From: Candidatus Rokuibacteriota bacterium
Lineage (GTDB): Bacteria; Methylomirabilota; Methylomirabilia; Rokubacteriales; CSP1-6
Direction: 5' to 3'
Length of the DNA: 64,000 bases
NCBI GenBank assembly: GCA_003220495.1
Contig: QHSP01000030.1
Coordinates: 15,191-79,190 of the forward strand
The notes beneath the pieces were generated by a model. That model searched no databases. It was given only the letters and a program-made list of their open reading frames with translations, and was not told the DNA's origin. Shown here piece after piece: positions 1-64,000 of the stretch. Each line of letters begins with the position of its first letter. Positions within the stretch are counted from its first letter, which is position 1. Position numbers and translations under genes: made by a program.

Positions 1-67
1 CATCCGAACGCGTGCCGCGTGGTCCCAAGCCCCCTCCCCCATGCCCCCAGCCCCCGCCGGCGCGACG

Positions 68-826
68 TCACCGCACTTTAGCGATGAGATGATTGATCTG
101 GCTGGCCTGATGAGCCGCGCCGTAGCCGTTGTCGATGTTGACCACCGACACCCCCGGCGCGCACGAATTCAGCATCGCGAGCAGCGCCGCGATTCCTCCG
201 AACGACGCCCCATACCCGATGCTGGTCGGCACGGCAATGACGGGTCGGTCCACCAACCCTCCGACGACGCTCGGCAACGCGCCCTCCATCCCGGCGACGA
301 CGACGAGCACGTTGGCCTCGGCGAGCAGATGATAGTGGGCCAGGAGCCGATGGAGGCCGGCCACGCCGCAGTCGTAGACTCGCTCGACACGGTTGTCGAG
401 GGCTTCGGCGACGAGCGCGGCCTCTTCGGCGACGGGAAGGTCGGCGGTCCCTGCCGCGAGGACCGCGATGAGGCCGAGACCGGGACTCGGCTCCGGTCTG
501 GCGATCACGAGCTTCGCGTCGGGATGGTAGACGTGCGGCAGGCCGGCCTCGGCCACCGCGTCGGCGACCGATCGATCGGCGCGCGTCGCGAGGACGTTCG
601 CGTGGTGGGCAATCAGCCGCCCGAGGATCGCGACCACTTGCGCCGGCGTCTTGCCGGGGCAGAAGACGGCCTCGGGGGCGCCGCCCCGCAGCGCGCGGTG
701 ATGGTCGATCTTCGCGAATCCGAGGTCTTCGAAGGGCAGCCCGCGAAGCTTGGCCATGGCGGCGTCGACGTCGATGCGCCCGGCCCTCAAGTCGTCGAGC
801 AAGGCGCGGAGGGCTTCCCTATCCAC
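68..826 (-). CDS. larB: LarB, nickel-pincer cofactor biosynthesis carboxylase/hydrolase
   Basis: LarB carboxylates nicotinic acid adenine dinucleotide and hydrolyses its phosphoanhydride, the first step toward the nickel-pincer nucleotide cofactor of lactate racemase-type enzymes (family knowledge). The 252-aa protein has the usual LarB length. Its N-terminal part contains GFAKIDHHR, and the C-terminal AIR-carboxylase (PurE)-like half has GMEGALPSVVGG, PTSIGYGASFGG and a terminal VVNIDNGYGA segment. The start overlaps the end of larE by 8 bases on the same strand, so the two are co-transcribed. No larC is seen; it could lie just beyond the left edge, since only 67 bases remain downstream. Confidence 0.93.
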   Translation of the reverse strand: MDREALRALLDDLRAGRIDVDAAMAKLRGLPFEDLGFAKIDHHRALRGGAPEAVFCPGKTPAQVVAILGRLIAHHANVLATRADRSVADAVAEAGLPHVYHPDAKLVIARPEPSPGLGLIAVLAAGTADLPVAEEAALVAEALDNRVERVYDCGVAGLHRLLAHYHLLAEANVLVVVAGMEGALPSVVGGLVDRPVIAVPTSIGYGASFGGIAALLAMLNSCAPGVSVVNIDNGYGAAHQASQINHLIAKVR

Positions 827-1646
827 CGTTCGCTTTCGTCGGTCTCTTCAGCAAGAGATTCGCGCTGCCCGACTGGAAGCCGGCGAGATCGAGCGTCACG
901 TAGATGTAGCCGAGCTCGCGCAGGCGCTTCACGATCGTCTCGCGCAGGTCGCCCTCCCAGAGCCGCGCCATCTCGGCCTGGTCGATCTCGAGCCGGGCCA
1001 GGCGATCGTGGTGACGTACCCGGAACTGGCGAAAGCCGAGCGAGCGAATGGACGCCTCCGCGGCGTCCACCTGGCGCAGTTTCTCCGGCGTGATGCGGTC
1101 GCCGTACTGGAACCGGGAAGACAGGCAGGCGAACGAGGGCTTGTCCCACGTGGGCAAGCCGAGCTCGCGCGAGAGAGTCCGGATCTCGTCCTTCCACAGC
1201 TCGGCTTCGATCAGGGGCGCGCGCACGCCCCGGTCCTGCGCGGCCTTCATGCCCGGGCGGTGGTCGCCGCGGTCGTCCATGTTGGCGCCGTACACGAGGG
1301 CGCGACATCCTTCACGCTCGGCGATCGGCGCCAGCTTGAGGAAGAGCTCTTCCTTGCAGAAGAAGCACCGGTTCGTCGGATTGCGCGCGTAGTCCGGATT
1401 CTGGAGCTCCTCGGTGCGCACGACCAGATGCCGCATGCCCAGCAGCGCGCCGAGCCGCCGGGCCTCGTCGAGCTCGCTGGCCGGATAAGTCTCGGAGTCC
1501 GCGGTCACCAGGAGCGCGCGCGCGCCGAGCGCATCCTTGGCGGCGCGCGCCAGCAACGTGGAGTCGACGCCGCCCGAGAACGCGACCACGACGCTCTCCA
1601 TCTCGCGCAGCACGTCCAGCAGGCGGTCGTACTTGGCGTGCGTCAT
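819..1646 (-). CDS. larE: LarE, ATP-dependent sacrificial sulfur transferase
   Basis: LarE adenylates the carboxylate made by LarB and inserts sulfur, in the well-studied enzyme by sacrificing its own cysteine sulfur. The 275-aa protein has the PP-loop SGGVDST at residues 24-30, an NRCFFCKEELF segment around residues 92-102 and PSFACLSSR with Cys174. That position corresponds to the sacrificial cysteine (Cys176 in the Lactobacillus enzyme, from memory). The residues needed for a Cys-sacrificing LarE are present; I do not see the three-cysteine pattern expected of an iron-sulfur-dependent LarE. It precedes larB on the same strand and follows the sugar kinase by one base. Confidence 0.93.
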   Translation of the reverse strand: MTHAKYDRLLDVLREMESVVVAFSGGVDSTLLARAAKDALGARALLVTADSETYPASELDEARRLGALLGMRHLVVRTEELQNPDYARNPTNRCFFCKEELFLKLAPIAEREGCRALVYGANMDDRGDHRPGMKAAQDRGVRAPLIEAELWKDEIRTLSRELGLPTWDKPSFACLSSRFQYGDRITPEKLRQVDAAEASIRSLGFRQFRVRHHDRLARLEIDQAEMARLWEGDLRETIVKRLRELGYIYVTLDLAGFQSGSANLLLKRPTKANGG

Positions 1647-1647
1647 G

Positions 1648-2555
1648 TCAGGGCTCGACTCGGATGAGGTCGTGGAACGCCGTGTAGCGCTCGTTGATGT
1701 CGGCGGGCGTCAGCCGCGTCAGCCGCTTGAGCGAGAAATCCTCGACCGTGAACGACGCCATCACCGAGCCGTAGACGACGGCGCGCCGCATCGCGGCGGC
1801 GTCCACCCGATCCTGGGCCGCGAGATAGCCCATGAATCCGCCGGCGAACGTGTCGCCGGCGCCGGTCGGGTCGTAGACCGACTCCAGCGGATACGCCGGC
1901 ACGAAGAACAGGCGGTCCTCGGTGCTGAGCAGCGCGCCGTATTCGCCCCGCTTGACCACGACGGTCCGCGGCCCCATCGCCGAGATGGCCCGCGCGGCGC
2001 GGATCAGGTTCGGCTCGCTGGCGAGCTGCCGCGCCTCGCCGTCGTTGACGGTCACGACGTCCACCTCGGCGAGAACCTTTCGGAGCGCCTCGCGCTTGCC
2101 CTGGATCCAGAAGTTCATCGTGTCCAGAGCGACCAGCCGCGGGCGCTCCTTCATCTGGCGGAGCACGTCGAGCTGGAGCTCGGGATCGATGTTCGCCAGA
2201 AAGAGGAAGGGCATCCGCCCCAGTCCGTCGCTGAGCACCGGCCGGAACTCGGCGAAGACGTTCAGCTGGGTCTCGAGGGTCTTCGCCTCGTTCAGGTCGT
2301 ACCCATACTGGCCCGTCCACCGGAACGTGCGGCCCTTGGAGGTCTGCAGCCCGGCGATGTTCACGCCGCGGTTCTCGAGGAGCTTCAGATGGGCCTCGGG
2401 GAAATCCTCGCCGACCGTCGCCACCAGATGCACCCCGGTGAAGAAGCTCGCCGAGTAGGAGAAGTAGGTGGCGGAGCCGCCAAGAGCCTCTTGCACCTTC
2501 CCGAAGGGGGTCTCGACGCTGTCCAGCGCGACCGAGCCGACGACCAGGAGCCCAC

Positions 2556-2559
<4 letters not shown>
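1648..2559 (-). CDS. PfkB-family carbohydrate kinase
   Basis: A ribokinase/PfkB-type kinase of 303 aa that should phosphorylate a sugar or nucleoside hydroxyl with ATP; the substrate cannot be read from sequence. It has an N-terminal LVVGSVALDS strand, a GG at 27-28 in the substrate-lid region, and the signature DPTGAGDTFAGGF around residues 230-242, with the anion hole GAGD and catalytic Asp236. The ATG at 2559 is chosen because it forms an ATGA overlap with the mtnP stop and starts right at the kinase fold; the open frame runs about 73 codons further upstream inside mtnP. The link to mtnP suggests handling of a methylthioribose-type sugar, which is inference. Confidence 0.85.
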
Positions 2560-3541
<982 letters not shown>

Positions 3542-3545
<4 letters not shown>

Positions 3546-4879
3546 CGGTCGTTCGCCCCGGTGGCGTCGAGCTCGCCGAGCACGCGATCTCCCTGCACCG
3601 CGGTGACCCGGGCTCTCGCGAGCGTTCGCATGAGCGACGGCGGGCCGGAGAAGACGATCTCGACGTAGTTGCCGGTGAGCCCGACGAGCCGGCCCGAGGC
3701 CCGGTCGAGCGTTTCCAGCACCAAGACCTCTTCGACTCGGCCGATCAGGCTCCGCCGGAACTCGTCACTCTTCGCCCGGCCGAGCTCACGGAGAACCCGG
3801 CTGCGGTGGGTGATCGTGCGCGAGTCCAGCTGATCCGCGAGCCTCGTGGCCTCGGTGCCCTTGCGCGTCGAGTACGGGAAGACGTGCAGGTAGGAGAACG
3901 GCAGCTCCCGGACGCAGGCGACCGTCTCGGCGAAGTCGTCGTCGGCCTCGCCCGGGAAGCCGGCGATGACGTCAGCGCCCAGGCCGAGCCGCGGTCGCGC
4001 GGCCGAAAGACGCTCGACGAGGGCTCGGTACATCCGCGCGCTGTACGGGCGCCGCATCGATCTCAAGATTCGGTCGCTGCCGCTCTGCAGCGGGATGTGG
4101 AAGTGCGGCGCGACGACCGGCGAGGCCGTGACGATCTCGAGCAGCTCTGGCGTGAAATAGGCCGGGAGCAGCGACGAAAGCCTCGCCCAGCGGAGGCCCG
4201 GAGTCTCGACCAGCGCTCGCACGAGGGCCGCGAGCGTCGTGCGGGGCACGAGGTCGGCGCCGTAGTGTCCCAGGTCCACGCCGGTCAGCACGATCTCCGG
4301 GTGTCCGGCTTCGACGAGAAGACGCGCCTGGTCGAGGACGATCTTCGGATCGAGGCTGCGGCTGGCGCCGCGCGCCCGCGGCACGATGCAGAACGCGCAC
4401 CGGTGCTGGCAGCCGTCCTGGACCTTCAAGAACGCGCGCGACCGGCCGTTGAGGCGCGCGGTGGGCGCCACCTCGAGCGTGCGCGCCTGCGCGATGTCGG
4501 AGACGTAGACCCGGTCGGCCACGACCCGGTCGAGCAAATCGGGGAGTCGATGCTTGTCGCCGTTGCCGACCACGAGGTCGACGTCCCCCATGCCGGCCAC
4601 CTCACCCGGGCTCGTCTGCGCCCAGCAGCCGGTGACGACCAGGGTCGCCCGGGGGCTCACCCGCGCGGCGCGACGGATGGTCTGCCGGTCGGAGAGCTCG
4701 GCGCGAGCCGTGACCGAGCACGTGTTGACGACGACCACGTCCGCGGGCTCGTTGAAGTCCACGGTGCGGAAGCCGCGGGCCTCGAGCAAGGTCTGGATCT
4801 GCTGCGTGTCGACCTGGTTGAGCCGGCATCCAAGGGTGGCGAACGACACGGTCCGGGCGGCGCTCAAATCAGCTGGCAC
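3542..4879 (-). CDS. mtaB: MtaB, tRNA t6A37 methylthiotransferase
   Basis: Radical SAM methylthiotransferase that converts t6A to ms2t6A at tRNA position 37. The 445-aa protein has the three N-terminal cluster cysteines (C18 in TLGCRLN, C54 in VNTCSV, C85 in VTGCWAQ), the radical SAM triad C157-x3-C161-x2-C164 in CQHRCAFC, and a C-terminal TRAM-like domain. TLGCRLN instead of the TxGCQMN seen in MiaB/RimO favours MtaB. It sits between mtnP and rlmN, so the cluster pairs two RNA-modifying radical SAM enzymes. The start overlaps the 3' end of rlmN by 11 bases. Confidence 0.92.
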
Positions 4880-5927
4880 TGGTGCTCGCCACCGCCGACG
4901 GCTCCCGGAGCTGGCCGCAGGCCGCTCCGATGTCCTCCCCCTTGCTCCACCGCACCGTCGTCGTGACCCCGGCGTCGAGCAGGACCGATTGAAACGCGAG
5001 GATCCGAGCGAGCGGCGGCCGCCGGAACCGCGCCCCCTCCCAGTCGTTGAAGGGGATCAGGTTGACCTTGGCCTTGACGCCGCGGAGCAGGCGCACCAGG
5101 CGCTGCGCATCGTCGACCGTGTCGTTGACGTCCTCGAGCATGACGTACTCGAAGAACACCCGTTGGCGAGAGCCCAGCGGGTATCGCTTGACGGCGGCCA
5201 TCAGCGCCGCGAGATCGAAGGACCGGTTCACCGGCATGAGCCGCGTGCGCACCTCGTCGGTGGTGGCGTGGAGCGAGATCGCCAGGTTGACCTTGAGGTC
5301 CTCACGGCCCAGCTTCTCGATGCCGGGGACGAGCCCGACGGTCGACACGGTGATGCGGCGCGGCGAATACGCGACACCGAGTTTCGCATCCGTGAGAATC
5401 CGGAGCGCCGTCACCACCGCCGCATAGTTCGCAAGCGGCTCGCCCATCCCCATGAACACGATGTGCGTGACGCGCCGGCTTTCCTTTTCGAGCAGCCGGT
5501 TGGCCGCGAGGATCTGACCGACGATCTCGCCCGCGGTCAGATTGCGCTCGAGCCCCATCACGCCTGTCAGGCAGAAGCCGCACGCGAAGCCGCAGCCGAC
5601 CTGCGTGGACACGCAGAGCGTGATCCGCTCGTCGTCCGGCATCAGCACCGAGCTGATCCGGCTGCCGCCGTTCAGGACGAAGACGAGCTTGCGGCTGCCG
5701 TCCGCCGAGGGCATCTCCCGCTCGGGCTCGGCGACCTCGACCACGGCCCGCTCGGCGAGCGCCTGGCGGAAGTCCTTCGGCAGGTCGGTCATGGCCTCGA
5801 GGTCGAAGACCGCTTTGCGGTACATCCACGTCGCGAGCTGGCGGCCGCGATAGCGCGATGCGCCGAGCTCGACCGCGAGATCCTCGAGCTCCGACGCCAA
5901 GAGCCCCACGAGGTTTGCGCGCGACAT
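4869..5927 (-). CDS. rlmN: RlmN, dual-specificity rRNA/tRNA adenine C2 methyltransferase
   Basis: Radical SAM enzyme methylating C2 of A2503 in 23S rRNA and A37 in tRNAs. In the 352-aa protein the cluster cysteines are C112-x3-C116-x2-C119 (CGFACGFC), and the C-terminal methyl-carrying cysteine is about residue 337 in GAACGQL. VFMGMGEPL and ISLHA motifs are present. I start at the ATG at 5927, where the family N-terminus (MSRANLVGLLASEL) begins; a GTG at 5993 would add 22 unrelated residues. There is no clear Shine-Dalgarno sequence before the chosen start. It is probably the first gene of the rlmN-mtaB-mtnP-kinase-larE-larB run. Confidence 0.93.
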   Translation of the reverse strand: MSRANLVGLLASELEDLAVELGASRYRGRQLATWMYRKAVFDLEAMTDLPKDFRQALAERAVVEVAEPEREMPSADGSRKLVFVLNGGSRISSVLMPDDERITLCVSTQVGCGFACGFCLTGVMGLERNLTAGEIVGQILAANRLLEKESRRVTHIVFMGMGEPLANYAAVVTALRILTDAKLGVAYSPRRITVSTVGLVPGIEKLGREDLKVNLAISLHATTDEVRTRLMPVNRSFDLAALMAAVKRYPLGSRQRVFFEYVMLEDVNDTVDDAQRLVRLLRGVKAKVNLIPFNDWEGARFRRPPLARILAFQSVLLDAGVTTTVRWSKGEDIGAACGQLREPSAVASTSAS

Positions 5928-6074
5928 GAAGTGGAGGATATCACGGCCATCGCGACCGAGCTTTTGCCGCGGGCGTGTGCAAATGTTTTCCACCAGCGCT
6001 GCGACGGAGTCGTGGATAACCGTGTGGGCGACGGGTTGGCGCGAGCGGCTTTTCAGTCGCTTAGACCACTTCGC

Positions 6075-8027
6075 TCATTCGATGAGCACCTCGGACCCCG
6101 AGAACAGCGCGTCGATCTGTCGGGGGAGACCGAAGAGACGCAGCCGGTCGCCGGCGCGCAGGACCGTGTCGGCGGTCGGATCCGCCACCGTCTCACCCGT
6201 CGCGCGCGTGACGGCGACGACGGTCACCCCGAAGCGCTCGCGCATGCGCACCTCGCCCAGAGACTGGTCCACGAGGTGGCCACCTCTCAGGCTGATCTCG
6301 CGGAGCTGGGGCAGCCCCGTCTCAGCGTCCTCCGCCTCTGCCTTCGCTCGCTCCACCGCGCCCCGAAAGCGATTGAGATAGGCCAGGACCCGGTCTCGCG
6401 GCAGCGACAGCCGCTCGAGCGCGTGGCGAATGAGGGTCGAGGCCGCCTCCTCCTCCGGCTGGATCACCTCGGCGGCGCCGGCTTCCATGAGCCGGGCGCG
6501 CCAGGCGAGATCGTGCACGCGCGCCAGGATCTGGACCGTGGGATTGAATCCGCGGACCAGGCGCACGACCTGCCGGGCGCGGTCGTTCTCGGGGATCGCG
6601 AGGATGACGAGCGCGGCCTGATCGGCCTGAGCGGCGGCCAAGATGACCCGCTGCGCGGCGTCGCCGAACACGGCGGGCACGTTGCGGGCCCGCAGGCTCT
6701 TGACGATGTCCGGATCGGTCTCGATGGCGACGTAAGGCACGGCGAATGTCTCGAGCGCCTCGCCGATCGCGCTTCCCACGCGCCCGAAGCCACACACGAC
6801 GACGTGGCCTTCCATCGCTCGCGCCGACGGAAGACCCAGCGCCGGGGCCCGGCGCGCGTCCAGCCGCGCCGGGCCGATCCAGCGCGGGACCATCCGAACG
6901 AGCACCGCGTTGATCAAGATCGTCACCAGCGACGCGGACAGGGTGGCGCTGTAGACGTCATCGCCGACGTGGCCGGCCTGGCGCGCCACCTGGACCAGGA
7001 TGAACGAGAACTCTCCGATCTGCGCGAGCCCCACGCCGACGAGCAGCGCCGTCGACAGCGGCTGCCGGAAGAGGAGACACACAACGGTCCAGATCGCCCA
7101 CTGCCCGATGACGACCAGCCCGACCAGGACCCCGAGCAGGGCCAGGTTGTCGACGACCACGCGCAGGTCGATGAGAACGCCGATGGTCACGAAGAAGAGC
7201 GCGACGAACGCGTCGCGAAGCGACAGGAGACGGGCCAGCATCTCGTGCGCGTAGTCCGACTGGTTGATGAGGAGCCCCGCGAGGAACGCGCCGAGCGCCA
7301 GGGACAGGCCGACCGCCTGCGTGAGCGCGGCCGCTCCGAGGCCCACCGCGAGCGTCACGAGGAGCAGAAGCTCGTCGTTGCGCGTCTTCGCCACGTACGC
7401 CAGAACTCGCGGGAGGGTACGCGAGGCGAGATAGAAGAACGGCGCCAGGATCGCCGCCGCGGTCAGCAGCGCCTTTCCGACGGCCAGGACCCGGTCGCCC
7501 TGGAGCGCCCCCAGCGCCGGGATCAGGATGATCAGGACGACCGCCGCCAGGTCCTCGACGAGCGTGATGCCGATCATGATCCGGCCGTGACGGCTGTGGA
7601 GCTCACCGCGGTCGAGCAGCAAGCGCGCCAGCACCATGGTGCTGGCGGGAGACACGACCATGCCGATGACCGCGCCCGCCACCGGGCTCCAGCCGAGCAC
7701 GCTCCCGACGGCAACCCCCATGGCCGTCGACAGCACGATGCCGAGCGGCCCGCCGACGAGCGCGACCCACTTCACGCCCATCAGGTCCTTGAGCGAGAAC
7801 TCGATCCCGAGCGAGAACATGAGCAGGACGACGCCGATCTCCGCGAACAGCTCGAACGTGTGGATGTCGGAGACCGAAGGCCCGGGTGTCAGCGGGCTGA
7901 TGAGAAGCCCGCCGAGGACGTAGCCGAGAATCAGCGGCTGCCGGGTCAGCCAGGCGAGCGATCCGCCGAGAATTGCCGCCACGAAGACGTAGGCAAGATC
8001 CCTGAAGAGGATGGGATCGGCGTTCAC
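6075..8027 (-). CDS. KefB-type cation:proton antiporter with RCK domains
   Basis: Inner-membrane monovalent-cation/proton antiporter of the CPA2 family, 650 aa. About 12 hydrophobic segments cover residues 8-380, including VEDLAAVVLII and the LALGAFLAGLL segment. A TrkA_N/RCK Rossmann domain begins near residue 407 (VVVCGFGRVGSAIG), with the acidic nucleotide-binding residues of AIETDPD, and an RCK_C domain fills residues 565-645. These domains bind NAD(H) or related ligands and gate transport in the family. The GTG start at 8027 forms a GTGA overlap with the glycerate kinase stop; the frame stays open upstream but is not coding-like. K+ versus Na+ specificity is not decidable. Confidence 0.9.
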   Translation of the reverse strand: MNADPILFRDLAYVFVAAILGGSLAWLTRQPLILGYVLGGLLISPLTPGPSVSDIHTFELFAEIGVVLLMFSLGIEFSLKDLMGVKWVALVGGPLGIVLSTAMGVAVGSVLGWSPVAGAVIGMVVSPASTMVLARLLLDRGELHSRHGRIMIGITLVEDLAAVVLIILIPALGALQGDRVLAVGKALLTAAAILAPFFYLASRTLPRVLAYVAKTRNDELLLLVTLAVGLGAAALTQAVGLSLALGAFLAGLLINQSDYAHEMLARLLSLRDAFVALFFVTIGVLIDLRVVVDNLALLGVLVGLVVIGQWAIWTVVCLLFRQPLSTALLVGVGLAQIGEFSFILVQVARQAGHVGDDVYSATLSASLVTILINAVLVRMVPRWIGPARLDARRAPALGLPSARAMEGHVVVCGFGRVGSAIGEALETFAVPYVAIETDPDIVKSLRARNVPAVFGDAAQRVILAAAQADQAALVILAIPENDRARQVVRLVRGFNPTVQILARVHDLAWRARLMEAGAAEVIQPEEEAASTLIRHALERLSLPRDRVLAYLNRFRGAVERAKAEAEDAETGLPQLREISLRGGHLVDQSLGEVRMRERFGVTVVAVTRATGETVADPTADTVLRAGDRLRLFGLPRQIDALFSGSEVLIE

Positions 8028-9286
8028 GTCGAGCTCACCGCCAGATAGAGATCGAGCAGATTCGTCCGGGTCGGGCCGGACACGATCAAGTCGGCGCTCG
8101 CCCGCAGAAATCCATACGCGTCGTTCTCGGCGAGCGCCCGGCCCGCATCGGCGCCGGCGGCGGCGGCGCGCTGCACGCTCCCGGCGTCGACGATCGCGCC
8201 CGTCGCGTCGGTCGGGCCGTCGGTGCCGTCGGTGCCGGCCGCGAGAATGGTGAGGCGGTCGGTCGGTTGCAGCTCGAGCGCGGCCGCCAGCGCGAACTCC
8301 TGGCAGCGACCGCCCTTCCCCGGTCCTCTCACGGTCACGGTCGTCTCGCCGCCCGCGATGAGGCAAGCCGGCGGCGTGAGCCGCCGCGCACGCGCGACGA
8401 ACTCGCGCGCGACGGTGCGGGCCTCGCCCTGGAGCTCGCGCGTCGCCAGGTCGGCCTGAAAACCGAGCCGCCGGGCCGTCGCGACCGCCGCGTCGGTGAC
8501 GAGCGCGTTGTTCCCGATGACGACGTTCCTGACGCGATCGAAGAGCGGGTCGCCGGGCTTGGGCGTCTCCGGGATCTGGCCCGCGCGCCCGGCCTCGAGG
8601 CGCCGGGCGATCGACGCCGGCACGCGCCCGGAAAGTCCCCGCCGCGCCAGCACCTCGAGCGCGTCGCCGAAGGTGGTCGGATCCGGCGCCGTCGGGCCCG
8701 AGGCGATCACGTCGAGAGGATCGCCGATCACGTCCGAAAGCGCGAGCGTGAGCACCCGGGCTGGCCAGGCCGCGCGGGCGAGCTGGCCGCCCTTGAAGAG
8801 CGACAGGTGCTTGCGGACGGCGTTGAGCTCGCCGATGGTCGCGCCGGAGGCCAGCAGGAGCCGCGTGAGCTCCTGCTTCTCGGCGAACGTGATGGGCGGC
8901 GCGGGCGCCGGCGTCAGCGCCGAGCCGCCGCCGGAGACGAGAAGCAGGATGAGATCGTCCGCGCCGGCGCCGCGAGCGACCTCGAGAAGCCGCGCCGAGG
9001 CGGCCAGCCCGCGCGTGTCGGGCACGGGATGCCCGGCTTCGGCGATCTCGATGCGCCGCAGGCGCGCGCCGTATCCGTCCTTCACGACCACGAAGCCGCC
9101 GGCGACGTGATCGCCCAGGACCTCCTCGGCGGCCGCAGCCATGGCGCCGCTCGCCTTGCCGGAGCCCAGGAGGAAGACGCGGGCGGGTTGGCGATCGAGG
9201 CGGAGGTGAGCGCGGACGAGCGGCGCCACGTCGCCCGCCGCCAGCGCCGCTTCCCATATGGCGCGGACGGCGTCGCGCGCGGTCAC
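8024..9286 (-). CDS. Glycerate 2-kinase (DUF4147/MOFRL family)
   Basis: Phosphorylates D-glycerate to 2-phosphoglycerate, feeding hydroxypyruvate or serine-cycle carbon into glycolysis. The 420-aa protein has the N-terminal DUF4147 domain (GSGKAS at residues 41-46, LLVSGGGSALTPAP near 106-119, NAVRKHLSLFKGGQLA) and the C-terminal MOFRL domain with AAGTDGTDGPTDATGAIVD. The start is the GTG at 9286, which overlaps the aminotransferase stop as GTGA. The preceding gene is an aminotransferase and the following one an antiporter. A role downstream of a serine/glyoxylate-type transamination is possible but not shown. Confidence 0.9.
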   Translation of the reverse strand: MTARDAVRAIWEAALAAGDVAPLVRAHLRLDRQPARVFLLGSGKASGAMAAAAEEVLGDHVAGGFVVVKDGYGARLRRIEIAEAGHPVPDTRGLAASARLLEVARGAGADDLILLLVSGGGSALTPAPAPPITFAEKQELTRLLLASGATIGELNAVRKHLSLFKGGQLARAAWPARVLTLALSDVIGDPLDVIASGPTAPDPTTFGDALEVLARRGLSGRVPASIARRLEAGRAGQIPETPKPGDPLFDRVRNVVIGNNALVTDAAVATARRLGFQADLATRELQGEARTVAREFVARARRLTPPACLIAGGETTVTVRGPGKGGRCQEFALAAALELQPTDRLTILAAGTDGTDGPTDATGAIVDAGSVQRAAAAGADAGRALAENDAYGFLRASADLIVSGPTRTNLLDLYLAVSST

Positions 9287-10449
9287 GAGCCGAGCTTGAG
9301 GAGGCGCTCCCCCGCGTCCCGAAGCATGTCGTCCGTCTTCGGAAAGCAGAACCGGATCTTCGTGCGGCCGAGCTCGGGGTGGGCGTAGAAGGACGAGCCC
9401 GGTACCGTCGCGACCCCGACGTGCTTGATGAGCCACATCGCGAAGGCGGTGTCGTCCGGGACGTCGTACCGCTTCATGAAATGGGCGACGTCCGTCAGGA
9501 TGTAGTAGGCGCCCCGTGGCTTCCACGCCACGAACCCGGCTTTCTCGATGTAGCCCCAGAGCAGATCGCGGCGCGCCTGGTAGGCCTCCCGCAGCTTGAC
9601 GTAGTAGGAATCGGGCAACTGGAGCGCGGTGACGGCGGCCTCCTGCAAGGGATGCGGCGCGCCGACGGTCACGAAGTCATGAGCCCGGCGGATACCGATC
9701 GCGAGCTCGGCCGGGGCGATCGCATAGCCGACCCGCCAGCCCGTCACCGAGTACGACTTCGAGATGCCGGAGATCGTGATCGTGCGATCGGCCATGCCCG
9801 GCAAGGTGGCGATGGGCGTGTGGCCGAGGCCGTCGTAGACGATGTGCTCGTAGATCTCGTCCGTGATCGCGAGCAGGTCGTGCTCCAGGCAGAGGTCGGC
9901 GATGATCTGGAGCTCCTCCCGCGAGAACACCTTGCCGGTCGGATTGTTCGGGCTGTTGAAGATGATGGCGCGCGTGCGCGGCGTCACCGCCCGGCGCAGT
10001 CGGTCCGGATCGAACGTGAAGTCGGGCGGCTCGAGCGGCACGAACGTCGGCTGGGCGCCCGAGATGATGCAGCCCGGTCCGTAGTTCTCGTAGAACGGCT
10101 CGAAGATGATGACCTCGTCGCCCGGATTCAGCACGGCGAGCAGGGTCGACAGCATGGTCTCGGTCGAGCCGCAGCAGATCGTCACGTGGCGATCGGGCTC
10201 GACGTCCAGCCGATAGAGCGTGTGATACTTCTCGGCGATCGCCTTCCGGAGACTGGGCGTTCCCCAGGTGATCGCGTATTGATGGAAGTCGCCGTCGATC
10301 GCGCGGTGCGCCGCCTCGATCAGCTCGGGCGGCGGCGGGAAGTTGGGCATGCCCTGGGCCAGGTTCACACCGCCGAGCTGGTCGACGACCCGGGTCATCT
10401 CGCGGATGACCGACTCGGTGAAGCCTTGAACGCGGCGGGAGATCTGCAC
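9283..10449 (-). CDS. PLP-dependent class I/II aminotransferase
   Basis: Fold-type I aminotransferase of 388 aa, closest in pattern to the kynurenine/methionine/aspartate aminotransferase-like group (subfamily Ib/If). Visible are QGMPNFPPP, the YAITWGTPSLRKAIA lid region, NSPNNPTGKV around residues 165-173, DEIYEHIVYDG and the PLP lysine K231 in SGISKSYSVTGWRVGY. It starts with GTG and overlaps the NIL-domain gene's TAG by one base. Neighbours point to amino-acid sulfur or threonine/methionine metabolism, so a methionine-salvage transaminase is a reasonable alternative to aspartate aminotransferase. Substrate is undetermined. Confidence 0.88.
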   Translation of the reverse strand: MQISRRVQGFTESVIREMTRVVDQLGGVNLAQGMPNFPPPPELIEAAHRAIDGDFHQYAITWGTPSLRKAIAEKYHTLYRLDVEPDRHVTICCGSTETMLSTLLAVLNPGDEVIIFEPFYENYGPGCIISGAQPTFVPLEPPDFTFDPDRLRRAVTPRTRAIIFNSPNNPTGKVFSREELQIIADLCLEHDLLAITDEIYEHIVYDGLGHTPIATLPGMADRTITISGISKSYSVTGWRVGYAIAPAELAIGIRRAHDFVTVGAPHPLQEAAVTALQLPDSYYVKLREAYQARRDLLWGYIEKAGFVAWKPRGAYYILTDVAHFMKRYDVPDDTAFAMWLIKHVGVATVPGSSFYAHPELGRTKIRFCFPKTDDMLRDAGERLLKLGS

Positions 10450-10700
10450 TACGGAACGATGACGTCACGCTCGATCGGATCGACCTGAACGCCCTTGTCC
10501 TTGAGCCACTTCACCCCGCGCTCGAGCGCGCGCTCGTCGCCTTCGAGCTCGAGCGCGATCCACCCGTGGTCGGCCTTGACGTCGGCGCGACGGATGTTGA
10601 TCACGATGTCGAAGTCCTTCACGAGCCGGTACACGATCGGCTCCTGGATGAGCGCGGGCGGGAAGGTCAGGCGGACTCGCAGGCGGGCCATCGTGAGCAC
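10449..10700 (-). CDS. NIL-domain protein
   Basis: Small 83-aa protein with the NIL domain, a ferredoxin-like substrate- or amino-acid-binding module also found at the C-terminus of methionine ABC transporter ATPases. The pattern is VRLTFPPALIQEPIVYRLVKDF followed by INIRRADV and a WIALELEGD strand. It may start at the ATG at 10700 or at an internal Met four codons later. It lies 8 bases after the MoaD-like gene, with the threonine-synthase-like gene further upstream. This threonine synthase / MoaD / NIL arrangement recurs in anaerobes and soil bacteria, where a part in homocysteine or cysteine sulfuration is suspected (inference). Confidence 0.82.
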   Translation of the reverse strand: MLTMARLRVRLTFPPALIQEPIVYRLVKDFDIVINIRRADVKADHGWIALELEGDERALERGVKWLKDKGVQVDPIERDVIVP

Positions 10701-10708
10701 CGAGCGAG

Positions 10709-10984
10709 CTATCCTCCCGCGATCGCGGGAACGATCGACACTTCGTCGCCATCCTTCAGGGCCGTCTTCTTGGCCTGGAGGAATCGGATGTCCTCCTGGT
10801 TGACGTAGATATTGATGAAGCGCCGCAGCTCCCCCGCCTCGTCGAGCAGGCGCTCTCTGAGGCCCGGGAACTGCCGCTCGAGATCCCCGATGAGGCTGTC
10901 GACCGTATCGCCCTTGGCCTGGATCTCGGCGCTGCCCTTCGTGAGGGCGCGCAATGGCGTGGGAATCCGTACGAGCACCGGCAT
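10709..10984 (-). CDS. MoaD/ThiS-family sulfur-carrier protein
   Basis: Ubiquitin-like beta-grasp sulfur carrier of 91 aa. The C-terminus is ...VSIVPAIAGG, giving the di-glycine tail needed for adenylation and thiocarboxylate formation. It starts MPVLVRIPTPLRALTKG, typical of MoaD-like proteins next to PLP enzymes. The gene is 9 bases downstream of the threonine-synthase-like gene. Lack of other molybdopterin genes beside it, and the presence of a separate thiS in the window, suggest it serves amino-acid sulfuration like mycobacterial CysO rather than molybdopterin or thiamine synthesis. That assignment is inference. Confidence 0.87.
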   Translation of the reverse strand: MPVLVRIPTPLRALTKGSAEIQAKGDTVDSLIGDLERQFPGLRERLLDEAGELRRFINIYVNQEDIRFLQAKKTALKDGDEVSIVPAIAGG

Positions 10985-10993
10985 CGTTTCCTC

Positions 10994-12241
10994 CTACGAC
11001 GTTTGGGACTTGAGATCGGCCAGCGCGCGGTCGAAGGCTGACAGCGACGGCTTGATCTTCACGTGCGCATCCAGACGATCCTGCAGCGAGTCCGGCGTCT
11101 TCAGGCCGTTGCCCGTGATGCAGATCACGATCGACTCGTCACGCGGGATGACGCCGCGCTCGATCAGCTTCTTGGCCGCGGCCACGGTCACCCCGCCGGC
11201 GGTCTCGGTGAAGATCCCCTCGGTCCGCGCCAGGAGCAGCATCCCCTCGACGATCTCCTCGTCGGTGGCGTGCTCGCCGGAGCCGCCCGATTCCTTGGCG
11301 ACCTTGTAGGCGTAGTAGCCGTCGGCCGGGTTGCCGATCGCCAGCGACTTCGCGATCGTGTTGGGGCGCACCGGCACCAGCACGTCGGTGTCGTTCTTGA
11401 TCATGGTGACGATCGGCCCGCAGCCGAGCGCCTGCGCCGCGTGCATCTTCGTGCCGAGCCCGCCGTCGATGAGGCCGAGGGTCTTCAGCTCCTTGATCGC
11501 CTTCCAGATCTTCGTGATCAGCGATCCGCCGGCGCACGGGACGATGATATGTCCGGGCGTCCGCCAGCCGAGCTGCTCGACGATCTCGAACCCGTAGCTC
11601 TTCGACCCTTCAGAATAGTAAGGTCGAAAATTTACATTTACAAAGGCCCATCTGTATTTGTCCGCGATCTCCGAGCAGAGCCGGTTCACCTCGTCGTAGG
11701 TGCCGTGGACCGCGACCAGGGTCGGGTTGTAGACGAGCGTCGCGAGCACCTTGCCCTGCTCGAGGTCGGCCGGGATGAAGATGTACGACTTGAGCCGGCC
11801 CTCCGCGGCGTGGGCGGCGACGGAGTTGGCCAGGTTGCCGGTCGACGCGCAGGCCACCGTGTCGAAGCCGAACTCACGCGCCTTCGTCACCGCGACCGCG
11901 ACCACGCGATCCTTGAACGACCACGTCGGATGGCAGACCGAGTCGTTCTTCACCCAGATCTCACGGCAGCCGAGCTCGTCGGCGAGGTTCTGCGCGCGGA
12001 TCAGCGGCGTGAAGCCCACGTGGTGGCCGACGGCGACGTCCCCGTCGATCGGCAACAGCTCCTTGTAGCGCCACATGCTCGGCGGCCCGGCCGCGATCGA
12101 CTCGCGGGTGACGACGCCCTTCAGCGCGTCGTACCGATAGTCGACCTCGAGGGGGCCGAAACAGAACTCGCACACATGAAGGGGCGCCGCCTGGTAGTGG
12201 CGGCCGCACTCGCGGCAGCGCAGACCGTTCAGCTTTTCCAT
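10994..12241 (-). CDS. thrC: Threonine synthase-like PLP enzyme
   Basis: Fold-type II PLP enzyme of 415 aa annotated as threonine synthase (O-phosphohomoserine to threonine). It begins with a zinc-ribbon motif (C9-x2-C12 and C24-x2-C27). The PLP lysine is about K110 in HPTWSFKDR, and the phosphate-binding loop is CASTGNLANS. A good Shine-Dalgarno GGAG lies 7 bases before the ATG. The co-transcribed di-glycine sulfur carrier raises the alternative that it is a cysteine or homocysteine synthase using a protein thiocarboxylate, as CysM does. The codons between 11610 and 11665 are strikingly AT-rich compared with the rest of the gene. Confidence 0.85.
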   Translation of the reverse strand: MEKLNGLRCRECGRHYQAAPLHVCEFCFGPLEVDYRYDALKGVVTRESIAAGPPSMWRYKELLPIDGDVAVGHHVGFTPLIRAQNLADELGCREIWVKNDSVCHPTWSFKDRVVAVAVTKAREFGFDTVACASTGNLANSVAAHAAEGRLKSYIFIPADLEQGKVLATLVYNPTLVAVHGTYDEVNRLCSEIADKYRWAFVNVNFRPYYSEGSKSYGFEIVEQLGWRTPGHIIVPCAGGSLITKIWKAIKELKTLGLIDGGLGTKMHAAQALGCGPIVTMIKNDTDVLVPVRPNTIAKSLAIGNPADGYYAYKVAKESGGSGEHATDEEIVEGMLLLARTEGIFTETAGGVTVAAAKKLIERGVIPRDESIVICITGNGLKTPDSLQDRLDAHVKIKPSLSAFDRALADLKSQTS

Positions 12242-12309
12242 TTCGAGTCTCCATCGGTAGGGGAATTGAGCCCCGAGTTTTGCTGCACCGACAGCAAGAC
12301 GTTTGCATC

Positions 12310-12338
12310 ACTTAACACTCAACTTCGCGTCATGTCAA
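12310..12338 (-). promoter_or_regulatory. Sigma-70-type promoter for the thrC operon
   Basis: On the minus strand TTGACA (12333-12338) is followed after 17 bases by TTAAGT (12310-12315). The -35 is perfect and the -10 matches three of six consensus positions. Transcription would start near 12303, leaving a leader of about 60 nt before the thrC ATG. The surrounding 12280-12350 region is clearly more AT-rich than the genes. Confidence 0.55.
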
Positions 12339-12344
12339 TTGAAG

Positions 12345-12350
12345 TATGAT
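12345..12350 (+). promoter_or_regulatory. Candidate -10 element for the divergent membrane-protein gene
   Basis: TATGAT at 12345-12350 lies 8 bases before the GTG start at 12359, so initiation would fall at or within two bases of the start codon. No convincing -35 hexamer is seen at the right distance. It fits the leaderless arrangement found elsewhere in this window. Confidence 0.4.
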
Positions 12351-12358
12351 CCGGACCC

Positions 12359-14308
12359 GTGGCTCGCGACTCGCTTTTTCCCCTCGCGCTGCTGGGGTTT
12401 TACGGCCTCGCGTTCGGCATCGCGGCGTTCGGCGCTGGGCCGCCGGCCTTCGACGACCATCCCGGTCAGCTCTATCGTCTCTGGCACGTGCTCACGCGCG
12501 GGCCGGCGCCGTGGGCGTGGAATCCAGACTGGTGGGCGGGATATCCGGAACTGCAGTTCTATCCGCCGGGCTTCGCGTACCTGGGCGCGCTCCTGCAGCG
12601 CGCCTCCGTCAACTCGCTGTCGGTCGCGACCGCCTATCAGGCGATCGTCTGGATCGCCTACCTGGCGCCCGGGCTGACCACGTTCCTGGCGCTCGCGCGC
12701 GTGCTGCGGAGCGGCTGGCTCGCGCTGCCCGGCGCGTTCGTGGCGCTGACCCTCTCGGCCGGCATCAGCAGCGGCGTCGAGGGCGGCGTGCACGTCGGGA
12801 TGCTGGGCGCGCGGCTCGCGTGGGCGCTCATCCCGCTGCTGCTCCTGGTGCTCGTTCCGTGGATCGAGCACGGCGGCCGGCCCGCGCGGGCCGCCGCGCT
12901 CGTCGTCGCGGCGATCGTGCTGACTCATCCCGCGGCGCTGCCGACCGCGGCCACCTTGATCGTGGTCGGCGCGCTCGTGCGGCCGCCGCGACGCACGCGG
13001 CTCGCCGGGGCGCTGCTGATCTTGATTCTCGCCGCGGCGCTGACGGCGTTCTGGACCTTGCCGCTGCTTCTCCGGATCGAGAACACCCGCGCGCTCGCCT
13101 GGGGCGAGGCGCCCGCGATCGGCGGCTTCGGCGTGGCGCTGGCCTTCCTGGCTCTGCTCGGCCTCGCGCGAGCCCGAGCCGCCGGGACGGCGGGGCTCGC
13201 GGTCGCGCTCTTTCCGTGGGCGATGGCGTGCGTCGTCGTCGCCGACCGGCTCGCCCTCGAGCCGCTCGGCATCCACTGGCTCCCGGCGAACCGCGTCGTG
13301 GACGGCGCCTGGATCGCGTTCATCCTCGCAGCGTCTCTCGGCTGGTCTGGAGCGCGCCGCATCCCGGCGCCGAGCGTTCCAGAGGGCGACGCGCAGCCCC
13401 GCCCGCGCGTGTCTCGCCGGGAGCTCCTGACGGGTCTCGCCGGGGTGATCCTGGCCCTCGCCGTCTCCTGGCCGGGCCAGCGGACGCTCACGCTCTGGCC
13501 CCGAGCGGCCGACTGGCCCTCGCTCGCGTCGATCGAGCGCGGTCTCCGGCTCCCCGACCTCTGGGCGGCGCTCCGCGACGCGCCGGCGGGACGTGTCCTG
13601 TTCGTGAGGTCGGCGGTGCCGCTCGTCTATGGATCTCAGGGACATCGGGAATGGTATCGACCTCACACGCACGTGACGGCCCTGGCCCCCGTGTTCTCGA
13701 GCCGGGCGATCGTCAACGGCACATTCACACATCCCTCGCCGATCGCGGCGCTGACGTACCGGGGCGACGCGGGACCGGGGGCGATCTCTCGGCTGGTCGA
13801 GCAGCTCGACGGAGTCTCGCTCTTCGGTCGCCCGCTGGACGCGCTCGATCCCGAGACCTTCGCGCGCTACGCGGAAACGCTCGGCATCAGCGTCGTGGTC
13901 GCGATCGACGAGGATGCGGTTCGCCTGAGCTTCCTCGAAGGCAGTCGCGCCTTCGCGCGACGCGCATCGCCGGCGCCGTTCCTGATCTACCTGCGCCGAG
14001 ACGCGGTGGCGCTGCCACGTGCCGTCGGTTCCGGCCGCTGGACGGTCACCTTGGCGGGCGGTCGCGACGCCTGGGTGTCGACGCGGACCGCGTACTACCC
14101 CCTCTGGCGAGCGCGAGTCGACGGCGCGCCCATCGAGACCCGACGGGGAAGCGACGGCGACCTCGAGGTGAAGCTGGACCCGGGCGGCCACGCCCGCGTG
14201 GTCGACCTCGACTATCGCCCGGGGGCTCCGGAGATCTGCGGGCTCGTGGTGACCGCGGGCGGTGTCGTCGGGCTCGTCGCCTTCCGGCGACGCGCGAAGG
14301 CGGCGTGA
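12359..14308 (+). CDS. Polytopic membrane protein, GT-C / PTPS-related type
   Basis: A 649-aa integral membrane protein with roughly ten or more hydrophobic helices in residues 5-380 and again a C-terminal helix, with a soluble region near residues 390-610. The N-terminal FDDHPGQLYRLWH and WNPDWWAGYPELQFYPPGF pattern resembles GT-C lipid-linked-sugar transferases and the 6-pyruvoyl-tetrahydropterin-synthase-related membrane proteins. In those families an acidic residue in the first loop is catalytic, here possibly the DD of FDDH. The start is a GTG, and the next gene overlaps the stop as GTGA. A glycan substrate is not identifiable. Confidence 0.7.
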   Translation: MARDSLFPLALLGFYGLAFGIAAFGAGPPAFDDHPGQLYRLWHVLTRGPAPWAWNPDWWAGYPELQFYPPGFAYLGALLQRASVNSLSVATAYQAIVWIAYLAPGLTTFLALARVLRSGWLALPGAFVALTLSAGISSGVEGGVHVGMLGARLAWALIPLLLLVLVPWIEHGGRPARAAALVVAAIVLTHPAALPTAATLIVVGALVRPPRRTRLAGALLILILAAALTAFWTLPLLLRIENTRALAWGEAPAIGGFGVALAFLALLGLARARAAGTAGLAVALFPWAMACVVVADRLALEPLGIHWLPANRVVDGAWIAFILAASLGWSGARRIPAPSVPEGDAQPRPRVSRRELLTGLAGVILALAVSWPGQRTLTLWPRAADWPSLASIERGLRLPDLWAALRDAPAGRVLFVRSAVPLVYGSQGHREWYRPHTHVTALAPVFSSRAIVNGTFTHPSPIAALTYRGDAGPGAISRLVEQLDGVSLFGRPLDALDPETFARYAETLGISVVVAIDEDAVRLSFLEGSRAFARRASPAPFLIYLRRDAVALPRAVGSGRWTVTLAGGRDAWVSTRTAYYPLWRARVDGAPIETRRGSDGDLEVKLDPGGHARVVDLDYRPGAPEICGLVVTAGGVVGLVAFRRRAKAA

Positions 14309-15084
14309 GCGCGCGGCGCGTGGACACTCAATCCGGACTTCTGCTGATCGCCGCCGGGCTCGCGGGCGGCATCGTCACCGCGATGGTCGGCGGCGCCTCG
14401 CTGATCACCTTCCCCGCGCTGCTCGCGGCCGGCCTGCCGGCGATCACCGCCAACGCCTCGAACACGGTGGCGCTGACTCCGAGCAACGTCGTCGCGGGCC
14501 TCGCCGATCTGGAGCGGATGCCGCGCTGGGACCGCTCCTTCACGAGCCTGGCCCTGATCTCTGTCCTCGGGAGCGCGGCGGGCGCGGCGCTCTTGCTGGC
14601 GACGCCGGAGAGGGCATTCACCGCCGTCGTGCCGTTGCTCATCGGGTTCGCGACCATTCTCTTCGCGCTGTCGGGCCGGATCAGGCTCTGGCTCGTGTCG
14701 CGCGCTGCCGGCGGCGAGCCCTCGACGGGCTGGAGCAGCTGCTTGTTCGCTCCGGTGGCGGTCTACGGCGGCTACTTCGGCGCGGGGATGAGCGTGATGA
14801 TCCTGGCGATCGTGTCCGTCAGCCGCGCCGACGAGTTTCGCACGGCCAATGTGATCAAGAATCTGCTGTCGGGACTCACGAGCTTCGTGGCGGTCGTCGT
14901 GTTCGTCTTCCAGGGGATGGTCGTCTGGCCGCCCACGCTGGCCGTGATGGCCGGCGCCACGATCGGGGGATTTCTCGGCGGCCGGCTGGCGCGCGTTCTT
15001 CCGCCCGAGGTGATGCGCTGGATCGTCATCGCCGTGGGCGCGGTGCTGACGGCGGTCTACGCCAGGCGCTACTGGCTCTCCTGA
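14305..15084 (+). CDS. TauE/SafE-family membrane permease
   Basis: Sulfite-exporter-like (TauE/SafE, DUF81) membrane protein of 259 aa with about eight hydrophobic segments in two similar halves. The characteristic AGGIVTAMVGGASLITFPALLA appears in the first half and GGYFGAGMSVMIL in the second. The family exports or imports small sulfur or carboxylate anions; the substrate here is unknown. I start at the GTG at 14305 because of the GTGA overlap; a GTG five codons later is equally possible. Confidence 0.85.
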   Translation: MSARRVDTQSGLLLIAAGLAGGIVTAMVGGASLITFPALLAAGLPAITANASNTVALTPSNVVAGLADLERMPRWDRSFTSLALISVLGSAAGAALLLATPERAFTAVVPLLIGFATILFALSGRIRLWLVSRAAGGEPSTGWSSCLFAPVAVYGGYFGAGMSVMILAIVSVSRADEFRTANVIKNLLSGLTSFVAVVVFVFQGMVVWPPTLAVMAGATIGGFLGGRLARVLPPEVMRWIVIAVGAVLTAVYARRYWLS

Positions 15085-15105
15085 CGCCGACGACCGGCCG
15101 GCGGC

Positions 15106-16017
15106 TCAGACCATCGGGTCGTAGTTGAAGTACTGTCCCGAGGTGACGTGCGGCACCAGGTGGTGCTGGAGCGTGCCCGGGAATATCTCGGCGAAGCTCT
15201 CGGGCGTCCAGCCCTCGGAGTTGTGCACCCGCATGATCGGGCGCTCGTGGCCAAACAGCATGATCTCCTTGCCGCGCACGCCGAAGACCTGACCGGTGAC
15301 GTCGCGGGCCGCGTCGCTCGCCAGGAAGACCGCGACCGGCGCGATGTGGGCGGGCGAGAGCTTCTTGATCTTCTCCACCCGCGCCTTCTGCGCCTCGGTC
15401 TCGGTCGGGATCGTGCCGATCATCCGCGTCCACGCGAAGGGCGAGATGCAGTTCGCCGTCACGTTGTAGCGCCCCATGTCGAGCGCCGTCGCCTTGGTGA
15501 GGCCGAAGATACCGAGCTTCGCGGCCGCGTAGTTCGCCTGGCCGACGTTGCCGATGAGCCCCGAGGTCGACGTCATGTTGATGATCCGGCCCCACTTCTG
15601 CTCGCGCATGAGCGGCGCCGCCGCGCGGGTCACCGCGAAGGTGCCCTTGAGATGGGTGTCGATGACGGCGTCCCACTCCTCCTCGGTCATGTTGAAGATC
15701 ATCCGGTCGCGGAGGATCCCGGCGTTGTTGACGACGATGTCGATTCGCCCGAAGGTGTCGATCGCCGTCTTCACGATCGCCTGACCGCCGGCCATCGAGG
15801 CCACCGACTCGTAGTTGGCCGTGGCCTTGCCGCCGGCCTTCGCGATCACGTTCACCACCTCGTCGGCGGGCGCGCTCGCGGCGCCGCTCCCGGCCGCCGA
15901 GCCGCCGTAGTCGTTGACCACCACCTGCGCGCCATGCCGCGCCATCAGAAGGGCGATCTCCCGGCCGATGCCGCGTCCCGCCCCGGTGACCACCGCCACC
16001 TTACCCGTGAGCATCAT
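15106..16017 (-). CDS. SDR-family oxidoreductase (3-hydroxyacyl-CoA dehydrogenase-like)
   Basis: Short-chain dehydrogenase of 303 aa. It has the cofactor loop TGAGRGIG (residues 11-18), NNAG, and catalytic Ser/Tyr/Lys in MTSTSG and YAAAKLG. An extended C-terminal region (VRGKEIMLFGHERPIMRVHNSEGW) is typical of the MFE-2-like hydroxyacyl-CoA dehydrogenase domain. The likely role is beta-oxidation-type 3-hydroxyacyl-CoA oxidation with NAD(P). A good GGAGG precedes the two possible ATG starts (16017, 16014), and an extended -10 lies about 40 bases upstream. Confidence 0.85.
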   Translation of the reverse strand: MMLTGKVAVVTGAGRGIGREIALLMARHGAQVVVNDYGGSAAGSGAASAPADEVVNVIAKAGGKATANYESVASMAGGQAIVKTAIDTFGRIDIVVNNAGILRDRMIFNMTEEEWDAVIDTHLKGTFAVTRAAAPLMREQKWGRIINMTSTSGLIGNVGQANYAAAKLGIFGLTKATALDMGRYNVTANCISPFAWTRMIGTIPTETEAQKARVEKIKKLSPAHIAPVAVFLASDAARDVTGQVFGVRGKEIMLFGHERPIMRVHNSEGWTPESFAEIFPGTLQHHLVPHVTSGQYFNYDPMV

Positions 16018-16054
16018 GAGCGTTCCCTCCGCGCCTGGAGTCAGAAGCCCGACG

Positions 16055-16063
16055 ACGATAGCA
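16055..16063 (-). promoter_or_regulatory. Extended -10 promoter of the SDR gene
   Basis: TGCTATCGT on the minus strand combines the TGn extension with TATCGT (16055-16060). It would give a leader of about 30 nt containing the Shine-Dalgarno GGAGG. No good -35 is seen, which is usual for extended -10 promoters. Confidence 0.4.
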
Positions 16064-16101
16064 CAGTCGTCAGCACGCCGAGCCCACGGTCGACGGGTGG
16101 G

Positions 16102-16902
16102 TCAGTGCCGGCGCGAGTCGAGAGCCGCGACGAAGGCGCCCGAGAAGACGAAGACGATCGCCGAGTAGTAGACGAACATCGCGAAGGCCACGAGCACCGC
16201 CAGAGGCCCGTAGATCTCGTTGTAGAGGCTCACCCGCTGGATGTAGAGACGGAAGAGCTGCTTGGCGATCTCCCAGAGCACGCTGGCCAGCACGGCGCCC
16301 GCGAGCGCCGGCGCCATCCTCACCTGCCGACGGGGGACGTACCGATACGCGCAGTAGAACATCACCGTGGAGAGGGCGAGGCTCAACGGGAGCGCGGCGA
16401 GGGCGAACCAGCGCGGCGGAACCGGCAGCGCGTTCACGGCGAGCGCGCGGAACCAATGGTAAAGCCAGGTCATGGTACTGACCGTGAAGAGCAGCAGGCT
16501 CAGCAGGAGCGCCATCCAGCTGTCGCGGACCAGATTGCGCAGAAAGCCCCCGTCCGCGCGCACCCCGAGGAGGCGATGCAGGATGAGGCGCGAGGCGCTC
16601 ATGAGCGGCGTGGAGAACACCACCAGCACCGCCGTGCCCAGGATGCCCGAGGCCGTACGCGTCTCGACGATCCGGAGCAGGACCCGGCTGATCTGCGTCT
16701 GGTAGACGGGGAACTGCTGGGCGAGCTGGCCGACCACGTGGCGCGCCGCCTCCTCGCCCGACAGCACGAAGCCGACCATCGAGATGCCGAGGAGCAGAAC
16801 CGGGATCAGGCACACCAGGAAGAAGAACGCGAGGCCGGCGCTCATGAAGAAGCCGTCGGCGGCGATGAAGCGCGAGACAGCCCCTCGCGGGGTGGCGGTC
16901 AC
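16102..16902 (-). CDS. YihY/BrkB-family inner-membrane protein
   Basis: A 266-aa membrane protein of the YihY/virulence-factor BrkB family with six hydrophobic segments. Family features seen are the N-terminal GLAFFFLVCLIPVLLLGIS helix, the conserved FRLYIQRVSLYNEIYGPLA segment (YnxiYG-type) and a final helix LVAFAMFVYYSAIVFVFSG. The function of the family is not settled. It overlaps the upstream HtrA-like gene's stop as GTGA, so the two are translationally coupled. Confidence 0.87.
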   Translation of the reverse strand: MTATPRGAVSRFIAADGFFMSAGLAFFFLVCLIPVLLLGISMVGFVLSGEEAARHVVGQLAQQFPVYQTQISRVLLRIVETRTASGILGTAVLVVFSTPLMSASRLILHRLLGVRADGGFLRNLVRDSWMALLLSLLLFTVSTMTWLYHWFRALAVNALPVPPRWFALAALPLSLALSTVMFYCAYRYVPRRQVRMAPALAGAVLASVLWEIAKQLFRLYIQRVSLYNEIYGPLAVLVAFAMFVYYSAIVFVFSGAFVAALDSRRH

Positions 16903-17804
16903 GACTGGCGGTAGAAGTGGGCGCGATCGCCCCCCTTCACCTCGAACCGACGCATCTTGTTGTCCCGCATCACCTCGAGGGTCAGCGCCTCGCCCGGCTC
17001 GTGACGCCAGAGGCTCATGTAGAAATCGCGGCGGCTCGCGACTTCTTCGGCGTTGAGCGACACGATCACGTCTCCATCCTGGAGCCCGCCGCGATCGCCC
17101 GGACCGTCGGGCACCACGCCGGCGACGACCACCCCCTCCTCGATCACGTACGCGAAGATGCCGATCCAGGCGCGACGAGGCCGGCTGACGACCCGCCCGT
17201 AGCGGACCATCTCGTCGCGATGGCTCCGATAGAAGTCGATCGGAATCGCCAGGGAGCTGCGGGCGATCTCGTTGAGATTCAGCGACACGGTCCCGGCGAG
17301 GCGGCCCGCCATCGAGAAGAGCCCGCCGCCGCCGTAGCCCGGGTTCGGCGCGTTGGAGATGATGCCGCGGTCGATCAGATATTCCCAGTACGCCTCGAAC
17401 TCGCCGATGTACGTCACGAGCCCGCCGGTCGCGCGCCGTTCTTGCGGTTGCATCGCGCCGAGCAGCACGACCTCGTCGGACCGCCCGACGACGTCGCCCG
17501 TGCCGATGTCGGCCGCGACCAGCCCCTGTCGATTCACCTTGATCAACGCCAGACCGATTTCGAAATCCTGAGCGACGATCTCGGCCTTCGCACGGCGCCC
17601 CTTCTGGAAGGCGACGGAGATCGTGTGGCCGCCCATCACGACGTAGTTGACGGTCAGGATGAGGCCGGAGGCGTCCACCACGACGCCGCTCCCCAGCCGC
17701 TCGTTGCCGAGGATCTTCGTCGACGGATGATCTCGCGAGACGGTCGTGTGGATGTAGACGACGCTCTGCAGGAGATGGCGCACGAGCTCGACGGAGGTGT
17801 CCAT
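16899..17804 (-). CDS. HtrA/DegP-family protein with all three triad residues replaced
   Basis: A 301-aa protein with the trypsin-like fold of S1C proteases (LGSGVVVDASGLILT at 38-51, AIPIDFYR) and a C-terminal PDZ domain (about 212-292: GIF, VVAGVVPDGPGDRGGLQDGDVIVSLN). Aligned by eye to DegP, the catalytic His is Tyr54 (VNYVV for NNHVV), the Asp is Gly84 (EIGLALI for SDIALI), and the nucleophile Ser is Gly158 (GYGGGGL for GNSGGAL). It cannot be a serine protease by this mechanism. No signal peptide is visible from the ATG at 17804, so it is probably cytoplasmic or tethered through the YihY partner encoded next to it. I infer a binding, scaffolding or sensing role. Confidence 0.85.
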   Translation of the reverse strand: MDTSVELVRHLLQSVVYIHTTVSRDHPSTKILGNERLGSGVVVDASGLILTVNYVVMGGHTISVAFQKGRRAKAEIVAQDFEIGLALIKVNRQGLVAADIGTGDVVGRSDEVVLLGAMQPQERRATGGLVTYIGEFEAYWEYLIDRGIISNAPNPGYGGGGLFSMAGRLAGTVSLNLNEIARSSLAIPIDFYRSHRDEMVRYGRVVSRPRRAWIGIFAYVIEEGVVVAGVVPDGPGDRGGLQDGDVIVSLNAEEVASRRDFYMSLWRHEPGEALTLEVMRDNKMRRFEVKGGDRAHFYRQS

Positions 17805-17812
17805 GGTCGGGG

Positions 17813-18658
17813 CTACTTGCCCTTCAAATGATAGCCGAAGAACTCGGCGACGCGACGGCGCGAGTCCGCGAACGCGCCCGCGTCGAAGGCGACGGTGGCG
17901 CCGCAGCACTCGTTGGGCTTGTTGTGGTTGGCGACGTCCGGCAGATACGTGCGCGCCTGGCCGATCACGTCGAAGTAGTGATACGCGCGAGGATAGAGGA
18001 CGATGCTCGCGTCCGCGCCCCGCCGGCGCATCGCCTCGACCATCTCGACACACGCTCTCGGATCGGTCCAGTCATCCGCGTCGCCGATCAGCACCAGGAG
18101 AGGCCGCGTCACCAGCTCCTGAACCAGGGAGTAGCAGCCGCCGGGATAGAAGCCGACCGACGCGCGAAAGCCCGGCTCGGGCAACACGACACCGCGCCGC
18201 CGGGCGCGCTCGAGGCTCGGCCCGTTGATCGTGGCCAGCGCGAACACGCCACCGTTCGACCAGCCGACGATGCCCACGCGCGCGGGATCGACGTAGGGCT
18301 TGGCCTGCAGGTAGCGCAGCGCGCCCATCGCGTCGTCGAACCGCTCCGTGTTCCGAATGTCCGGCAAGCTCGGATCGCACGTCTTGCCGACCCGTCGCGG
18401 TGTCCAGCTGTCGACGAGCAGCGCGACGTAGCCTTCGTCGCGGAACCAGCGCGACCACTCGTGATTCGACTCGGATATGCCGGCGCAACCGTGCATGAGG
18501 ACGACGGCCGGGAACGGACCCGCGCCCACCGGGCGCAGCTCCCACGCCGGCACCGCGAGCGGTTTACCCGGCGTCGCGTTCGGGAAGGACAGGTTCGTCG
18601 TGGCGCAGCCGGTGATGACGATCGAGGCGAGAAGCACCGACAGCACGCGTCGGGGCAT
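17813..18658 (-). CDS. Exported dienelactone hydrolase-like lipoprotein
   Basis: Alpha/beta-hydrolase of about 281 aa with a lipoprotein signal peptide: MPRR, a hydrophobic stretch and the lipobox ITGC. The triad can be read as the nucleophile Ser in GWSNGG, Asp in GDADDW and His in AYHYFD, in the order of the dienelactone hydrolase group. An oxyanion motif MHGCAG follows beta-3. It probably hydrolyses a small ester or lactone outside the inner membrane. The open frame allows an ATG five codons further upstream. It is 8 bases upstream of the HtrA-like gene, and the three genes to 16102 form a run on this strand. Confidence 0.82.
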   Translation of the reverse strand: MPRRVLSVLLASIVITGCATTNLSFPNATPGKPLAVPAWELRPVGAGPFPAVVLMHGCAGISESNHEWSRWFRDEGYVALLVDSWTPRRVGKTCDPSLPDIRNTERFDDAMGALRYLQAKPYVDPARVGIVGWSNGGVFALATINGPSLERARRRGVVLPEPGFRASVGFYPGGCYSLVQELVTRPLLVLIGDADDWTDPRACVEMVEAMRRRGADASIVLYPRAYHYFDVIGQARTYLPDVANHNKPNECCGATVAFDAGAFADSRRRVAEFFGYHLKGK

Positions 18659-18887
18659 GTGTCGAGCATACACCGCGCCCCAACGCGCCGCGAAGCTTGA
18701 AGCGCCAAGAGAAGCGCAGACTTACAGCTCGGACTGTCGCGAATTCGCCTCGCGCAGGAAGTTGTTGCATCCATGCGCTCTGTCAGTTCTACACATCGAC
18801 AACCTTCGGCGCGGGTAACACGAGGAATTCATTGCCCACGACCGGTTGGCCGGCTTTTTGAAGAGGCCACCGTACAAGGAGCATCGT

Positions 18888-19130
18888 ATGTGGACCCGGG
18901 TTCGGTTGTGGGCCGGGAAACTGCTGCTCACATTGGGCATCCCGGGCATCATCGTCAATCAGACGTACGATGCCGCGGTCACCCGGGCCACGGTACGCGT
19001 TCACCTGGGGCCGCTATTCTCGGTGGTCAGCGTGAACGGCTTGGACGTCTATTTTCACCGGCTGACCGGCAAGATCGATGGGGTCGGATTCAGCCCGGCC
19101 GCGGATTACAGATCGGACGAAGCTCGCTGA
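18888..19130 (+). CDS. Small membrane-anchored hypothetical protein
   Basis: An 80-aa protein starting MWTRVRLWAGKLLL, with one hydrophobic segment (about residues 8-24, ending GIPGIIV) and a polar C-terminal part containing VNGLDVYFHRLTGKIDGVGF. The start is supported by a strong Shine-Dalgarno AAGGAG at the right distance. The last 41 bases overlap convergently with the GIY-YIG gene on the other strand. I do not recognise a family. Being isolated on the plus strand after a minus-strand run, it needs its own promoter, which I could not identify. Confidence 0.5.
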   Translation: MWTRVRLWAGKLLLTLGIPGIIVNQTYDAAVTRATVRVHLGPLFSVVSVNGLDVYFHRLTGKIDGVGFSPAADYRSDEAR

Positions 19131-19677
19131 CCAGCTCATCCTGCCGCCAGGCCCGTATCGCGTCCGGGACGAGCTCATAACTGAACGTCAGGCTCGGGTG
19201 CACGGTGATGCACGCGTTGTCGCCGTTCAGATGCTGTATGAGCTGCGCGCGAATGTTGTCGCTTTCCCCGACGTAGACCCATCTCGTCGGGCTGCGGAGC
19301 GCATAGATGCCGGCCTCCTGGGGTGCGTTCAGCCTCACGGAGCTCGTATCGAACGGATAGCTTTGGGGATTGCGCCACAGCATCCAGTGAGGCCGTGAGC
19401 TCGTACCGATCAACCGCGCCGTTGTCTCGCGGCGCTCGAATTCCCAGGCCGCAAAGCAGTCATGGTGGAGCGGAAAGCGAAGAGCTCCGCTCGTTGCGCT
19501 TTCTCCGTTGAACGCGAGCTCGAGCGCGGGCGCCGCTGACCCGATCAGCTCGCCGCACACTGCGCAAGCCTCTCCGCTTCCGGCTCGACCGAGCGTGCGG
19601 TCCGGCCTTCGCCACGGCAATTTCCCGCGCTGGATCGCTTCGCGGGCCTGGTGTCGGAGAAGACGCGCGTCAGGCAC
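19090..19677 (-). CDS. Zinc-motif / GIY-YIG nuclease-like fusion protein
   Basis: A 195-aa two-domain protein. Residues 10-85 hold a small domain (REAIQRGKLPWRRPDRT, C38-x2-C41, HH71-72 and C74 followed by FAAWEFERR) that looks like a metal-binding treble-clef motif of a family common in soil bacteria. Residues 122-195 form a GIY-YIG domain with GIY at 123-125, YVG at 135-137, Arg143, a Glu at 181 or 185 and Asn191, so the catalytic set appears complete. The start is GTG. DNA cleavage or repair is the family expectation, but the substrate is unknown. It stands alone on its strand. Confidence 0.68.
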   Translation of the reverse strand: MPDARLLRHQAREAIQRGKLPWRRPDRTLGRAGSGEACAVCGELIGSAAPALELAFNGESATSGALRFPLHHDCFAAWEFERRETTARLIGTSSRPHWMLWRNPQSYPFDTSSVRLNAPQEAGIYALRSPTRWVYVGESDNIRAQLIQHLNGDNACITVHPSLTFSYELVPDAIRAWRQDELVSELRPICNPRPG

Positions 19678-19741
19678 AGTGCAGATATCCCAGCGAGTCG
19701 GGTCGTGACCGAGTCATACCGAGCCTCGCGTCACGAGTAAC

Positions 19742-19897
19742 ATGGCTGGACTTTCCAAGGCAATGAGGGTATTCCTGTCGGTGACAACGATGTTTTACCT
19801 GATGTGGCGGGCGACCCGTGAGCACCATAGTTCCGGGCACCCGGCCCTCGCCGACCTCGACGCCAGCCGCGCCGTCGTTCGGGAGGTCCCGGCCTAG
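19742..19897 (+). CDS. Possible 51-aa membrane peptide upstream of polB
   Basis: An ATG at 19742 opens a 51-codon frame ending TAG three bases before the GTG of the DNA polymerase. The product MAGLSKAMRVFLSVTTMFYL begins with one hydrophobic segment and continues with a charged tail. Spacing suggests coupling to polB. There is no clear Shine-Dalgarno sequence and no recognisable family, so it may be chance. Confidence 0.25.
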   Translation: MAGLSKAMRVFLSVTTMFYLMWRATREHHSSGHPALADLDASRAVVREVPA

Positions 19898-19900
19898 CGC

Positions 19901-22168
19901 GTGCTCACCATCGAGCACGCCCCCCTGCTTTTCGGGCGAGACCCGAGCCCCGCGCTCATCGCCTTCGACCTCGCCGACGGCGGACGCGCGATCCGACTCT
20001 ACCGGCGCTCGGGCGCAGCGACCCTCACCGAGACCGCGCCCTTCTCGCCGTTCCTGCTGCTCGTCGACCGCGATATGGTGAAGGACGCGTCCGGGCTGCT
20101 GGCGGTCGATCCGCTCGAAGGGCCCGGCCCCCTGCGCTGGCGTGCGCGCTTTGGATCGTGGGCCGACGCGCTCGGCGCGCGCGACCGTTGCCGAGACCAG
20201 TCCGGCCAGCCCTCGAACGTGCCCGGCGCGCCGTATCTCTTCCTCGGCGACGCGGTCCATCAATATCTCCTGCAGACCGGGCGGACCTCGTTCGGCGGGC
20301 TCGTCTTCGCCAACCTCCGCCGTCTCGCGCTCGACATCGAAGTGATGACGAGCGACGGCCACGAGTTCCCGAGCGCCGCGCGGCCCGGCGACCGGATCAT
20401 CGCCATCGCGCTCGCCGACTCTACGGGCTTCCGTCACGTCGTGCGGGGCGATCGGCTCGATGAGCGCGCGCTGCTCGAGGAGTGCTCCCGCATCATCCGC
20501 GAGCGCGACCCGGATGTGATCGAGGGCCACAACATCTTCCGGTTCGACCTGGAATATCTCGAGGCGCGAGCCCGGCTACACCGGGTGACGCTCGCCTGGG
20601 GGCGCGGCGGCGAGAGCCTGCGGAGCCGCGTCGCCCGCTTGCAGATCGCCGAGCGCACGATCGGCTATCGTCGTTACGAGGTCGCCGGCCGCCATGTCAT
20701 CGACACGTGGATCCTCGCCCAGCTCCACGACGCCGGCACGCGCGATCTGCCGGGGTTCGGCTTGAAGGACCTCGCCCGCCACTTCGGTGTCGCCGCCGAG
20801 AACCGCACGTACGTCGACGCCTCGCAGATCACGCGCGAGTTCGCCGAGGCGCCGGAGCGGCTCATGGCGTACGCCGCCGACGACGCGGTCGAGACGCTTG
20901 CCATTTCCGCGATCCTGGCTCCGCCCTACTTCGCGCAGGCGCAGACGGTCCCGTTCGACTATCAGTCGTGCACCTTGCGCGGCGCCGCGGCCAAGATCGA
21001 CGCGCTCGTGCTGCGCGAGTATCTCGCGCGCGGCCAGGCGGTGCCCCTGCCGAGACCGGTCGGTCCCGTCGGCGGCGGCTACACCGCGATCTTTCAGGAG
21101 GGCGTCGCGCGGCCTGTCCTCCACGTCGACGTGACCTCACTCTATCCTTCGCTCATGCTCACGCGGTCCATCGCGCCCGTTTCCGACACGCTCGGGGTCT
21201 TCCCCGAGCTCCTGCAGCACCTGCGCGACTTCCGCGTGCGCGCCAAGCGGCTGGCCCGTGAGGCGCAGGAGCCGGCGGAGCGCGCGCATCTGGGGGCGCT
21301 CCAGCAGTCCTTCAAGATCCTGATCAACGCGTTCTACGGCTATCTCGCGTTCAGCGGCGGCCACTGGAACGACTTCGACGCCGCCGACCGCGTGACCGCC
21401 GAAGGGCGGGCCGTGGTCACCGCGATCCTGGGCGCGCTCGAGGGACTCGGCGCCGTTCCGGTCGAGGCGGACACCGACGGCGTCTACTTCGTGCCGCCGC
21501 CGGGTCACTCGCCGGCGGACGACGAGCCCTTGCTCGAGCGCCTCACCGCGGGCCTGCCGGCCGGGATCCAGCTCGAGCTCGACGGCCGCTACGCGGCGAT
21601 GTTCAGCTACAAGATGAAGACGTATGCGCTGCTCGACGAGCGGGGGCGCCTGAGCCTCAAGGGCTCGGCATTCCGCTCCCGCGGCCTCGAGCCTTTCCAG
21701 CGGCAGATCATCGGCGAGATCGTCCGTTGCCTCGTGAACGGGCGCCGCAGCGAAGCGCGCGCGATCATCGACCGGTGGCTCGGCGACTTCGCCGCACACC
21801 GGGTCGAGCTCCGTGCCTTCGCCCGGACCGAGACACTTCAAGAATCGCTCGAGGCCTATCGCGAAAAGGTGCGGATCGGCGCGCGCTCCGCCTCGGCGGC
21901 CTACGAGCTCGCCGGAGCCTCCGGGCGCGCGGTACAGCCCGGCGACCAGGTCTCCTACTACGTCGCCGGCCGCGGGCCGAACGTGACGGTCAACGAGTAC
22001 GCGAAGCTCGCCACCCTGTGGGACGCGGCGCGACCGGACGAGAACGTCGAGTACTACCAGGTGAAGGTTCTCGAGATCTGGGATCGCTTCCGCGCCTTCG
22101 CCGAGCTCGATGGCCTCCGGCCGCCAGCGGCCGACACGGAGACGAGCGCCCAGCTGACGCTGTTCTAG
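19901..22168 (+). CDS. Family B DNA polymerase (Pol II-like)
   Basis: A 755-aa B-family DNA polymerase with 3'-5' exonuclease. Exo I is DIE at 145-147, Exo II NIFRFD at 211-216 and Exo III YAADDA at 324-329. Polymerase motif A is DVTSLYPSLM (410-419), motif B KILINAFYG (472-480) and motif C DTDG (524-527). All catalytic acids are present. The protein ends ...AQLTLF, which matches the QLxLF beta-clamp-binding pentapeptide found at the end of E. coli Pol II. This points to a repair or translesion polymerase acting with the clamp. The start is a GTG. It stands alone on its strand, converging with the radical SAM gene. Confidence 0.92.
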   Translation: MLTIEHAPLLFGRDPSPALIAFDLADGGRAIRLYRRSGAATLTETAPFSPFLLLVDRDMVKDASGLLAVDPLEGPGPLRWRARFGSWADALGARDRCRDQSGQPSNVPGAPYLFLGDAVHQYLLQTGRTSFGGLVFANLRRLALDIEVMTSDGHEFPSAARPGDRIIAIALADSTGFRHVVRGDRLDERALLEECSRIIRERDPDVIEGHNIFRFDLEYLEARARLHRVTLAWGRGGESLRSRVARLQIAERTIGYRRYEVAGRHVIDTWILAQLHDAGTRDLPGFGLKDLARHFGVAAENRTYVDASQITREFAEAPERLMAYAADDAVETLAISAILAPPYFAQAQTVPFDYQSCTLRGAAAKIDALVLREYLARGQAVPLPRPVGPVGGGYTAIFQEGVARPVLHVDVTSLYPSLMLTRSIAPVSDTLGVFPELLQHLRDFRVRAKRLAREAQEPAERAHLGALQQSFKILINAFYGYLAFSGGHWNDFDAADRVTAEGRAVVTAILGALEGLGAVPVEADTDGVYFVPPPGHSPADDEPLLERLTAGLPAGIQLELDGRYAAMFSYKMKTYALLDERGRLSLKGSAFRSRGLEPFQRQIIGEIVRCLVNGRRSEARAIIDRWLGDFAAHRVELRAFARTETLQESLEAYREKVRIGARSASAAYELAGASGRAVQPGDQVSYYVAGRGPNVTVNEYAKLATLWDAARPDENVEYYQVKVLEIWDRFRAFAELDGLRPPAADTETSAQLTLF

Positions 22169-22211
22169 CGCGGGGTCGCCGTCACGCATCCGGTCTTCGT
22201 GCCCGGGCCCG

Positions 22212-23204
22212 CTACCAGACCAGGCTCAGCTGGCGGGGCGACCTCTGGTCGGGACGATCCGCCCGGCGCCGGGAGCTGAGCCCGACCTCGTCCGCCAGGC
22301 GGCCTACGCGTGCCTCGATCTCGCGCACGTATTCCGGGGGAGCATAGGCGGATCCTCGATAGAGGCGCTCGTACTCCGGGACCAGCCCGGGAAAGTCGAT
22401 CGCGAGGAACTCCAGGAAGATTTCGCGGGTGCCGGGCCTCAGGAAGAGCACGTTCGACTCGGCCCCGATGGCTCCCGCGTCTCGGGCCGCGACGAGCAGT
22501 GATCGCAGGTTGGGCTCGTCGTCGGTCAGACGAGGCAGGATCGGCATGATGAACAGTCGCGCCGCGACGTCCGCGTCCGCCAGCGACTTCATCGCGGCGA
22601 AGCGGAGATCGGGCCGCGGCGCCCGAGGCTCGAGCCGCCGCGCCAGCGCGGCGTCGACGGTGGTGACCGAGAGGTTCACCGTCACGTCGGACGCGGCCGA
22701 GATCTCCCTGAGCAGCGCGGCGTCCCGCGAGACGAGCGTCGATTTGGTCGTGATGGACAGATGCAGTCCCGGCACCGTCAGGGCGGCCTCGAGGACGCGC
22801 CGGGTCACCGCGAATCTTCCTTCCGCCGGCTGGTAGGGATCCGTCGCGGTCCCGATCGCCACACTCTGGCCGCTCCGGCGGGCGCGACGAAGCTCGCTGA
22901 CCAGGCGGTCGCGATCGGCGTCCTTCACGTAGATCGTCTGCTCGAATGCCGCGCGGTCGTTCAGCCCGAGGAACTCGTGCGTGTAGCGCGCGAAGCAATA
23001 CCGGCACGCCATCTCGCAGCCCCGGTACGGATTCACGGTCCAGCCGAAAGGCATTGGCCGGCCGTTGAACTTGTTCAAGAGATCCTTGGATCGAAGCCGG
23101 TGATATTCCACGCCACGTCGCTCGTCGATCGTGACGCCGAGTCGCTCGGCCATGCCTGGCGCCGCGACACCTGGCTTCATCGTCTGACGACGCTCTATCG
23201 TCAT
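22212..23204 (-). CDS. PA0069-type radical SAM protein
   Basis: Radical SAM protein of about 330 aa with the cluster motif C63-x3-C67-x2-C70 (GCEMACRYC) inside the family-typical WTVNPYRGCEMACRYCFARYTHEF, followed by GTATDPYQP. This resembles the spore-photoproduct-lyase-related Rv2578c/PA0069 group, whose function is unknown. The ATG at 23204 is preceded by GGAGG and lies just after an intrinsic terminator, which argues against the longer frame starting at 23252. The C-terminus ends QLSLVW, close to a clamp-binding motif. It converges with polB. Confidence 0.85.
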   Translation of the reverse strand: MTIERRQTMKPGVAAPGMAERLGVTIDERRGVEYHRLRSKDLLNKFNGRPMPFGWTVNPYRGCEMACRYCFARYTHEFLGLNDRAAFEQTIYVKDADRDRLVSELRRARRSGQSVAIGTATDPYQPAEGRFAVTRRVLEAALTVPGLHLSITTKSTLVSRDAALLREISAASDVTVNLSVTTVDAALARRLEPRAPRPDLRFAAMKSLADADVAARLFIMPILPRLTDDEPNLRSLLVAARDAGAIGAESNVLFLRPGTREIFLEFLAIDFPGLVPEYERLYRGSAYAPPEYVREIEARVGRLADEVGLSSRRRADRPDQRSPRQLSLVW

Positions 23205-23223
23205 GTGTTGAGTCCTCCGAGTG

Positions 23224-23259
23224 AAGAGAAAACCCGGGGATAGTGATCGCATCCCCGGG
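23224..23259 (-). terminator. Rho-independent terminator after the RRM gene
   Basis: A perfect 8-bp GC stem (CCCGGGGA at 23233-23240 with TCCCCGGG at 23252-23259, 11-nt loop) is followed on the minus strand by TTTTCTCTT. It ends the RRM transcript before the radical SAM gene. The plus-strand side has no T tract. Confidence 0.8.
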
Positions 23260-23275
23260 CTCTTGTTCTACGTGT

Positions 23276-23605
23276 TTACCGGCGCCACCCTCCGCCGCCA
23301 CCTCCACCGGGCCGCGGCCCACGATCACCGCGCGGGCCACCAGCTCCGGTCCGCTGTGGCTGCGGCCGTGCCTCGTCGACGACAAGATTCCGATCCCTGA
23401 AGAGCCGACCGTTCAGCATCTCCACTGCCTTGCCGGCCTCTTCCTTGGTCGCCATCTCCACGAACCCGAATCCGCGCGGCCGTCCGGTGAACTGGTCCGT
23501 GATAATTCGGACCGTTTCGACGGTGCCGGCCTGCTGGAAGAGCTCGCGAAGGTCCTCCTCCGTGGCCTGGAAGGAGAGGTTCCCTACGAACAACTTTGCG
23601 GCCAT
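23276..23605 (-). CDS. Single-RRM glycine-rich RNA-binding protein
   Basis: A 109-aa protein with one RNA-recognition motif: RNP2 LFVGNL at residues 5-10 and RNP1 RGFGFVEM at 44-51, followed by a tail rich in Arg and Gly ending in a glycine run. Proteins of this build in cyanobacteria and other bacteria are cold-induced RNA chaperones (family knowledge). It has a strong AGGAGG Shine-Dalgarno, its own near-consensus promoter and an intrinsic terminator, so it is a highly expressed single-gene unit. The leader of about 66 nt may fold, as in cold-shock mRNAs, but I could not test this. Confidence 0.92.
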   Translation of the reverse strand: MAAKLFVGNLSFQATEEDLRELFQQAGTVETVRIITDQFTGRPRGFGFVEMATKEEAGKAVEMLNGRLFRDRNLVVDEARPQPQRTGAGGPRGDRGPRPGGGGGGGWRR

Positions 23606-23679
23606 CGCTCGACCTCCTAGCCCTAACGAAAGCGGCGGAAATAGGACGTTACAGCCGGGCTACCCCGTGCTGGCGCAAG

Positions 23680-23708
23680 GATATATGACAACGGGTGACG
23701 CATGTCAA
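23680..23708 (-). promoter_or_regulatory. Near-consensus promoter of the RRM gene
   Basis: TTGACA (23703-23708) and TATATC (23680-23685) are separated by exactly 17 bases on the minus strand. Transcription would start near 23672, giving a leader of about 66 nt. This is the strongest sigma-70-type promoter seen in the window. Confidence 0.8.
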
Positions 23709-23728
23709 GTTGATCGGAACCGAAAGAA

Positions 23729-24523
23729 TCACAGGTAGACTCCACGGGTGGCGCCGCCGTCGACCGTGATGCACACACCCGTGATGAACGAGGCGCGTGC
23801 CGATACCAGGAAGCACACGAGGTCGGCGATGTCCTCCGGCGTCGCGATCCGCTTGAGCGGGTAGTGGCTCGCCGCCTCGGCGCGTTGAGCCTCCACGCTC
23901 TTGCCGGCGGATGCGGCTTGCTGGGCGATGAGACTCTCCCAGCGCGCGGTCGCGGTTGCGGCCGGCGACACGGCGGTGACCAGAATATTTGACGGGGCGC
24001 CCAGGTCGGCGAGACCTTTCGAGAAGTTTATGAGCCCCGAGTTCGCGATGCCGCCCGTCAGATAGCCGGGCGTCGGATTGCGCGCCGCGGCGCCGACGAC
24101 GTTGACGATGCGTCCCCCGCCCTGCGCGTGCATCATCGGGAAGACGGCGCGCGCCATCCGGACGTAGCCGAGAATCTTCAGGCTCCAGTCCCCTGCCCAC
24201 TGCTCGTCAGGGATCGTGAGGAAGTCGCCGCCCCGGATGGCGCCCGCGTTGTTCACGAGAATGTCGATGCGCCCGAAGCGCTCCTTGACCGTCGCGGCGA
24301 CCCGGTTCACCTCGTCGAGCCGGCTCAGATCGCCCGGGACGACGAGCACCTCGGCGCTCGACTTCGCCTTGATCTCTTGCGCCGTCTGCTCGAGCCGTGA
24401 CTTGTCGCGCGCGCAGATGGCGACCCTCGCGCCCTCGGCGCCCAGGCCGAACGCGATGGCCCGCCCGATCCCCTGACTGCCTCCCGTCACCAGCGCCGTC
24501 TTGCCGCTCAGTTCGAGATTCAC
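23729..24523 (-). CDS. SDR-family oxidoreductase (FabG-like)
   Basis: Classical short-chain dehydrogenase of 264 aa with TGGSQGIG (residues 13-20), NNAGAI, and a C-terminal TVDGGATRGVYL. The region where the active-site Tyr-x3-Lys is expected reads GYLTGGIANSGLINFSKGL. No YxxxK is apparent there (the Tyr of GYLTGGI lies further upstream), so the residue set looks atypical for a dehydrogenase and should be aligned. It is translationally coupled (ATGA) to the DUF309 gene upstream. The substrate is unknown. Confidence 0.78.
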   Translation of the reverse strand: MNLELSGKTALVTGGSQGIGRAIAFGLGAEGARVAICARDKSRLEQTAQEIKAKSSAEVLVVPGDLSRLDEVNRVAATVKERFGRIDILVNNAGAIRGGDFLTIPDEQWAGDWSLKILGYVRMARAVFPMMHAQGGGRIVNVVGAAARNPTPGYLTGGIANSGLINFSKGLADLGAPSNILVTAVSPAATATARWESLIAQQAASAGKSVEAQRAEAASHYPLKRIATPEDIADLVCFLVSARASFITGVCITVDGGATRGVYL

Positions 24524-25140
24524 TTGATCTCCTTTCTGATGTTCACGTCCACGTCGGCGGCGCGTGCTGCGTCACCGCCGGATTCTGGTCTCGGAAACGG
24601 CGGAACCCTCCGCCAATCGAACTGAAAGATCCGCTCGACCGTGCGCGCGACCTCCCGGCCGAACGCTTCGAGGTCCATGCCGTCGAGCGTTCGGCCGCTG
24701 AGGCGGCGGCATCCCTCGTCGAGCAGCGCTCGGGCGCCGGCGAGGTTGCCGTTGGCCAGGTGCTGGTAGCCGACCGCGACCTGGATCAGGCCCTGGAGCG
24801 CGTCACGCTCGCCGCCCTCCGCGTCGCGCCAGGAGGGCTCGAGCAATTCGTGGACCTCGAAGTAGAGGTGCGCGTCGAAGAGCGCCGCGGCCGCCTGCAG
24901 GACGTCGGCGCGCGAGCGCATGCGAGCGGTCGAGCGCGCGGCGAGCGCGGCGGCGGCGCTCAGCGCACGTTGTCGTATCAGCGCCCGGCAGTCGACATCG
25001 CCCGGCTCGAGCCAGTCGGGCGCCGGCGCATCGACCTCGCCGAGCGCCAGGAGCTCGCGGCGCGCCTCGGGCTTTTCCAGCGCGGCCAGAATGATCTCGG
25101 CGAGACGGTTTCGGACCCGCAGCGGCGCCGTCGGGATCAC
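24520..25140 (-). CDS. DUF309-domain protein
   Basis: A 206-aa protein whose middle part (about residues 85-145) is the DUF309 domain: LFDAHLYFEVHELLEPSW, GLIQVAVGYQHLANGN and GARALLDEG. The conserved HxxxE and Glu residues suggest a metal- or ligand-binding helical bundle, but no activity is known for the family. The N-terminal 80 residues are not recognised. It starts with GTG overlapping the RDD gene stop and is followed by an SDR with an ATGA overlap. Confidence 0.8.
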   Translation of the reverse strand: MIPTAPLRVRNRLAEIILAALEKPEARRELLALGEVDAPAPDWLEPGDVDCRALIRQRALSAAAALAARSTARMRSRADVLQAAAALFDAHLYFEVHELLEPSWRDAEGGERDALQGLIQVAVGYQHLANGNLAGARALLDEGCRRLSGRTLDGMDLEAFGREVARTVERIFQFDWRRVPPFPRPESGGDAARAADVDVNIRKEIK

Positions 25141-25622
25141 ACGGTGCCCGCGACGACCGGCCCGGGAGTCTCGGCCGGAGGCGGTGGAGCGGCCTCGGGC
25201 TCCCTCGAGTGCTCGACCCGCGTTCCGGCGAGCAGGTCGTGCAACGCGCGCTTGTCACGGCGGAGCCCCGCCATCATGAAGCCGACGGTGAACGTGGCGG
25301 CCGAGGCGAAATACGCGACGAAGCGGAGGAGCGCCGCGCCGAACGGCGGCGGGCCGTCCTCACCGGCGACGACGCTGACGCCGACGATCATCTTGCCGAT
25401 GGTCTGCCCCCCGAGACAGTGGAGCACGGACGTGTACGCCCCGGCGAAGACGAGGGTGAAGAACGACGCCAGGGGCTTGAGGCTCTCGGAGCTCTCGAGG
25501 TCGGCGCCCGACACCCGGGCGCCAAGGAGCCTGAACGACGAGTACACGACGAAGAACACCGCGAAGTCGATGATCGCGGCGAGCGCGCGAATCCAGAAGC
25601 CCGCGGGGCGAGGCCGAATCAT
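25137..25622 (-). CDS. RDD-family membrane protein
   Basis: A 161-aa membrane protein of the RDD family: PAGFWIRALAAIIDFAVFF at the N-terminus (R and D positions), GGQTIGKMIVGVSVV after the second helix, and RRDKRALHDLLAGTRV near the end, with three to four hydrophobic segments. Members have been linked to ion or solute transport, but the function here is open. The ATG is 7 bases from a TATTAT -10 hexamer, so the mRNA is predicted leaderless. It is the first gene of RDD-DUF309-SDR. Confidence 0.85.
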   Translation of the reverse strand: MIRPRPAGFWIRALAAIIDFAVFFVVYSSFRLLGARVSGADLESSESLKPLASFFTLVFAGAYTSVLHCLGGQTIGKMIVGVSVVAGEDGPPPFGAALLRFVAYFASAATFTVGFMMAGLRRDKRALHDLLAGTRVEHSREPEAAPPPPAETPGPVVAGTV

Positions 25623-25640
25623 GGCGCGTATAATATCGCC
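25623..25640. promoter_or_regulatory. 18-bp bidirectional leaderless promoter
   Basis: The whole gap between the divergent RDD and moeA start codons is 18 bases and contains TATAAT on the plus strand (25629-25634), 6 bases before the moeA ATG. It overlaps TATTAT on the minus strand (25630-25635), 7 bases before the RDD ATG. Both mRNAs would begin at or within a base of their start codons. No -35 hexamers are evident inside the flanking genes. Confidence 0.6.
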
Positions 25641-26834
25641 ATGATTTCGGTGCAGGACGGCCAAAATCAGATCCTCCACCAGCTCGCCGAATCGACACCT
25701 CCCGAGGTCGTCGCCGTCACGCGGGCGCGCGATCGCGTGCTCGCCGAGGATCTGCACGCGCCCTTTGACGTGCCGCCGGCGGACAACTCGGCCGTCGACG
25801 GCTACGCGGTCGCGAGCGACGATGTGCCGGCGGCGAAGACGCGCGAGCTCGACGTGGTCGCCGAGATCATGGCCGGCGCGATGTACGCCGGCACCGTGGC
25901 GCCGGGTCAGACTGTGCGCATCATGACCGGCGCGCCGATGCCACGCGGCGCCGACACGGTCTACCCCCAGGAAGTGGTCGAGCGTCGCGGCGACCGTCTG
26001 CGCGTCGGTCCCATCCCGAAGGGATCCAACGTGAGGCAGCGCGGCGAGGACATCCAGGCCGGGACGGTCGCCCTCGAGCGCGGAACGGTCTTGAGGCCGC
26101 AGGAGCTCGGGCTCATCACCTCGCTCGGTCAGTGGCAGGTGCTCGTCCATCGCCGGCCGCGGGTCGCGCTCTTGTCGACTGGCGACGAGGTCGTCGAGCC
26201 CGGCACGCCGCGGAAGGCCGGGCAGATCTACGACGCCAACCGCTTCACCCTGCGCGGCTCGATCGAGCAGTGCGGCGGCGAGGTCATCGATCTCGGCATC
26301 GTGGCCGACGTGCGCGACGAGCTCCGCGCCCGCCTGCTCGAGGCGGCCGAGGTCGGCGACATGGTCGTCACGTCGGGCGGCGTCTCGGTCGGCGCGCTCG
26401 ATCTCGTGAAAGACGTACTCGGCGAGATCGGCGCGATCGACTTCTGGCAGGTCGCGATGCAGCCCGGACGTCCGCTCGCCTTCGGGCGGGTCCGCTCGGC
26501 GCACTTCTTCGGCCTGCCCGGCAATCCGGTTGCCTCGATGCTCGCGTTCATGCTCTTCGTCCGCCCGGCCATCTACAAGCTGGGCGGCCGCCGCCGCCTC
26601 TTCCCCGAGACCGCCGAGGCGGTCGCCGTCGAGGCCATGAGCAAGAAGAAGGGCCGCCGCGAGTTCAAGCGTGGCGTCGTGCGGTGGCAGAACGGCCGCT
26701 GGGAAGCGCGGACCACGGGCCCGCAGGGTTCCGGTATCCTCTCCTCGATGGCGGCGGGCAATTGCCTCATCGTGCTCGACGAGGACCGGGGCGACGTGGC
26801 GGTCGGGGACACCGTCCTCGTCGAGCCGTTTTGA
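25641..26834 (+). CDS. moeA: MoeA, molybdopterin molybdenumtransferase
   Basis: Inserts molybdenum into adenylated molybdopterin to make active Mo-cofactor. The 397-aa length is normal. Motifs are PPADNSAVDGYAV, the MTGAPMPRGADTVYPQE loop, RGEDI, the MoCF-like region with STGDEVVEPG, VTSGGVSVG, and the C-terminal domain IV with GRPLAFG and GLPGNPVASM. The ATG at 25641 sits 6 bases after a perfect TATAAT, so it is read from a leaderless mRNA. The stop shares a base with the tldD-like gene start (TGATG), giving coupling into the downstream run. Confidence 0.92.
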   Translation: MISVQDGQNQILHQLAESTPPEVVAVTRARDRVLAEDLHAPFDVPPADNSAVDGYAVASDDVPAAKTRELDVVAEIMAGAMYAGTVAPGQTVRIMTGAPMPRGADTVYPQEVVERRGDRLRVGPIPKGSNVRQRGEDIQAGTVALERGTVLRPQELGLITSLGQWQVLVHRRPRVALLSTGDEVVEPGTPRKAGQIYDANRFTLRGSIEQCGGEVIDLGIVADVRDELRARLLEAAEVGDMVVTSGGVSVGALDLVKDVLGEIGAIDFWQVAMQPGRPLAFGRVRSAHFFGLPGNPVASMLAFMLFVRPAIYKLGGRRRLFPETAEAVAVEAMSKKKGRREFKRGVVRWQNGRWEARTTGPQGSGILSSMAAGNCLIVLDEDRGDVAVGDTVLVEPF

Positions 26835-28396
26835 TGACTCGCGTCTCCGTCGATCTCATCGATACCGTCGCGCCGATGGTCGAGACCCGCGTGCGCGAAG
26901 CGGCGCGGCGACTGCCGCACCTCCGCTACGCCGATCTCCGCCTCGAGGTGACCGAGGCCAAGGGCGCCGGGTCGGAGAACGGCACGCCCAAGTTCTCGGG
27001 CGACGACTACGGCCTGGCGCTCGGCGCCCGCGTTCTCGCGGGGGACCGGATGATCGCGCCGGGCTACGTCGGCCAGACGCTGGGCACCGCCGACCTCGCC
27101 AACCTCGACCGGATCGTGCGCGAGGCGCTCGAGCGGGCCTACCGGCGCGCGATGGTGAACGGCGAGATGAAGGCCGACGCGCGGGAGAAGTTCGGGCCAC
27201 TGGGCGAGCCGCTGGCCGACACGCGTCTGCACCCGATCGAGGTCAGGCAGGACACCATTCCGGCCGTCTATCGCGTCGATCCGCGCACGATGGTGCTCGC
27301 CGAGATGGTGCGGTACTCGACCGACGTCTCGCGCCAGGTCGCCGCCGTCGACGCGGGCGTCAAGTACAACTACGTCGGAACGATGACCGAGCTCTCGCGC
27401 GAGCTCTTCGTGTCGAGCGAGGGCGCGCGGATCGACCAGTCGTTCGCGCTGACCCTGGGCACCTGCTCGGTCGTCACCGTCGACGGCGAGGTGAGTCAAG
27501 ATCTCTACGACGCGCTCGGCCACCAGCGCGGCTGGGAGATCCTCCTCGACGGCGTCGACGAGCAGGCGCTGCGCTTCCCGGCTTTTCGCGACTTCGCGGT
27601 GAGTCTCGCGCGCGAGGGCGTGGCGCTCGCCGCCGCCCCGGTGCTGCCGACCTCGGACCGCGAGGTGGTCGTGGTCACCGACCCGCACTACAACACGCTC
27701 GTGTCCCACGAGATCATCGGCCACCCGGTCGAGCTCGACCGGGCGCTCAAGATGGAGACGGCCTACGCCGGACGGTCCTGGCTCCTCGGCGGGCTCACCG
27801 AGCATCAGGTCGGACGGCGCGTGGCCTCGCCGCTCGTGACCGCGTACTCGGACCCGGCGCTGCCGGGGTTCGGCCACTACAAGTACGACCACGAGGGCAC
27901 GCCGGCGCGCCGGGTCGTCCACATCGACCGCGGGATCTTCCGCGGCTTCATGAACAGCCGACAGACCGCGGCGATCTTCGGCGGCGAGCCCAACGGCCAC
28001 TGGAAGGCGACCGACGCCTCGCTGGTCCCGCTGATCAGGATGTCGAACACCGTCTTCGACGCGGGGACGCGCCCGGCCGACGACATCGTGAAGGAGGTCG
28101 ACCACGGCTACTACGTGGCCGGCCACCGCACGCCCTCGATCGCCGAGAGCCGCGAGAACTTCCGCATCTCCGCGCGCGGCGTCTACGAGATCCGGAACGG
28201 CGAGCTCGGGCGGCTCTACCGCGACGGCGGCATCGCCGCGGACTCGCGCGACTACCTCATGAACGTCGACGCCGTCGGCTCGGACTTCCGGCTGTACCCG
28301 ATCCCGAACTGCGGCAAAGGCCAACCGATGCAGACCAAGCGGCTGGGCAACGGGGGTCCGACGATGCGGACCCGCGCGCGGGTGATCGGGGGCTAG
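26834..28396 (+). CDS. TldD-like metallopeptidase (first TldD/TldE pair)
   Basis: A 520-aa TldD/PmbA-family zinc metallopeptidase subunit. The zinc motif HExxxH is HEIIGH, about residue 296-301, and the third ligand Cys is probably that in PIPNCGKGQ near the C-terminus. In the family, TldD is catalytic and works as a heterodimer with TldE on unfolded peptides or leader peptides. This one is longer and more divergent than the canonical tldD at 47425, including an EHQVGRRVASPLVTAYSDP segment. It is separated from its TldE partner by a small exported rhodanese gene, an unusual arrangement. Confidence 0.85.
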   Translation: MTRVSVDLIDTVAPMVETRVREAARRLPHLRYADLRLEVTEAKGAGSENGTPKFSGDDYGLALGARVLAGDRMIAPGYVGQTLGTADLANLDRIVREALERAYRRAMVNGEMKADAREKFGPLGEPLADTRLHPIEVRQDTIPAVYRVDPRTMVLAEMVRYSTDVSRQVAAVDAGVKYNYVGTMTELSRELFVSSEGARIDQSFALTLGTCSVVTVDGEVSQDLYDALGHQRGWEILLDGVDEQALRFPAFRDFAVSLAREGVALAAAPVLPTSDREVVVVTDPHYNTLVSHEIIGHPVELDRALKMETAYAGRSWLLGGLTEHQVGRRVASPLVTAYSDPALPGFGHYKYDHEGTPARRVVHIDRGIFRGFMNSRQTAAIFGGEPNGHWKATDASLVPLIRMSNTVFDAGTRPADDIVKEVDHGYYVAGHRTPSIAESRENFRISARGVYEIRNGELGRLYRDGGIAADSRDYLMNVDAVGSDFRLYPIPNCGKGQPMQTKRLGNGGPTMRTRARVIGG

Positions 28397-28398
28397 AC

Positions 28399-28821
28399 GT
28401 GCGGGGCGCGCTGATCGTCGTCGTGACGGCCGGAGTTCTGTTCGCCAGCGCCGCGCCCGCGGCGCCGCCCGAGTACCCCGTGAGCTTCATCAAGGTCGAC
28501 GAGCTCAAGCGCTTCCTCGACCGCGGCACCAGGGCGGACATCATCGACGTCCGGCACTGGGAGCAATATGCCGAGAGTCACATCAGGGGCGCCCGCTCCA
28601 TGCCGCTCCGTGTCGTCGCCGACCGCGCTCCCGAGATCTCCAAGACAGACCTGGTAGTCTTTTATTGAACGTGCCCGCACGCGCTGTCCCGTGGGGCCAG
28701 CGACATTCTGTACACGCTCGGGTGGCGGAATCATCGCGTGCTCGAGGAAGGGCTGCCCGGGTGGATGGACAAGGGCTATCCCGTCGACGGGCGGAACCCG
28801 AACGCGCCGCCCGGGCACTGA
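28399..28821 (+). CDS. Exported rhodanese, candidate selenoprotein with in-frame TGA
   Basis: Rhodanese-fold sulfurtransferase. A GTG at 28399 opens a signal peptide (MRGALIVVVTAGVLFASAA, then AxA-type site) and a rhodanese N-terminal half (IDVRHWEQYAESHIRGARSM). After VVFY the frame meets TGA at 28666-28668, where related proteins carry the catalytic Cys of the YCxCP motif. The same frame continues as TCPHALS, LGWRNHRVLEEGLPGW and GYPVDG to a second TGA at 28819, seven bases before the next ATG. Third-position GC remains high beyond the first TGA. Read through, the protein is 140 residues with residue 90 as selenocysteine. A recent Cys-to-stop mutation is the alternative; then the product is an 89-aa fragment. 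Confidence 0.7.
28682..28702 (+). promoter_or_regulatory. Candidate bacterial SECIS hairpin
   Basis: Fourteen bases after the in-frame TGA begins a 21-nt hairpin: CGCTG (28682-28686) pairs with CAGCG (28698-28702), then a U/C mismatch (28687, 28697), then CCC pairs with GGG, leaving the loop GUG (28691-28693). There are 22 bases between TGA and loop. From memory, the bacterial SECIS pattern is a short 3-bp upper stem, a small apical loop with G at position one or two, and a UGA-to-loop distance of about 16-37 nt; this hairpin meets all three. GC-rich DNA forms hairpins easily, so it is supporting evidence only. Confidence 0.5.
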
Positions 28822-28828
28822 ACCGACG

Positions 28829-30388
28829 ATGAGGACGGTCGACGATCTGGCACGAGCGAGCGAAGAGGCGCTGGCGCTCGTCGGGCGTCAGCCGGACGTC
28901 CGCGAGGCCGAGGTGTTCGTGTCCGCGAACTCCGCGGTGCTGACCCGGCTCAATTACACCTCCCACATTCCCTGCAACGGCGTCGAGGAGCCCAAGTCGA
29001 CCGAGTCCTACGGCCTCGGCATCCAGGCGGTCTTCGACACGCCGGAGGGCCGGCGGATCGGCTTCGGGAGCGAGCCGAGCGATCTCTCGCTCGCCGGCGC
29101 CGAGCGCGCGCTGATCAAGGCGCGCCGGGCCGCCGTCGCCGACCCGGAGTTCGTCTCGCTCCCCTCGCCCACGGGCGCGGCGCGCACGCTGGCCGACTAC
29201 CACGATCCGCGACTCATGGCGCTCGACGACGCGGGGCTCGTGGAGGCCGGCTGGAAGATCACCGGCGGCGCGCTGCGAACGTTCAGCGCCTCGGGGCGGC
29301 TGGCCGAGCTCGCGCAGGACGACGACGGCCTGCGGCGGCTCGGCCTCATCCTCGGTGGCGACGTCACGATTTTGCGGGAGCGGATGGCGATCGCCTCGAC
29401 CACGATGCCGCGCGCCCAGACCGACGAGACGTCGCTGATCACCGCGTTCGCGACCGCGATGGTCGAGACGCGTGGGGCCAAAGGCTCGGGGGCGTCCACC
29501 GGCACCCGGCTCGACCACTTCACCGACGAGGCGGGCGTGGAGGCCGCGCAGAACGCCATCAACGCGATCGGCGGCGAGCGCGTGCCGTCGGGCACCTACA
29601 CCGTCATCTTCGGTCGCCAGCCCGTGGCAGATTTGCTGAACAACATCGTGATCCCCGCGTGCACCGCGAGCTCCTTCTACTCGTCGAGCACCCCGTTCCT
29701 CGGCAAGCTCGGCCGCGCCGTGGCCTCGCCGCGTCTGCACCTCTACGACGACGGCGCGCGGCCCGGCTTCATGGGGTCGAAGGGGATCACGTGCGAAGGG
29801 CTGCCGACCGGCCGGACCGACCTGATCAAGCGCGGCGTCCTCGTCGGCTGTCTCTCGAACTGGTACGAGACCCAGCGCCTGCTCCGCGACCCGGCCCTCG
29901 GCGAAAAGCTCGGCGCCGTCGGCGCCGCCGCCGAAGCGGCCCTCGCGCCGCGCAACGGCTTTCGCTTCGGCTCCGGCGGCGGCCGGCAGTTCGACAGCGC
30001 GCCCGGTGTGGCCGCCTCGAACGTCGTGCTCGAGGGCGACGAGACGGTCGCGCTCGATGAGCTGATGCGCCGGGTCGGCGACGGCCTCTACGTCGGGCGC
30101 ATCTGGTACACCTATCCGATCAACGGACTGCGCGCGGGTGATTTCACCTGTACCGTCGTCGCCGATTCCTATATCATTCGCGACGGGCGGATCGCCACGC
30201 CGCTCAAGGCCAACGCGATCCGGATCAACGACAACATCGCCACGTTCCTGAACAACGTCACCGGGATCACCAAGGACGTGAAGGGCACGATCGTCTGGGC
30301 CGCGGACGAGGTCGTGTACGCGCCCGAGGTCGCCGTCACCGGCGTCCGAGTCGACGAAATCGCGGGATTCATGGAGGAGCTCGACTGA
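28829..30388 (+). CDS. TldE/PmbA-like partner subunit (first pair)
   Basis: A 519-aa TldD/PmbA-family protein without the HExxxH motif, expected to be the non-catalytic TldE-type partner of the TldD-like protein two genes upstream. Family features include the N-terminal DVREAEVFVS and TESYGLGIQAVF strands, the internal IFGRQPVADLLNNIVIPAC stretch, and the C-terminal EGDETVALDELM and DGRIATPLKANAIRINDNI. Its stop overlaps the transketolase start by one base (TGATG), so both are in one unit with moeA, tldD and the rhodanese. Confidence 0.82.
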   Translation: MRTVDDLARASEEALALVGRQPDVREAEVFVSANSAVLTRLNYTSHIPCNGVEEPKSTESYGLGIQAVFDTPEGRRIGFGSEPSDLSLAGAERALIKARRAAVADPEFVSLPSPTGAARTLADYHDPRLMALDDAGLVEAGWKITGGALRTFSASGRLAELAQDDDGLRRLGLILGGDVTILRERMAIASTTMPRAQTDETSLITAFATAMVETRGAKGSGASTGTRLDHFTDEAGVEAAQNAINAIGGERVPSGTYTVIFGRQPVADLLNNIVIPACTASSFYSSSTPFLGKLGRAVASPRLHLYDDGARPGFMGSKGITCEGLPTGRTDLIKRGVLVGCLSNWYETQRLLRDPALGEKLGAVGAAAEAALAPRNGFRFGSGGGRQFDSAPGVAASNVVLEGDETVALDELMRRVGDGLYVGRIWYTYPINGLRAGDFTCTVVADSYIIRDGRIATPLKANAIRINDNIATFLNNVTGITKDVKGTIVWAADEVVYAPEVAVTGVRVDEIAGFMEELD

Positions 30389-31302
30389 TGGCTGAAGTCC
30401 GTCTCGAGTCGATCGCGCGCGAGTGTCGTGTTCAGATCCTCCGCATGCTCGCCCACGCGGGCTCGGGGCATCCCGGCGGCTCCCTCTCCGTGATCGACAT
30501 CCTCACCACGCTGTTCTTCGGACGTCTGCGCTACGACGCCAAGCGGCCGGACTGGCCGGACCGCGACCGCGTCGTGCTCTCGAAGGGCCACGCGGTCCCG
30601 GCCCTCTATGCCGTGCTCGCGAAGGCCGGGTACTTCCCGGAGAAGTCGCTGATCACCTTGCGCAAGCTCGGCTCGCCGCTCCAGGGCCATCCGGATCGGA
30701 CGATGCTCCCGGGAATCGAGGCCGCCACGGGCTCGCTCGGCCAGGGGCTCTCGATCTCGCTCGGTCTGTCGCTCGGCCTCAAGCTCGCCGGCTCCAGCGC
30801 CCGCGTCTACTGCGTGCTCGGCGACGGCGAGACCCAGGAGGGCCAGGTGTGGGAGGCCGCGATGGCGGCGCCGAAGCTCGGTCAGCCCGACCACGCGCTC
30901 GACAACCTCGTGGTCATCCTCGACTACAACAAGATCCAGCTCGACAACTTCGTGAAGAAGGTGCTCGACATCGAGCCGGTCACTGCCAAGTGGCAGTCGT
31001 TCGGCTGGCCCGTCCTCGAGATCGACGGCCACGACATCGCGCAGATCACGAAGGCGCTCGATCAAGCCGAGGCGACCACGGGCGGGCCGACCTTCATCGT
31101 GGCGCACACGGTGAAGGGCAAGGGCGTGTCGTTCATGGAGAACGACCCGGAGTGGCACGGCAAGGCCCCGAAGCCCGCGGAAGCGATCAAGGCGATCCGC
31201 GAAGTGCTCGGGATCACGGAGGGCGCCTGGGAAGAGTACTTGAAGACCGATTCGTCGACGCGGGCGATCGTGGACGAGCTCGCCGCCCTGGAGAAGAAGT
31301 GA
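30388..31302 (+). CDS. Transketolase, N-terminal (ThDP-binding) subunit
   Basis: First half of a split transketolase, 304 aa. It carries the thiamine diphosphate-binding region GDGETQEGQVWEAAM followed by LDYNKIQLDN, and the early active-site histidines in GSGHPGGSLS and SKGHAVPALY. Transketolases move two-carbon units in the pentose phosphate pathway. Split versions are common in archaea and many deep bacterial lineages. The second half follows with a TGATG overlap. It needs ThDP, which the TPP-controlled thi operon later in the window would help supply. Confidence 0.92.
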   Translation: MAEVRLESIARECRVQILRMLAHAGSGHPGGSLSVIDILTTLFFGRLRYDAKRPDWPDRDRVVLSKGHAVPALYAVLAKAGYFPEKSLITLRKLGSPLQGHPDRTMLPGIEAATGSLGQGLSISLGLSLGLKLAGSSARVYCVLGDGETQEGQVWEAAMAAPKLGQPDHALDNLVVILDYNKIQLDNFVKKVLDIEPVTAKWQSFGWPVLEIDGHDIAQITKALDQAEATTGGPTFIVAHTVKGKGVSFMENDPEWHGKAPKPAEAIKAIREVLGITEGAWEEYLKTDSSTRAIVDELAALEKK

Positions 31303-32228
31303 TGCCGGCCAAGGCCAGTCGCGCCGCATTCGGCGAAGCCCTCCTCGATCTGGGCGCGCGCGACGAGCGCATCGTCACGCTCGATGCCGACCTGTCGAAG
31401 TCGACCATGACCGGGAACTTCGCGAAGAAGTATCCGGCGCGGGCGTTCAATCTGGGCATCGCGGAGTCGAACATGATCGGCGTCGGCGCCGGCCTCGCGC
31501 TCACCGGCCGCATCCCGTTCGCCTGCTCGTTCGCGTGCTTCATCGCGGGCCGTTTCGAGACCATCCGCATCTCGGTCGCCTACACCAACGCGAATCTGAA
31601 GATCGTCGGGACCCACTCCGGCATCGCGATCGGCGAGGACGGCTACAGCCAGATGGGGCTCGAGGACGTCGCCTGCATCCGCTCGCTCCCGAACATCGGC
31701 ATCATCCAGCCGGCCGACGAGATCGAGACCAAGCAGGCCATCGCCTACGCGGTCGAGCACCAGGGGCCGCTCTATCTCAGGCTCACGCGGCAAAGCCTCG
31801 AGCCCGTCTGCCCGCCGGACTATCGCTTCCAGTACGGCCGCTGGCTCGTCCTCCGTAAAGGCCACGACGTGACCTTGATCGGCTCGGGCGGGCCGCTGTT
31901 CAACTGCCTCGAGGCCGCCAAGCGCCTGGAGCCCGACGGGATCTCGGCCGAGGTGATCAACGCCGCGTGCATCAAGCCGCTGGACGAAGAGCTGCTGGTC
32001 CAGTCAGCGGGAAAGACCGGCCACGTCGTGACCGTGGAGGACCACACGGTCTCCGGCGGGCTGGGCGGCGCGGTGGCCGAGCGGCTCGGGGACCTCCTGC
32101 CGACGCCGATCAAGCGCCTGGGTGTCCACGGATTCGGTGAGTCGGGCGATCAGAAGGGTCTCTACGCCAAGCATGGTCTCGATCCGGCCGGGATCGCCGC
32201 GAGCGTGAAGAAGTTCCTGCACCGCTGA
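31302..32228 (+). CDS. Transketolase, C-terminal (pyrimidine-binding) subunit
   Basis: Second half of the split transketolase, 308 aa. It has the Pyr domain (VTLDADLSKSTM, FNLGIAESNMIGVGAGLAL with the activating Glu, THSGIAIGEDGYSQMGLED) and the C-terminal domain (VTVEDHTVSGGLGGAVAE). Those are the residues that complete the ThDP site with the N-terminal subunit. DXP synthase is excluded by the split arrangement and the GIAESNMIG type. The downstream Mug gene begins within its stop region. Confidence 0.92.
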   Translation: MPAKASRAAFGEALLDLGARDERIVTLDADLSKSTMTGNFAKKYPARAFNLGIAESNMIGVGAGLALTGRIPFACSFACFIAGRFETIRISVAYTNANLKIVGTHSGIAIGEDGYSQMGLEDVACIRSLPNIGIIQPADEIETKQAIAYAVEHQGPLYLRLTRQSLEPVCPPDYRFQYGRWLVLRKGHDVTLIGSGGPLFNCLEAAKRLEPDGISAEVINAACIKPLDEELLVQSAGKTGHVVTVEDHTVSGGLGGAVAERLGDLLPTPIKRLGVHGFGESGDQKGLYAKHGLDPAGIAASVKKFLHR

Positions 32229-32830
32229 GCACGCGCGCGACGCCTCGCGTTGCGGGTCGGGGAGCGACGCCGCTCCCGACCCTGCCCGACTATCTCCGGT
32301 CGGGGCTCGACCTCGTCTTCGTCGGGATCAATCCCGGCCTCTATTCGGCGCGCCAGGGGCACTACTTCGCGCGCTCGACGAATCGCTTCTGGCCGGCGTT
32401 CACCTCGTCCAGGCTGAGCGAGCGCGTGCGCAGCGCGCTGGGGGTCGACGTCCTGAGGCCCGAGCACGACGCCGCGCTGCTGGGCTTCGGCATCGGCTTC
32501 ACCGACGTCGTCAAGCGCGCCTCCGGCAACGCCGCGGAGCTCGACCCGAGCGACTTCAAGAAGTGGGCGCCGCGCCTGCTGCTGAAGCTCCGGCGCTCGG
32601 CGCCGCGCGTGGCGTGCTTCCACGGGCTCACCGCGTACCGGCCGTTCCTCGCCCTGGCGCTTGGCGCCACGGATCGGGCGCCGGCGCTCGGCCCTCAGCC
32701 GGAGGTGGTCGGCACGACGAAGCTCTTCGTCGTACCGAACCCGAGTCCGGCCAACGCGCACTTCACGCTCGCCGACCAGGCGGCCTGGTACGACCGCCTG
32801 GCCGATTTCCTGCTGAGCCTGAAGGACTAG
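32225..32830 (+). CDS. mug: Mug/TDG-type uracil-DNA glycosylase
   Basis: G:U/G:T mismatch-specific DNA glycosylase, about 200 aa. Motif 1 is FVGINPGLYSA with the catalytic Asn, followed by NRFWPAF. Motif 2 is NPSPANAH near the C-terminus. No ATG, GTG or TTG precedes the conserved region in this frame as far back as 32162. The only near-cognate start is CTG at 32225, which would form a CTGA overlap with the transketolase stop, in line with the ATGA/GTGA junctions around it. An ATG at 32426 would lose motif 1. The start is therefore uncertain. Confidence 0.82.
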   Translation: MSTRATPRVAGRGATPLPTLPDYLRSGLDLVFVGINPGLYSARQGHYFARSTNRFWPAFTSSRLSERVRSALGVDVLRPEHDAALLGFGIGFTDVVKRASGNAAELDPSDFKKWAPRLLLKLRRSAPRVACFHGLTAYRPFLALALGATDRAPALGPQPEVVGTTKLFVVPNPSPANAHFTLADQAAWYDRLADFLLSLKD

Positions 32831-32868
32831 CGCGGCAAGCGCTCGAGCGTCATCCGTCGCCCGGTTGC

Positions 32869-34266
32869 CTAGCCGGGGCGAACCATGTCCCCCGGCCGGA
32901 CCCAGCGGTCGTACTGCTCGGCGGTCACGTAGCCGGAGGCCAGCGCGGCGTCGCGGAGCGTGAGCCCTCCGGCGTGGGCTTTCTTGGCGATCTCGGCCGC
33001 GCGATCGTAGCCGATGTGGGGGGCGAGCGCGGTCACGAGCATCAGCGAGCGCTCGACGAGCTCCGCGATCCTGGCCCGGTTCGCGCTGATCCCCTCCACG
33101 CAGAACTCGCGGAAGCGCGCGCACGAGTCGGTCAGGAGCTCAACCGAATGCAGGAAGTTGAAGATGATGACCGGCTTGAAGACGTTCAGCTCGAAGTTGC
33201 CCTGCGACCCGGCGATGGCGATGGCCGCGTCGTTGCCCAGCACCTGCACTGCGACCATCGTGACCGCCTCGGCCTGGGTCGGGTTGACCTTGCCCGGCAT
33301 GATCGACGAGCCGGGCTCGTTCTCGGGGAGCGCGAGCTCGCCCAGCCCGCTCCGGGGCCCCGAGCCGAGCCAGCGCAGGTCGTTGGCGATCTTCATGAGC
33401 GCGACGGCGAGTGTCCGGAGGGCACCGCTCGCCATCACGAGATCGTCGTGGGCGGCGAGCGCCGCGAACTTGTTGGGCGCCGACACGAACGGCAGACCCG
33501 TCAGCTCGGCGAGCGTTGCCGCGACGGCCTCGCCGAACCCGGCGGGCGCGTTGAGCCCGGTGCCGACCGCGGTCCCGCCGATCGCCAGCGCCAGGAGCCC
33601 CGGCAGGATCGTGTCGATCCGCCCGAGGGCGGCATCGAGCTGGGCGACGTAGCCCGAGAACTCCTGGCCGAGCGTGAGCGGCACCGCGTCTTGCAGATGG
33701 GTGCGCCCGATCTTCACGACGTCGTCGAACTCGCGCGCCTTGGCGGCCAGCGCGGCGCGCAGGGCGCGGACGCTCGGGATGAGCCGCCGCGTCAGCTCGA
33801 GCGCGGCCGCGACGTGCATCGCCGTGGGGAACGTGTCGTTGGACGACTGCGACATGTTGACGTGGTCGTTCGGGTGGATCGGGTCCTTGCTGCCGAGCTT
33901 CCCGCCGGCGAGCTCCAGGGCGCGATTCGCGATCACCTCGTTGACGTTCATGTTGGTCTGCGTGCCCGAGCCGGTCTGCCAGACCGACAGCGGGAAGTGG
34001 TCATCGAGCTTGCCGGCGATCACCTCGTCGGCGGCGCGCACGATCAGCTCGGCGCGACGTGCGTCGAGGAGACCGAGCTTCTGGTTGACCAGCGCGGCGG
34101 CCTTCTTCAAGAGACCGAGGGCGTGAATGACGGCGAGGGGCATCCGGTCGTTGCCGATCGCGAAGTGGTGAAGCGAGCGCTCGGTCTGAGCGCCCCAGTA
34201 GCGATCGGCGCGGACCTCGATCCGCCCCATGCTGTCGCTCTCGACGCGCTTTTCCGACGCCTCCAT
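32869..34266 (-). CDS. fumC: Class II fumarate hydratase
   Basis: Iron-independent fumarase of the aspartase/fumarase superfamily converting fumarate to malate in the TCA cycle. The 465-aa length is normal. Signatures are [40 protein letters not shown] and [13 protein letters not shown]. Aspartase is possible from superfamily membership, but the N-terminal and HPNDHVN regions favour fumarase. I choose the ATG at 34266 ([14 protein letters not shown]...) because it matches the family N-terminus; the frame is open for 28 more codons. It converges with the mug gene. Confidence 0.93.
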
Positions 34267-34384
34267 CAACGCTGCCCCCTCGTCCCCTCGGACGTCACGA
34301 TGATCCGCTCGACATCGATCGCCCGCAACCCGGATCTCGCCGGCCCGCACCTGGCATCGTCCTGGCAGTCTTCGCCACGACGAG

Positions 34385-34819
34385 ATGCATGTATTTTGTT
34401 CCTGGTGTCGGCGCGACGGCGATGCGGGCTATCTGGGCATGCGTGAACCGTTGGAAAATCCGGAGCGGACGGGCGGCGTATGCGCGAGCCACAAGGAGCG
34501 GCTCCTCGAATCCGTTCCGTCGCGATCGTTCCCGGGTGTCGAATTGCTCATCGTCGTGCGCCGAAATGGCACGCTCTTCCAGCGCCTCGAGCGCTCGTTC
34601 GCGGGTGTGCCAACCGCCAAGGTGATCGTCGAGCGTCGGGTCGCCGACCGCCGAGCGGCGACGTCGGTCGGCGCGGGCGGCCGCCGGCACGTGAGAACGC
34701 GACGGATTCGCCGCGGGACTCCCTCTCCCCTCGGCGGTTTCATCGTCGTGCGATTCGCGCCGAAGACGATCATCCCGCCACTCGCGCGGAGCGGAACCGT
34801 TAGCGCTTTCCGTCGCTGA
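34385..34819 (+). CDS. Hypothetical protein with N-terminal Cys motif
   Basis: A 144-aa frame beginning [18 protein letters not shown], with a C5-x2-C8 pair and a later C33-x2-H36 pair that could bind zinc. A region [19 protein letters not shown] and [11 protein letters not shown] follows, then an Arg-rich segment. The VI(V/L)xRRxxxRR pattern recurs in uncharacterised proteins of soil MAGs as I remember them. It sits divergent to fumC in what would otherwise be a 550-bp gap. The frame is plausible but I cannot assign a function. Confidence 0.5.
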
Positions 34820-34822
34820 TCT

Positions 34823-35584
34823 TCAAATCAGGCGGTATCCGTAGACGAGCCCGAACGCGATCGAGCCGACGCCGGCGCAGAGGGCGAGCGCCTGCCGGGC
34901 GCGACGGTAGCGGAGCGCCATGGACACCGGATACGCCATGACCGCCGTCAGCAGGGTCATGCCGATGATCGTGCCCAATCCGAAGATGATCAGATAGATC
35001 ACGGCGCTCGCCGTGGAGCGCAGGGTCGCCAGCACCAAAAGCGAGACCGCGGCGCTGCCGGCCAGGCCGTGGATGGCGCCGACGACGAGCGCGCGACCGG
35101 CCGGCCAACCGCTACGCCAGCCCAGGGTCGCGAGCCAGCGCGACGGATGAATATGCGGATGCTCGTGAGCGTGCTCGGCGTCGTGGACGTGCGGGTGGCT
35201 GTGCACCACGCCCACCCCGCCGCCGTGGTCGTGATCGGCGACGAGATGCCCGGCCGGCACCGTCTCGGGCGCCCGCACCGCATCGCGCAATCGCAGCACG
35301 CCCAGCACGATCAGCATGGCGGCCACGACCAGCTCGAGCCCGCCGCCCACCGCCGGCGTGATCGTGAGCTTCAGCCCGATGATGATGGCGCCCACGATCG
35401 TCAAGGTCGTCATATGGCCGGCGCCCCAGAGCACTCCGATCAGCGCGCCGCTGGCAAAGCGCCGCTCGCGCGTGAGGATCGTCGCGACCGCGACCAGATG
35501 GTCTGGATCCGTCGCGTGCTGCAGACCGAGGAGAAAGCCGAGGAAGATCGCCGAGACCGGCGCGGGATCCAAGAGCGCGGTCAC
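34823..35584 (-). CDS. NicO/UreH-type nickel-cobalt transporter-like protein
   Basis: A 253-aa membrane protein with about six hydrophobic segments. The first contains LGLQHATDPDHLVAV, the HxxxDH signature of nickel/cobalt permeases. A cytoplasmic or periplasmic loop near residues 115-150 is packed with His (HSHPHVHDAEHAHEHPHIH), typical for metal buffering. It may export or import Ni2+ or Co2+. The GTG start overlaps the ABC permease stop as GTGA, a neighbour pairing not expected for either family. Nickel would be needed by the Lar system at the left end. Confidence 0.83.
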   Translation of the reverse strand: MTALLDPAPVSAIFLGFLLGLQHATDPDHLVAVATILTRERRFASGALIGVLWGAGHMTTLTIVGAIIIGLKLTITPAVGGGLELVVAAMLIVLGVLRLRDAVRAPETVPAGHLVADHDHGGGVGVVHSHPHVHDAEHAHEHPHIHPSRWLATLGWRSGWPAGRALVVGAIHGLAGSAAVSLLVLATLRSTASAVIYLIIFGLGTIIGMTLLTAVMAYPVSMALRYRRARQALALCAGVGSIAFGLVYGYRLI

Positions 35585-36375
35585 TCCGACATCTTGAGGA
35601 GGAGGCCCGTGCGGCGCGCCCGCTGGATCGCGGCCAGGAACGCCCAGTGGGCGAGCGCGGCGTAGAGGGCCGAGAGCGCCAGCCCCGTCGCGATCGGCGC
35701 GCGGAACTCGGACTCGAATCCGTAGTGCGCCCGATAGGCGTCGAGGAAGTACGTGAGCGGGACCGCGCGCGCGACCACGGCGATGGCGTCCGGAAGCACC
35801 GAGATCGGATAATAAATGCCCGCGAGCACGAGCACCAGGTTGACGCTCGCCCACGCGAAGGCTTCGGCGCGGTTCCCGAAGAGCGTGATCAGGGCGCACA
35901 CGGCGACGCCGACCACCCAGGCGGTGAGAAAGCAGCCCAGGAGGAACGTGGCGAGCGGGAGCCAGCCCGGCTGGAGCACCCGGAAGCCGAAGGCCCAGCG
36001 GCCCAGCGCGGCCAGCAGCACGAACACGGCCAGGCTTCGCACCATCCCGACGATCCACGATCCGAGCGTCAGGTGACGAATGCCGATCGGGGCGAGGAAC
36101 TGGTGCTTGAGCGACTTCGACCACACGTCGAGCAGGACCGCGTAGGCGACCTCCAGCTGGCAGACGTTCACCACCGAGAGCGCGATCGTGCCGACCAGCA
36201 CGAACGACGCCTGCGCCGCCGTCAGCTCGAGGAAGCGCGACATCAGCCCGATCGAGAGCACGCCGACGATCGGCCAGAAGAGCAGCTCGAAGAAGAAGAA
36301 CACGTTGCGCGCGCCCATGAGGGCGTTGCGGAGCGTCACCGCCCAGACGGCAAGCAGCTCATTTCGCCAGCTCAA
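35581..36375 (-). CDS. ABC-2 type transporter permease
   Basis: Six-helix ABC-2 permease of 264 aa, the membrane partner of the adjacent ATPase. Typical elements are the N-terminal amphipathic region before FFFFELLFWPIVGVLSIG, QLEVAYAVLLDVWSKSLKHQFLAPI and IYYPISVLPDAI. It probably exports a lipid, polysaccharide or drug; the substrate is unknown. It starts with TTG at 36375 and overlaps the ATPase end by 17 bases, one of the few TTG starts here. Confidence 0.87.
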   Translation of the reverse strand: MSWRNELLAVWAVTLRNALMGARNVFFFFELLFWPIVGVLSIGLMSRFLELTAAQASFVLVGTIALSVVNVCQLEVAYAVLLDVWSKSLKHQFLAPIGIRHLTLGSWIVGMVRSLAVFVLLAALGRWAFGFRVLQPGWLPLATFLLGCFLTAWVVGVAVCALITLFGNRAEAFAWASVNLVLVLAGIYYPISVLPDAIAVVARAVPLTYFLDAYRAHYGFESEFRAPIATGLALSALYAALAHWAFLAAIQRARRTGLLLKMSE

Positions 36376-37294
36376 CGAAGACCTCCTCGAGCTCCGGCTC
36401 GCGGACCTGCACGTTGCGGATGACGATGCCCTTGGCGTGCAGCGCGCGGAGCAGCTCGGGCAGCCGGTTCTCGGCCTCGTCCACGGTGCACTCGACCCAG
36501 CCGTCGACCTCGACGCAGCGGAGAACGCCCGGGCTCTCGGCGAGCCAGGGCACCCGCGCCGGGTCGAGCTTGAGCGCGATCACCTCGCCGAGGCGGATCT
36601 GGCGCTTCAGCTCGCCGGACGTGCCTCGCGCGAGGATCCGCCCGGCCTTGATGAAGGCGATCTCGTCGCAGAGCTCGTCGGCCTCGCGCATGTAGTGGGT
36701 CGTCAGCACGATCGTGATCCCCTGCTCGCGGCGGAGCCGGGCGATGTGCGTGCGGACCCGCGCGGCCACGTCGGGATCGAGGCCGAGCGTGGGCTCGTCG
36801 AGAAAGAGGAGCTCGGGCTCGTTGACGAGGGCCTTGGCCAGCGCCACGCGCTGCTTGAGCCCGGTCGACAGGTCCGAATACGGGATGCGCCGATACGGCA
36901 CGAGCTCGCACAGCTCGATCAGCGAGTCGACGCGGCGGCGCAGGGCGTTGCCGCTCACCCCGTAGAGTCGGCCGTAGAACGCGATGATCTCGCCGACGCG
37001 CAGGCTCCACAGGAACGACGGCCGGCCGCTCACCATGTTGAGCCGCCGGCGCAGCGCGCCCGCCTCGCGGACGACGTCGTGCCCCAGCACGGTCACGCGC
37101 CCGCGGTCGGGCGTCAGCAAGGTGGCGAGGATCGAGAGCAAGGTGGTCTTGCCCGCGCCGTTCGGACCGAGCACGCCGACGATCGCGCCGCGCGCCACCG
37201 TCAGCGAGACACCGCGCAACGCGGCGGTCTCGCGGCGGCGCGGCCACCCCGAGCGAAAGGTCTTCTCTACGTCTTGCGCGTCGATCGCGAGCAT
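36359..37294 (-). CDS. ABC transporter ATP-binding protein
   Basis: ABC ATPase of 311 aa with Walker A GPNGAGKTT, signature LSTGLKQRVALAKAL, Walker B LLFLDEPT, and the C-terminal ~80-aa extension common in ABC-2 exporters. It drives the permease encoded downstream. The ATG at 37294 fits the family start MLAIDAQDVEKTF. A TATCAT -10 hexamer lies only 8 bases upstream, within the 25-bp divergent gap to the Rieske gene, which again predicts a leaderless mRNA. Confidence 0.92.
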   Translation of the reverse strand: MLAIDAQDVEKTFRSGWPRRRETAALRGVSLTVARGAIVGVLGPNGAGKTTLLSILATLLTPDRGRVTVLGHDVVREAGALRRRLNMVSGRPSFLWSLRVGEIIAFYGRLYGVSGNALRRRVDSLIELCELVPYRRIPYSDLSTGLKQRVALAKALVNEPELLFLDEPTLGLDPDVAARVRTHIARLRREQGITIVLTTHYMREADELCDEIAFIKAGRILARGTSGELKRQIRLGEVIALKLDPARVPWLAESPGVLRCVEVDGWVECTVDEAENRLPELLRALHAKGIVIRNVQVREPELEEVFVELAK

Positions 37295-37302
37295 ACTCAG
37301 TG

Positions 37303-37308
37303 ATGATA
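37303..37308 (-). promoter_or_regulatory. -10 element of the ABC exporter operon
   Basis: TATCAT on the minus strand, five of six consensus bases, ends 8 bases before the ATPase ATG. The gap to the divergent Rieske gene is only 25 bases, so both promoters must fit there; I see no clear plus-strand hexamer. Confidence 0.45.
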
Positions 37309-37319
37309 CCATCCACGTC

Positions 37320-37676
37320 ATGGCCGGCTCCGACGAGTGGCGCTGCGCCGCTGCGACGGTGCCGCCCGGCCACACCGCGACGTTTCGCCTCGAGCGCGCC
37401 GGGCGCACGGTGAACGCCTTCGTCGTGAACCACGACGGTCAGTTTCGCGCGTACGTGAACCGCTGCCCGCACGTCGGCACCCCCCTCGACCTCTGGCCGA
37501 ACGAATTCTTCACCGAGGACGGTCGCGCGCTGATCTGCTCGACCCACGGCGCGCTCTACGAGCCGATCAGCGGGCTCTGCACCGCCGGTCCCTGCGTCGG
37601 TGATCACCTCACGGGGTTGCCGCTGGCGCTCGAGGGCGACACGCTGGTCGTGCGCTTGCCGCCCGCCGCCCGATGA
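37320..37676 (+). CDS. Rieske [2Fe-2S] ferredoxin-like protein
   Basis: A 118-aa Rieske-type protein with CPHVGTPLD and CSTHGALYEP, giving the Cys-x-His / Cys-x2-His ligands, and a further GLCTAGPCVGDHL loop as in arene-oxygenase-type ferredoxins. It probably transfers electrons to an oxygenase or is a small redox protein. It is coupled to the SnoaL-like gene by an ATGA overlap and divergent from the ABC exporter. There is no oxygenase gene beside it; the Rieske oxygenase at 58261 is far away. Confidence 0.87.
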   Translation: MAGSDEWRCAAATVPPGHTATFRLERAGRTVNAFVVNHDGQFRAYVNRCPHVGTPLDLWPNEFFTEDGRALICSTHGALYEPISGLCTAGPCVGDHLTGLPLALEGDTLVVRLPPAAR

Positions 37677-38089
37677 GCGACGTCGCCGAGGTCGAGCGGG
37701 CGAACGCCCGCTTCTACCTGGCATTCGAGACGCTCGACCTGGCGCGGATGGAGCTCGTGTGGTCGCACGGCGACCACGTGAAGTGCGTGCACCCGGGCTG
37801 GCCCATCCTGGTCGGTTGGGAGGCCGTGCGGTCCTCGTGGGCGACGATCTTCGAGAACACCGCCGAGATGCGGTTCACGCTCTCCGACGTCCGCGCGAGC
37901 GCGTGCGGCGATCTGGCGTGGGTCACCTGCACGGAGAACATCTTCTCGGAGGTCCACGGGCGCCTCGCGGTCACGTCCGTCCTCGCGACCAATCTGTTCG
38001 AGCGCGGGCCGGACGGCTGGCGTCTCGTCCATCATCACGCCTCGCACATTCTGGCGGCGGCTCCGGACCGCGAGTCGCCGAACAACTAG
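37673..38089 (+). CDS. SnoaL/NTF2-like (DUF4440-type) protein
   Basis: A 138-aa alpha+beta-barrel protein of the NTF2-like superfamily. It begins with VERANARFYLAFETLDL helices, then HPGWPILVGWEAVRSSW, and ends with strand-rich GDLAWVTCTENI and WRLVHHHASHI. Such proteins are small ketosteroid-isomerase-like enzymes or binding proteins; no active-site assignment is possible. The ATG overlaps the Rieske stop as ATGA, so they are co-expressed. Confidence 0.8.
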   Translation: MSDVAEVERANARFYLAFETLDLARMELVWSHGDHVKCVHPGWPILVGWEAVRSSWATIFENTAEMRFTLSDVRASACGDLAWVTCTENIFSEVHGRLAVTSVLATNLFERGPDGWRLVHHHASHILAAAPDRESPNN

Positions 38090-38112
38090 CGCGGCCACGG
38101 GCGAGGCTCGTT

Positions 38113-39621
38113 TCAGCGGCCTCGCTGGAAGAGGATCCAGCCGCCGGCGCGGCCGATCTCGCGATAGCCGTTCGCCGGCTGCGCCCGCAAGACCGGCTCC
38201 ACGTCGAGGACGTACTCGCTGATTCCGGCCCCGGCCGGATAGATGAAGATCTGGCGGCGGGCGGCCAGATGCGGGGCGAGGCGTTCGTTGGCGCTCACCG
38301 CCGCGTCACGAGGGATCTGTCGCATCAGCGAGTAGGCCGCGCGCTGCCCGGCGTCGAGGCGCCAGCGCGTGACCATCAGATCGTTCGTCGTTCGCGCGGT
38401 GAGCACGATGCTCGCGAAGAAGCCGAACGCGAGGACCGCGACGGCGCGCCGCCACTCGCGGATCCGCGCGTAGCCATCGACGGCGGCGAGCATCAGGAAC
38501 GGGAGGACGAAGGCCTGGTACTGGGAGCGGAAGTTGGCGAGGACGGGGTCGACGCTGAGGAGGTTCACCGCGAGCGCCGGCAGGGCCGCCACCAGAACGC
38601 GGGGCGCCAGCAGCGGGAGGAATCCGAGCGGCAGCAGCATGACCAGCAGATAGACGATCTTGCCGCCGGTCAGTGCGACGGGAACCCAGCGCCAGGGGCG
38701 CGCCACGATGTTCAAGAGGATCTCGCCGACCGATGAGCCGAGGTACGCGTGGCGGTGGAGATGCGGGTACGGCTCTCCGCGGAAGAGCGGCATCACGTAC
38801 TTGAGGTCGACGGCCAGCAGGAGCGCGCTCGCCACGGCGACGGCCGCGCCGAGCCACCAGCGGCCGCGCGCGGCGGCGAGCCAGATCCCGAAGCCGACCA
38901 CCGCGATCGCGGCGTCCTCGCGGCACGCCAGGGTCAGCGCGAGGGCGACCGCGCACCACGCGTAGCGGCCGGCGTCGAAGGCGAGCGCCGCAGCGACGAT
39001 CAGGGTGATGGCGAACGCTTGCGGATGGATGTCGCGGATGTTGATCCCGTGAAGCGAGGGGTTCACGAGAAAGAGCAGCGCGAGACCAGCAGCGGCCGGA
39101 GCCGGCCCGAGCCGGCGCGCCGCGTATCCGAACACCGCGAGGGCGCCCGCGGCGAGCACGAGGGTCTGGACGACGAGCAGCCCGATCGCGCCCGGCGCCA
39201 CCCAGGCGAGCGGCATCAGGAAATAGAGCACGGGCGAGAGATGGTCGCCCCACGCGTCCATCGGAGGAAACGTCACGTAGGCGCCGAGGCCGGCGGCCAT
39301 GCTCCAGACGACCTGGACGTAGTAGCCGAGGTCGAGGGCGTGAGTCCGAAGGGCCACGTGTCGGGTGACGACGATGAATCCCATCACGAGCGCGTAGGCG
39401 GCCGCGCCCAGGATCGCGAGCCGCGCGGGCGCGACCGTGGGCAACCGAAGCGGGGCGGCGAGCGCGCGGAGCGCCACGATCACCGCGAGGAGGATGACGA
39501 ACTCGTCGGCGCGGGTGAACGAGCGGCCCGCCACCGTGAGCCCACCCGTCGCGATCAGCACGCCCAGGAGCAGCGCGACGCACGCGGCGGCCGCCTCCAG
39601 GAGGCGGGCGGCCCGCGTCAC
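38113..39621 (-). CDS. DUF2079 polytopic membrane protein
   Basis: A 502-aa membrane protein with about ten hydrophobic segments. The DUF2079 pattern is visible: LDLGYYVQVVWSMA, HLSPVLYFLMPL, NIRDIHPQAFAI and a CREDAA motif. The family resembles GT-C glycosyltransferases and is often beside GT2 polyprenyl-glycosyl synthases, as here. It may transfer a sugar from a polyprenyl phosphate in the envelope (inference). The GTG start overlaps the GT2 stop as GTGA. Confidence 0.83.
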   Translation of the reverse strand: MTRAARLLEAAAACVALLLGVLIATGGLTVAGRSFTRADEFVILLAVIVALRALAAPLRLPTVAPARLAILGAAAYALVMGFIVVTRHVALRTHALDLGYYVQVVWSMAAGLGAYVTFPPMDAWGDHLSPVLYFLMPLAWVAPGAIGLLVVQTLVLAAGALAVFGYAARRLGPAPAAAGLALLFLVNPSLHGINIRDIHPQAFAITLIVAAALAFDAGRYAWCAVALALTLACREDAAIAVVGFGIWLAAARGRWWLGAAVAVASALLLAVDLKYVMPLFRGEPYPHLHRHAYLGSSVGEILLNIVARPWRWVPVALTGGKIVYLLVMLLPLGFLPLLAPRVLVAALPALAVNLLSVDPVLANFRSQYQAFVLPFLMLAAVDGYARIREWRRAVAVLAFGFFASIVLTARTTNDLMVTRWRLDAGQRAAYSLMRQIPRDAAVSANERLAPHLAARRQIFIYPAGAGISEYVLDVEPVLRAQPANGYREIGRAGGWILFQRGR

Positions 39622-40394
39622 GGCAAGCGGGTGTATCTGGCTCGCAGGCTGTCGAAGCGGCGGGAGCGCCGCAGACCACGTTGGTTCAGCGTGAACCAGA
39701 AGAGCACGGAGAGGATCCGCAACCCGTAGCCGGCCGAGGCGACGAAGCTGGCGGACGACGCCTCGGGGAAATAGCGCGTCGGCACCGCGATCTCGGCGAT
39801 CCGAAAGCGCGCGGCGACGGCCTGCGCGACGATCTCCTGGTCGAAGACGAAGCCATCCGAGTTCGCCGGGAAGTTGACGGTCTCGAGCACCTCCCGCCGG
39901 AACGCGCGATACCCGGTGTGGTACTCCGAGAGCGAAAGCGAGAACACACGGTTCTCCAGGCCCGTCAGGAAGCGATTGGCGAAGTACTTCCACCAGGGCA
40001 TGCCCTGGGCGAGCGCCGAGCCCTCCTTGAGCCGCGAGCCCAGGACCACGTCGGCCTGACCGCTCACGATCGGCTCGATGATCTGCGGCACGAGCCGCGG
40101 ATCGTACTGATAGTCGGGGTGCACCATGACGACGACGTCCGCTCCGGCCCGCAGCGCCTCCGCGTAGCAGGTTTTCTGGTTGGCGCCGTAGCCGTAGTTG
40201 CGATTGTGGACGAAGATCTCGAGGCCCAGCTGGCGGGCGACGTCGAGCGTCGCATCGGTCGACCCGTCGTCGACCAGGATCACGAGGTTCACGGTGTCCT
40301 TCGGCAGCTCCTCGTAGGTCAGCCGGAGCGTGCGGCCGGCGTTGTACGCGGGCATCACGACGACGACCTTGGGCGCGGATCGTGTCACGCTCAT
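39618..40394 (-). CDS. Family 2 glycosyltransferase
   Basis: GT-A fold family 2 transferase of 258 aa of the dolichyl-phosphate mannose-synthase-like type: VVVMPAYNAGRTL, VDDGSTDAT, the metal-binding VMVHPDYQYDP (DxD equivalent) and SEYHTGYRAFRREVLE. It probably loads a sugar on a polyprenyl phosphate or extends a glycan at the membrane. It is coupled by ATGA to the methyltransferase upstream and by GTGA to DUF2079 downstream. Confidence 0.9.
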   Translation of the reverse strand: MSVTRSAPKVVVVMPAYNAGRTLRLTYEELPKDTVNLVILVDDGSTDATLDVARQLGLEIFVHNRNYGYGANQKTCYAEALRAGADVVVMVHPDYQYDPRLVPQIIEPIVSGQADVVLGSRLKEGSALAQGMPWWKYFANRFLTGLENRVFSLSLSEYHTGYRAFRREVLETVNFPANSDGFVFDQEIVAQAVAARFRIAEIAVPTRYFPEASSASFVASAGYGLRILSVLFWFTLNQRGLRRSRRFDSLRARYTRLP

Positions 40395-41113
40395 GAGGCT
40401 CCTCGCCGCTCGGCGGCACCCTTCGGGTGGGCCAGCACGATGAACTGGTAGCCGAGAAGACGGCGGACCTTCCGGGCGATCACCGCGTTGATCGAGTGGG
40501 TGGCGGCCACCCACTTGCGATGCCAGCTCACCGGCAGGATCTGGTAGAGCGGCGCCGGGGTCGCGCTGAAGCGCTCGATGGAGAGCCCCGCGTCGGCGAG
40601 CATCGCGCGCAGCGAGCGCTCGGTGAAGAACCTCAGGTGCGACTGGTCGAGGATGCCACGGTCCAGATAGTCGAACCGTCCGACCAGGAGCAGGAGCCGG
40701 ATCCAGAGGTGGGCGATGTTCGGCACCGAGATGATCACGACGCCATTGGGGCCGAGGCTCCGGTCGAGCTCGACGAGCACGCGCAGCGGATCCACGAGGT
40801 GCTCGAGCACGTCGCCGTACACGATGACGTCGAACGGCCCCTCGCCCAGCGGGATCTCGCGATCGAGATTCAGCGTGATCATCCGCTCGCAGTGGCGCGC
40901 TCCGGCCTGGGCGAGAGCCGGATCGCCCTCGATCGCGGTCACGCGCCATCCCCGCTCGGTGAGCTGGCGGCTCAGCAGGCCGTCGGCCGCGCCGACGTCG
41001 AGCAGCCGCCGGCCCTGGCCGGCGCCCAGCCAGCGCAGGATCACCGAGTGACTGCTGTGCGCGTCCGGCTTGAGCACGTACCTGGATGATGCTCCGCTCA
41101 TCAGCCCAATCAT
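40391..41113 (-). CDS. Class I SAM-dependent methyltransferase
   Basis: Rossmann-fold methyltransferase of 240 aa: motif I LLDVGAADGLLS, acidic loop AIEGDPA, YGDVLEHLVDP and the FTERSLRAMLADAG segment common in sugar or lipid-linked methyltransferases. The VLEHL type (Ubi/methyltransferase 23 group) does not fix the substrate; the location between two glycosyltransferases points to glycan or lipid modification. Both ends overlap neighbours by ATGA. Confidence 0.87.
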   Translation of the reverse strand: MIGLMSGASSRYVLKPDAHSSHSVILRWLGAGQGRRLLDVGAADGLLSRQLTERGWRVTAIEGDPALAQAGARHCERMITLNLDREIPLGEGPFDVIVYGDVLEHLVDPLRVLVELDRSLGPNGVVIISVPNIAHLWIRLLLLVGRFDYLDRGILDQSHLRFFTERSLRAMLADAGLSIERFSATPAPLYQILPVSWHRKWVAATHSINAVIARKVRRLLGYQFIVLAHPKGAAERRGAS

Positions 41114-42798
41114 CGGACGTCAGGCGGTCGATCGGCAAGATTGGAATAAAGTCGGCGCTCGCGGGAGGCGGCGATCAGATGGACGGAGGCGGGCGGCAAG
41201 GCACGCACCACGCTCCGTCCCGGGTCGACCGCCGAGATCAAGAAGGCGCGGCCGGGCCCCGCCCACACCCGCTCGAGCCGCGGCGAGTCCCAGAAGACGT
41301 CACGCGCCTCGGGCAAGCCGGCCCCGAACGCGAGATTCGGCTGGAGGCCATTCACGATGTGGATCGGCGCCGTCACCGCCAGGAGCAGAGTCGCGCTGAC
41401 CTCGATCGGGCCCTCGTGCATGACGAGGTCGCCGGCGGCGAGGCGCTGGACGAGCGCCTCCGTCAGCGGGCGAACAGATCGGGCCCGAGCGAGCTGTGTC
41501 CGCGCGTCGCCGGCGACCGCGGGCAGGAAGGCGAGCGTCGCCGCCAGCGCGACCCCGACGCCGAGCGCCGTGGCGCGCCGCCAGGCGGCGACCGCCAGGG
41601 CCGTCGTGGCGAGGGCGAAGATCGCGACGCCGGGCCGAGCGAGCGCGGCAACGTCGAGCCCGGCCGGCAGCTCGACGCGAACCGGCCGGGCGCCGATCGA
41701 CACGGCCACGAACGCGAGCGTGACCAGCGCGAACAGCGCGAGGACCGGGACGAGGAGCACGCGAGCCGGGGTTGCTCGAGTCGCGCCCTCGATCGCCTCG
41801 TCCCAGACGCGCGCGGTCAGGAGCGCGAGCGCCGGAAACGCGACGAGGGCGTGGTGAGGCGCCCTGAACGGGGCGACCGCGGAGAACCCGATGACGATCG
41901 CGGCCCAGAGTCCCAGCAGCAACCAGAGTCGCGCCCGCGCGTCCTCGCGGGGCTGCCTGAACGCTCTCGCGAGCCCCCAGGGCAGCACCAGCGCCCAGGG
42001 CAGGAAGCCGAGGAGCGTCAGGCCGAGAAAGCCGAACGACCCCAGGGGCGCCTCCTCCTCGAGAGCCAGACGCGGACGTGTGAAGACCTGGAGATGGTTG
42101 TCGACGATCATGTGCCGCAGGAAGCCCGGGGTCCGCCCTTCCATCAGGAGATACCAGGGCACCGCGATCGCGGCGGCGACGAGAATGCCCCACCACGGGA
42201 TCCACGGGCCCACTGGCCGCTCGCGCGTGAGCCAGAAGAAGACGGCGATCACCGGCACGACGCCGAGCGCGTCCAGGAAATCGCGCGTGAGCATGGCGAG
42301 GCCGAGGCCCGCATAGAAGACGAAGAGCCCGCGCCGGCGGCCGCCGAGGTACGCGAGCACGAACCCGGCCCACGCGAGCGTGACCCAGAACACGAACAGG
42401 AGATCGGGTCGAGCGGTGCGGCCGTAGACGAAGACGCCGAGGTTCGCGGCGACCATGAGCCCAGCGAGTAACCCGAGCCGCGGTCCGCCCAGCGCGATGC
42501 CGAGCCGGGCGGTCAACGTCGCGCAGCCCACGGCCGCCAGCGCCGGCCAGAGCCTGGCCGCGAACGGCGTCACGCCGGCCTCGCCGAAGGAGACGGATAC
42601 GAGCCAGTGGAGCAGCGGCGGCTGCTCGACGTAGCGCACCCCGTCGATTCGCGGCGTGATCCAGTCGCGGGCGAGCGCCATCTCGCGCGCGATCGCCGCG
42701 TGGAAACCCTCCGGGGGATCGATGAACGGCGCCGCGCCGAGCCCGACGAGGTACAGGCCGACCGCGACGAGAGCGACGCCGAGCGAGACGCCCCGCAC
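41110..42798 (-). CDS. ArnT-like GT-C glycosyltransferase
   Basis: A 562-aa membrane glycosyltransferase of the ArnT/PMT-like GT83 group. The N-terminal first-loop motif FIDPPEGFHAAIAREMAL has the catalytic acidic residues, and EQPPLLHWLVSV follows. About 11 helices are followed by a soluble C-terminal domain. It should transfer a sugar from an undecaprenyl phosphate to a lipid A, protein or glycan. The GTG start lies 10 bases after the CinA-like gene, and the three downstream envelope genes are coupled to it. Confidence 0.87.
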   Translation of the reverse strand: MRGVSLGVALVAVGLYLVGLGAAPFIDPPEGFHAAIAREMALARDWITPRIDGVRYVEQPPLLHWLVSVSFGEAGVTPFAARLWPALAAVGCATLTARLGIALGGPRLGLLAGLMVAANLGVFVYGRTARPDLLFVFWVTLAWAGFVLAYLGGRRRGLFVFYAGLGLAMLTRDFLDALGVVPVIAVFFWLTRERPVGPWIPWWGILVAAAIAVPWYLLMEGRTPGFLRHMIVDNHLQVFTRPRLALEEEAPLGSFGFLGLTLLGFLPWALVLPWGLARAFRQPREDARARLWLLLGLWAAIVIGFSAVAPFRAPHHALVAFPALALLTARVWDEAIEGATRATPARVLLVPVLALFALVTLAFVAVSIGARPVRVELPAGLDVAALARPGVAIFALATTALAVAAWRRATALGVGVALAATLAFLPAVAGDARTQLARARSVRPLTEALVQRLAAGDLVMHEGPIEVSATLLLAVTAPIHIVNGLQPNLAFGAGLPEARDVFWDSPRLERVWAGPGRAFLISAVDPGRSVVRALPPASVHLIAASRERRLYSNLADRPPDVR

Positions 42799-42808
42799 CG
42801 ACCGAGAG

Positions 42809-43537
42809 CTAGGTGACCTTCACGAGCGCGTCGGCCGGCAGGCGCCGGAGGAACTCGGTCAGCGCGCCGTCGAGGTACCCCCGATCGCGGGACTCGAGCG
42901 TCACCTTCACCTTGTACTCGGGGTTGGAAAATTCGGGGTACGACCCCAGGAGCAGGAGCGGGAAGTCCACCAGGAGCCGGTTCAGGTAATCGGCGAGGAC
43001 CCCCTCGCCGATGGCCACGAACACGTTGTTCAGATGGATCGGCTGGTCGCGGAACCGCTCGCGGATGGCCTCGAACTTCTGGCGGAAAATCTCGGGGACC
43101 CCCGGCAAGACGTACACGTTGCCCATGAGCACGGTCGGAAAGCGTATCGTCTCGCCGCCGACCAGCTCGGCGCCCTCGGGAATCTCGGCCATTTTGAGGT
43201 GCGATTCGTTGAGCCGGTCGCGGAAGTGCCGCTCGAGGAGGCTCACCAGCATCGGGTGACGCGCGACCTTGACCCCCATCGCCAGCGCGACGCCCTCGAT
43301 CGTGACGTCGTCGTGGGTGGGCCCGACCCCACCCGACGTGAACACGACGTCGTGGGCGCGGCTGAAGGCCACGACTTCCTGGGCGATCAGCGAGATTTCG
43401 TCGGGAATGACGGAGATGCGTCGTACGTCGACGCCGAGCGCGCGGAGCTCCCGGCACAGGTACGCGGCGTTGGCGTCGGCGATCTTCCCGGAGAGGATCT
43501 CGTTGCCGACGAGAATGATGCCAGCGGTCTTCGGCAT
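42809..43537 (-). CDS. CinA-like MoCF-domain protein
   Basis: A 242-aa single-domain MoCF-biosynthesis/CinA N-terminal-type protein: ILVGNEILSGKIADANAAYL, VFTSGGVGPTHDDVTIEGVA and VYVLPGVPEIFR. Family members hydrolyse ADP-ribose or related nucleotides, or bind molybdopterin. It lacks the C-terminal nicotinamide-nucleotide deamidase domain of full CinA. A TAGAAT -10 is 12 bases from its ATG. The downstream genes are glycan related. Confidence 0.87.
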   Translation of the reverse strand: MPKTAGIILVGNEILSGKIADANAAYLCRELRALGVDVRRISVIPDEISLIAQEVVAFSRAHDVVFTSGGVGPTHDDVTIEGVALAMGVKVARHPMLVSLLERHFRDRLNESHLKMAEIPEGAELVGGETIRFPTVLMGNVYVLPGVPEIFRQKFEAIRERFRDQPIHLNNVFVAIGEGVLADYLNRLLVDFPLLLLGSYPEFSNPEYKVKVTLESRDRGYLDGALTEFLRRLPADALVKVT

Positions 43538-43549
43538 AGGCCCCGCGCG

Positions 43550-43567
43550 ATTCTACGATGCTAGAAT
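43550..43567. promoter_or_regulatory. Divergent -10 pair between cinA-like and SDR genes
   Basis: ATTCTA at 43550-43555 and TAGAAT at 43562-43567 face opposite directions with six bases between. The minus-strand TAGAAT would start cinA-like transcription about 5 nt before its ATG; the plus-strand one would give the SDR gene a leader near 95 nt. -35 boxes are not obvious. Confidence 0.4.
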
Positions 43568-43667
43568 GCGGGAGTCTACGAGAAGGCGACGCGTGGCGGT
43601 GCGCGCTGCAGACCGTCGCGGGGCTGGGGCCCCCGCCGGTCAAGGCGCGCTCATCAATGGAGGCGCG

Positions 43668-44468
43668 ATGATCGAATTGAGCGGCTGGGCGCTGACGCTC
43701 GGCGCCTCGTCGGGGTTCGGCGAGGCCGTCAGCCTCGCGCTGGCGCGCGCGGGACTGAACATCTTCGGCGTCCACCTCGATCGCAAGGCGACGATGGTCA
43801 ACGTCGAGCGGATCACCGCCGAGATCAAGGCGCTCGGCCGCGAAGCCCTGTTCTTCAACGTCAACGCCGCCGACGCCGAGAAGCGCGCCGAGATCACCGG
43901 CCAGATGGCCAAGATCCTCGAGGAGCGCGGCGAGCCCGGCTCGCTGCGCGTGCTCCTCCACTCGCTGGCGTTCGGCACGCTGAAGCTCTACGTCGCCGAT
44001 CCGATGAAGGAGGTCGTCACGTCGGCGCAGATGGACATGACGCTCGACGTCATGGCCCACTCGCTCGTCTACTGGACCCAGGAGGTGGTCGGCCGCGGGC
44101 TCATGACGCGCGGCGGCCGCATCTACGCCATGACATCGTCCGGCGGCACGCGGGTCCTGCCCTTCTACGGCCCGGTGTCCGCGGCCAAGGCCGCGCTCGA
44201 GTCGCACGTCCGTCAGCTCGCCGCCGAGCTCGCCCCGCAGGGCATCACGGCAAACGCGATCCGAGCGGGAGTCACCGACACGCCAGCCCTGCAAAAGATC
44301 CCGCGGCACGACACGATCATCGCCGAGGCGCGGCGTCGCAATCCGAGCGGACGCATGACGACGCCCGACGACGTCGCGCGTGCCATCGTCGTGCTCTCTC
44401 ACCCGGATACGTACTGGATCACGGGCAACGTGATCGGCGTCGACGGCGGGGAAGATATCGTCGGGTGA
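43668..44468 (+). CDS. SDR-family oxidoreductase (enoyl-ACP-reductase-like)
   Basis: A 266-aa SDR. The cofactor loop is LGASSGFG, the active site reads MTSSGGTRVLPFYGPVSAAKAAL (Tyr-x5-Lys rather than Tyr-x3-Lys), and the C-terminus is ITGNVIGVDGG. The Tyr-x5/6-Lys spacing and the lack of NNAG resemble FabI/FabL-type enoyl reductases, although the family role is inferred. The start at 43668 follows GGAGG by four bases. uppP is coupled by GTGA. Confidence 0.82.
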   Translation: MIELSGWALTLGASSGFGEAVSLALARAGLNIFGVHLDRKATMVNVERITAEIKALGREALFFNVNAADAEKRAEITGQMAKILEERGEPGSLRVLLHSLAFGTLKLYVADPMKEVVTSAQMDMTLDVMAHSLVYWTQEVVGRGLMTRGGRIYAMTSSGGTRVLPFYGPVSAAKAALESHVRQLAAELAPQGITANAIRAGVTDTPALQKIPRHDTIIAEARRRNPSGRMTTPDDVARAIVVLSHPDTYWITGNVIGVDGGEDIVG

Positions 44469-45256
44469 CCTACACTCAGGGGGTGGTTCTCGGCCTCGTC
44501 CAGGGGCTCACCGAGTTCCTCCCCGTTTCGTCTTCCGGTCACCTGATCCTCGTGCCGCACGTCTTCGGCTGGCGCGATCAGGGACTCGCCTTCGACGCGG
44601 TCATGCACCTCGGCACGCTCGCGGCGCTCCTCGCCTATTTTCGTCGCGAGCTCCTCGGCATGGCTTCGGGCGCGCTCTCGCGCCGGCTCGCGGTTCTGCT
44701 CGTCCTGGCCACGATCCCGGGCGCCCTGACCGGTGTCCTCTTCGAGAAGCTCGTCGAGAGCCAGCTTCGCTCGCCTCTCGTCATTGCCGTGGCGACGGCA
44801 GGATGGGCGATCGTCATGTGGATTGCCGATCGGCGGGCCACGACGGCGCCGTCGGTCCCAGGCGATCCGCTCGAGCGCGTCTCGCTCGGGCAGGCCCTGG
44901 CGGTCGGCTGCGCCCAGGCCCTGGCGCTGATTCCGGGCACCTCGCGCTCGGGCATCACGATCACCGCCGGGCTCCTGGGCGGCATCGACCGCGCGACGGC
45001 CGCGCGCTTCGCGTTCCTGCTGGGCATCCCGATCACCGCCGGAGCCGGCAGCGTGAAAGCGCTGTCCTTGTTGAGGGAAGGTGTTCCGCCGGGTGAGGCA
45101 GGGCCGCTGGCGGCGGCGCTCGTCACGGCGTTCGTCAGCGGATGGTTCGCGGTGTGGTTCCTGGTGAGCTACCTCAAGACCCGCTCGCTCCGACCCTTCG
45201 TCGTCTACCGGCTGCTGCTTGCCCTGGTGATCTTCACGATCGTCCTCCGCGGCTGA
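44465..45256 (+). CDS. uppP: Undecaprenyl-diphosphatase
   Basis: UppP/BacA, a 263-aa membrane enzyme that recycles undecaprenyl diphosphate to the monophosphate carrier for peptidoglycan and other envelope glycans. Motif 1 is LVQGLTEFLPVSSSGHL with the catalytic Glu and Ser, and motif 2 is PGTSRSGITI with the essential Arg. Around eight hydrophobic segments are seen. The GTG start overlaps the SDR stop. Supply of undecaprenyl phosphate fits the GT-C cluster just upstream on the other strand. Confidence 0.95.
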   Translation: MTYTQGVVLGLVQGLTEFLPVSSSGHLILVPHVFGWRDQGLAFDAVMHLGTLAALLAYFRRELLGMASGALSRRLAVLLVLATIPGALTGVLFEKLVESQLRSPLVIAVATAGWAIVMWIADRRATTAPSVPGDPLERVSLGQALAVGCAQALALIPGTSRSGITITAGLLGGIDRATAARFAFLLGIPITAGAGSVKALSLLREGVPPGEAGPLAAALVTAFVSGWFAVWFLVSYLKTRSLRPFVVYRLLLALVIFTIVLRG

Positions 45257-45270
45257 GGCGCCCGCTCGGC

Positions 45271-45296
45271 CGCCGACGCGGCTCGCCGCGTCGGCG
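45271..45296. terminator. Perfect 11-bp hairpin between convergent uppP and tatD
   Basis: CGCCGACGCGG (45271-45281) pairs perfectly with CCGCGTCGGCG (45286-45296) around the loop CTCG, directly between the two stop codons. There is no T tract on either side, so it may act as a 3'-end stabiliser or a weak bidirectional terminator rather than a classical intrinsic terminator. Confidence 0.5.
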
Positions 45297-46082
45297 TCAG
45301 GCCCACATCAGATCGAAGAGACGACAGGCGTTGGTCGAGAGCTGGAACATCACGTCCTCGACCGGCAGGTGCTTGAGCTTCGCGACCTCTTCGGCGACAC
45401 GGGCGGCGAGCCAGGGCCCGGAGTCGACGCCTTCGAACTCGCCCCCGTACTCCCACGGCCCGTCGCTCTCCACGAGCAGCGCCTCGAGGGGAACGCCCGC
45501 CACCAGGTCGCGGTCGCGATCACGGGAGACGACGTCCGGAGTGACCGAGACCAGATAGCCCGCGTCGACGATCGCGCGCGTGACCGCCGCGGGCGCCTTG
45601 TGCCAGTGGAACACCGCGCGCTCCACGCCGTGGTGCTGCAGCGCCTCGAGCGCGTCGGCCGCCGCGCCATGCGGCGCGTGCAGCGCGACCGGGAGATTCC
45701 AGCGCATGGCGAGATCGAGCAGCCGATCGAGTCGCGCGCGCCCGCGCGCCTTGACGGCCGCCGGGTCGGGCGCGCCTTCCAGCGAATACCACGGCAGGCC
45801 GATCTCGCCGATGCCCACGATCCGCGAGTGATGCGCCACGATCTGGGCCTCGACACGCTCGAGATCCTCGTCGGTGAGCTCGGTTCGGTCAGGGTGGAAC
45901 CCCAGGCACGGCCAGACCGCCTTGGGCGCGGCGGCCGCCGCCTCGAGCGTCTGCGCGTTCGTCTCGGCGTCGCACCCAACGGCGATCGCGCCCCATACGT
46001 CGTGCGCCATCGACCGCCGGAGTGTCTCCTTGAGGTCGGCGAACGTCGGATCGTGCAGGTGACAGTGGCTGTCGATGACCAT
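45297..46082 (-). CDS. TatD-family metal-dependent hydrolase
   Basis: TatD-like amidohydrolase fold DNase of 261 aa. Metal ligands appear as HCH in DSHCHLHD, Glu in GIGEIG, His in ALHAPHG, His in FHWHKAP and Asp in VESDGPW, the standard set. The family has 3'-5' exonuclease or D-aminoacyl-tRNA deacylase activity. It is 11 bases downstream of the canonical tldE gene on the same strand. Confidence 0.9.
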   Translation of the reverse strand: MVIDSHCHLHDPTFADLKETLRRSMAHDVWGAIAVGCDAETNAQTLEAAAAAPKAVWPCLGFHPDRTELTDEDLERVEAQIVAHHSRIVGIGEIGLPWYSLEGAPDPAAVKARGRARLDRLLDLAMRWNLPVALHAPHGAAADALEALQHHGVERAVFHWHKAPAAVTRAIVDAGYLVSVTPDVVSRDRDRDLVAGVPLEALLVESDGPWEYGGEFEGVDSGPWLAARVAEEVAKLKHLPVEDVMFQLSTNACRLFDLMWA

Positions 46083-46093
46083 CGTGTCGTCGA

Positions 46094-47428
46094 TCAGGTC
46101 CCCGCCACCACCATGCGGCCGATCCTCAGCGTGGGCGCCACTGTCCGATCACGCAGGACCAGGTCGTTCCCGACGCCGTCGATCGCTGACAGCATCTCGA
46201 GCAGGTTGCCGGCCACGGTCACCTCCTCCACCGGGTACGCGAGCTCGCCGTTCTCGATCCACTGCCCCACGGCGCCGCGCGAGTAATCGCCGGTCACGCC
46301 GTTCACGCCGAAGCCGATCAGCTCGGTCACGTAGAACCCGTTCTTGACGGAGCCGATCAGCTCCTCCGGCGTCGTCTTGCCAGGGAGCAGCATCGTGTTG
46401 GTTGTGGTGACCGAGACGCCGCTGCCGTCGCGGCCGGCGTGGTGCGTGGACTGCATGCCGAGCTTGCGGGCACAGTAGGTGTCGAGCAGGTACGACTCGA
46501 GCACGCCGTCGCGCACGAGCACGGTCCGGCCGGTCGCCAGCCCCTCGCCGTCGAACGGACGCGATCCGAGCGCCGAGGGGATCAGCGCGTCGTCCACGAT
46601 CGTGACGGTCGGCGCCGCGATCTTGGTGCCGAGCCGGTCGAGCAAGAACGAGGCGCGGCGATAGAGGCTCGGGCCGCTGGCCGCTCCGGCGATCGAGCGG
46701 ACCAGGGTCGCCGCGGTCTCCGGATCGAACACCACCGGCACCTCGACCGACTTCATCTTCCGAGCGCCCAGCCGGCGCACCGCGCGGGCCGCCGCCTTCC
46801 GCCCCACCGCCTCCGGGTCCTCGAGCCGGGCACGCTTGCGCGCGCTCGAGTACCAGTAATCGCGCTGCATCTCGCCGTTGCGCGACGCGATCGGCGACAC
46901 GCTGATGCTGAAGCCCGTCGTGCCGTAGTCGTGGGCGAAGCCGTGAGACGTCGCGTAGGCGTAGCGGGCGCGGCGGTCGGAATACTCGGCGCCCTCGGAA
47001 TTGGTCACGCGCGGATCGCTCTCGAGCGCCGCCGCCTCGGCGCGCCGCGCGATCTCGATCTTCTCCTCGGGTGTGAGGTCGCCGCCCGCGTCCTCGAGGT
47101 CGAGATCGGGCACCTGGCTGATCACGGTCGACGGATCCGGCAGGCCGGCGTGAGGATCCTCCGCGGTGATCTTCGCCAGCGCCGTCGCCTCGTCGACCAC
47201 TCGCTCGAGCGAATCCCGCGACAGGTCCGACGTCGACGCGGAGGCCGAGGCGCGGCCCACAAAGACGCGCAGCGAGAGGCGCTGCTCGCGCGAGTGGTTG
47301 ACGTTCTCGATCTCCCGCATCCGAACCGAGACGCTGAAGTGGCTCTCCTCGACGAGGAAGCCGTCGGCGGCCGTCGCCCCGCGCTGCGCGGCGCGCTTGA
47401 GCACCGAAACCAGGAGGTCGGTGCTCAT
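46094..47428 (-). CDS. TldE/PmbA subunit (canonical pair)
   Basis: A 444-aa TldD/PmbA-family protein, non-catalytic partner of TldD. It is close in length to E. coli PmbA (about 450). Family features: SVSVRMREIENVNHSREQ, VPVVFDPETAATLVRSIAG, FDGEGLATGRTVLV, TTTNTMLLPGK and GAVGQWIENGELAYPVEEVTVAGN. The TldD-TldE complex digests unfolded or leader peptides (for example microcin precursors). The ATG overlaps the tldD stop as ATGA. This pair differs from the longer pair at 26834-30388. Confidence 0.9.
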   Translation of the reverse strand: MSTDLLVSVLKRAAQRGATAADGFLVEESHFSVSVRMREIENVNHSREQRLSLRVFVGRASASASTSDLSRDSLERVVDEATALAKITAEDPHAGLPDPSTVISQVPDLDLEDAGGDLTPEEKIEIARRAEAAALESDPRVTNSEGAEYSDRRARYAYATSHGFAHDYGTTGFSISVSPIASRNGEMQRDYWYSSARKRARLEDPEAVGRKAAARAVRRLGARKMKSVEVPVVFDPETAATLVRSIAGAASGPSLYRRASFLLDRLGTKIAAPTVTIVDDALIPSALGSRPFDGEGLATGRTVLVRDGVLESYLLDTYCARKLGMQSTHHAGRDGSGVSVTTTNTMLLPGKTTPEELIGSVKNGFYVTELIGFGVNGVTGDYSRGAVGQWIENGELAYPVEEVTVAGNLLEMLSAIDGVGNDLVLRDRTVAPTLRIGRMVVAGT

Positions 47429-48897
47429 ACCGCGGTCCCTCCGACCGTGATGCCGTCGATGCGGATCGTCGGGAGCCCGACGCCGACCGGCACCGACTGC
47501 CCGTCCTTGCCGCAGGTGCCCACGCCTTCGTCGAGCTTCAGGTCGCTCCCGACCCGTGAGACGCGTGTGAGCGCCTCCGGGCCGTTTCCGATGAGGGTCG
47601 CGCCCTTGACCGGCGCGGTGATCCGTCCGTCCTCGACCAGGTAGGCCTCGCTCGCCGAGAACACGAACTTTCCGTTCGTGATGTCGACCTGACCGCCGCC
47701 GAAGGTCACGGCATAGAGGCCGTGCTTCACCGATTTCAGGATCTCCGCCGGGTCGTCCTGCCCGGCGAGCATGAACGTGTTGGTCATGCGCGGCATCGGC
47801 GCGTAGGCGTACGACTCGCGGCGCCCGTTGCCGGTCGGCTTCATGCCCATCAACCGAGCGTTCAGCCGGTCCTGCATGTAGCCCGTCAGGATCCCGTTCT
47901 CGATCAGCACGGTCCGGCCGGTCGGCGTACCCTCGTCGTCGACGTTGAGCGAGCCGCGGCGATTCGCGATCGTCCCGTCGTCGACCACGGTGACCAGTTC
48001 CGAGGCGACCTTCTGCCCCATGCGCCCCGCGAACGCCGAGGTGCCCTTGCGGTTGAAGTCGCCCTCGAGCCCGTGGCCGATCGCCTCGTGCAGGAGAATG
48101 CCGGGCCAGCCCGGCCCGAACACGACCGTCATCGAGCCGGCCGGCGCGTCGACCGCGCTGAGCTTGAGCGCGGCCTGGCGCGCGGCCTCGGTGGCGAACC
48201 GGCGCCAGCGTCCCTCTTCCAGGAAGAAATCGAAGGTCACCCGCCCGCCTCCCCCGTACGAGCCGATCTCACGCTTGCCGCCTTCCTCGGCGATGGCGGT
48301 GACGTTCAGCCGGGTGAGCGGACGGACGTCGCCGACCGTCCAGCCGGACGCGGTGGCGATCAGCATGATGACTTCTTCGCTCGAGATCGACGCGATGACC
48401 TGCTTGATGCGGGGATCGGCCGCGCGCGTCTCGACGTCGATGCGCCGGAGCAGATCGAGCTTGCGAGCCAGATCGGCGGCGATCGGCGGCTCGGCCATGG
48501 CGTAGAGATCGTGCGGCCGGCCCCGGCCCGGCAGCGCGAGATTCCCCGACGAGGCGCTGCGGTCGGCGATCGCGCGCGCCTGGCGCGCGGCCTCTTCGAG
48601 GTTCTTGAGCGAGATCTCGTCCGTGTGGGCGTAGCCGGTCCGGGTCCCCGACTGCGCCCGAACCCCGGCGCCCTGACTCACGTGGCGCGAGGCCTTTTTG
48701 ACTGCGCCTTCCTCCAGAACCAGATCTTCGTTAATGCGGTACTCGAGGTAGATATCGGCGTCGTCGACCTTGCCGATGAGGTTGCCACCGAGGACGCGCT
48801 CCATGAGATCGGACGTGATGCTGAATCGATCAGAAAAAAAACTCTCCGGGCGAGTGCGGACAAGGTCTGTCATTGGCGGTTCGGCCTCCAGGGCCAT
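47425..48897 (-). CDS. tldD: TldD, zinc metalloprotease subunit (canonical pair)
   Basis: Catalytic TldD subunit, about 490 aa, with HExxxH as HEAIGH after GPGWPGILL, and the third-ligand Cys in GTCGKDGQSVPVGVG near the C-terminus. FNRKGTSAF and NVDDEGTPTGRTVLIENG are family-typical. Possible starts are ATGs at 48909, 48897 and 48873; none has an ideal Shine-Dalgarno spacing, so the choice is uncertain. It leads the tldD-tldE-tatD run. Confidence 0.92.
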   Translation of the reverse strand: MALEAEPPMTDLVRTRPESFFSDRFSITSDLMERVLGGNLIGKVDDADIYLEYRINEDLVLEEGAVKKASRHVSQGAGVRAQSGTRTGYAHTDEISLKNLEEAARQARAIADRSASSGNLALPGRGRPHDLYAMAEPPIAADLARKLDLLRRIDVETRAADPRIKQVIASISSEEVIMLIATASGWTVGDVRPLTRLNVTAIAEEGGKREIGSYGGGGRVTFDFFLEEGRWRRFATEAARQAALKLSAVDAPAGSMTVVFGPGWPGILLHEAIGHGLEGDFNRKGTSAFAGRMGQKVASELVTVVDDGTIANRRGSLNVDDEGTPTGRTVLIENGILTGYMQDRLNARLMGMKPTGNGRRESYAYAPMPRMTNTFMLAGQDDPAEILKSVKHGLYAVTFGGGQVDITNGKFVFSASEAYLVEDGRITAPVKGATLIGNGPEALTRVSRVGSDLKLDEGVGTCGKDGQSVPVGVGLPTIRIDGITVGGTAV

Positions 48898-49006
48898 TGT
48901 GAGGGCCAATCCTAACGCGCGCCCCCCGGCGCCCCAAGCTTTTTGGTCGTCTCTCCTACCTCTTCATTCTACCTGTCGCGTGAAGGTCGGTACCGGCGGC
49001 CCGAAG

Positions 49007-49810
49007 CTAGCCAGTCGTTTGAAAGCCCTGAATTATCTCGTGAATGCGTCTGACGCCGTGCACGAGCGACGGACCGGGGGAAAGGATGTCCGCGCCGTCG
49101 ATCTCGTGAACCTGGCCGCTCTGTACCGCCGCGATCCGAGCCCACCCCGGGCGGCTCGCGATCTGAGCCGCATCGACCGGCTTACCGCACCACGAAGCGA
49201 GAATGATCTGGGGATCTCGCTGAACGACGGCTTCGGGAGTGACGATCCGCTCGGGAGCCGCGGGCTTCTCGCGAAGCTCGGCGAAGACGTCGCGTCCTCC
49301 GGCGATCTCGATGGCCTCCGACACCCAGCGAATACCCGCGATCAACGGATCCATCCACTCCTCGAAGTAGACACGCGGGCGGTCGGGCCACGCGGCCGAG
49401 TACTCGCGCACCTGGCGGAGCTCGTCCTGCATGTCGCGGATCAGCTCGCGCGCGCGAGGCTCGCAGCCGAGCGCGCCGCCGACCAGGAGAATCGCGTTCA
49501 GGACGTCGTCGAACGACCGTTGATTGGTGCACAGCACGGTCACGCCGGCGCCGATCAGGTCGCGGACGACGTCGCGCTGCAGATCCGAGAAGGCGAGCAC
49601 CAGATCGGGCTCGAGCGCCAGGATCTTGTCGAGCCTGAACGTCGTGAACCCGCCCACGCGGGCCTTCTCGAGCGCCGCCGCCGGTCGGCGCGCCGTGCCC
49701 GGGACACCCACGACGCGGTCGCCGGCGCCGAGCAGGAAGGCGATCTCGGCGGTTTCGGCGGTGAGGCAGACGATGCGCCGCGGGAACTCAGCACGACTCG
49801 TCCCGTACAT
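49007..49810 (-). CDS. BtuF-like cobalamin/siderophore-binding domain protein
   Basis: A 267-aa periplasmic-binding-fold protein of the BtuF/FepB type (RIVCLTAETAEIAFLLGAGDRVVGV, LEPDLVLAFSD, HEIDGADILSPGP). No signal peptide or lipobox is present, so unlike real BtuF it should be cytoplasmic. No ABC permease or ATPase genes are next to it. Standalone relatives are usually annotated as cobalamin-binding proteins. It follows an HxlR regulator by 18 bases. Confidence 0.8.
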   Translation of the reverse strand: MYGTSRAEFPRRIVCLTAETAEIAFLLGAGDRVVGVPGTARRPAAALEKARVGGFTTFRLDKILALEPDLVLAFSDLQRDVVRDLIGAGVTVLCTNQRSFDDVLNAILLVGGALGCEPRARELIRDMQDELRQVREYSAAWPDRPRVYFEEWMDPLIAGIRWVSEAIEIAGGRDVFAELREKPAAPERIVTPEAVVQRDPQIILASWCGKPVDAAQIASRPGWARIAAVQSGQVHEIDGADILSPGPSLVHGVRRIHEIIQGFQTTG

Positions 49811-49828
49811 CTCCGATCCGTCGGGCCG

Positions 49829-50530
49829 CTAGGAGGCGCGGGCCGGCTGCGGCCGCGCGACGCCGGCGAAGTGGCTGAGGAGAAGCCATCCGGGAAAGGC
49901 GCGCACGAGGTCGCGCGGCCCCTCGACCCGGATGTCGCGCGAGCGTAGGGCCTCATCGAACGAGAGATCGCCGAGCCAGACACGCGTGAAGGCGGCCAGG
50001 TCCGCGGCCACGACCAGATCGACCCCATGGCCGGGATCCTTGAGACACACGTCGACCTCCTGGCGGCTGGCGACGAGCCAGGCGGTTTTCGGCCCTTTGC
50101 CGGCCGGCACGCCGCGAAATTCGAACCGCACGACGATGCGCCGATCGGGCAGGCGGTCGACCGCCAGGCGGCGTCGTATATTCCATAAGAGCAAGGTCGC
50201 GTCGAGATTCTCCGCCGAGGCGCGTCCGTGAACCCACCGCTGGCCCCAGGCGCCGAGCGCCTCGATCACGCCGTGGAACTCCGTCCCCGCCTGGCTCAGC
50301 CGGTATTCGCGGCCCCGACCCGCCGCGGGCCGGCTCTCGATCACCCCCGCGTCCTCCAGGTGGCGCAGGCGCTGCGTCAGGAGCGCTCGCGAGATGAGCG
50401 GCATTCCCCGCCGGATCTCCGAGAACCGCCGGCTTCCCGCGAAGAGCTCGCGCAGGATCAACGGCGTCCACCGCTCCGCGAAGACCTCGCAGGCCACCGC
50501 CACCGGACAGAATTGCCCGTATCCGTGCAT
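49829..50530 (-). CDS. HxlR-family regulator with C-terminal SCP2-like domain
   Basis: A 233-aa winged-helix regulator. Residues 1-105 are the HxlR domain (CPVAVACEVFAERWTPLILREL, FSEIRRGMPLISRALLTQRLRHLEDAGVI), and the rest (VVRFEFRGVPAG, VDLVVAADLAAFTRVWLGDLSFDEALRSRDIRVEGP) resembles SCP2 sterol-carrier ligand domains. HxlR proteins respond to quinones or electrophiles. The frame could start earlier; the ATG at 50530 lies 8 bases after a TAGAGT -10, so a leaderless message is likely. Confidence 0.85.
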   Translation of the reverse strand: MHGYGQFCPVAVACEVFAERWTPLILRELFAGSRRFSEIRRGMPLISRALLTQRLRHLEDAGVIESRPAAGRGREYRLSQAGTEFHGVIEALGAWGQRWVHGRASAENLDATLLLWNIRRRLAVDRLPDRRIVVRFEFRGVPAGKGPKTAWLVASRQEVDVCLKDPGHGVDLVVAADLAAFTRVWLGDLSFDEALRSRDIRVEGPRDLVRAFPGWLLLSHFAGVARPQPARAS

Positions 50531-50538
50531 GCTGGGGG

Positions 50539-50568
50539 ACTCTAAGCCGGTCCTGGGTACGGGGGCAA
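50539..50568 (-). promoter_or_regulatory. Promoter of the HxlR gene
   Basis: TTGCCC (50563-50568) and TAGAGT (50539-50544) are 18 bases apart on the minus strand; the -10 ends 8 bases before the ATG. Four of six matches at each box. Confidence 0.35.
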
Positions 50569-50619
50569 GTTCATTTTTTGGGCTTTCGTGGCCCGAGGGC
50601 ACGGGGCATCGTCGTGGAG

Positions 50620-50977
50620 ATGACGCCGCCGGCTATCGCGCTCCGAGCCTCGAGGGGATCTCGGATGGCAGCCGACCTTCGCGCCCACCGGCTCTTGTCG
50701 GCTGGCGTGCCCGTCGAGCTCGGGGGCGGCGGCGCCTCGCAAGCCGAGCTGGCCGATGTCCTGCGGGTGCTGGCGACCTACTGCAGCTCGACCGCCCTGG
50801 CGCTGCAAGACGGTGGAGCGCGCGATGGAGGTCGCGGGCGGAGCCGGGTTCTACCGCGGCCTCGGGCTCGAGCGTCTCTTCCGCGACGTGCAGGGGGCTC
50901 GCTATCATCACGTGCGCGAGCCCGCGCAGGTTCTCTACGCGGGACGACTCGCGCTCGGTCTCGACGTAAACGGCTAA
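50620..50977 (+). pseudogene. Acyl-CoA dehydrogenase remnant with internal deletion
   Basis: Two pieces of an acyl-CoA dehydrogenase lie next to each other in different frames. From the ATG at 50620 one frame gives an N-terminal fragment (HRLLSAGVPVELGGGGASQAELADVL, STALALQ). From about 50810 a second frame gives the C-terminal helix bundle end (KTVERAMEVAGGAGFYR, GLERLFRDVQGARYHHVREP, LYAGRLALGLDV) up to TAA at 50975. About 250 central residues, the FAD and acyl-CoA sites, are missing, and the join also shifts the frame. It cannot encode an enzyme. Confidence 0.8.
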
Positions 50978-51026
50978 GGCGGCGCGCACGACCGGCGCTC
51001 AACCAGACCATGAAGGAGTTCAGCGC

Positions 51027-52250
51027 ATGCATGTAAAACATTGGATCGCCATCTTCGTCCTGGTCGTCACGATACTGACCGGCGCCTCCTCGGTTCAGGC
51101 TGACGTCGTCACCGACGCCAACGCCAAGGCCGCCGACATCGCCTCGAAGCACCCGGCCACACCGCCGGCCGTGAGAATCATGGCGTTCGTCCAGGTGTCG
51201 GTATTCGAGGCGGTCAACGCGATCACCGGCCGCTATCCGCCGCTACAGGCAAAGATCAGCGCGGCGCCCGGCGCCTCGGTCGACGCCGCGGTTCTCGCCG
51301 CCACGCGGACCGCGCTGTCGAAGCTGATGCCCACGCAGCAGGCGGCGATCGACGCCGACTACGAGGCCGCCTTGAAGCTCTTGCCCGACGGCCCGGCCAA
51401 GACGAACGGCATCGCGGTCGGCGAGCAAGCGGCCACGGCGTGTGTGGCGCGCCTGGACGAAGGGCTCGGTCTCGCCGACACGTATCGTCCCCACGGGGCC
51501 CCCGGGGTCTACGTACCGACCTTGCTTCCGGCGGTGCCGAACTGGGGCAAGCGGAAGCCCTGGGTGATGACCAGTGGCTTGCAGTTCCGCCCGGGGCCCC
51601 CGCCCGGCCTGACGAGTGAACGGTGGACGCGGGACTACAACGAGATCAAGGCGGTCGGGGCGAAGAACAGCACCCAGCGCACGCCAGAGCAGACCGCGAT
51701 CGCCAAGTTCTGGGAGGCGACGGCGCCGGCCGTCTACTGGCCGGTGGCGCGCTCGGTCGCGGCTATGCCCGGCCGCGACGTGACCGCGAACGCTCGTCTG
51801 CTCGCGATCGCGGCGATGGCCATGGACGACGGGCTGATCGCCGTCTTCGACGCCAAGTACACCTACAATCTCTGGCGTCCGATCACGGCCATCCGCAACG
51901 GCGACGCCGACGGCAACGACGCCACCGAGCGCGATCCGAGCTGGACGCCGTTCATCGATACACCGATGCACCCGGAATACCCGTGCGCCCACTGCATCGT
52001 GTCAGCCTCCCTCGGCGCGGTGCTTCAGGCCGAGCTCGGCAGCGGGCCCGTGCCCACCTTGAGCTCGGCGAGCTCGGCCGCGGGCGGCGCGGTGCGCACG
52101 TGGAAAACCGTCGGTGACTTCGTGCAGGAGGTCGCGGTCGCGCGGATCTACGACGGCGTGCACTACCGCAACTCGACGGAGGTCGGCAGCGCCATGGGCA
52201 AGCAGATCGGCGAGCTCGCGGTGAAGAGCTTCCCGAAGCCGATCCGCTGA
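51027..52250 (+). CDS. Secreted vanadium haloperoxidase-like phosphatase-fold protein
   Basis: A 407-aa exported protein with a signal peptide (MHVKHWIAIFVLVVTILTG, cleavage likely after residue 25). The vanadium-haloperoxidase/PAP2 fold is shown by DAKYTYNLWRPITAIR (Lys, Arg), HPEYPCAHC (His in the loop where the SGH of PSGHA is expected) and ARIYDGVHYRNSTEVG (catalytic His). The usual Ser-Gly-His is replaced by Cys-Ala-His, as in a subgroup of bacterial proteins. Activity could be haloperoxidase or phosphatase. A Shine-Dalgarno AAGGAG precedes it. Confidence 0.85.
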   Translation: MHVKHWIAIFVLVVTILTGASSVQADVVTDANAKAADIASKHPATPPAVRIMAFVQVSVFEAVNAITGRYPPLQAKISAAPGASVDAAVLAATRTALSKLMPTQQAAIDADYEAALKLLPDGPAKTNGIAVGEQAATACVARLDEGLGLADTYRPHGAPGVYVPTLLPAVPNWGKRKPWVMTSGLQFRPGPPPGLTSERWTRDYNEIKAVGAKNSTQRTPEQTAIAKFWEATAPAVYWPVARSVAAMPGRDVTANARLLAIAAMAMDDGLIAVFDAKYTYNLWRPITAIRNGDADGNDATERDPSWTPFIDTPMHPEYPCAHCIVSASLGAVLQAELGSGPVPTLSSASSAAGGAVRTWKTVGDFVQEVAVARIYDGVHYRNSTEVGSAMGKQIGELAVKSFPKPIR

Positions 52251-52272
52251 TCCGGGCGCGACGGCGCCGGGC

Positions 52273-53601
52273 CTACCCCTCGTAGGTCTCGCGACGCGCC
52301 AGACCGCGCTGGGCCGCGAGGTAGCTCGCGCGCGTCATCGGCGGCTTCGCCTTGGCCAGCACCTCACGCGCCCCGGCGGCTCCGTCCCACAGCATGTCGA
52401 CCACCATGGCCGCGAGCGCCTTGGCGGGGCCGAGGTACGCGAGCGGCTTGTCGACGATCGCAAAGTCGGGACCGTGGCCGGTGCCTGTGGCGCCGCCGAT
52501 GTACGGATGCAGAATGGGCATGACCTGCGAGAGGTCTCCCATGTCGGTCGATCCGGTCCGGTGACCGATCTGCCGGTAGTTCTCGTCGCCGAAGAGCCCG
52601 GTGACGTTGTCGCGGAAGTGGCGGGTCATGATCGGGTCGCAGGACATCGGCATGTAGCCCGGCAAGGTCTCGATCTCGACCTTGGCGCCGAGCGCCAGGG
52701 CGCCGGCTCGTAGCGCGCGATCGACCTTCACGTTGGCATCGAGGATCGCCGGCATCGTCCGGCCGCGCACGTACGTCTCGATCCGCACCTCGCCCGGGAT
52801 GACGTTCACCTGCGAGCCGCCGTGGGTGATGATCGGATGGACGCGGATCGTGTCCTCGTCGCGGAAGGTCTCGCGGATCGCGTTGATCGCCATCAGGCCG
52901 ATCTGGGCCGCGTAGAGCGCGTTCACACCCATGTGCGGCGCGCCGCCGGCGTGGGCCGCGCGGCCGATGTAGCGGACGGTCTTCACGATACAGCCGTTGT
53001 TCGAGGCGGGCACGCCGGCCTTGCCCTCCTCGGGGCGCGACGTCGTGTGGATCATCATCGCCAGATCCACGTCGTCGAAGTGTCCGAGCCGCAGGAGCTC
53101 GGGTTTGCCGCCGAGGAACTCGAGCTCCCCCGCCCGCGCCTGGCTCACGCGCCACTCGATGTCGCCGTACTCCTCGGCGGGCACGGAGAAGAACACCGCA
53201 CGGCCGGCGAGCTGGTCGAAGGCCTTGGCGTCGAGCAAGCCCATCGCCGCGCCGAGCATGCCGGCGATCTGGGCGTTATGGCCGCACGCGTGCGCGGCGC
53301 CCGTCGTCGCATCGCCCTCGGGATGGCCGGCGACGACCAGCGCGTCGAGCTCGCCGAGCACGGCGAAGGTCGGCCCCTCACCGCCACGGCCACTCACGTC
53401 GGCCCGCACTCCCGTCACGGCGAGGCCCGATCGTGGAGAGAGCCCGAGCTGCTTGAAGGTGTCCTCGACGAGACGGGCGGTCTTGACCTCCTTGAACCCG
53501 AGCTCCGGCTGGCGCCGGATCTGCTCACCGAGCCCGATGATCTCCTCGCCTCGCTGGTCGATCGCCTGGTAGACACGCTGCTTCAGCTCGTCCCTGGTCA
53601 T
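52273..53601 (-). CDS. M20-family amidohydrolase (AbgB-like)
   Basis: A 442-aa M20D metallopeptidase-type amidohydrolase. Metal-site segments are GHPEGDATTGAAHACGHNAQ, VPAEEYGD, and AAHAGGAPHMGVNAL for the dimerisation domain. This resembles p-aminobenzoyl-glutamate hydrolase subunit B and related indole-acetyl-amino acid hydrolases. The ATG at 53601 is chosen for its GGAGAGG upstream; three or more upstream codons lie in the divergent promoter region. It converges with the haloperoxidase gene. Confidence 0.88.
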   Translation of the reverse strand: MTRDELKQRVYQAIDQRGEEIIGLGEQIRRQPELGFKEVKTARLVEDTFKQLGLSPRSGLAVTGVRADVSGRGGEGPTFAVLGELDALVVAGHPEGDATTGAAHACGHNAQIAGMLGAAMGLLDAKAFDQLAGRAVFFSVPAEEYGDIEWRVSQARAGELEFLGGKPELLRLGHFDDVDLAMMIHTTSRPEEGKAGVPASNNGCIVKTVRYIGRAAHAGGAPHMGVNALYAAQIGLMAINAIRETFRDEDTIRVHPIITHGGSQVNVIPGEVRIETYVRGRTMPAILDANVKVDRALRAGALALGAKVEIETLPGYMPMSCDPIMTRHFRDNVTGLFGDENYRQIGHRTGSTDMGDLSQVMPILHPYIGGATGTGHGPDFAIVDKPLAYLGPAKALAAMVVDMLWDGAAGAREVLAKAKPPMTRASYLAAQRGLARRETYEG

Positions 53602-53615
53602 GTCGCCTCTCCGTG

Positions 53616-53655
53616 ACATTCTTCCTCGAACGCGCGCCTCACATTCTTCCTCGAA
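53616..53655. repeat. Two 15-bp direct repeats 25 bp apart in a divergent promoter region
   Basis: ACATTCTTCCTCGAA occurs exactly at 53616-53630 and again at 53641-53655, between the M20 start (53601) and the sensor start (53739). A third degenerate copy may sit near 53663 (CATATTCTACTG). Tandem sites about two and a half helical turns apart suggest an operator for a regulator of one or both genes. Confidence 0.6.
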
Positions 53656-53738
53656 ACCGCCTCATATTCTACTGCCGCTGGCCGGGCCGCGCCTGCATAC
53701 TGGCGGGAACCGAATCCACTCGGGCCAAGAGGGGCACC

Positions 53739-54647
53739 ATGGACGTGTTGCGAGCCGTCATCGCCAGGCTCTCTGTGGACATCCACCATGTCATCGAGGC
53801 GGCGGGCATCGTGGTGCTGGGTCTCGTCTTCTACTCGTATGCCCGGCGATGGTTCGACGCAAACCGGCGCATCGATCCGCGGCTGCGCGCGCTGTTCGTG
53901 GGTCTCCTCTTCGGAGTCCTGACGATCGCCCTGATGATCTCGCGGATCGAAGTGGGGCAGGGCACCTTCGTCGACGCCCGCGCCCTCCCGATCGCGCTGA
54001 TCACCCTGGTCGAAGGCGGTGGCGCGGGACTGGTCGCGGCGCTCGTCGCCTCCGCGTATCGGGCTTCGCTCGGCGGCGGGGGCGCGCCGGCCGGCGTCGT
54101 CGGGCTCTTGGCCACCGCCGGCGCGGCCACCCTGGCGCTGGCGTGGGCACGGCGGTCGGGCGGCGTGCGCTCGCGACACGGGTTCGTCCTGGGCGCCGCC
54201 GTCTACGTCCTCACGTTCGCCTCGTTCCTCGTGCTGGGCGCCCGGGGCTTCGAGCTGTTCCGGCGCGACTGGCTGCCGCTCTTGATCGTCAGCGTGATCG
54301 GGATCGGCGGCTTCACGCGGCTCTTCGTCGACGTGGTCAACGCGCAGGCGGCCGAGGCGGCGCGGCGCGACGCCGCGGAGCTGCGCGCGGTGACGCTCCT
54401 GGCGCGCGCGGCGGCGCACGAGATCAACAACGCGCTGATGGTCGTGGGCGGCGGGCTCGCGATCCTCGCGCGTCGGCTACCGGCCGACAGCGAGGACGCT
54501 CAGTGGGCAGAGCGCGCGCGCGACGGCGTCAACAGGGTCAAGGACATCGTCACGCGCATGAACACGATCACGCAGATCGAAGAGGTTCCGGGGCGTGGAC
54601 TGCTCGAGCCCATGCTCGACATCAGGCGGTCTAGCGGCTCGGAGTAG
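53739..54647 (+). CDS. LytS-like 5TM sensor with H-box but no ATPase domain
   Basis: A 302-aa protein. Residues 20-200 form six hydrophobic segments of the 5TMR-LYT type (GLLFGVLTIALMISRIEVGQ, FVDARALPIALITLVEGGGAG, YRASLGGGGAPAG). Residues 205-300 are a dimerisation helix with the phosphoacceptor-like AAAHEINNALM (His227). The protein stops about 75 residues after the H-box with no HATPase domain (no N, G1 or G2 boxes). The 3' end overlaps the VapC gene by 17 bases on the other strand, so truncation by that insertion is possible; natural ATPase-less homologues may also exist. Confidence 0.75.
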   Translation: MDVLRAVIARLSVDIHHVIEAAGIVVLGLVFYSYARRWFDANRRIDPRLRALFVGLLFGVLTIALMISRIEVGQGTFVDARALPIALITLVEGGGAGLVAALVASAYRASLGGGGAPAGVVGLLATAGAATLALAWARRSGGVRSRHGFVLGAAVYVLTFASFLVLGARGFELFRRDWLPLLIVSVIGIGGFTRLFVDVVNAQAAEAARRDAAELRAVTLLARAAAHEINNALMVVGGGLAILARRLPADSEDAQWAERARDGVNRVKDIVTRMNTITQIEEVPGRGLLEPMLDIRRSSGSE

Positions 54648-55074
54648 GATCGGGGCCCAGAACGTGGAAGCCTTCGCGCTCGGCGGCGGAGGCCTGGCGA
54701 CGGTCGAAGGTGACGAACTCAAGCGTGCCGGGCTCGTGCTCGGCAGCGACGAGGGCGGCGCCGATGTGAAGCGCGTCCGAGGCTCGAAGCGAGTGCGTTC
54801 CCACGATGCGCTCGGCATGGCGTCGGACGATATCGGCTGCCGTCACTTCGGACCAGCGTTCCCACGCATCGAGGAAATGGCGCCTCACGAGGGCCAGCTG
54901 ACGGGCGGCGGTGGGCTCGTCGCGACCCCGGCGCGCCAGCGCTGCCAGCAGCTCCAGTCGGGCCAAGGTCCACACGACCACCTCAGGATCTTCACGGAGC
55001 CGCCGCACCGCGGCGCCCGACTCCCGCTCGGCGATGAACAGAGGCACGAGAGCGGACGTGTCCCAGAACCTCAC
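54631..55074 (-). CDS. VapC-type PIN-domain toxin
   Basis: A 147-aa PIN-domain ribonuclease. The four acidic residues Asp5 (FWDTSALV), Glu41 (RLELLAAL), Asp100 (SDALHIGA) and Asp124 (TFDRRQ) match the VapC active site. It is coupled by ATGA to the antitoxin gene. Its 3' end runs into the sensor gene. Substrate RNA is not predictable. Confidence 0.92.
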   Translation of the reverse strand: MRFWDTSALVPLFIAERESGAAVRRLREDPEVVVWTLARLELLAALARRGRDEPTAARQLALVRRHFLDAWERWSEVTAADIVRRHAERIVGTHSLRASDALHIGAALVAAEHEPGTLEFVTFDRRQASAAEREGFHVLGPDPTPSR

Positions 55075-55364
55075 CAGCCGCGCTCCCGCTCCTCCAGCAG
55101 TCCGCGCAGGACGCCGCCCGGAAGGCGCGTGGGCTTGCGCGCCGCCACCCCGGCGGAGCGGCCGCCGATGCCGCGGCGGATGAGCCCCTGGCGCTCGAGC
55201 CGCGCGAGTCGATCCGACGCTCCCCGGGCGCCCTCGTGCGGGAGCGGGACGAGGCGGGCGACCGGCCGGTCTCGATCCAGCACGGTGACCGAGCCGCCCC
55301 GGCGGACGTGATCGAGATAGCGTGACAGGTTGTTCTTCAAGTTGGCTATCTTGGCCTGTTTCAC
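55071..55364 (-). CDS. Phd/YefM-type antitoxin
   Basis: A 97-aa antitoxin partner of the VapC toxin. The N-terminal DNA-binding fold is KIANLKNNLSRYLDHVRRGG followed by VTVLDRDRPVARLVPL, typical of the Phd/YefM (prevent-host-death) class. The basic C-terminal part with RKPTRLPGGVLRGLLEERER would wrap the toxin. The start is GTG, 6 bases after a TAACAT -10, so the transcript should be leaderless; an inverted repeat at 55366-55380 overlaps that -10 and may be the autoregulatory operator. Confidence 0.85.
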   Translation of the reverse strand: MKQAKIANLKNNLSRYLDHVRRGGSVTVLDRDRPVARLVPLPHEGARGASDRLARLERQGLIRRGIGGRSAGVAARKPTRLPGGVLRGLLEERERGW

Positions 55365-55365
55365 A

Positions 55366-55380
55366 TGGCTATGTTAGCCA
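55366..55380. promoter_or_regulatory. Operator-like inverted repeat and promoter of the TA module
   Basis: TGGCTATGTTAGCCA is a perfect 6-bp inverted repeat with a 3-base centre. It contains the minus-strand -10 TAACAT (55371-55376), which ends 6 bases before the antitoxin GTG; TTGGTC lies 17 bases upstream as a -35. A further half-site TGGCTA lies at 55343-55348. The site also overlaps the end of thiO. Overlap of operator and promoter fits antitoxin autorepression. Confidence 0.5.
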
Positions 55381-56477
55381 CGTTGATGGCGGAGACCAAA
55401 TCTTTCGGGCAGGAAATCCGTCATGGTGAGGCTCGGCTGGCCGCCCGTGATCCACTCTGTCATCAGGCGCGCCGTGATGGGCGCCAGCAGAATCCCGTTG
55501 CGGAAATGCCCGGTGGCGACGAAGAGCCCTTCGACACCGGGCCAGGGGCCGAGCACGGGCAGGCTGTCCGGCGCCCATGGCCTGAACCCGCACCAGGTCC
55601 GTGCGATAGGCAGCTCGCGCACCGCGGGCACCAGCTCGATGGCCGAATGGAGCAAGCCGGCGATCCCCTCGGCGGTGACGACGCGCTGGAATCCCGCGCG
55701 CTCGACGGTGGCGCCGATGAGGAGCTCCCCCGACGGCCGCGGTACCAGGTAGACCTCGCCGTGCACGCAGTGCGTGACGACGGCCGGCACGTGGGCGAGC
55801 GCGATCATCTGGCCGCGCCGCGGCTCGATCCGAAGCGTCGCGCCGAGACCGGCCATCAGCTCACCGCTCCACGCTCCGGCGGCCAGGAGCACCGCGTCGC
55901 CGTCGAATCGTTCACCCTCGGTGACGACGGCCCGCGCGCGGCCGCCCTCGACGACCAGACGAGAGACGTTGCGGCCCGTCTCGAGCTCGACCCCCGCGGC
56001 CGCCGCCGCCTGAGCGTATGCGAGAACCAGGCGCTGGTTGTTCAGCCAGTGATCGCCCTTGACGAAGATCGCGTGACGGATCTTCGGGGAGAGGGCCGGC
56101 TCGAGCCGGTGGAGCCCCTCGCCTTCCAGCATCTCTACGCCGAATTCCTGGATGTCCGCCCACTGCCCGACGTCCCGTCGCTTCTGGGCCGCGGACGTCG
56201 GATAGATGGTCCCGCGGGTGACGTACTCGACGTCGATGCCGGTGCGCTCCTGGAGGTCCCGGACGACGTCGGGATAGAGACGCCAGCTCGCGAGGGCGAG
56301 CCGCGCGAAGTTCGTTTCGGTCGACTCGTCGATGGGTGCCAGCAGGCCCGCGGCGGCGCTCGACGCCTCGGCGCCGGGCGTTGCCCGCTCGAAGACCGTG
56401 ACCCGGCAACCCGCCCTGGCGAGCTCGTAGGCGGCGGCGCAACCGATGATCCCGCCGCCGACGATCAGGACCTTCAC
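55374..56477 (-). CDS. thiO: ThiO, glycine oxidase
   Basis: FAD-dependent glycine oxidase of 367 aa making the imine (dehydroglycine) needed for the thiazole ring, using O2. The N-terminal dinucleotide loop is [23 protein letters not shown]-family elements RGQMIAL and the C-terminal TGHFRNGILLAPITA are present. Use of ThiO instead of radical SAM ThiH implies an aerobic life style. The GTG start overlaps the thiE stop as GTGA. The toxin-antitoxin genes begin 9 bases downstream on the same strand. Confidence 0.92.
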   Translation of the reverse strand: MKVLIVGGGIIGCAAAYELARAGCRVTVFERATPGAEASSAAAGLLAPIDESTETNFARLALASWRLYPDVVRDLQERTGIDVEYVTRGTIYPTSAAQKRRDVGQWADIQEFGVEMLEGEGLHRLEPALSPKIRHAIFVKGDHWLNNQRLVLAYAQAAAAAGVELETGRNVSRLVVEGGRARAVVTEGERFDGDAVLLAAGAWSGELMAGLGATLRIEPRRGQMIALAHVPAVVTHCVHGEVYLVPRPSGELLIGATVERAGFQRVVTAEGIAGLLHSAIELVPAVRELPIARTWCGFRPWAPDSLPVLGPWPGVEGLFVATGHFRNGILLAPITARLMTEWITGGQPSLTMTDFLPERFGLRHQRG

Positions 56478-57100
56478 GCGCCCCGGTCCAGCGCGTCCAG
56501 AAAGCGCCGAGTCGCGTCGGCCGGAGACTCGGCGGCGATGATCGCCGAGATGACGGCGATGCCGCGCGCGCCCGCGCGCAGGACGTCGCGCACGCGGTCG
56601 GGCGTAATGCCGCCGATCGCGATCACGGGAAGGCGGACGGTCGCGGCGACCTGCGCCAGCCGCTCGAGCCCCTGCGGCGGCCCGTACGGACGCTTGGACG
56701 GCGTGTCGTACACCGGACCGAAGACGACCCAGTCGGCGCCCTTCAGTTCGGCCTCCACCGCCTCCTCGAGCGAGTGGGTGGACACGCCGATCCGGAGCCG
56801 CTTGTCGGCGACCGCGCGGATGTCCTGGATGGCGAGCGACGTCGAGGTACGCTGGACGCCGTCGGCGCCGACGGCGAGCGCCACGTCGACCCGGTCGTTG
56901 ACGATCAGAAGGGCCTGCCGGTCGAGCGTGAGGGCGCGGATCCGCCGGCACACGAAGGCCAGGTCGCCGGCCCCGAGATCCTTTTCGCGGACCTGGACGG
57001 CCGGGAGGCCCGCCGCGAGGCACTCGCCCACGACCGCGGTGAGGTCGCGGCCGTGCGTCTGCGTGCGATCAGTGACGAGACAGAGCTTCAGCTCGTCCAA
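56474..57100 (-). CDS. thiE: ThiE, thiamine phosphate synthase
   Basis: Joins HMP diphosphate and thiazole phosphate into thiamine phosphate. The 208-aa TIM barrel shows VQVREKDL near residue 37, [38 protein letters not shown] and [27 protein letters not shown], all ThiE signatures. The ATG at 57100 lies inside thiG's 3' end (13-base overlap), which indicates translational coupling in the thi operon. Confidence 0.94.
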
Positions 57101-57867
57101 TCAGGTACGCCCTCGAGCGGCGAGGACGCGGTGGCGTAGAGCTTCTTGCCGATCCGACCGGCTTTGAATGCCAGGCGTCCGGCCTCGACGCCGAGCCGCA
57201 TGGCGCGGGCCATGTCGACCGGGTCCTGAGCGCCCGAGATCGCGGTGTTCATCAGCACGCCTTCGCAGCCGAGCTCCATCGCGATGGCGGCATCCGAGGC
57301 CGTGCCCACGCCGGCGTCCACGATGACGGGCACGCTCACCGTCTCGAGGATGATCTTGATGTTGTACGGGTTCCGGATGCCGAGGCCGGACCCGATCGGC
57401 GCGCCCAGCGGCATGACGACGGCGGCGCCTGCGTCCTCGAGCTTCTTCGCCATCACCGGGTCGTCGTTCGTGTAGGGCATCACCGTGAAACCCTCGCGCG
57501 CGAGCGTGCGCGTCGCCTCGAGGAGGCCGAAGACGTCCGGGAAGAGCGTGCGCGGATCGCCGATCACCTCGAGCTTGACCATCTCGCCGAGCCCGGCCTC
57601 GCGGGCCAGGTAGCACGTGCGGATCGCCTCATCCGCGGTGTAGCAGCCGGCGGTATTCGGCAAGAGCGTGTAGCGTGTCGTGTCCAGATGATCGAGGATC
57701 GATTCGCCCGAGGGCAGACTGACCCGGCGCAGCGCCACCGTGACGATCTGCGCTCCCGACGCCTCGTGCGCGCGCTTCATGATGTCCATCGACGCGTACT
57801 TTCCCGTGCCGACGATCAGTCGCGACGAGAATTCCTTGCCCCCGATGACCAGATTCGTGTCGCTCAT
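57088..57867 (-). CDS. thiG: ThiG, thiazole synthase
   Basis: Thiazole synthase, 259 aa, which builds the thiazole from DXP, dehydroglycine and the ThiS thiocarboxylate. Signatures are [67 protein letters not shown] and [27 protein letters not shown]. The neighbours thiS upstream and thiE downstream match its partners. Confidence 0.95.
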
Positions 57868-57885
57868 GGCTCGACCTCCCCTGCT

Positions 57886-58086
57886 CTATCCGCCGCCCAT
57901 CGGTCTGACGATCTCGACGCGGTCGCCGTCGTGCAGCACGGTGGCCTCGTAAGCGCTCTTCGGCGTCACCTCGCGGTTCACCGCCACCGCGGTGTACTGC
58001 CGCTTGACACCGAGGTGCACCAGGAGCCCGTCCACGCTCAGGCCGTCGGCGACCTCCAGGTCCTTTCCGTTGACCACGATCTTCAT
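57886..58086 (-). CDS. thiS: ThiS, thiamine sulfur carrier
   Basis: A 66-aa beta-grasp sulfur carrier, MKIVVNGKDLEV at the N-terminus and a PMGGG C-terminus with the di-glycine that becomes a thiocarboxylate. It is the first gene of the operon, directly behind the TPP-riboswitch terminator: only 8 bases of T-rich sequence separate the hairpin from the ATG at 58086. No Shine-Dalgarno lies at the usual distance. No thiF, the adenylating partner, is seen in this window. Confidence 0.92.
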   Translation of the reverse strand: MKIVVNGKDLEVADGLSVDGLLVHLGVKRQYTAVAVNREVTPKSAYEATVLHDGDRVEIVRPMGGG

Positions 58087-58123
58087 AAACAAAACGGCCG
58101 CGTCCCCTCAAGGGGTGCGGCCG
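58087..58123 (-). terminator. Riboswitch-controlled intrinsic terminator
   Basis: On the minus strand CGGCCGC (58117-58123) and GCGGCCG (58095-58101) form the outer stem, CCCC/GGGG the inner stem, and TTTTGTTT follows (58087-58094) right before the thiS ATG. A strong terminator here fits repression when the upstream aptamer binds TPP. Confidence 0.85.
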
Positions 58124-58137
58124 CTCTCGTCTCCCGC

Positions 58138-58217
58138 CGTGTTCCCTTCGCTGGAATTACCCAGATCAGGTTCGAGGGGTCCCGGGCCGCACCCGGTTCT
58201 CAGGAATCCTCCCCCCA
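58138..58217 (-). promoter_or_regulatory. TPP riboswitch (THI element)
   Basis: The aptamer contains CTGAGA (58198-58203), GAACCTGATCTGG (around 58161-58173) and the CAGCGAAGGGAAC end (58141-58153) in the canonical order. It binds thiamine diphosphate and should favour the downstream terminator, lowering thiS-thiG-thiE-thiO expression when thiamine is plentiful. Confidence 0.95.
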
Positions 58218-58231
58218 CGACGTCAGAGCGG

Positions 58232-58240
58232 AGTATACCA
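58232..58240 (-). promoter_or_regulatory. Extended -10 promoter of the thi operon
   Basis: TGGTATACT on the minus strand joins the TGn extension to TATACT (58232-58237), a five-of-six match, about 15 bases before the aptamer. No -35 consensus is seen at 17 bases. Confidence 0.6.
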
Positions 58241-58260
58241 CCGCGAAGAATGGCGAGCGC

Positions 58261-59583
58261 TCAGGCGAGCGTGAGCTGACGGCCCGGCTTGGCCATCACC
58301 CGCGGCAACGCGCCCTCCACCCACTTGGCGCCGGGAGCCAGCACGACTGACGCCGAGCGCACGTGGAACGACTCGGGATCGCGGCCCGGGGCCGGCGTCC
58401 CGCGGTCGCGTAGCGCGCGCGCGGCGTTCATGAGGCGGCGTCGGACGTGGATGATGGCGGTATCGCTGGTGCCCAGGTGCTCGAGCGCGCGGTCGACGAT
58501 CTCGCCCTGGCTCTCCTGGATCGCCTGGTCCTGGACGCCGAAGCCGGGAATGCCGCAGAACATGCGCGTGCGATGCGCGTCCCAGTCCATCCCGTAGTCG
58601 TTGTCGCGATTCGCGGAAGTGCGGATGTCGCCATAGGGCTCGGAGGTCGGCGGCAGGTAGTCGCACACGTGAGCGCCGCGGCCGGCGACGTTCAGATCGA
58701 TCTCCTCGCGCGTGAGCGGGCGGTCGGGGTGCCAGGTGACCATCCAGTTGATGACGTTGGCGTCGTCCATCGGCACCCAGATGTGCGACTGCGTGATCTT
58801 CTCGTCGAGGTCGGTCGGCGGCATCGTATAAAAGGGCATCAGGAACTGGGTGACGCGCCAGAGGTGCGTTCCGTCCGGACGCGAGCGCTGCGCGCCGATG
58901 AGCACGCCGTAGTCGGTGTCGACCACCTCGAAGCGCGGCGCACGGTCCGCTGTCTGCACGGCGGAGCCGACACCGAAGCTCGCCGCGTCGAGCTCGCGCG
59001 TGACCTCGGCGTCGGCGTGGTCGAGCGGCGCGTGCAGGAACGAGATGTGGCTCGAGTCGACGCCGCCCTCCATCGCCTGGAACCAGTTGCACTCCTGGAC
59101 GCGCTTGGACGCGAAGCTGTGCGCGTCCGGCAGGAGCGTCCATTCCAGATGCGGCATCGGCGGGGGCGGGCTCGCCGGGCCCATGTAGGCCCAGATCATG
59201 CCGCCACGCTCCTCGCACGGATAACCGACGTGGCGGATCTTGGAGGCGAAGCCGCCGCCCGGCTCGTTCGGCATCTCGAGGCATCGGCCGTCCATCCCGA
59301 ACTGCCAGCCGTGATACACGCAGCGCATGCCCGCGTCTTCGACCCGGCCGAAGTAGAGCGAGGCCAGCCGGTGCGGGCAGAACTCGCCGATCAGTCCGGG
59401 GCGGCCGTTCTTCGCGCGAAATGCGATCAGACGCTCGCCGAGCAGCTTCACGCGCTTCACCCGGCCACCGGCGACCAGCTCGTTCGAGGTCACCACCGGG
59501 ATCCAGTACTGTCTGATGAGCGCGCCCATCGGCGTGCCCGGGCTCGTCCCCGTCAGCAGGTCGTTGTCTTCTCGGCTCAGCAT
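58261..59583 (-). CDS. Rieske-type ring-hydroxylating oxygenase alpha subunit
   Basis: A 440-aa Rieske non-heme iron oxygenase, similar in pattern to phthalate 4,5-dioxygenase and vanillate O-demethylase-type oxygenases. Residues near 68-91 hold the Rieske cluster (CPHR and CVYHGW), and the mononuclear iron site shows GGVDSSHISFLHAPLDH. It should hydroxylate or demethylate an aromatic compound using electrons from a separate reductase, not found nearby. The adjacent acyl-CoA synthetase may activate its acid product or substrate, which is inference. Confidence 0.9.
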   Translation of the reverse strand: MLSREDNDLLTGTSPGTPMGALIRQYWIPVVTSNELVAGGRVKRVKLLGERLIAFRAKNGRPGLIGEFCPHRLASLYFGRVEDAGMRCVYHGWQFGMDGRCLEMPNEPGGGFASKIRHVGYPCEERGGMIWAYMGPASPPPPMPHLEWTLLPDAHSFASKRVQECNWFQAMEGGVDSSHISFLHAPLDHADAEVTRELDAASFGVGSAVQTADRAPRFEVVDTDYGVLIGAQRSRPDGTHLWRVTQFLMPFYTMPPTDLDEKITQSHIWVPMDDANVINWMVTWHPDRPLTREEIDLNVAGRGAHVCDYLPPTSEPYGDIRTSANRDNDYGMDWDAHRTRMFCGIPGFGVQDQAIQESQGEIVDRALEHLGTSDTAIIHVRRRLMNAARALRDRGTPAPGRDPESFHVRSASVVLAPGAKWVEGALPRVMAKPGRQLTLA

Positions 59584-59590
59584 GGTCGCC

Positions 59591-61540
59591 TCATGACGCC
59601 TCCGTGATGGCGTTGACGGCCGTGGGGTTTTCGAGCGACGAGAGGTCGCCCGGCTCCTTGCCCAGATACGTCGCGCGAATCACGCGTCGCATGATCTTGG
59701 CGCTCCGGGTCTTCGGCAGGTCCTTCGCGAACAGGACACGCTCGGGCTTGAGCGCCTTGCCCATCTGGTGGGCGATCAGGTCCGACAGCTGATTGCGAAG
59801 CGGCTCGGAAGCCTGATGGCTCGGCCGGAGCACGACGAAGCACACGATCGCCTCGCCCTTTACCTCGTGCGGCACGCCGACGACACCAGCCTCGGCGACG
59901 GCCTCGTGCGAGACCAGCACCGACTCGACCTCGGCCGGGCCGAGACGCTTGCCGGCGATTTTCAGGGTGTCGTCCGAGCGCCCCTGGATGAACCAGAAGC
60001 CATCCTCGTCGACGTACGCCCAGTCGCCGTGGACCCACACGTTGGGCCAGCGCGACCAGTAGGTTTCCTCGTAGCGCTGCGCGTCCTTCCAGAAGCCCTG
60101 CGTCATCCCCGGCCACGGCGCCGTGACGACGAGCTCGCCGACCTGGCCGCGCACGGGCCGACCGTCTTCGCCGAAGCAGTCGGCCGCCATGCCCGGAATG
60201 GGTCCGGTGAACGAGCACGGCTTGATCGGCGCGATCGGGAACGAGCTCAGGATGCCGCCCGAGATCTCGGTGCCGCCGGTGTAGTTGATGATCGGCAGGC
60301 GCGCCTTTCCCGCGTTCTCGAAGAGCCAGCGGTACGGCTCGGGGTTCCAGGGCTCACCGGTCGAGCCGAGGAGCCGGAGCGAGCCGAGCTCGTGAGCGTG
60401 CACGTGCTCGGCGCCGTGAGGCATGAGCGCGCGCACCGCGGTGGGCGAGAGTCCCAGCACCGTGATCTTGTGGCGCTCGACCAGCGACCAGAGGCGGTTC
60501 GGCTTCGGGAAATCGGGCACGCCCTCGAAGAGAACCGCGGTGCCGCCGTGGAAGAGCCCGGCGGTGATGAGCATCGGCCCCATCAGCCAGCCGAGGTCGG
60601 TCAGCCAGAAGAGGCGATCGCCCGGGCCCACGTCCATCAGGTAGCCGAAATCGTGCGCGCACTTGAGCAGGAAGCCGCCCTGCGTGAGCACCGCGCCCTT
60701 CGGCCGGCCCGTCGTGCCCGACGTGTAGATGATGAGGCATGGACGATCGAACGAGCCGGGCAGCGCGGGGCAGACATCCGACTCCTGCCCGATCAGCTCG
60801 TGCCACCAGCGATCTCGTCCCTGAGCCCACGGGATCTCGCGGCCCAGGCGCTTGTAGACGATCACGCTCCGGATCGAAGGCGACGCGGCCACTGCCTCGT
60901 CCGCCGTCTCCTTCATCTTCACGATCTGGCCGCGCCGGTAGAAGCCGTCGGCCGTGATGAGCGCCTTGGCCTCGCAGTCCTGGAGCCGCGAGGCCACGGC
61001 CTGGGCGCCATAGCCCGAGAAGCACGGCGTGTAGATCGCGCCGATTCGCACGATCGCGAGGGTCGCGATGGCGGCCTCGGGCGACATGGGGAGAAACACG
61101 CCGACGCGATCGCCTTCGCCGACTCCGAGCCGCTTCAACGCGTTGGCGAGCTGGTTCACCTCGCGCGACAGCTCGTGGTAGGTCAGGGTGCGCGTCCGCG
61201 CGTCGTCGCCTTCCCAGATGAGCGCCGGCTGCTCGCCGCGCCCGCTGTCGACGTGCCGGTCCACGCAGTTGTCGGCGAAGTTCATCAGACCGCCCTCGAA
61301 CCAGCGCGGCCACTGGACCCCGCCCGAGATGTCGCGCACGCGCGTGTAGGGGCGGCTCCAGCGAAGACCCAGGTCGCGAACGACCGCGTCCCAGTACCAG
61401 TCCGGCTCCGCGACGCTCCGCCGCTGCAGCTCTTCCAGCGAGCTCACGCCGAGCGAGCGCATGAAGCGCGCGATCCGCGTGCGCTCCGCATACTCCCGGG
61501 TGGGTCGCCAGACGATCTCGCTTCTGCCGATCTCGGTCAT
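59591..61540 (-). CDS. AMP-forming acyl-CoA (acetyl-CoA-like) synthetase
   Basis: Adenylate-forming acid:CoA ligase of 649 aa, related to acetyl/acetoacetyl-CoA synthetases. ACAS-type N-terminus (PDWYWDAVVRDLGLRW, MNFADNCVDRH), P-loop IIYTSGTTGRPKG, DLGWLMGP, NYTGGTEISGG, DWAYVDEDGFWFIQGRSDDTLK and the catalytic Lys in TRSAKIMRR. The acid specificity is unknown; it lies just upstream of the Rieske oxygenase (7 bases), suggesting a joint catabolic role. The start at 61540 has GGGGGGA upstream. Confidence 0.9.
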   Translation of the reverse strand: MTEIGRSEIVWRPTREYAERTRIARFMRSLGVSSLEELQRRSVAEPDWYWDAVVRDLGLRWSRPYTRVRDISGGVQWPRWFEGGLMNFADNCVDRHVDSGRGEQPALIWEGDDARTRTLTYHELSREVNQLANALKRLGVGEGDRVGVFLPMSPEAAIATLAIVRIGAIYTPCFSGYGAQAVASRLQDCEAKALITADGFYRRGQIVKMKETADEAVAASPSIRSVIVYKRLGREIPWAQGRDRWWHELIGQESDVCPALPGSFDRPCLIIYTSGTTGRPKGAVLTQGGFLLKCAHDFGYLMDVGPGDRLFWLTDLGWLMGPMLITAGLFHGGTAVLFEGVPDFPKPNRLWSLVERHKITVLGLSPTAVRALMPHGAEHVHAHELGSLRLLGSTGEPWNPEPYRWLFENAGKARLPIINYTGGTEISGGILSSFPIAPIKPCSFTGPIPGMAADCFGEDGRPVRGQVGELVVTAPWPGMTQGFWKDAQRYEETYWSRWPNVWVHGDWAYVDEDGFWFIQGRSDDTLKIAGKRLGPAEVESVLVSHEAVAEAGVVGVPHEVKGEAIVCFVVLRPSHQASEPLRNQLSDLIAHQMGKALKPERVLFAKDLPKTRSAKIMRRVIRATYLGKEPGDLSSLENPTAVNAITEAS

Positions 61541-61578
61541 CCAGTCCCCCCCGAGAGGGCAGTGTACTCGGACGCGGG

Positions 61579-62406
61579 CTACTCGGCCAAGGTCGCGACG
61601 AGCCCGATGACCAGCGCCGCGTACCAGAGGGCGATTGCCGTGCGCTGGCGCGGCGGCAGCGAGTCGTAGCCGGCGACGGGATTCCGCCAGCGCTGCACCA
61701 GCGACCAGAGACCGACGAGCAGGACGATGAGGAGAAGCGGCGACCGGGTCACCAGGAGCGCCACGATGCCGACGGCGTAGCCGATCACCCAGTACGTGCG
61801 CGTGAAGGCGGTCACGATCCGGCCTCCGTCGAGCGGCGGGACCGGTACGAGATTGAAGAGATTGATCAGGACGGCGGTGTGGCCCAGGGCGCGAAGCAGC
61901 GGCTGCTCGAGCTCGATTCCGGCCCAGAGCGTCGCCCACGCGGCGAGCGAGCCGGCCACCGGCCCCGCCATCGCCACCCTCGCCTCGACGGCCGCGTTGC
62001 GCGGCTGGCCCTGCATCGCGATGAAGGCGCCGACGAACGGGATGAACACCGGCGCGCCGGCTGGAATGCCCTCGAGCCGCATGGCGACGGCGTGGCCCAT
62101 CTCGTGGACGAAGATCAGCAGCACGAAGCCGGCCGCGAACAGCCAGCCCCACTCGACGGCGTAGGCGCCGATCGAGAGCAGCATGGTCGCGAGGGTCTTG
62201 AACTTCACCAGGCCGGCGAGGAGGCCGAAGAACTTGGCCTTGCCGAGCACGAAGAGCAGGCCGGCCCCGGCGGCGCCGGCCGCGGCCTTGCCGGCGTGCG
62301 AAGACCGACCTTCGCCCTGAGCCTTCGGCGGCTGAAGGCTCTGGTACACCGCCCGGAGGTTTTCGACCTCGCGGACCCGGCGCTCGCCCTCGCTCGGCTC
62401 GGTCAC
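61579..62406 (-). CDS. Site-2 protease (M50) family membrane metalloprotease
   Basis: A 275-aa intramembrane metalloprotease: HEMGH (zinc ligands and catalytic Glu) in a transmembrane helix and NLVPVPPLDGG (second zinc-ligand Asp) near residue 205. There are five or more helices. The compact form lacks PDZ or CBS domains. Site-2 proteases release membrane-bound regulators, but the substrate is unknown. The GTG start overlaps the zinc-ribbon gene stop as GTGA, so the two are one unit. Confidence 0.88.
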   Translation of the reverse strand: MTEPSEGERRVREVENLRAVYQSLQPPKAQGEGRSSHAGKAAAGAAGAGLLFVLGKAKFFGLLAGLVKFKTLATMLLSIGAYAVEWGWLFAAGFVLLIFVHEMGHAVAMRLEGIPAGAPVFIPFVGAFIAMQGQPRNAAVEARVAMAGPVAGSLAAWATLWAGIELEQPLLRALGHTAVLINLFNLVPVPPLDGGRIVTAFTRTYWVIGYAVGIVALLVTRSPLLLIVLLVGLWSLVQRWRNPVAGYDSLPPRQRTAIALWYAALVIGLVATLAE

Positions 62407-62996
62407 GCCGACGGGAGCTTGATCGGGCGCGGGATGAACCAGGCCTCGTACACGATGATCCCGAGGAACACGAGCTTCATGATGCCGAAGTTCGCCGCGA
62501 TGACGGCGTAGAACATCATGAGACCGGTCGGTGGGAAGCTCACGCGCAGCGCGTCGCCGCGCTGAGCGAGCGCATCGTTGATGAACGTCATGTTGACGAG
62601 ATAGACGGCCCCGAGAAAGGAGAGCGCCCCGACCGCGACCGCCAGGATCTGAAGCCCGACGCTGCGCTTGCCGCCGGCGAAGCGAAGCGTGCCGTGGCCG
62701 ACCAGCACCCCGATGACCACCGCCACCAGGCCGAAGCCGATCTTGGTGAGCACGGTGACGCCCCACCACGCGAGCGCGCCGACGATGCCGCCCAGGAGGG
62801 CCCCGACCATCGCCATCGGATAGTTGATGTCCTGCGACATGGCCGCCACGCCGGTCCGGAGCTGGAGCTTGAGGATGTCGTAACAGGTGCGGCAGAAGAC
62901 GCGGTCACCGGCGCTGACCCGCTCGCTCTCGCTGAGCGCCGCCTGGCAGCGCCCGCACCTCGTGGCGACGGGTGTCGCCGGGTTCGCATCGGCCAT
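62403..62996 (-). CDS. Zinc-ribbon membrane protein
   Basis: A 197-aa protein with an N-terminal zinc ribbon (C14-x2-C17 ... C35-x2-C38: CGRCQAALSE and FCRTCYDIL) followed by about four hydrophobic segments. The family is not recognised. It is the first gene before the M50 protease, so it may be its partner or substrate. It has a strong GGGAGG Shine-Dalgarno and its own promoter. Confidence 0.75.
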   Translation of the reverse strand: MADANPATPVATRCGRCQAALSESERVSAGDRVFCRTCYDILKLQLRTGVAAMSQDINYPMAMVGALLGGIVGALAWWGVTVLTKIGFGLVAVVIGVLVGHGTLRFAGGKRSVGLQILAVAVGALSFLGAVYLVNMTFINDALAQRGDALRVSFPPTGLMMFYAVIAANFGIMKLVFLGIIVYEAWFIPRPIKLPSA

Positions 62997-63031
62997 GATG
63001 GACCTCCCTCGCGAACAACTGGGATAGATCC

Positions 63032-63061
63032 ACCATAGGTTCTGGGTCGCGGCGGGGTCAA
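63032..63061 (-). promoter_or_regulatory. Promoter of the zinc-ribbon/M50 unit
   Basis: TTGACC (63056-63061) and TATGGT (63032-63037) are 18 bases apart on the minus strand, with a leader of about 28 nt carrying GGGAGG. Confidence 0.5.
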
Positions 63062-63191
63062 ATATTGCGGGCCGATCCGCACGACACTGCCCCTCGGGCC
63101 CGACGCCTCGACGCGTGCGGTCCGTAGTGCCGGCGCAGGCTACACTGGGCCCACCCCATGGGATGGAGAGTCGCGCCGACGTGAGGGCTCG

Positions 63192-63605
63192 GTGACGTCG
63201 TTCACAACGACGCTCCGACCGCGCGATCCCACCGCGGTCGCGCCGGACGGCTCGGACGTCCGAGTCCTCCTTTCTCTGGCCGGTGGCAGCGCGGCCGAGT
63301 TCGAGCTCGCCGCCGGCCGGGTGTCCGTGGCGGTCGCTCACCGCACGGTCGAGGAGATCTGGTACGTCCTGAGCGGCCGAGGCGAGATGTGGCGCCGCCA
63401 GGATTCCCGCGAGGAGGTCGTCGCCCTGGAGCCCGGCGTGTGCCTCACGATCCCGCAGGGCGTCCACTTCCAGTTCCGGACGCTTCGCGACGGCTCGCTG
63501 CGCGTGCTCGGGGTCACCATGCCCCCCTGGCCCGGCCCGGACGAGGCGATCGTCGTGACGGGCCGGTGGACACCGACGGCCGGCGAGGGCAGCGGAGCGC
63601 GCTAG
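63192..63605 (+). CDS. Cupin-domain protein
   Basis: A 137-aa single cupin. Motif 1 is AHRTVEEIWYVLSGRGEMW (His and Glu metal ligands) and motif 2 is PGVCLTIPQGVHFQFRT with a further His. Function among small cupins (isomerase, dioxygenase, regulator) cannot be told. It starts with GTG and its stop overlaps the permease remnant on the other strand by a few bases. Confidence 0.83.
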   Translation: MTSFTTTLRPRDPTAVAPDGSDVRVLLSLAGGSAAEFELAAGRVSVAVAHRTVEEIWYVLSGRGEMWRRQDSREEVVALEPGVCLTIPQGVHFQFRTLRDGSLRVLGVTMPPWPGPDEAIVVTGRWTPTAGEGSGAR

Positions 63606-63683
63606 CCCTTCAGCGCGCTGACTCGGACCCCCTCCACGATTCGCCGATTGGCCACGAGGAACACGATCAGCAGGAAGGACGAT
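63602..63683 (-). pseudogene. C-terminal remnant of a sugar ABC transporter permease
   Basis: The last 28 or so codons before a TAG encode FLLIVFLVANRRIVEGVRVSALKG, which resembles the conserved end of MalG/UgpE-type carbohydrate permeases (helix, then R-x-(I/V)-x-(G)-(I/V) and AxKG). Beyond about 63683 the frame stays open but shows no permease sequence. The 5' part is gone. Confidence 0.5.
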
Positions 63684-63848
63684 GTGCTCGTCTCCGAAGT
63701 CAACGGCGCCGGCGTCGACGCGACCAATTCGTTCGAGACCCCCGGGGCGGTCGACGTGCGCGAGGCGCGGCTCGCCACGCGTGGCCACCGGTTCGAGCAC
63801 GAGTTCCCGGCGCACTCGATCAGCGTCCTGCGCGTGTCGCTCGGCTGA
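63684..63848 (+). pseudogene. C-terminal remnant of an alpha-L-arabinofuranosidase
   Basis: A frame ending TGA at 63846-63848 encodes EVNGAGVDATNSFETPGAV, then FEHEFPAHSISVLRVSL, matching the C-terminal beta-sandwich of GH51 arabinofuranosidases. The catalytic domain is absent. It abuts the permease remnant, so one deletion seems to have removed the 5' parts of two divergent sugar-utilisation genes. Confidence 0.7.
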
Positions 63849-63871
63849 GCCGGCCGGCGATCGCCGGTGAT

Positions 63872-63880
63872 AGAATCCGC
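63872..63880 (+). promoter_or_regulatory. Extended -10 promoter of the right-edge SDR gene
   Basis: TGATAGAAT combines TGn with TAGAAT (63875-63880), 12 bases before the ATG at 63893. The leader would be about 6 nt and would cut into the GAGGA that could act as Shine-Dalgarno. Confidence 0.4.
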
Positions 63881-63892
63881 TCCGAGGAAGAC

Positions 63893-64000
63893 ATGGCCGA
63901 CACACAGCACGTCGACGTACCGGATAGCTGGGGACTGCAAGACAAGGTCGCGATCGTGACCGGCGGCGGCGCCGCCGGCGACGGCATCGGCAACGGCCGC
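63893..64000 (+). CDS. SDR-family oxidoreductase, partial
   Basis: The first 36 residues of a short-chain dehydrogenase, cut by the window edge: after a 15-residue lead comes LQDKVAIVTGGGAAGDGIGN with the GxxxGxG cofactor motif. The motif carries a two-residue insertion (GGGAAGDGIGNGR), as in some Rokubacteria-type SDRs. The substrate is unknown. Confidence 0.85.
   Translation, partial: MADTQHVDVPDSWGLQDKVAIVTGGGAAGDGIGNGR

Follow-up and report, generated by a model that had tools for sequence, protein, structure and literature searches.

A gene at positions 28399-28821 (+ strand) of the window, the 64,000-nucleotide stretch of DNA analysed here, very probably encodes a small single-domain rhodanese in which selenocysteine (Sec), recoded from UGA, occupies the site of the catalytic Cys within a Y-U-x-C-P motif. 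The gene begins with a GTG start codon, gives a protein of 140 amino acids by read-through, and ends at a terminal TGA (28819-28821), while the in-frame TGA at 28666-28668 (+) corresponds to residue 90 and the TGC at 28672-28674 (+) to Cys92, the second position of the UxC pair. The translation of the frame 28399-28821 reads MRGALIVVVTAGVLFASAAPAAPPEYP...LVVFY-U-TCPHALSRGASDILYTLGWRNHRVLEEGLPGWMDKGYPV...PGH. The read-through protein matches the Pfam profile PF00581 (E=7.5e-14, 52.5 bits vs a cutoff of 22.2), and the GTG-start rhodanese with its internal and terminal TGA codons was found at the coordinates given in the original prediction. At the N-terminus, the stretch encoded by 28399-28470 (+) is a hydrophobic leader, MRGALIVVVTAGVLFASAAPAAPP, which hydropathy and an AAPAAPP-like sequence mark as a probable signal peptide. 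A hydrophobic stretch followed by an AAPAAPP-like sequence is retained in the orthologues, most of which carry an exported-type leader, and the UxC rhodanese is probably exported outside the cytoplasm.

Fold and active site of the UxC rhodanese

An AlphaFold model built from 28 sequences (pLDDT 86.9) displays a rhodanese fold with residue 90 located between the strand 85-89 and the helix 95-107, and the codons past the TGA encode the active-site loop as well as the final strand and helices of the modelled fold. The best Foldseek matches of the model are rhodaneses, e.g., BH2092 and Alr3790, and other matches include YgaP and the sulfurtransferase EanB. A profile alignment with solved rhodaneses pairs residue 90 with their loop Cys (YC in 6mxv and 3tp9), which bears out the claim that the TGA lies exactly at the catalytic Cys position. 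With a profile score above the cutoff, the fold, and a predicted nucleophile, Sec90, at the catalytic-loop position, the protein belongs to the rhodanese superfamily (PF00581).

Sulfurtransferases normally rely on one persulfide-forming Cys (PMC3276061). In the predicted protein, Sec90 would be the first residue of the rhodanese active-site loop, with the invariant Cys92 placed two residues on, and this second thiol makes a redox step plausible. It could be speculated that the selenolate of Sec90 attacks an extracytoplasmic sulfane-sulfur donor (persulfide, polysulfide, thiosulfate, or tetrathionate), leading to Enz-Se-S(-), which Cys92 would resolve either by the sulfur being passed on or by the release of sulfide and formation of a Se-S bridge, and that the bridge would then be re-reduced by an electron donor. 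This mechanism of Sec90 attack and Cys92 resolution, drawn from the family and the motif, is tentative, and we place its chances slightly short of even. A Sec rhodanese may be expected to perform sulfur transfer or sulfane reduction faster, and to be less easily inactivated, than a Cys-only rhodanese. Alternatively, the rhodanese fold may carry a Sec-dependent thiol/disulfide or peroxide reductase instead of a sulfur-handling enzyme, as UxC pairs are present in other predicted redox selenoproteins, including thioredoxin-like Sec.2 (PMC13188914), and probable export would suit an oxidoreductase; yet the fold and the loop are those of sulfurtransferase rhodaneses, making such a reductase a rather unlikely, if credible, alternative.

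Genomic neighbourhood

The UxC gene is located between a tldD-like metallopeptidase gene (26834-28396, +), encoding a PmbA/TldD C-terminal domain and an HEIIGH motif, and a tldE/pmbA-like gene (28829-30388, +). Next in the conserved cluster are genes encoding the N-terminal (30388-31302, +) and C-terminal (31302-32228, +) subunits of transketolase. The TldD/TldE neighbourhood proved to be conserved at the loci inspected, all with the UxC gene between tldD and tldE and most with moeA before and the transketolase subunits after, where the gene order was read from positions, the moeA and tldE queries being off-frame and their identities not meaningful. Flanking genes missing at some loci mostly lie beyond the stretch or contig, or were unmatched by an off-frame query. 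In genomes without the UxC gene, including Methylomirabilota of other families, a correct-frame comparison finds tldD and tldE close together, and none of those examined has a rhodanese between the two genes. The UxC gene thus behaves as an insert that is either present or cleanly absent, with no Cys version in its place in the genome set. One genome (G073; L112, about 580-1500) has an enoyl-CoA hydratase-like gene between tldD and tldE. Elsewhere in the window, a TPP riboswitch (RF00059, 61.4 bits) is found at 58125-58225 (-).

The UxC rhodanese may be functionally linked to TldD/TldE, yet adjacency does not in itself imply such a link: TldD and TldE are cytoplasmic proteins, and the leader of the rhodanese is of the exported type in most orthologues. 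A more specific proposal, in which the protein would be a Sec-specific extracytoplasmic UxC sulfane-sulfur reductase working via a Se-S bridge and functionally coupled, in Rokubacteria, to peptide processing of the TldD/TldE type, appears improbable. Another reading of the locus is that the UGA is recoded, but that its main role would be that of a selenium-dependent switch, where low selenium leads to the short product and alters tldE expression via translational coupling. The gene is indeed flanked by tldD and tldE, and few bases separate the frames, so that termination at the UGA could reduce coupling to tldE. Yet purifying selection acts on the whole protein, whose active-site residues are invariant, and many genomes without the gene keep tldD and tldE adjacent, so that a role mainly as a switch is quite improbable.

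Conservation of the TGA codon and the downstream frame

Orthologues were searched for in 57 genomes in the family of the source genome using a match threshold of E<=1e-20, and 40 of these gave a match. The match in G028 is a Cys paralogue, while the remaining 39 genomes, covering ~20 genera of one Rokubacterial family, provided 38 distinct orthologue sequences. The column of residue 90 is TGA in 38/38, answering in the affirmative whether relatives conserve the codon, and no Cys orthologue was found among the 38 distinct sequences (39 genomes). The original prediction placed the TGA where relatives carry YCxCP, which holds for more distant paralogues but not for the orthologues themselves, as these all have TGA. 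The terminal stop varies among the 38 orthologues (TGA in 27 and TAG in 11) and the internal codon is always TGA; Cys92 is invariant among the aligned orthologues. Apparently the same rhodanese stretch occurs in two genomes assigned to different genera (L080 in G074 and L081 in G079), suggesting a mis-binned contig or a very recent transfer, and L081 was removed as a duplicate.

The frame past the internal TGA has a pN/pS of 0.40 (vs 0.63 upstream), a median pairwise dN/dS of about 0.25-0.29, and differences averaging 0.17, 0.14, and 0.38 at codon positions 1, 2, and 3, respectively. The low dN/dS and the higher variability of the third position indicate that the 40 codons past the TGA form a translated frame under purifying selection. 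These data bear on whether the TGA could be an ordinary stop, leaving an 89-residue truncated rhodanese followed by a decaying remnant or pseudogene. The open reading frame does mechanically end at the TGA, and standard annotation would stop there; yet across the 38 sequences the 40 downstream codons are more conserved than those upstream, no further in-frame stop precedes the conserved C-terminus, and, according to the model, the rhodanese would lose its active-site loop, last strand, and helices. With TGA in 38/38 and purifying selection beyond it, the pseudogene reading was rejected, and termination at this codon is very improbable. Finally, single-nucleotide errors do occur in metagenome-assembled genomes (MAGs), yet an assembly or sequencing error masking a true TGC or TGT at 28666-28668, named in the original prediction as a refutation, was rejected as having a negligible probability, since separate MAGs provide 38 distinct sequences with the identical TGA and a conserved SECIS core tracks it.

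The SECIS hairpin and its core

The predicted bacterial SECIS hairpin is located at 28682-28702 (+) and includes a conserved core, CCCGKGKGGC, at 28688-28697. Its layout is CGCUG, U, CCC, a GUG loop, GGG, C, and CAGCG, resulting in a stem of 5 bp, a U/C mismatch, and 3 bp, with the loop 22 nt from the UGA. The pairing and 22-nt spacing are as first described, and the hairpin folds at -10.9 kcal/mol. The published bSECIS model (PMC13188914) has G in the first two loop positions at 16-37 nt from the UGA, with further limits of MFE <= -7.5 and an upper stem of 4-16 bp. With its GUG loop, its distance of 22 nt, its energy of -10.9 kcal/mol, and its interrupted stem, the hairpin agrees with these constraints, in line with the earlier view that the hairpin fits the bacterial SECIS pattern. 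The folding energy is only modestly better than that of shuffled sequences (z -1.34), and energy by itself (z -0.1 to -1.3) was rejected as unconvincing evidence of a SECIS. RNAalifold on the orthologue alignment prefers another low-energy fold, and roughly half of the orthologues lack the outer pair of the stem. No compensatory changes were found in the hairpin pairs across the orthologue alignment, because the stem sequence is nearly invariant, and covariation is accordingly not claimed as proof of the SECIS.

The evidence for the element instead comes from its nucleotide conservation and position. Synonymous sites in the hairpin codons (+5 to +10) are unusually strongly fixed, with CTG in 38/38, GGG in 36/36, and GCC in 36/38 sequences. 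Against a permutation background of 367 conserved columns (rhodanese gene, tldD, and tldE), sets of five randomly drawn columns were equally fixed in ~4/10,000 draws (permutation p ~4e-4), and the hairpin codons are the lowest such run across the three genes. Searching for CCCGKGKGGC with one mismatch allowed, and counting the distance from the T of the TGA, located the core at exactly +22 nt in 37/37 distinct UxC stretches. The same distance was found in 10/10 CxU paralogues, whose Sec aligns two codons further along the protein, and, measured from the second UGA, in four of six UxU proteins, the other two having the core in the same place with two mismatches. None of the six CxC paralogues has the core. 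As the core remains at +22 nt even though the Sec position shifts, and is missing from CxC, the element tracks the UGA and not the protein sequence. A scan of the source genome for TGA-N19-core gave four occurrences, each within a rhodanese gene (the UxC gene itself and those of the CxU proteins on contigs C71, C105, and C153), while a reversed control pattern gave none.

Selenocysteine machinery

The source genome (5.98 Mb, 98% complete) contains the Sec machinery that the original prediction had proposed to look for, namely selA (591 bits) and selB (357 bits), which share a contig, selD (337 bits), and a tRNA-Sec with a UCA anticodon (69.8 bits). On the comparative evidence, SelB with Sec-tRNA(Sec) very probably decodes the UGA at 28666-28668 as selenocysteine, guided by the hairpin at 28682-28702. 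The selD gene of the source genome (G000:C1:77537-78481, L074) has an in-frame TGA itself, in SCAG-U-ASKMAP, and its product, selenophosphate synthetase, is predicted to be a selenoprotein. No selA match was found in four of the orthologue-carrying genomes (G005, G029, G066, and G078) and no tRNA-Sec match in several; MAG incompleteness is a likely explanation for both.

Relation to known rhodaneses and selenoproteins

Within the phylum, the two active-site positions occur in four states: CxC, CxU, UxU, and UxC. In a midpoint-rooted rhodanese tree of 35 rows, based on a short alignment and with long-branch warnings, UxC is recovered as a single clade (99/98) and shares its side of the tree with CxC (99/97), CxU and UxU being separate from both; this topology is compatible with Sec having been used separately at the two positions. 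The source genome also encodes three CxU rhodanese selenoproteins with the same SECIS core (L049 on C71, L050 on C105, and L140 on C153), while Y-U-x-U-P rhodaneses with two selenocysteines are found in other families of the phylum (L058, L060, L061, L062, L125, and L126). The two UGAs of the UxU rhodaneses appear to share a single SECIS core, located 22 nt from the second of them. Other candidates for rhodaneses with an internal TGA were rejected, as L056 and L057 are Cys proteins in which the terminal stop had been run over, and L051 and L053 are of a distinct FYCNG type.

Rokubacteria are uncultured bacteria from soil and groundwater; the UxC selenoprotein group occurs in the majority of genomes in a single Rokubacterial family, and standard annotation is expected to cut its members off at residue 89. 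The occurrence of CxC, CxU, UxU, and UxC in one phylum, with the SECIS core keeping its 22-nt distance from the UGA even when Sec is moved by two codons, amounts to a natural experiment on the advantage of Sec over Cys at either position, which could be probed in a small protein by exchanging U and C at the two sites.

Rhodanese-like selenoproteins have already been surveyed, as the original prediction noted, but in other motif forms: the 2026 prokaryotic selenoproteome catalogue (PMC13188914) includes the rhodanese forms UxxS, UxxG, CxU, UxxG, and UxxxxU. A UxC rhodanese is missing from this catalogue, which has UxC for other families only, and may have been described elsewhere earlier; rhodanese is unmentioned in the main text of deep-Sep (PMC12013277). 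The best NCBIfam match of the UxC protein is NF041203 (LYCAU, "rhodanese form 3", CxU), which is matched by all 28 aligned members and shares the fold and the same two active-site positions, and the CxU paralogues of the phylum have the SECIS core at the same UGA distance as the UxC genes. However, NF041203 has Sec at the second position, whereas Sec is predicted first in all 38 UxC orthologues; the UxC protein, at 46.8 bits, falls far short of the 115-bit family cutoff and so lies outside this family, and the CxU proteins of the phylum lie on a separate side of the tree. Rhodanese forms 1, 2, and 4 (UxxS and UxxG; PMC13188914) are likewise rhodanese-domain selenoproteins in which, to judge from the motifs, Sec would occupy the first active-site position, yet the listed motifs are without a Cys at +2, which at the motif level sets these forms apart from UxC. 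The TsoB rhodanese/DsbD-fusion (NF045694, UxxxxU) is also a selenoprotein with a rhodanese-like part, but its model is a fusion of 572 positions with two Sec, against which the UxC protein scores 24 bits vs a cutoff of 805. The single-domain rhodaneses PspE, YgaP, and Alr3790 share the fold and the catalytic-loop position with the UxC protein, and have the catalytic Cys where the UxC protein has its predicted Sec. While an earlier description is possible, UxC is thus, as predicted from the genes, a new active-site arrangement within the known rhodanese selenoproteins.
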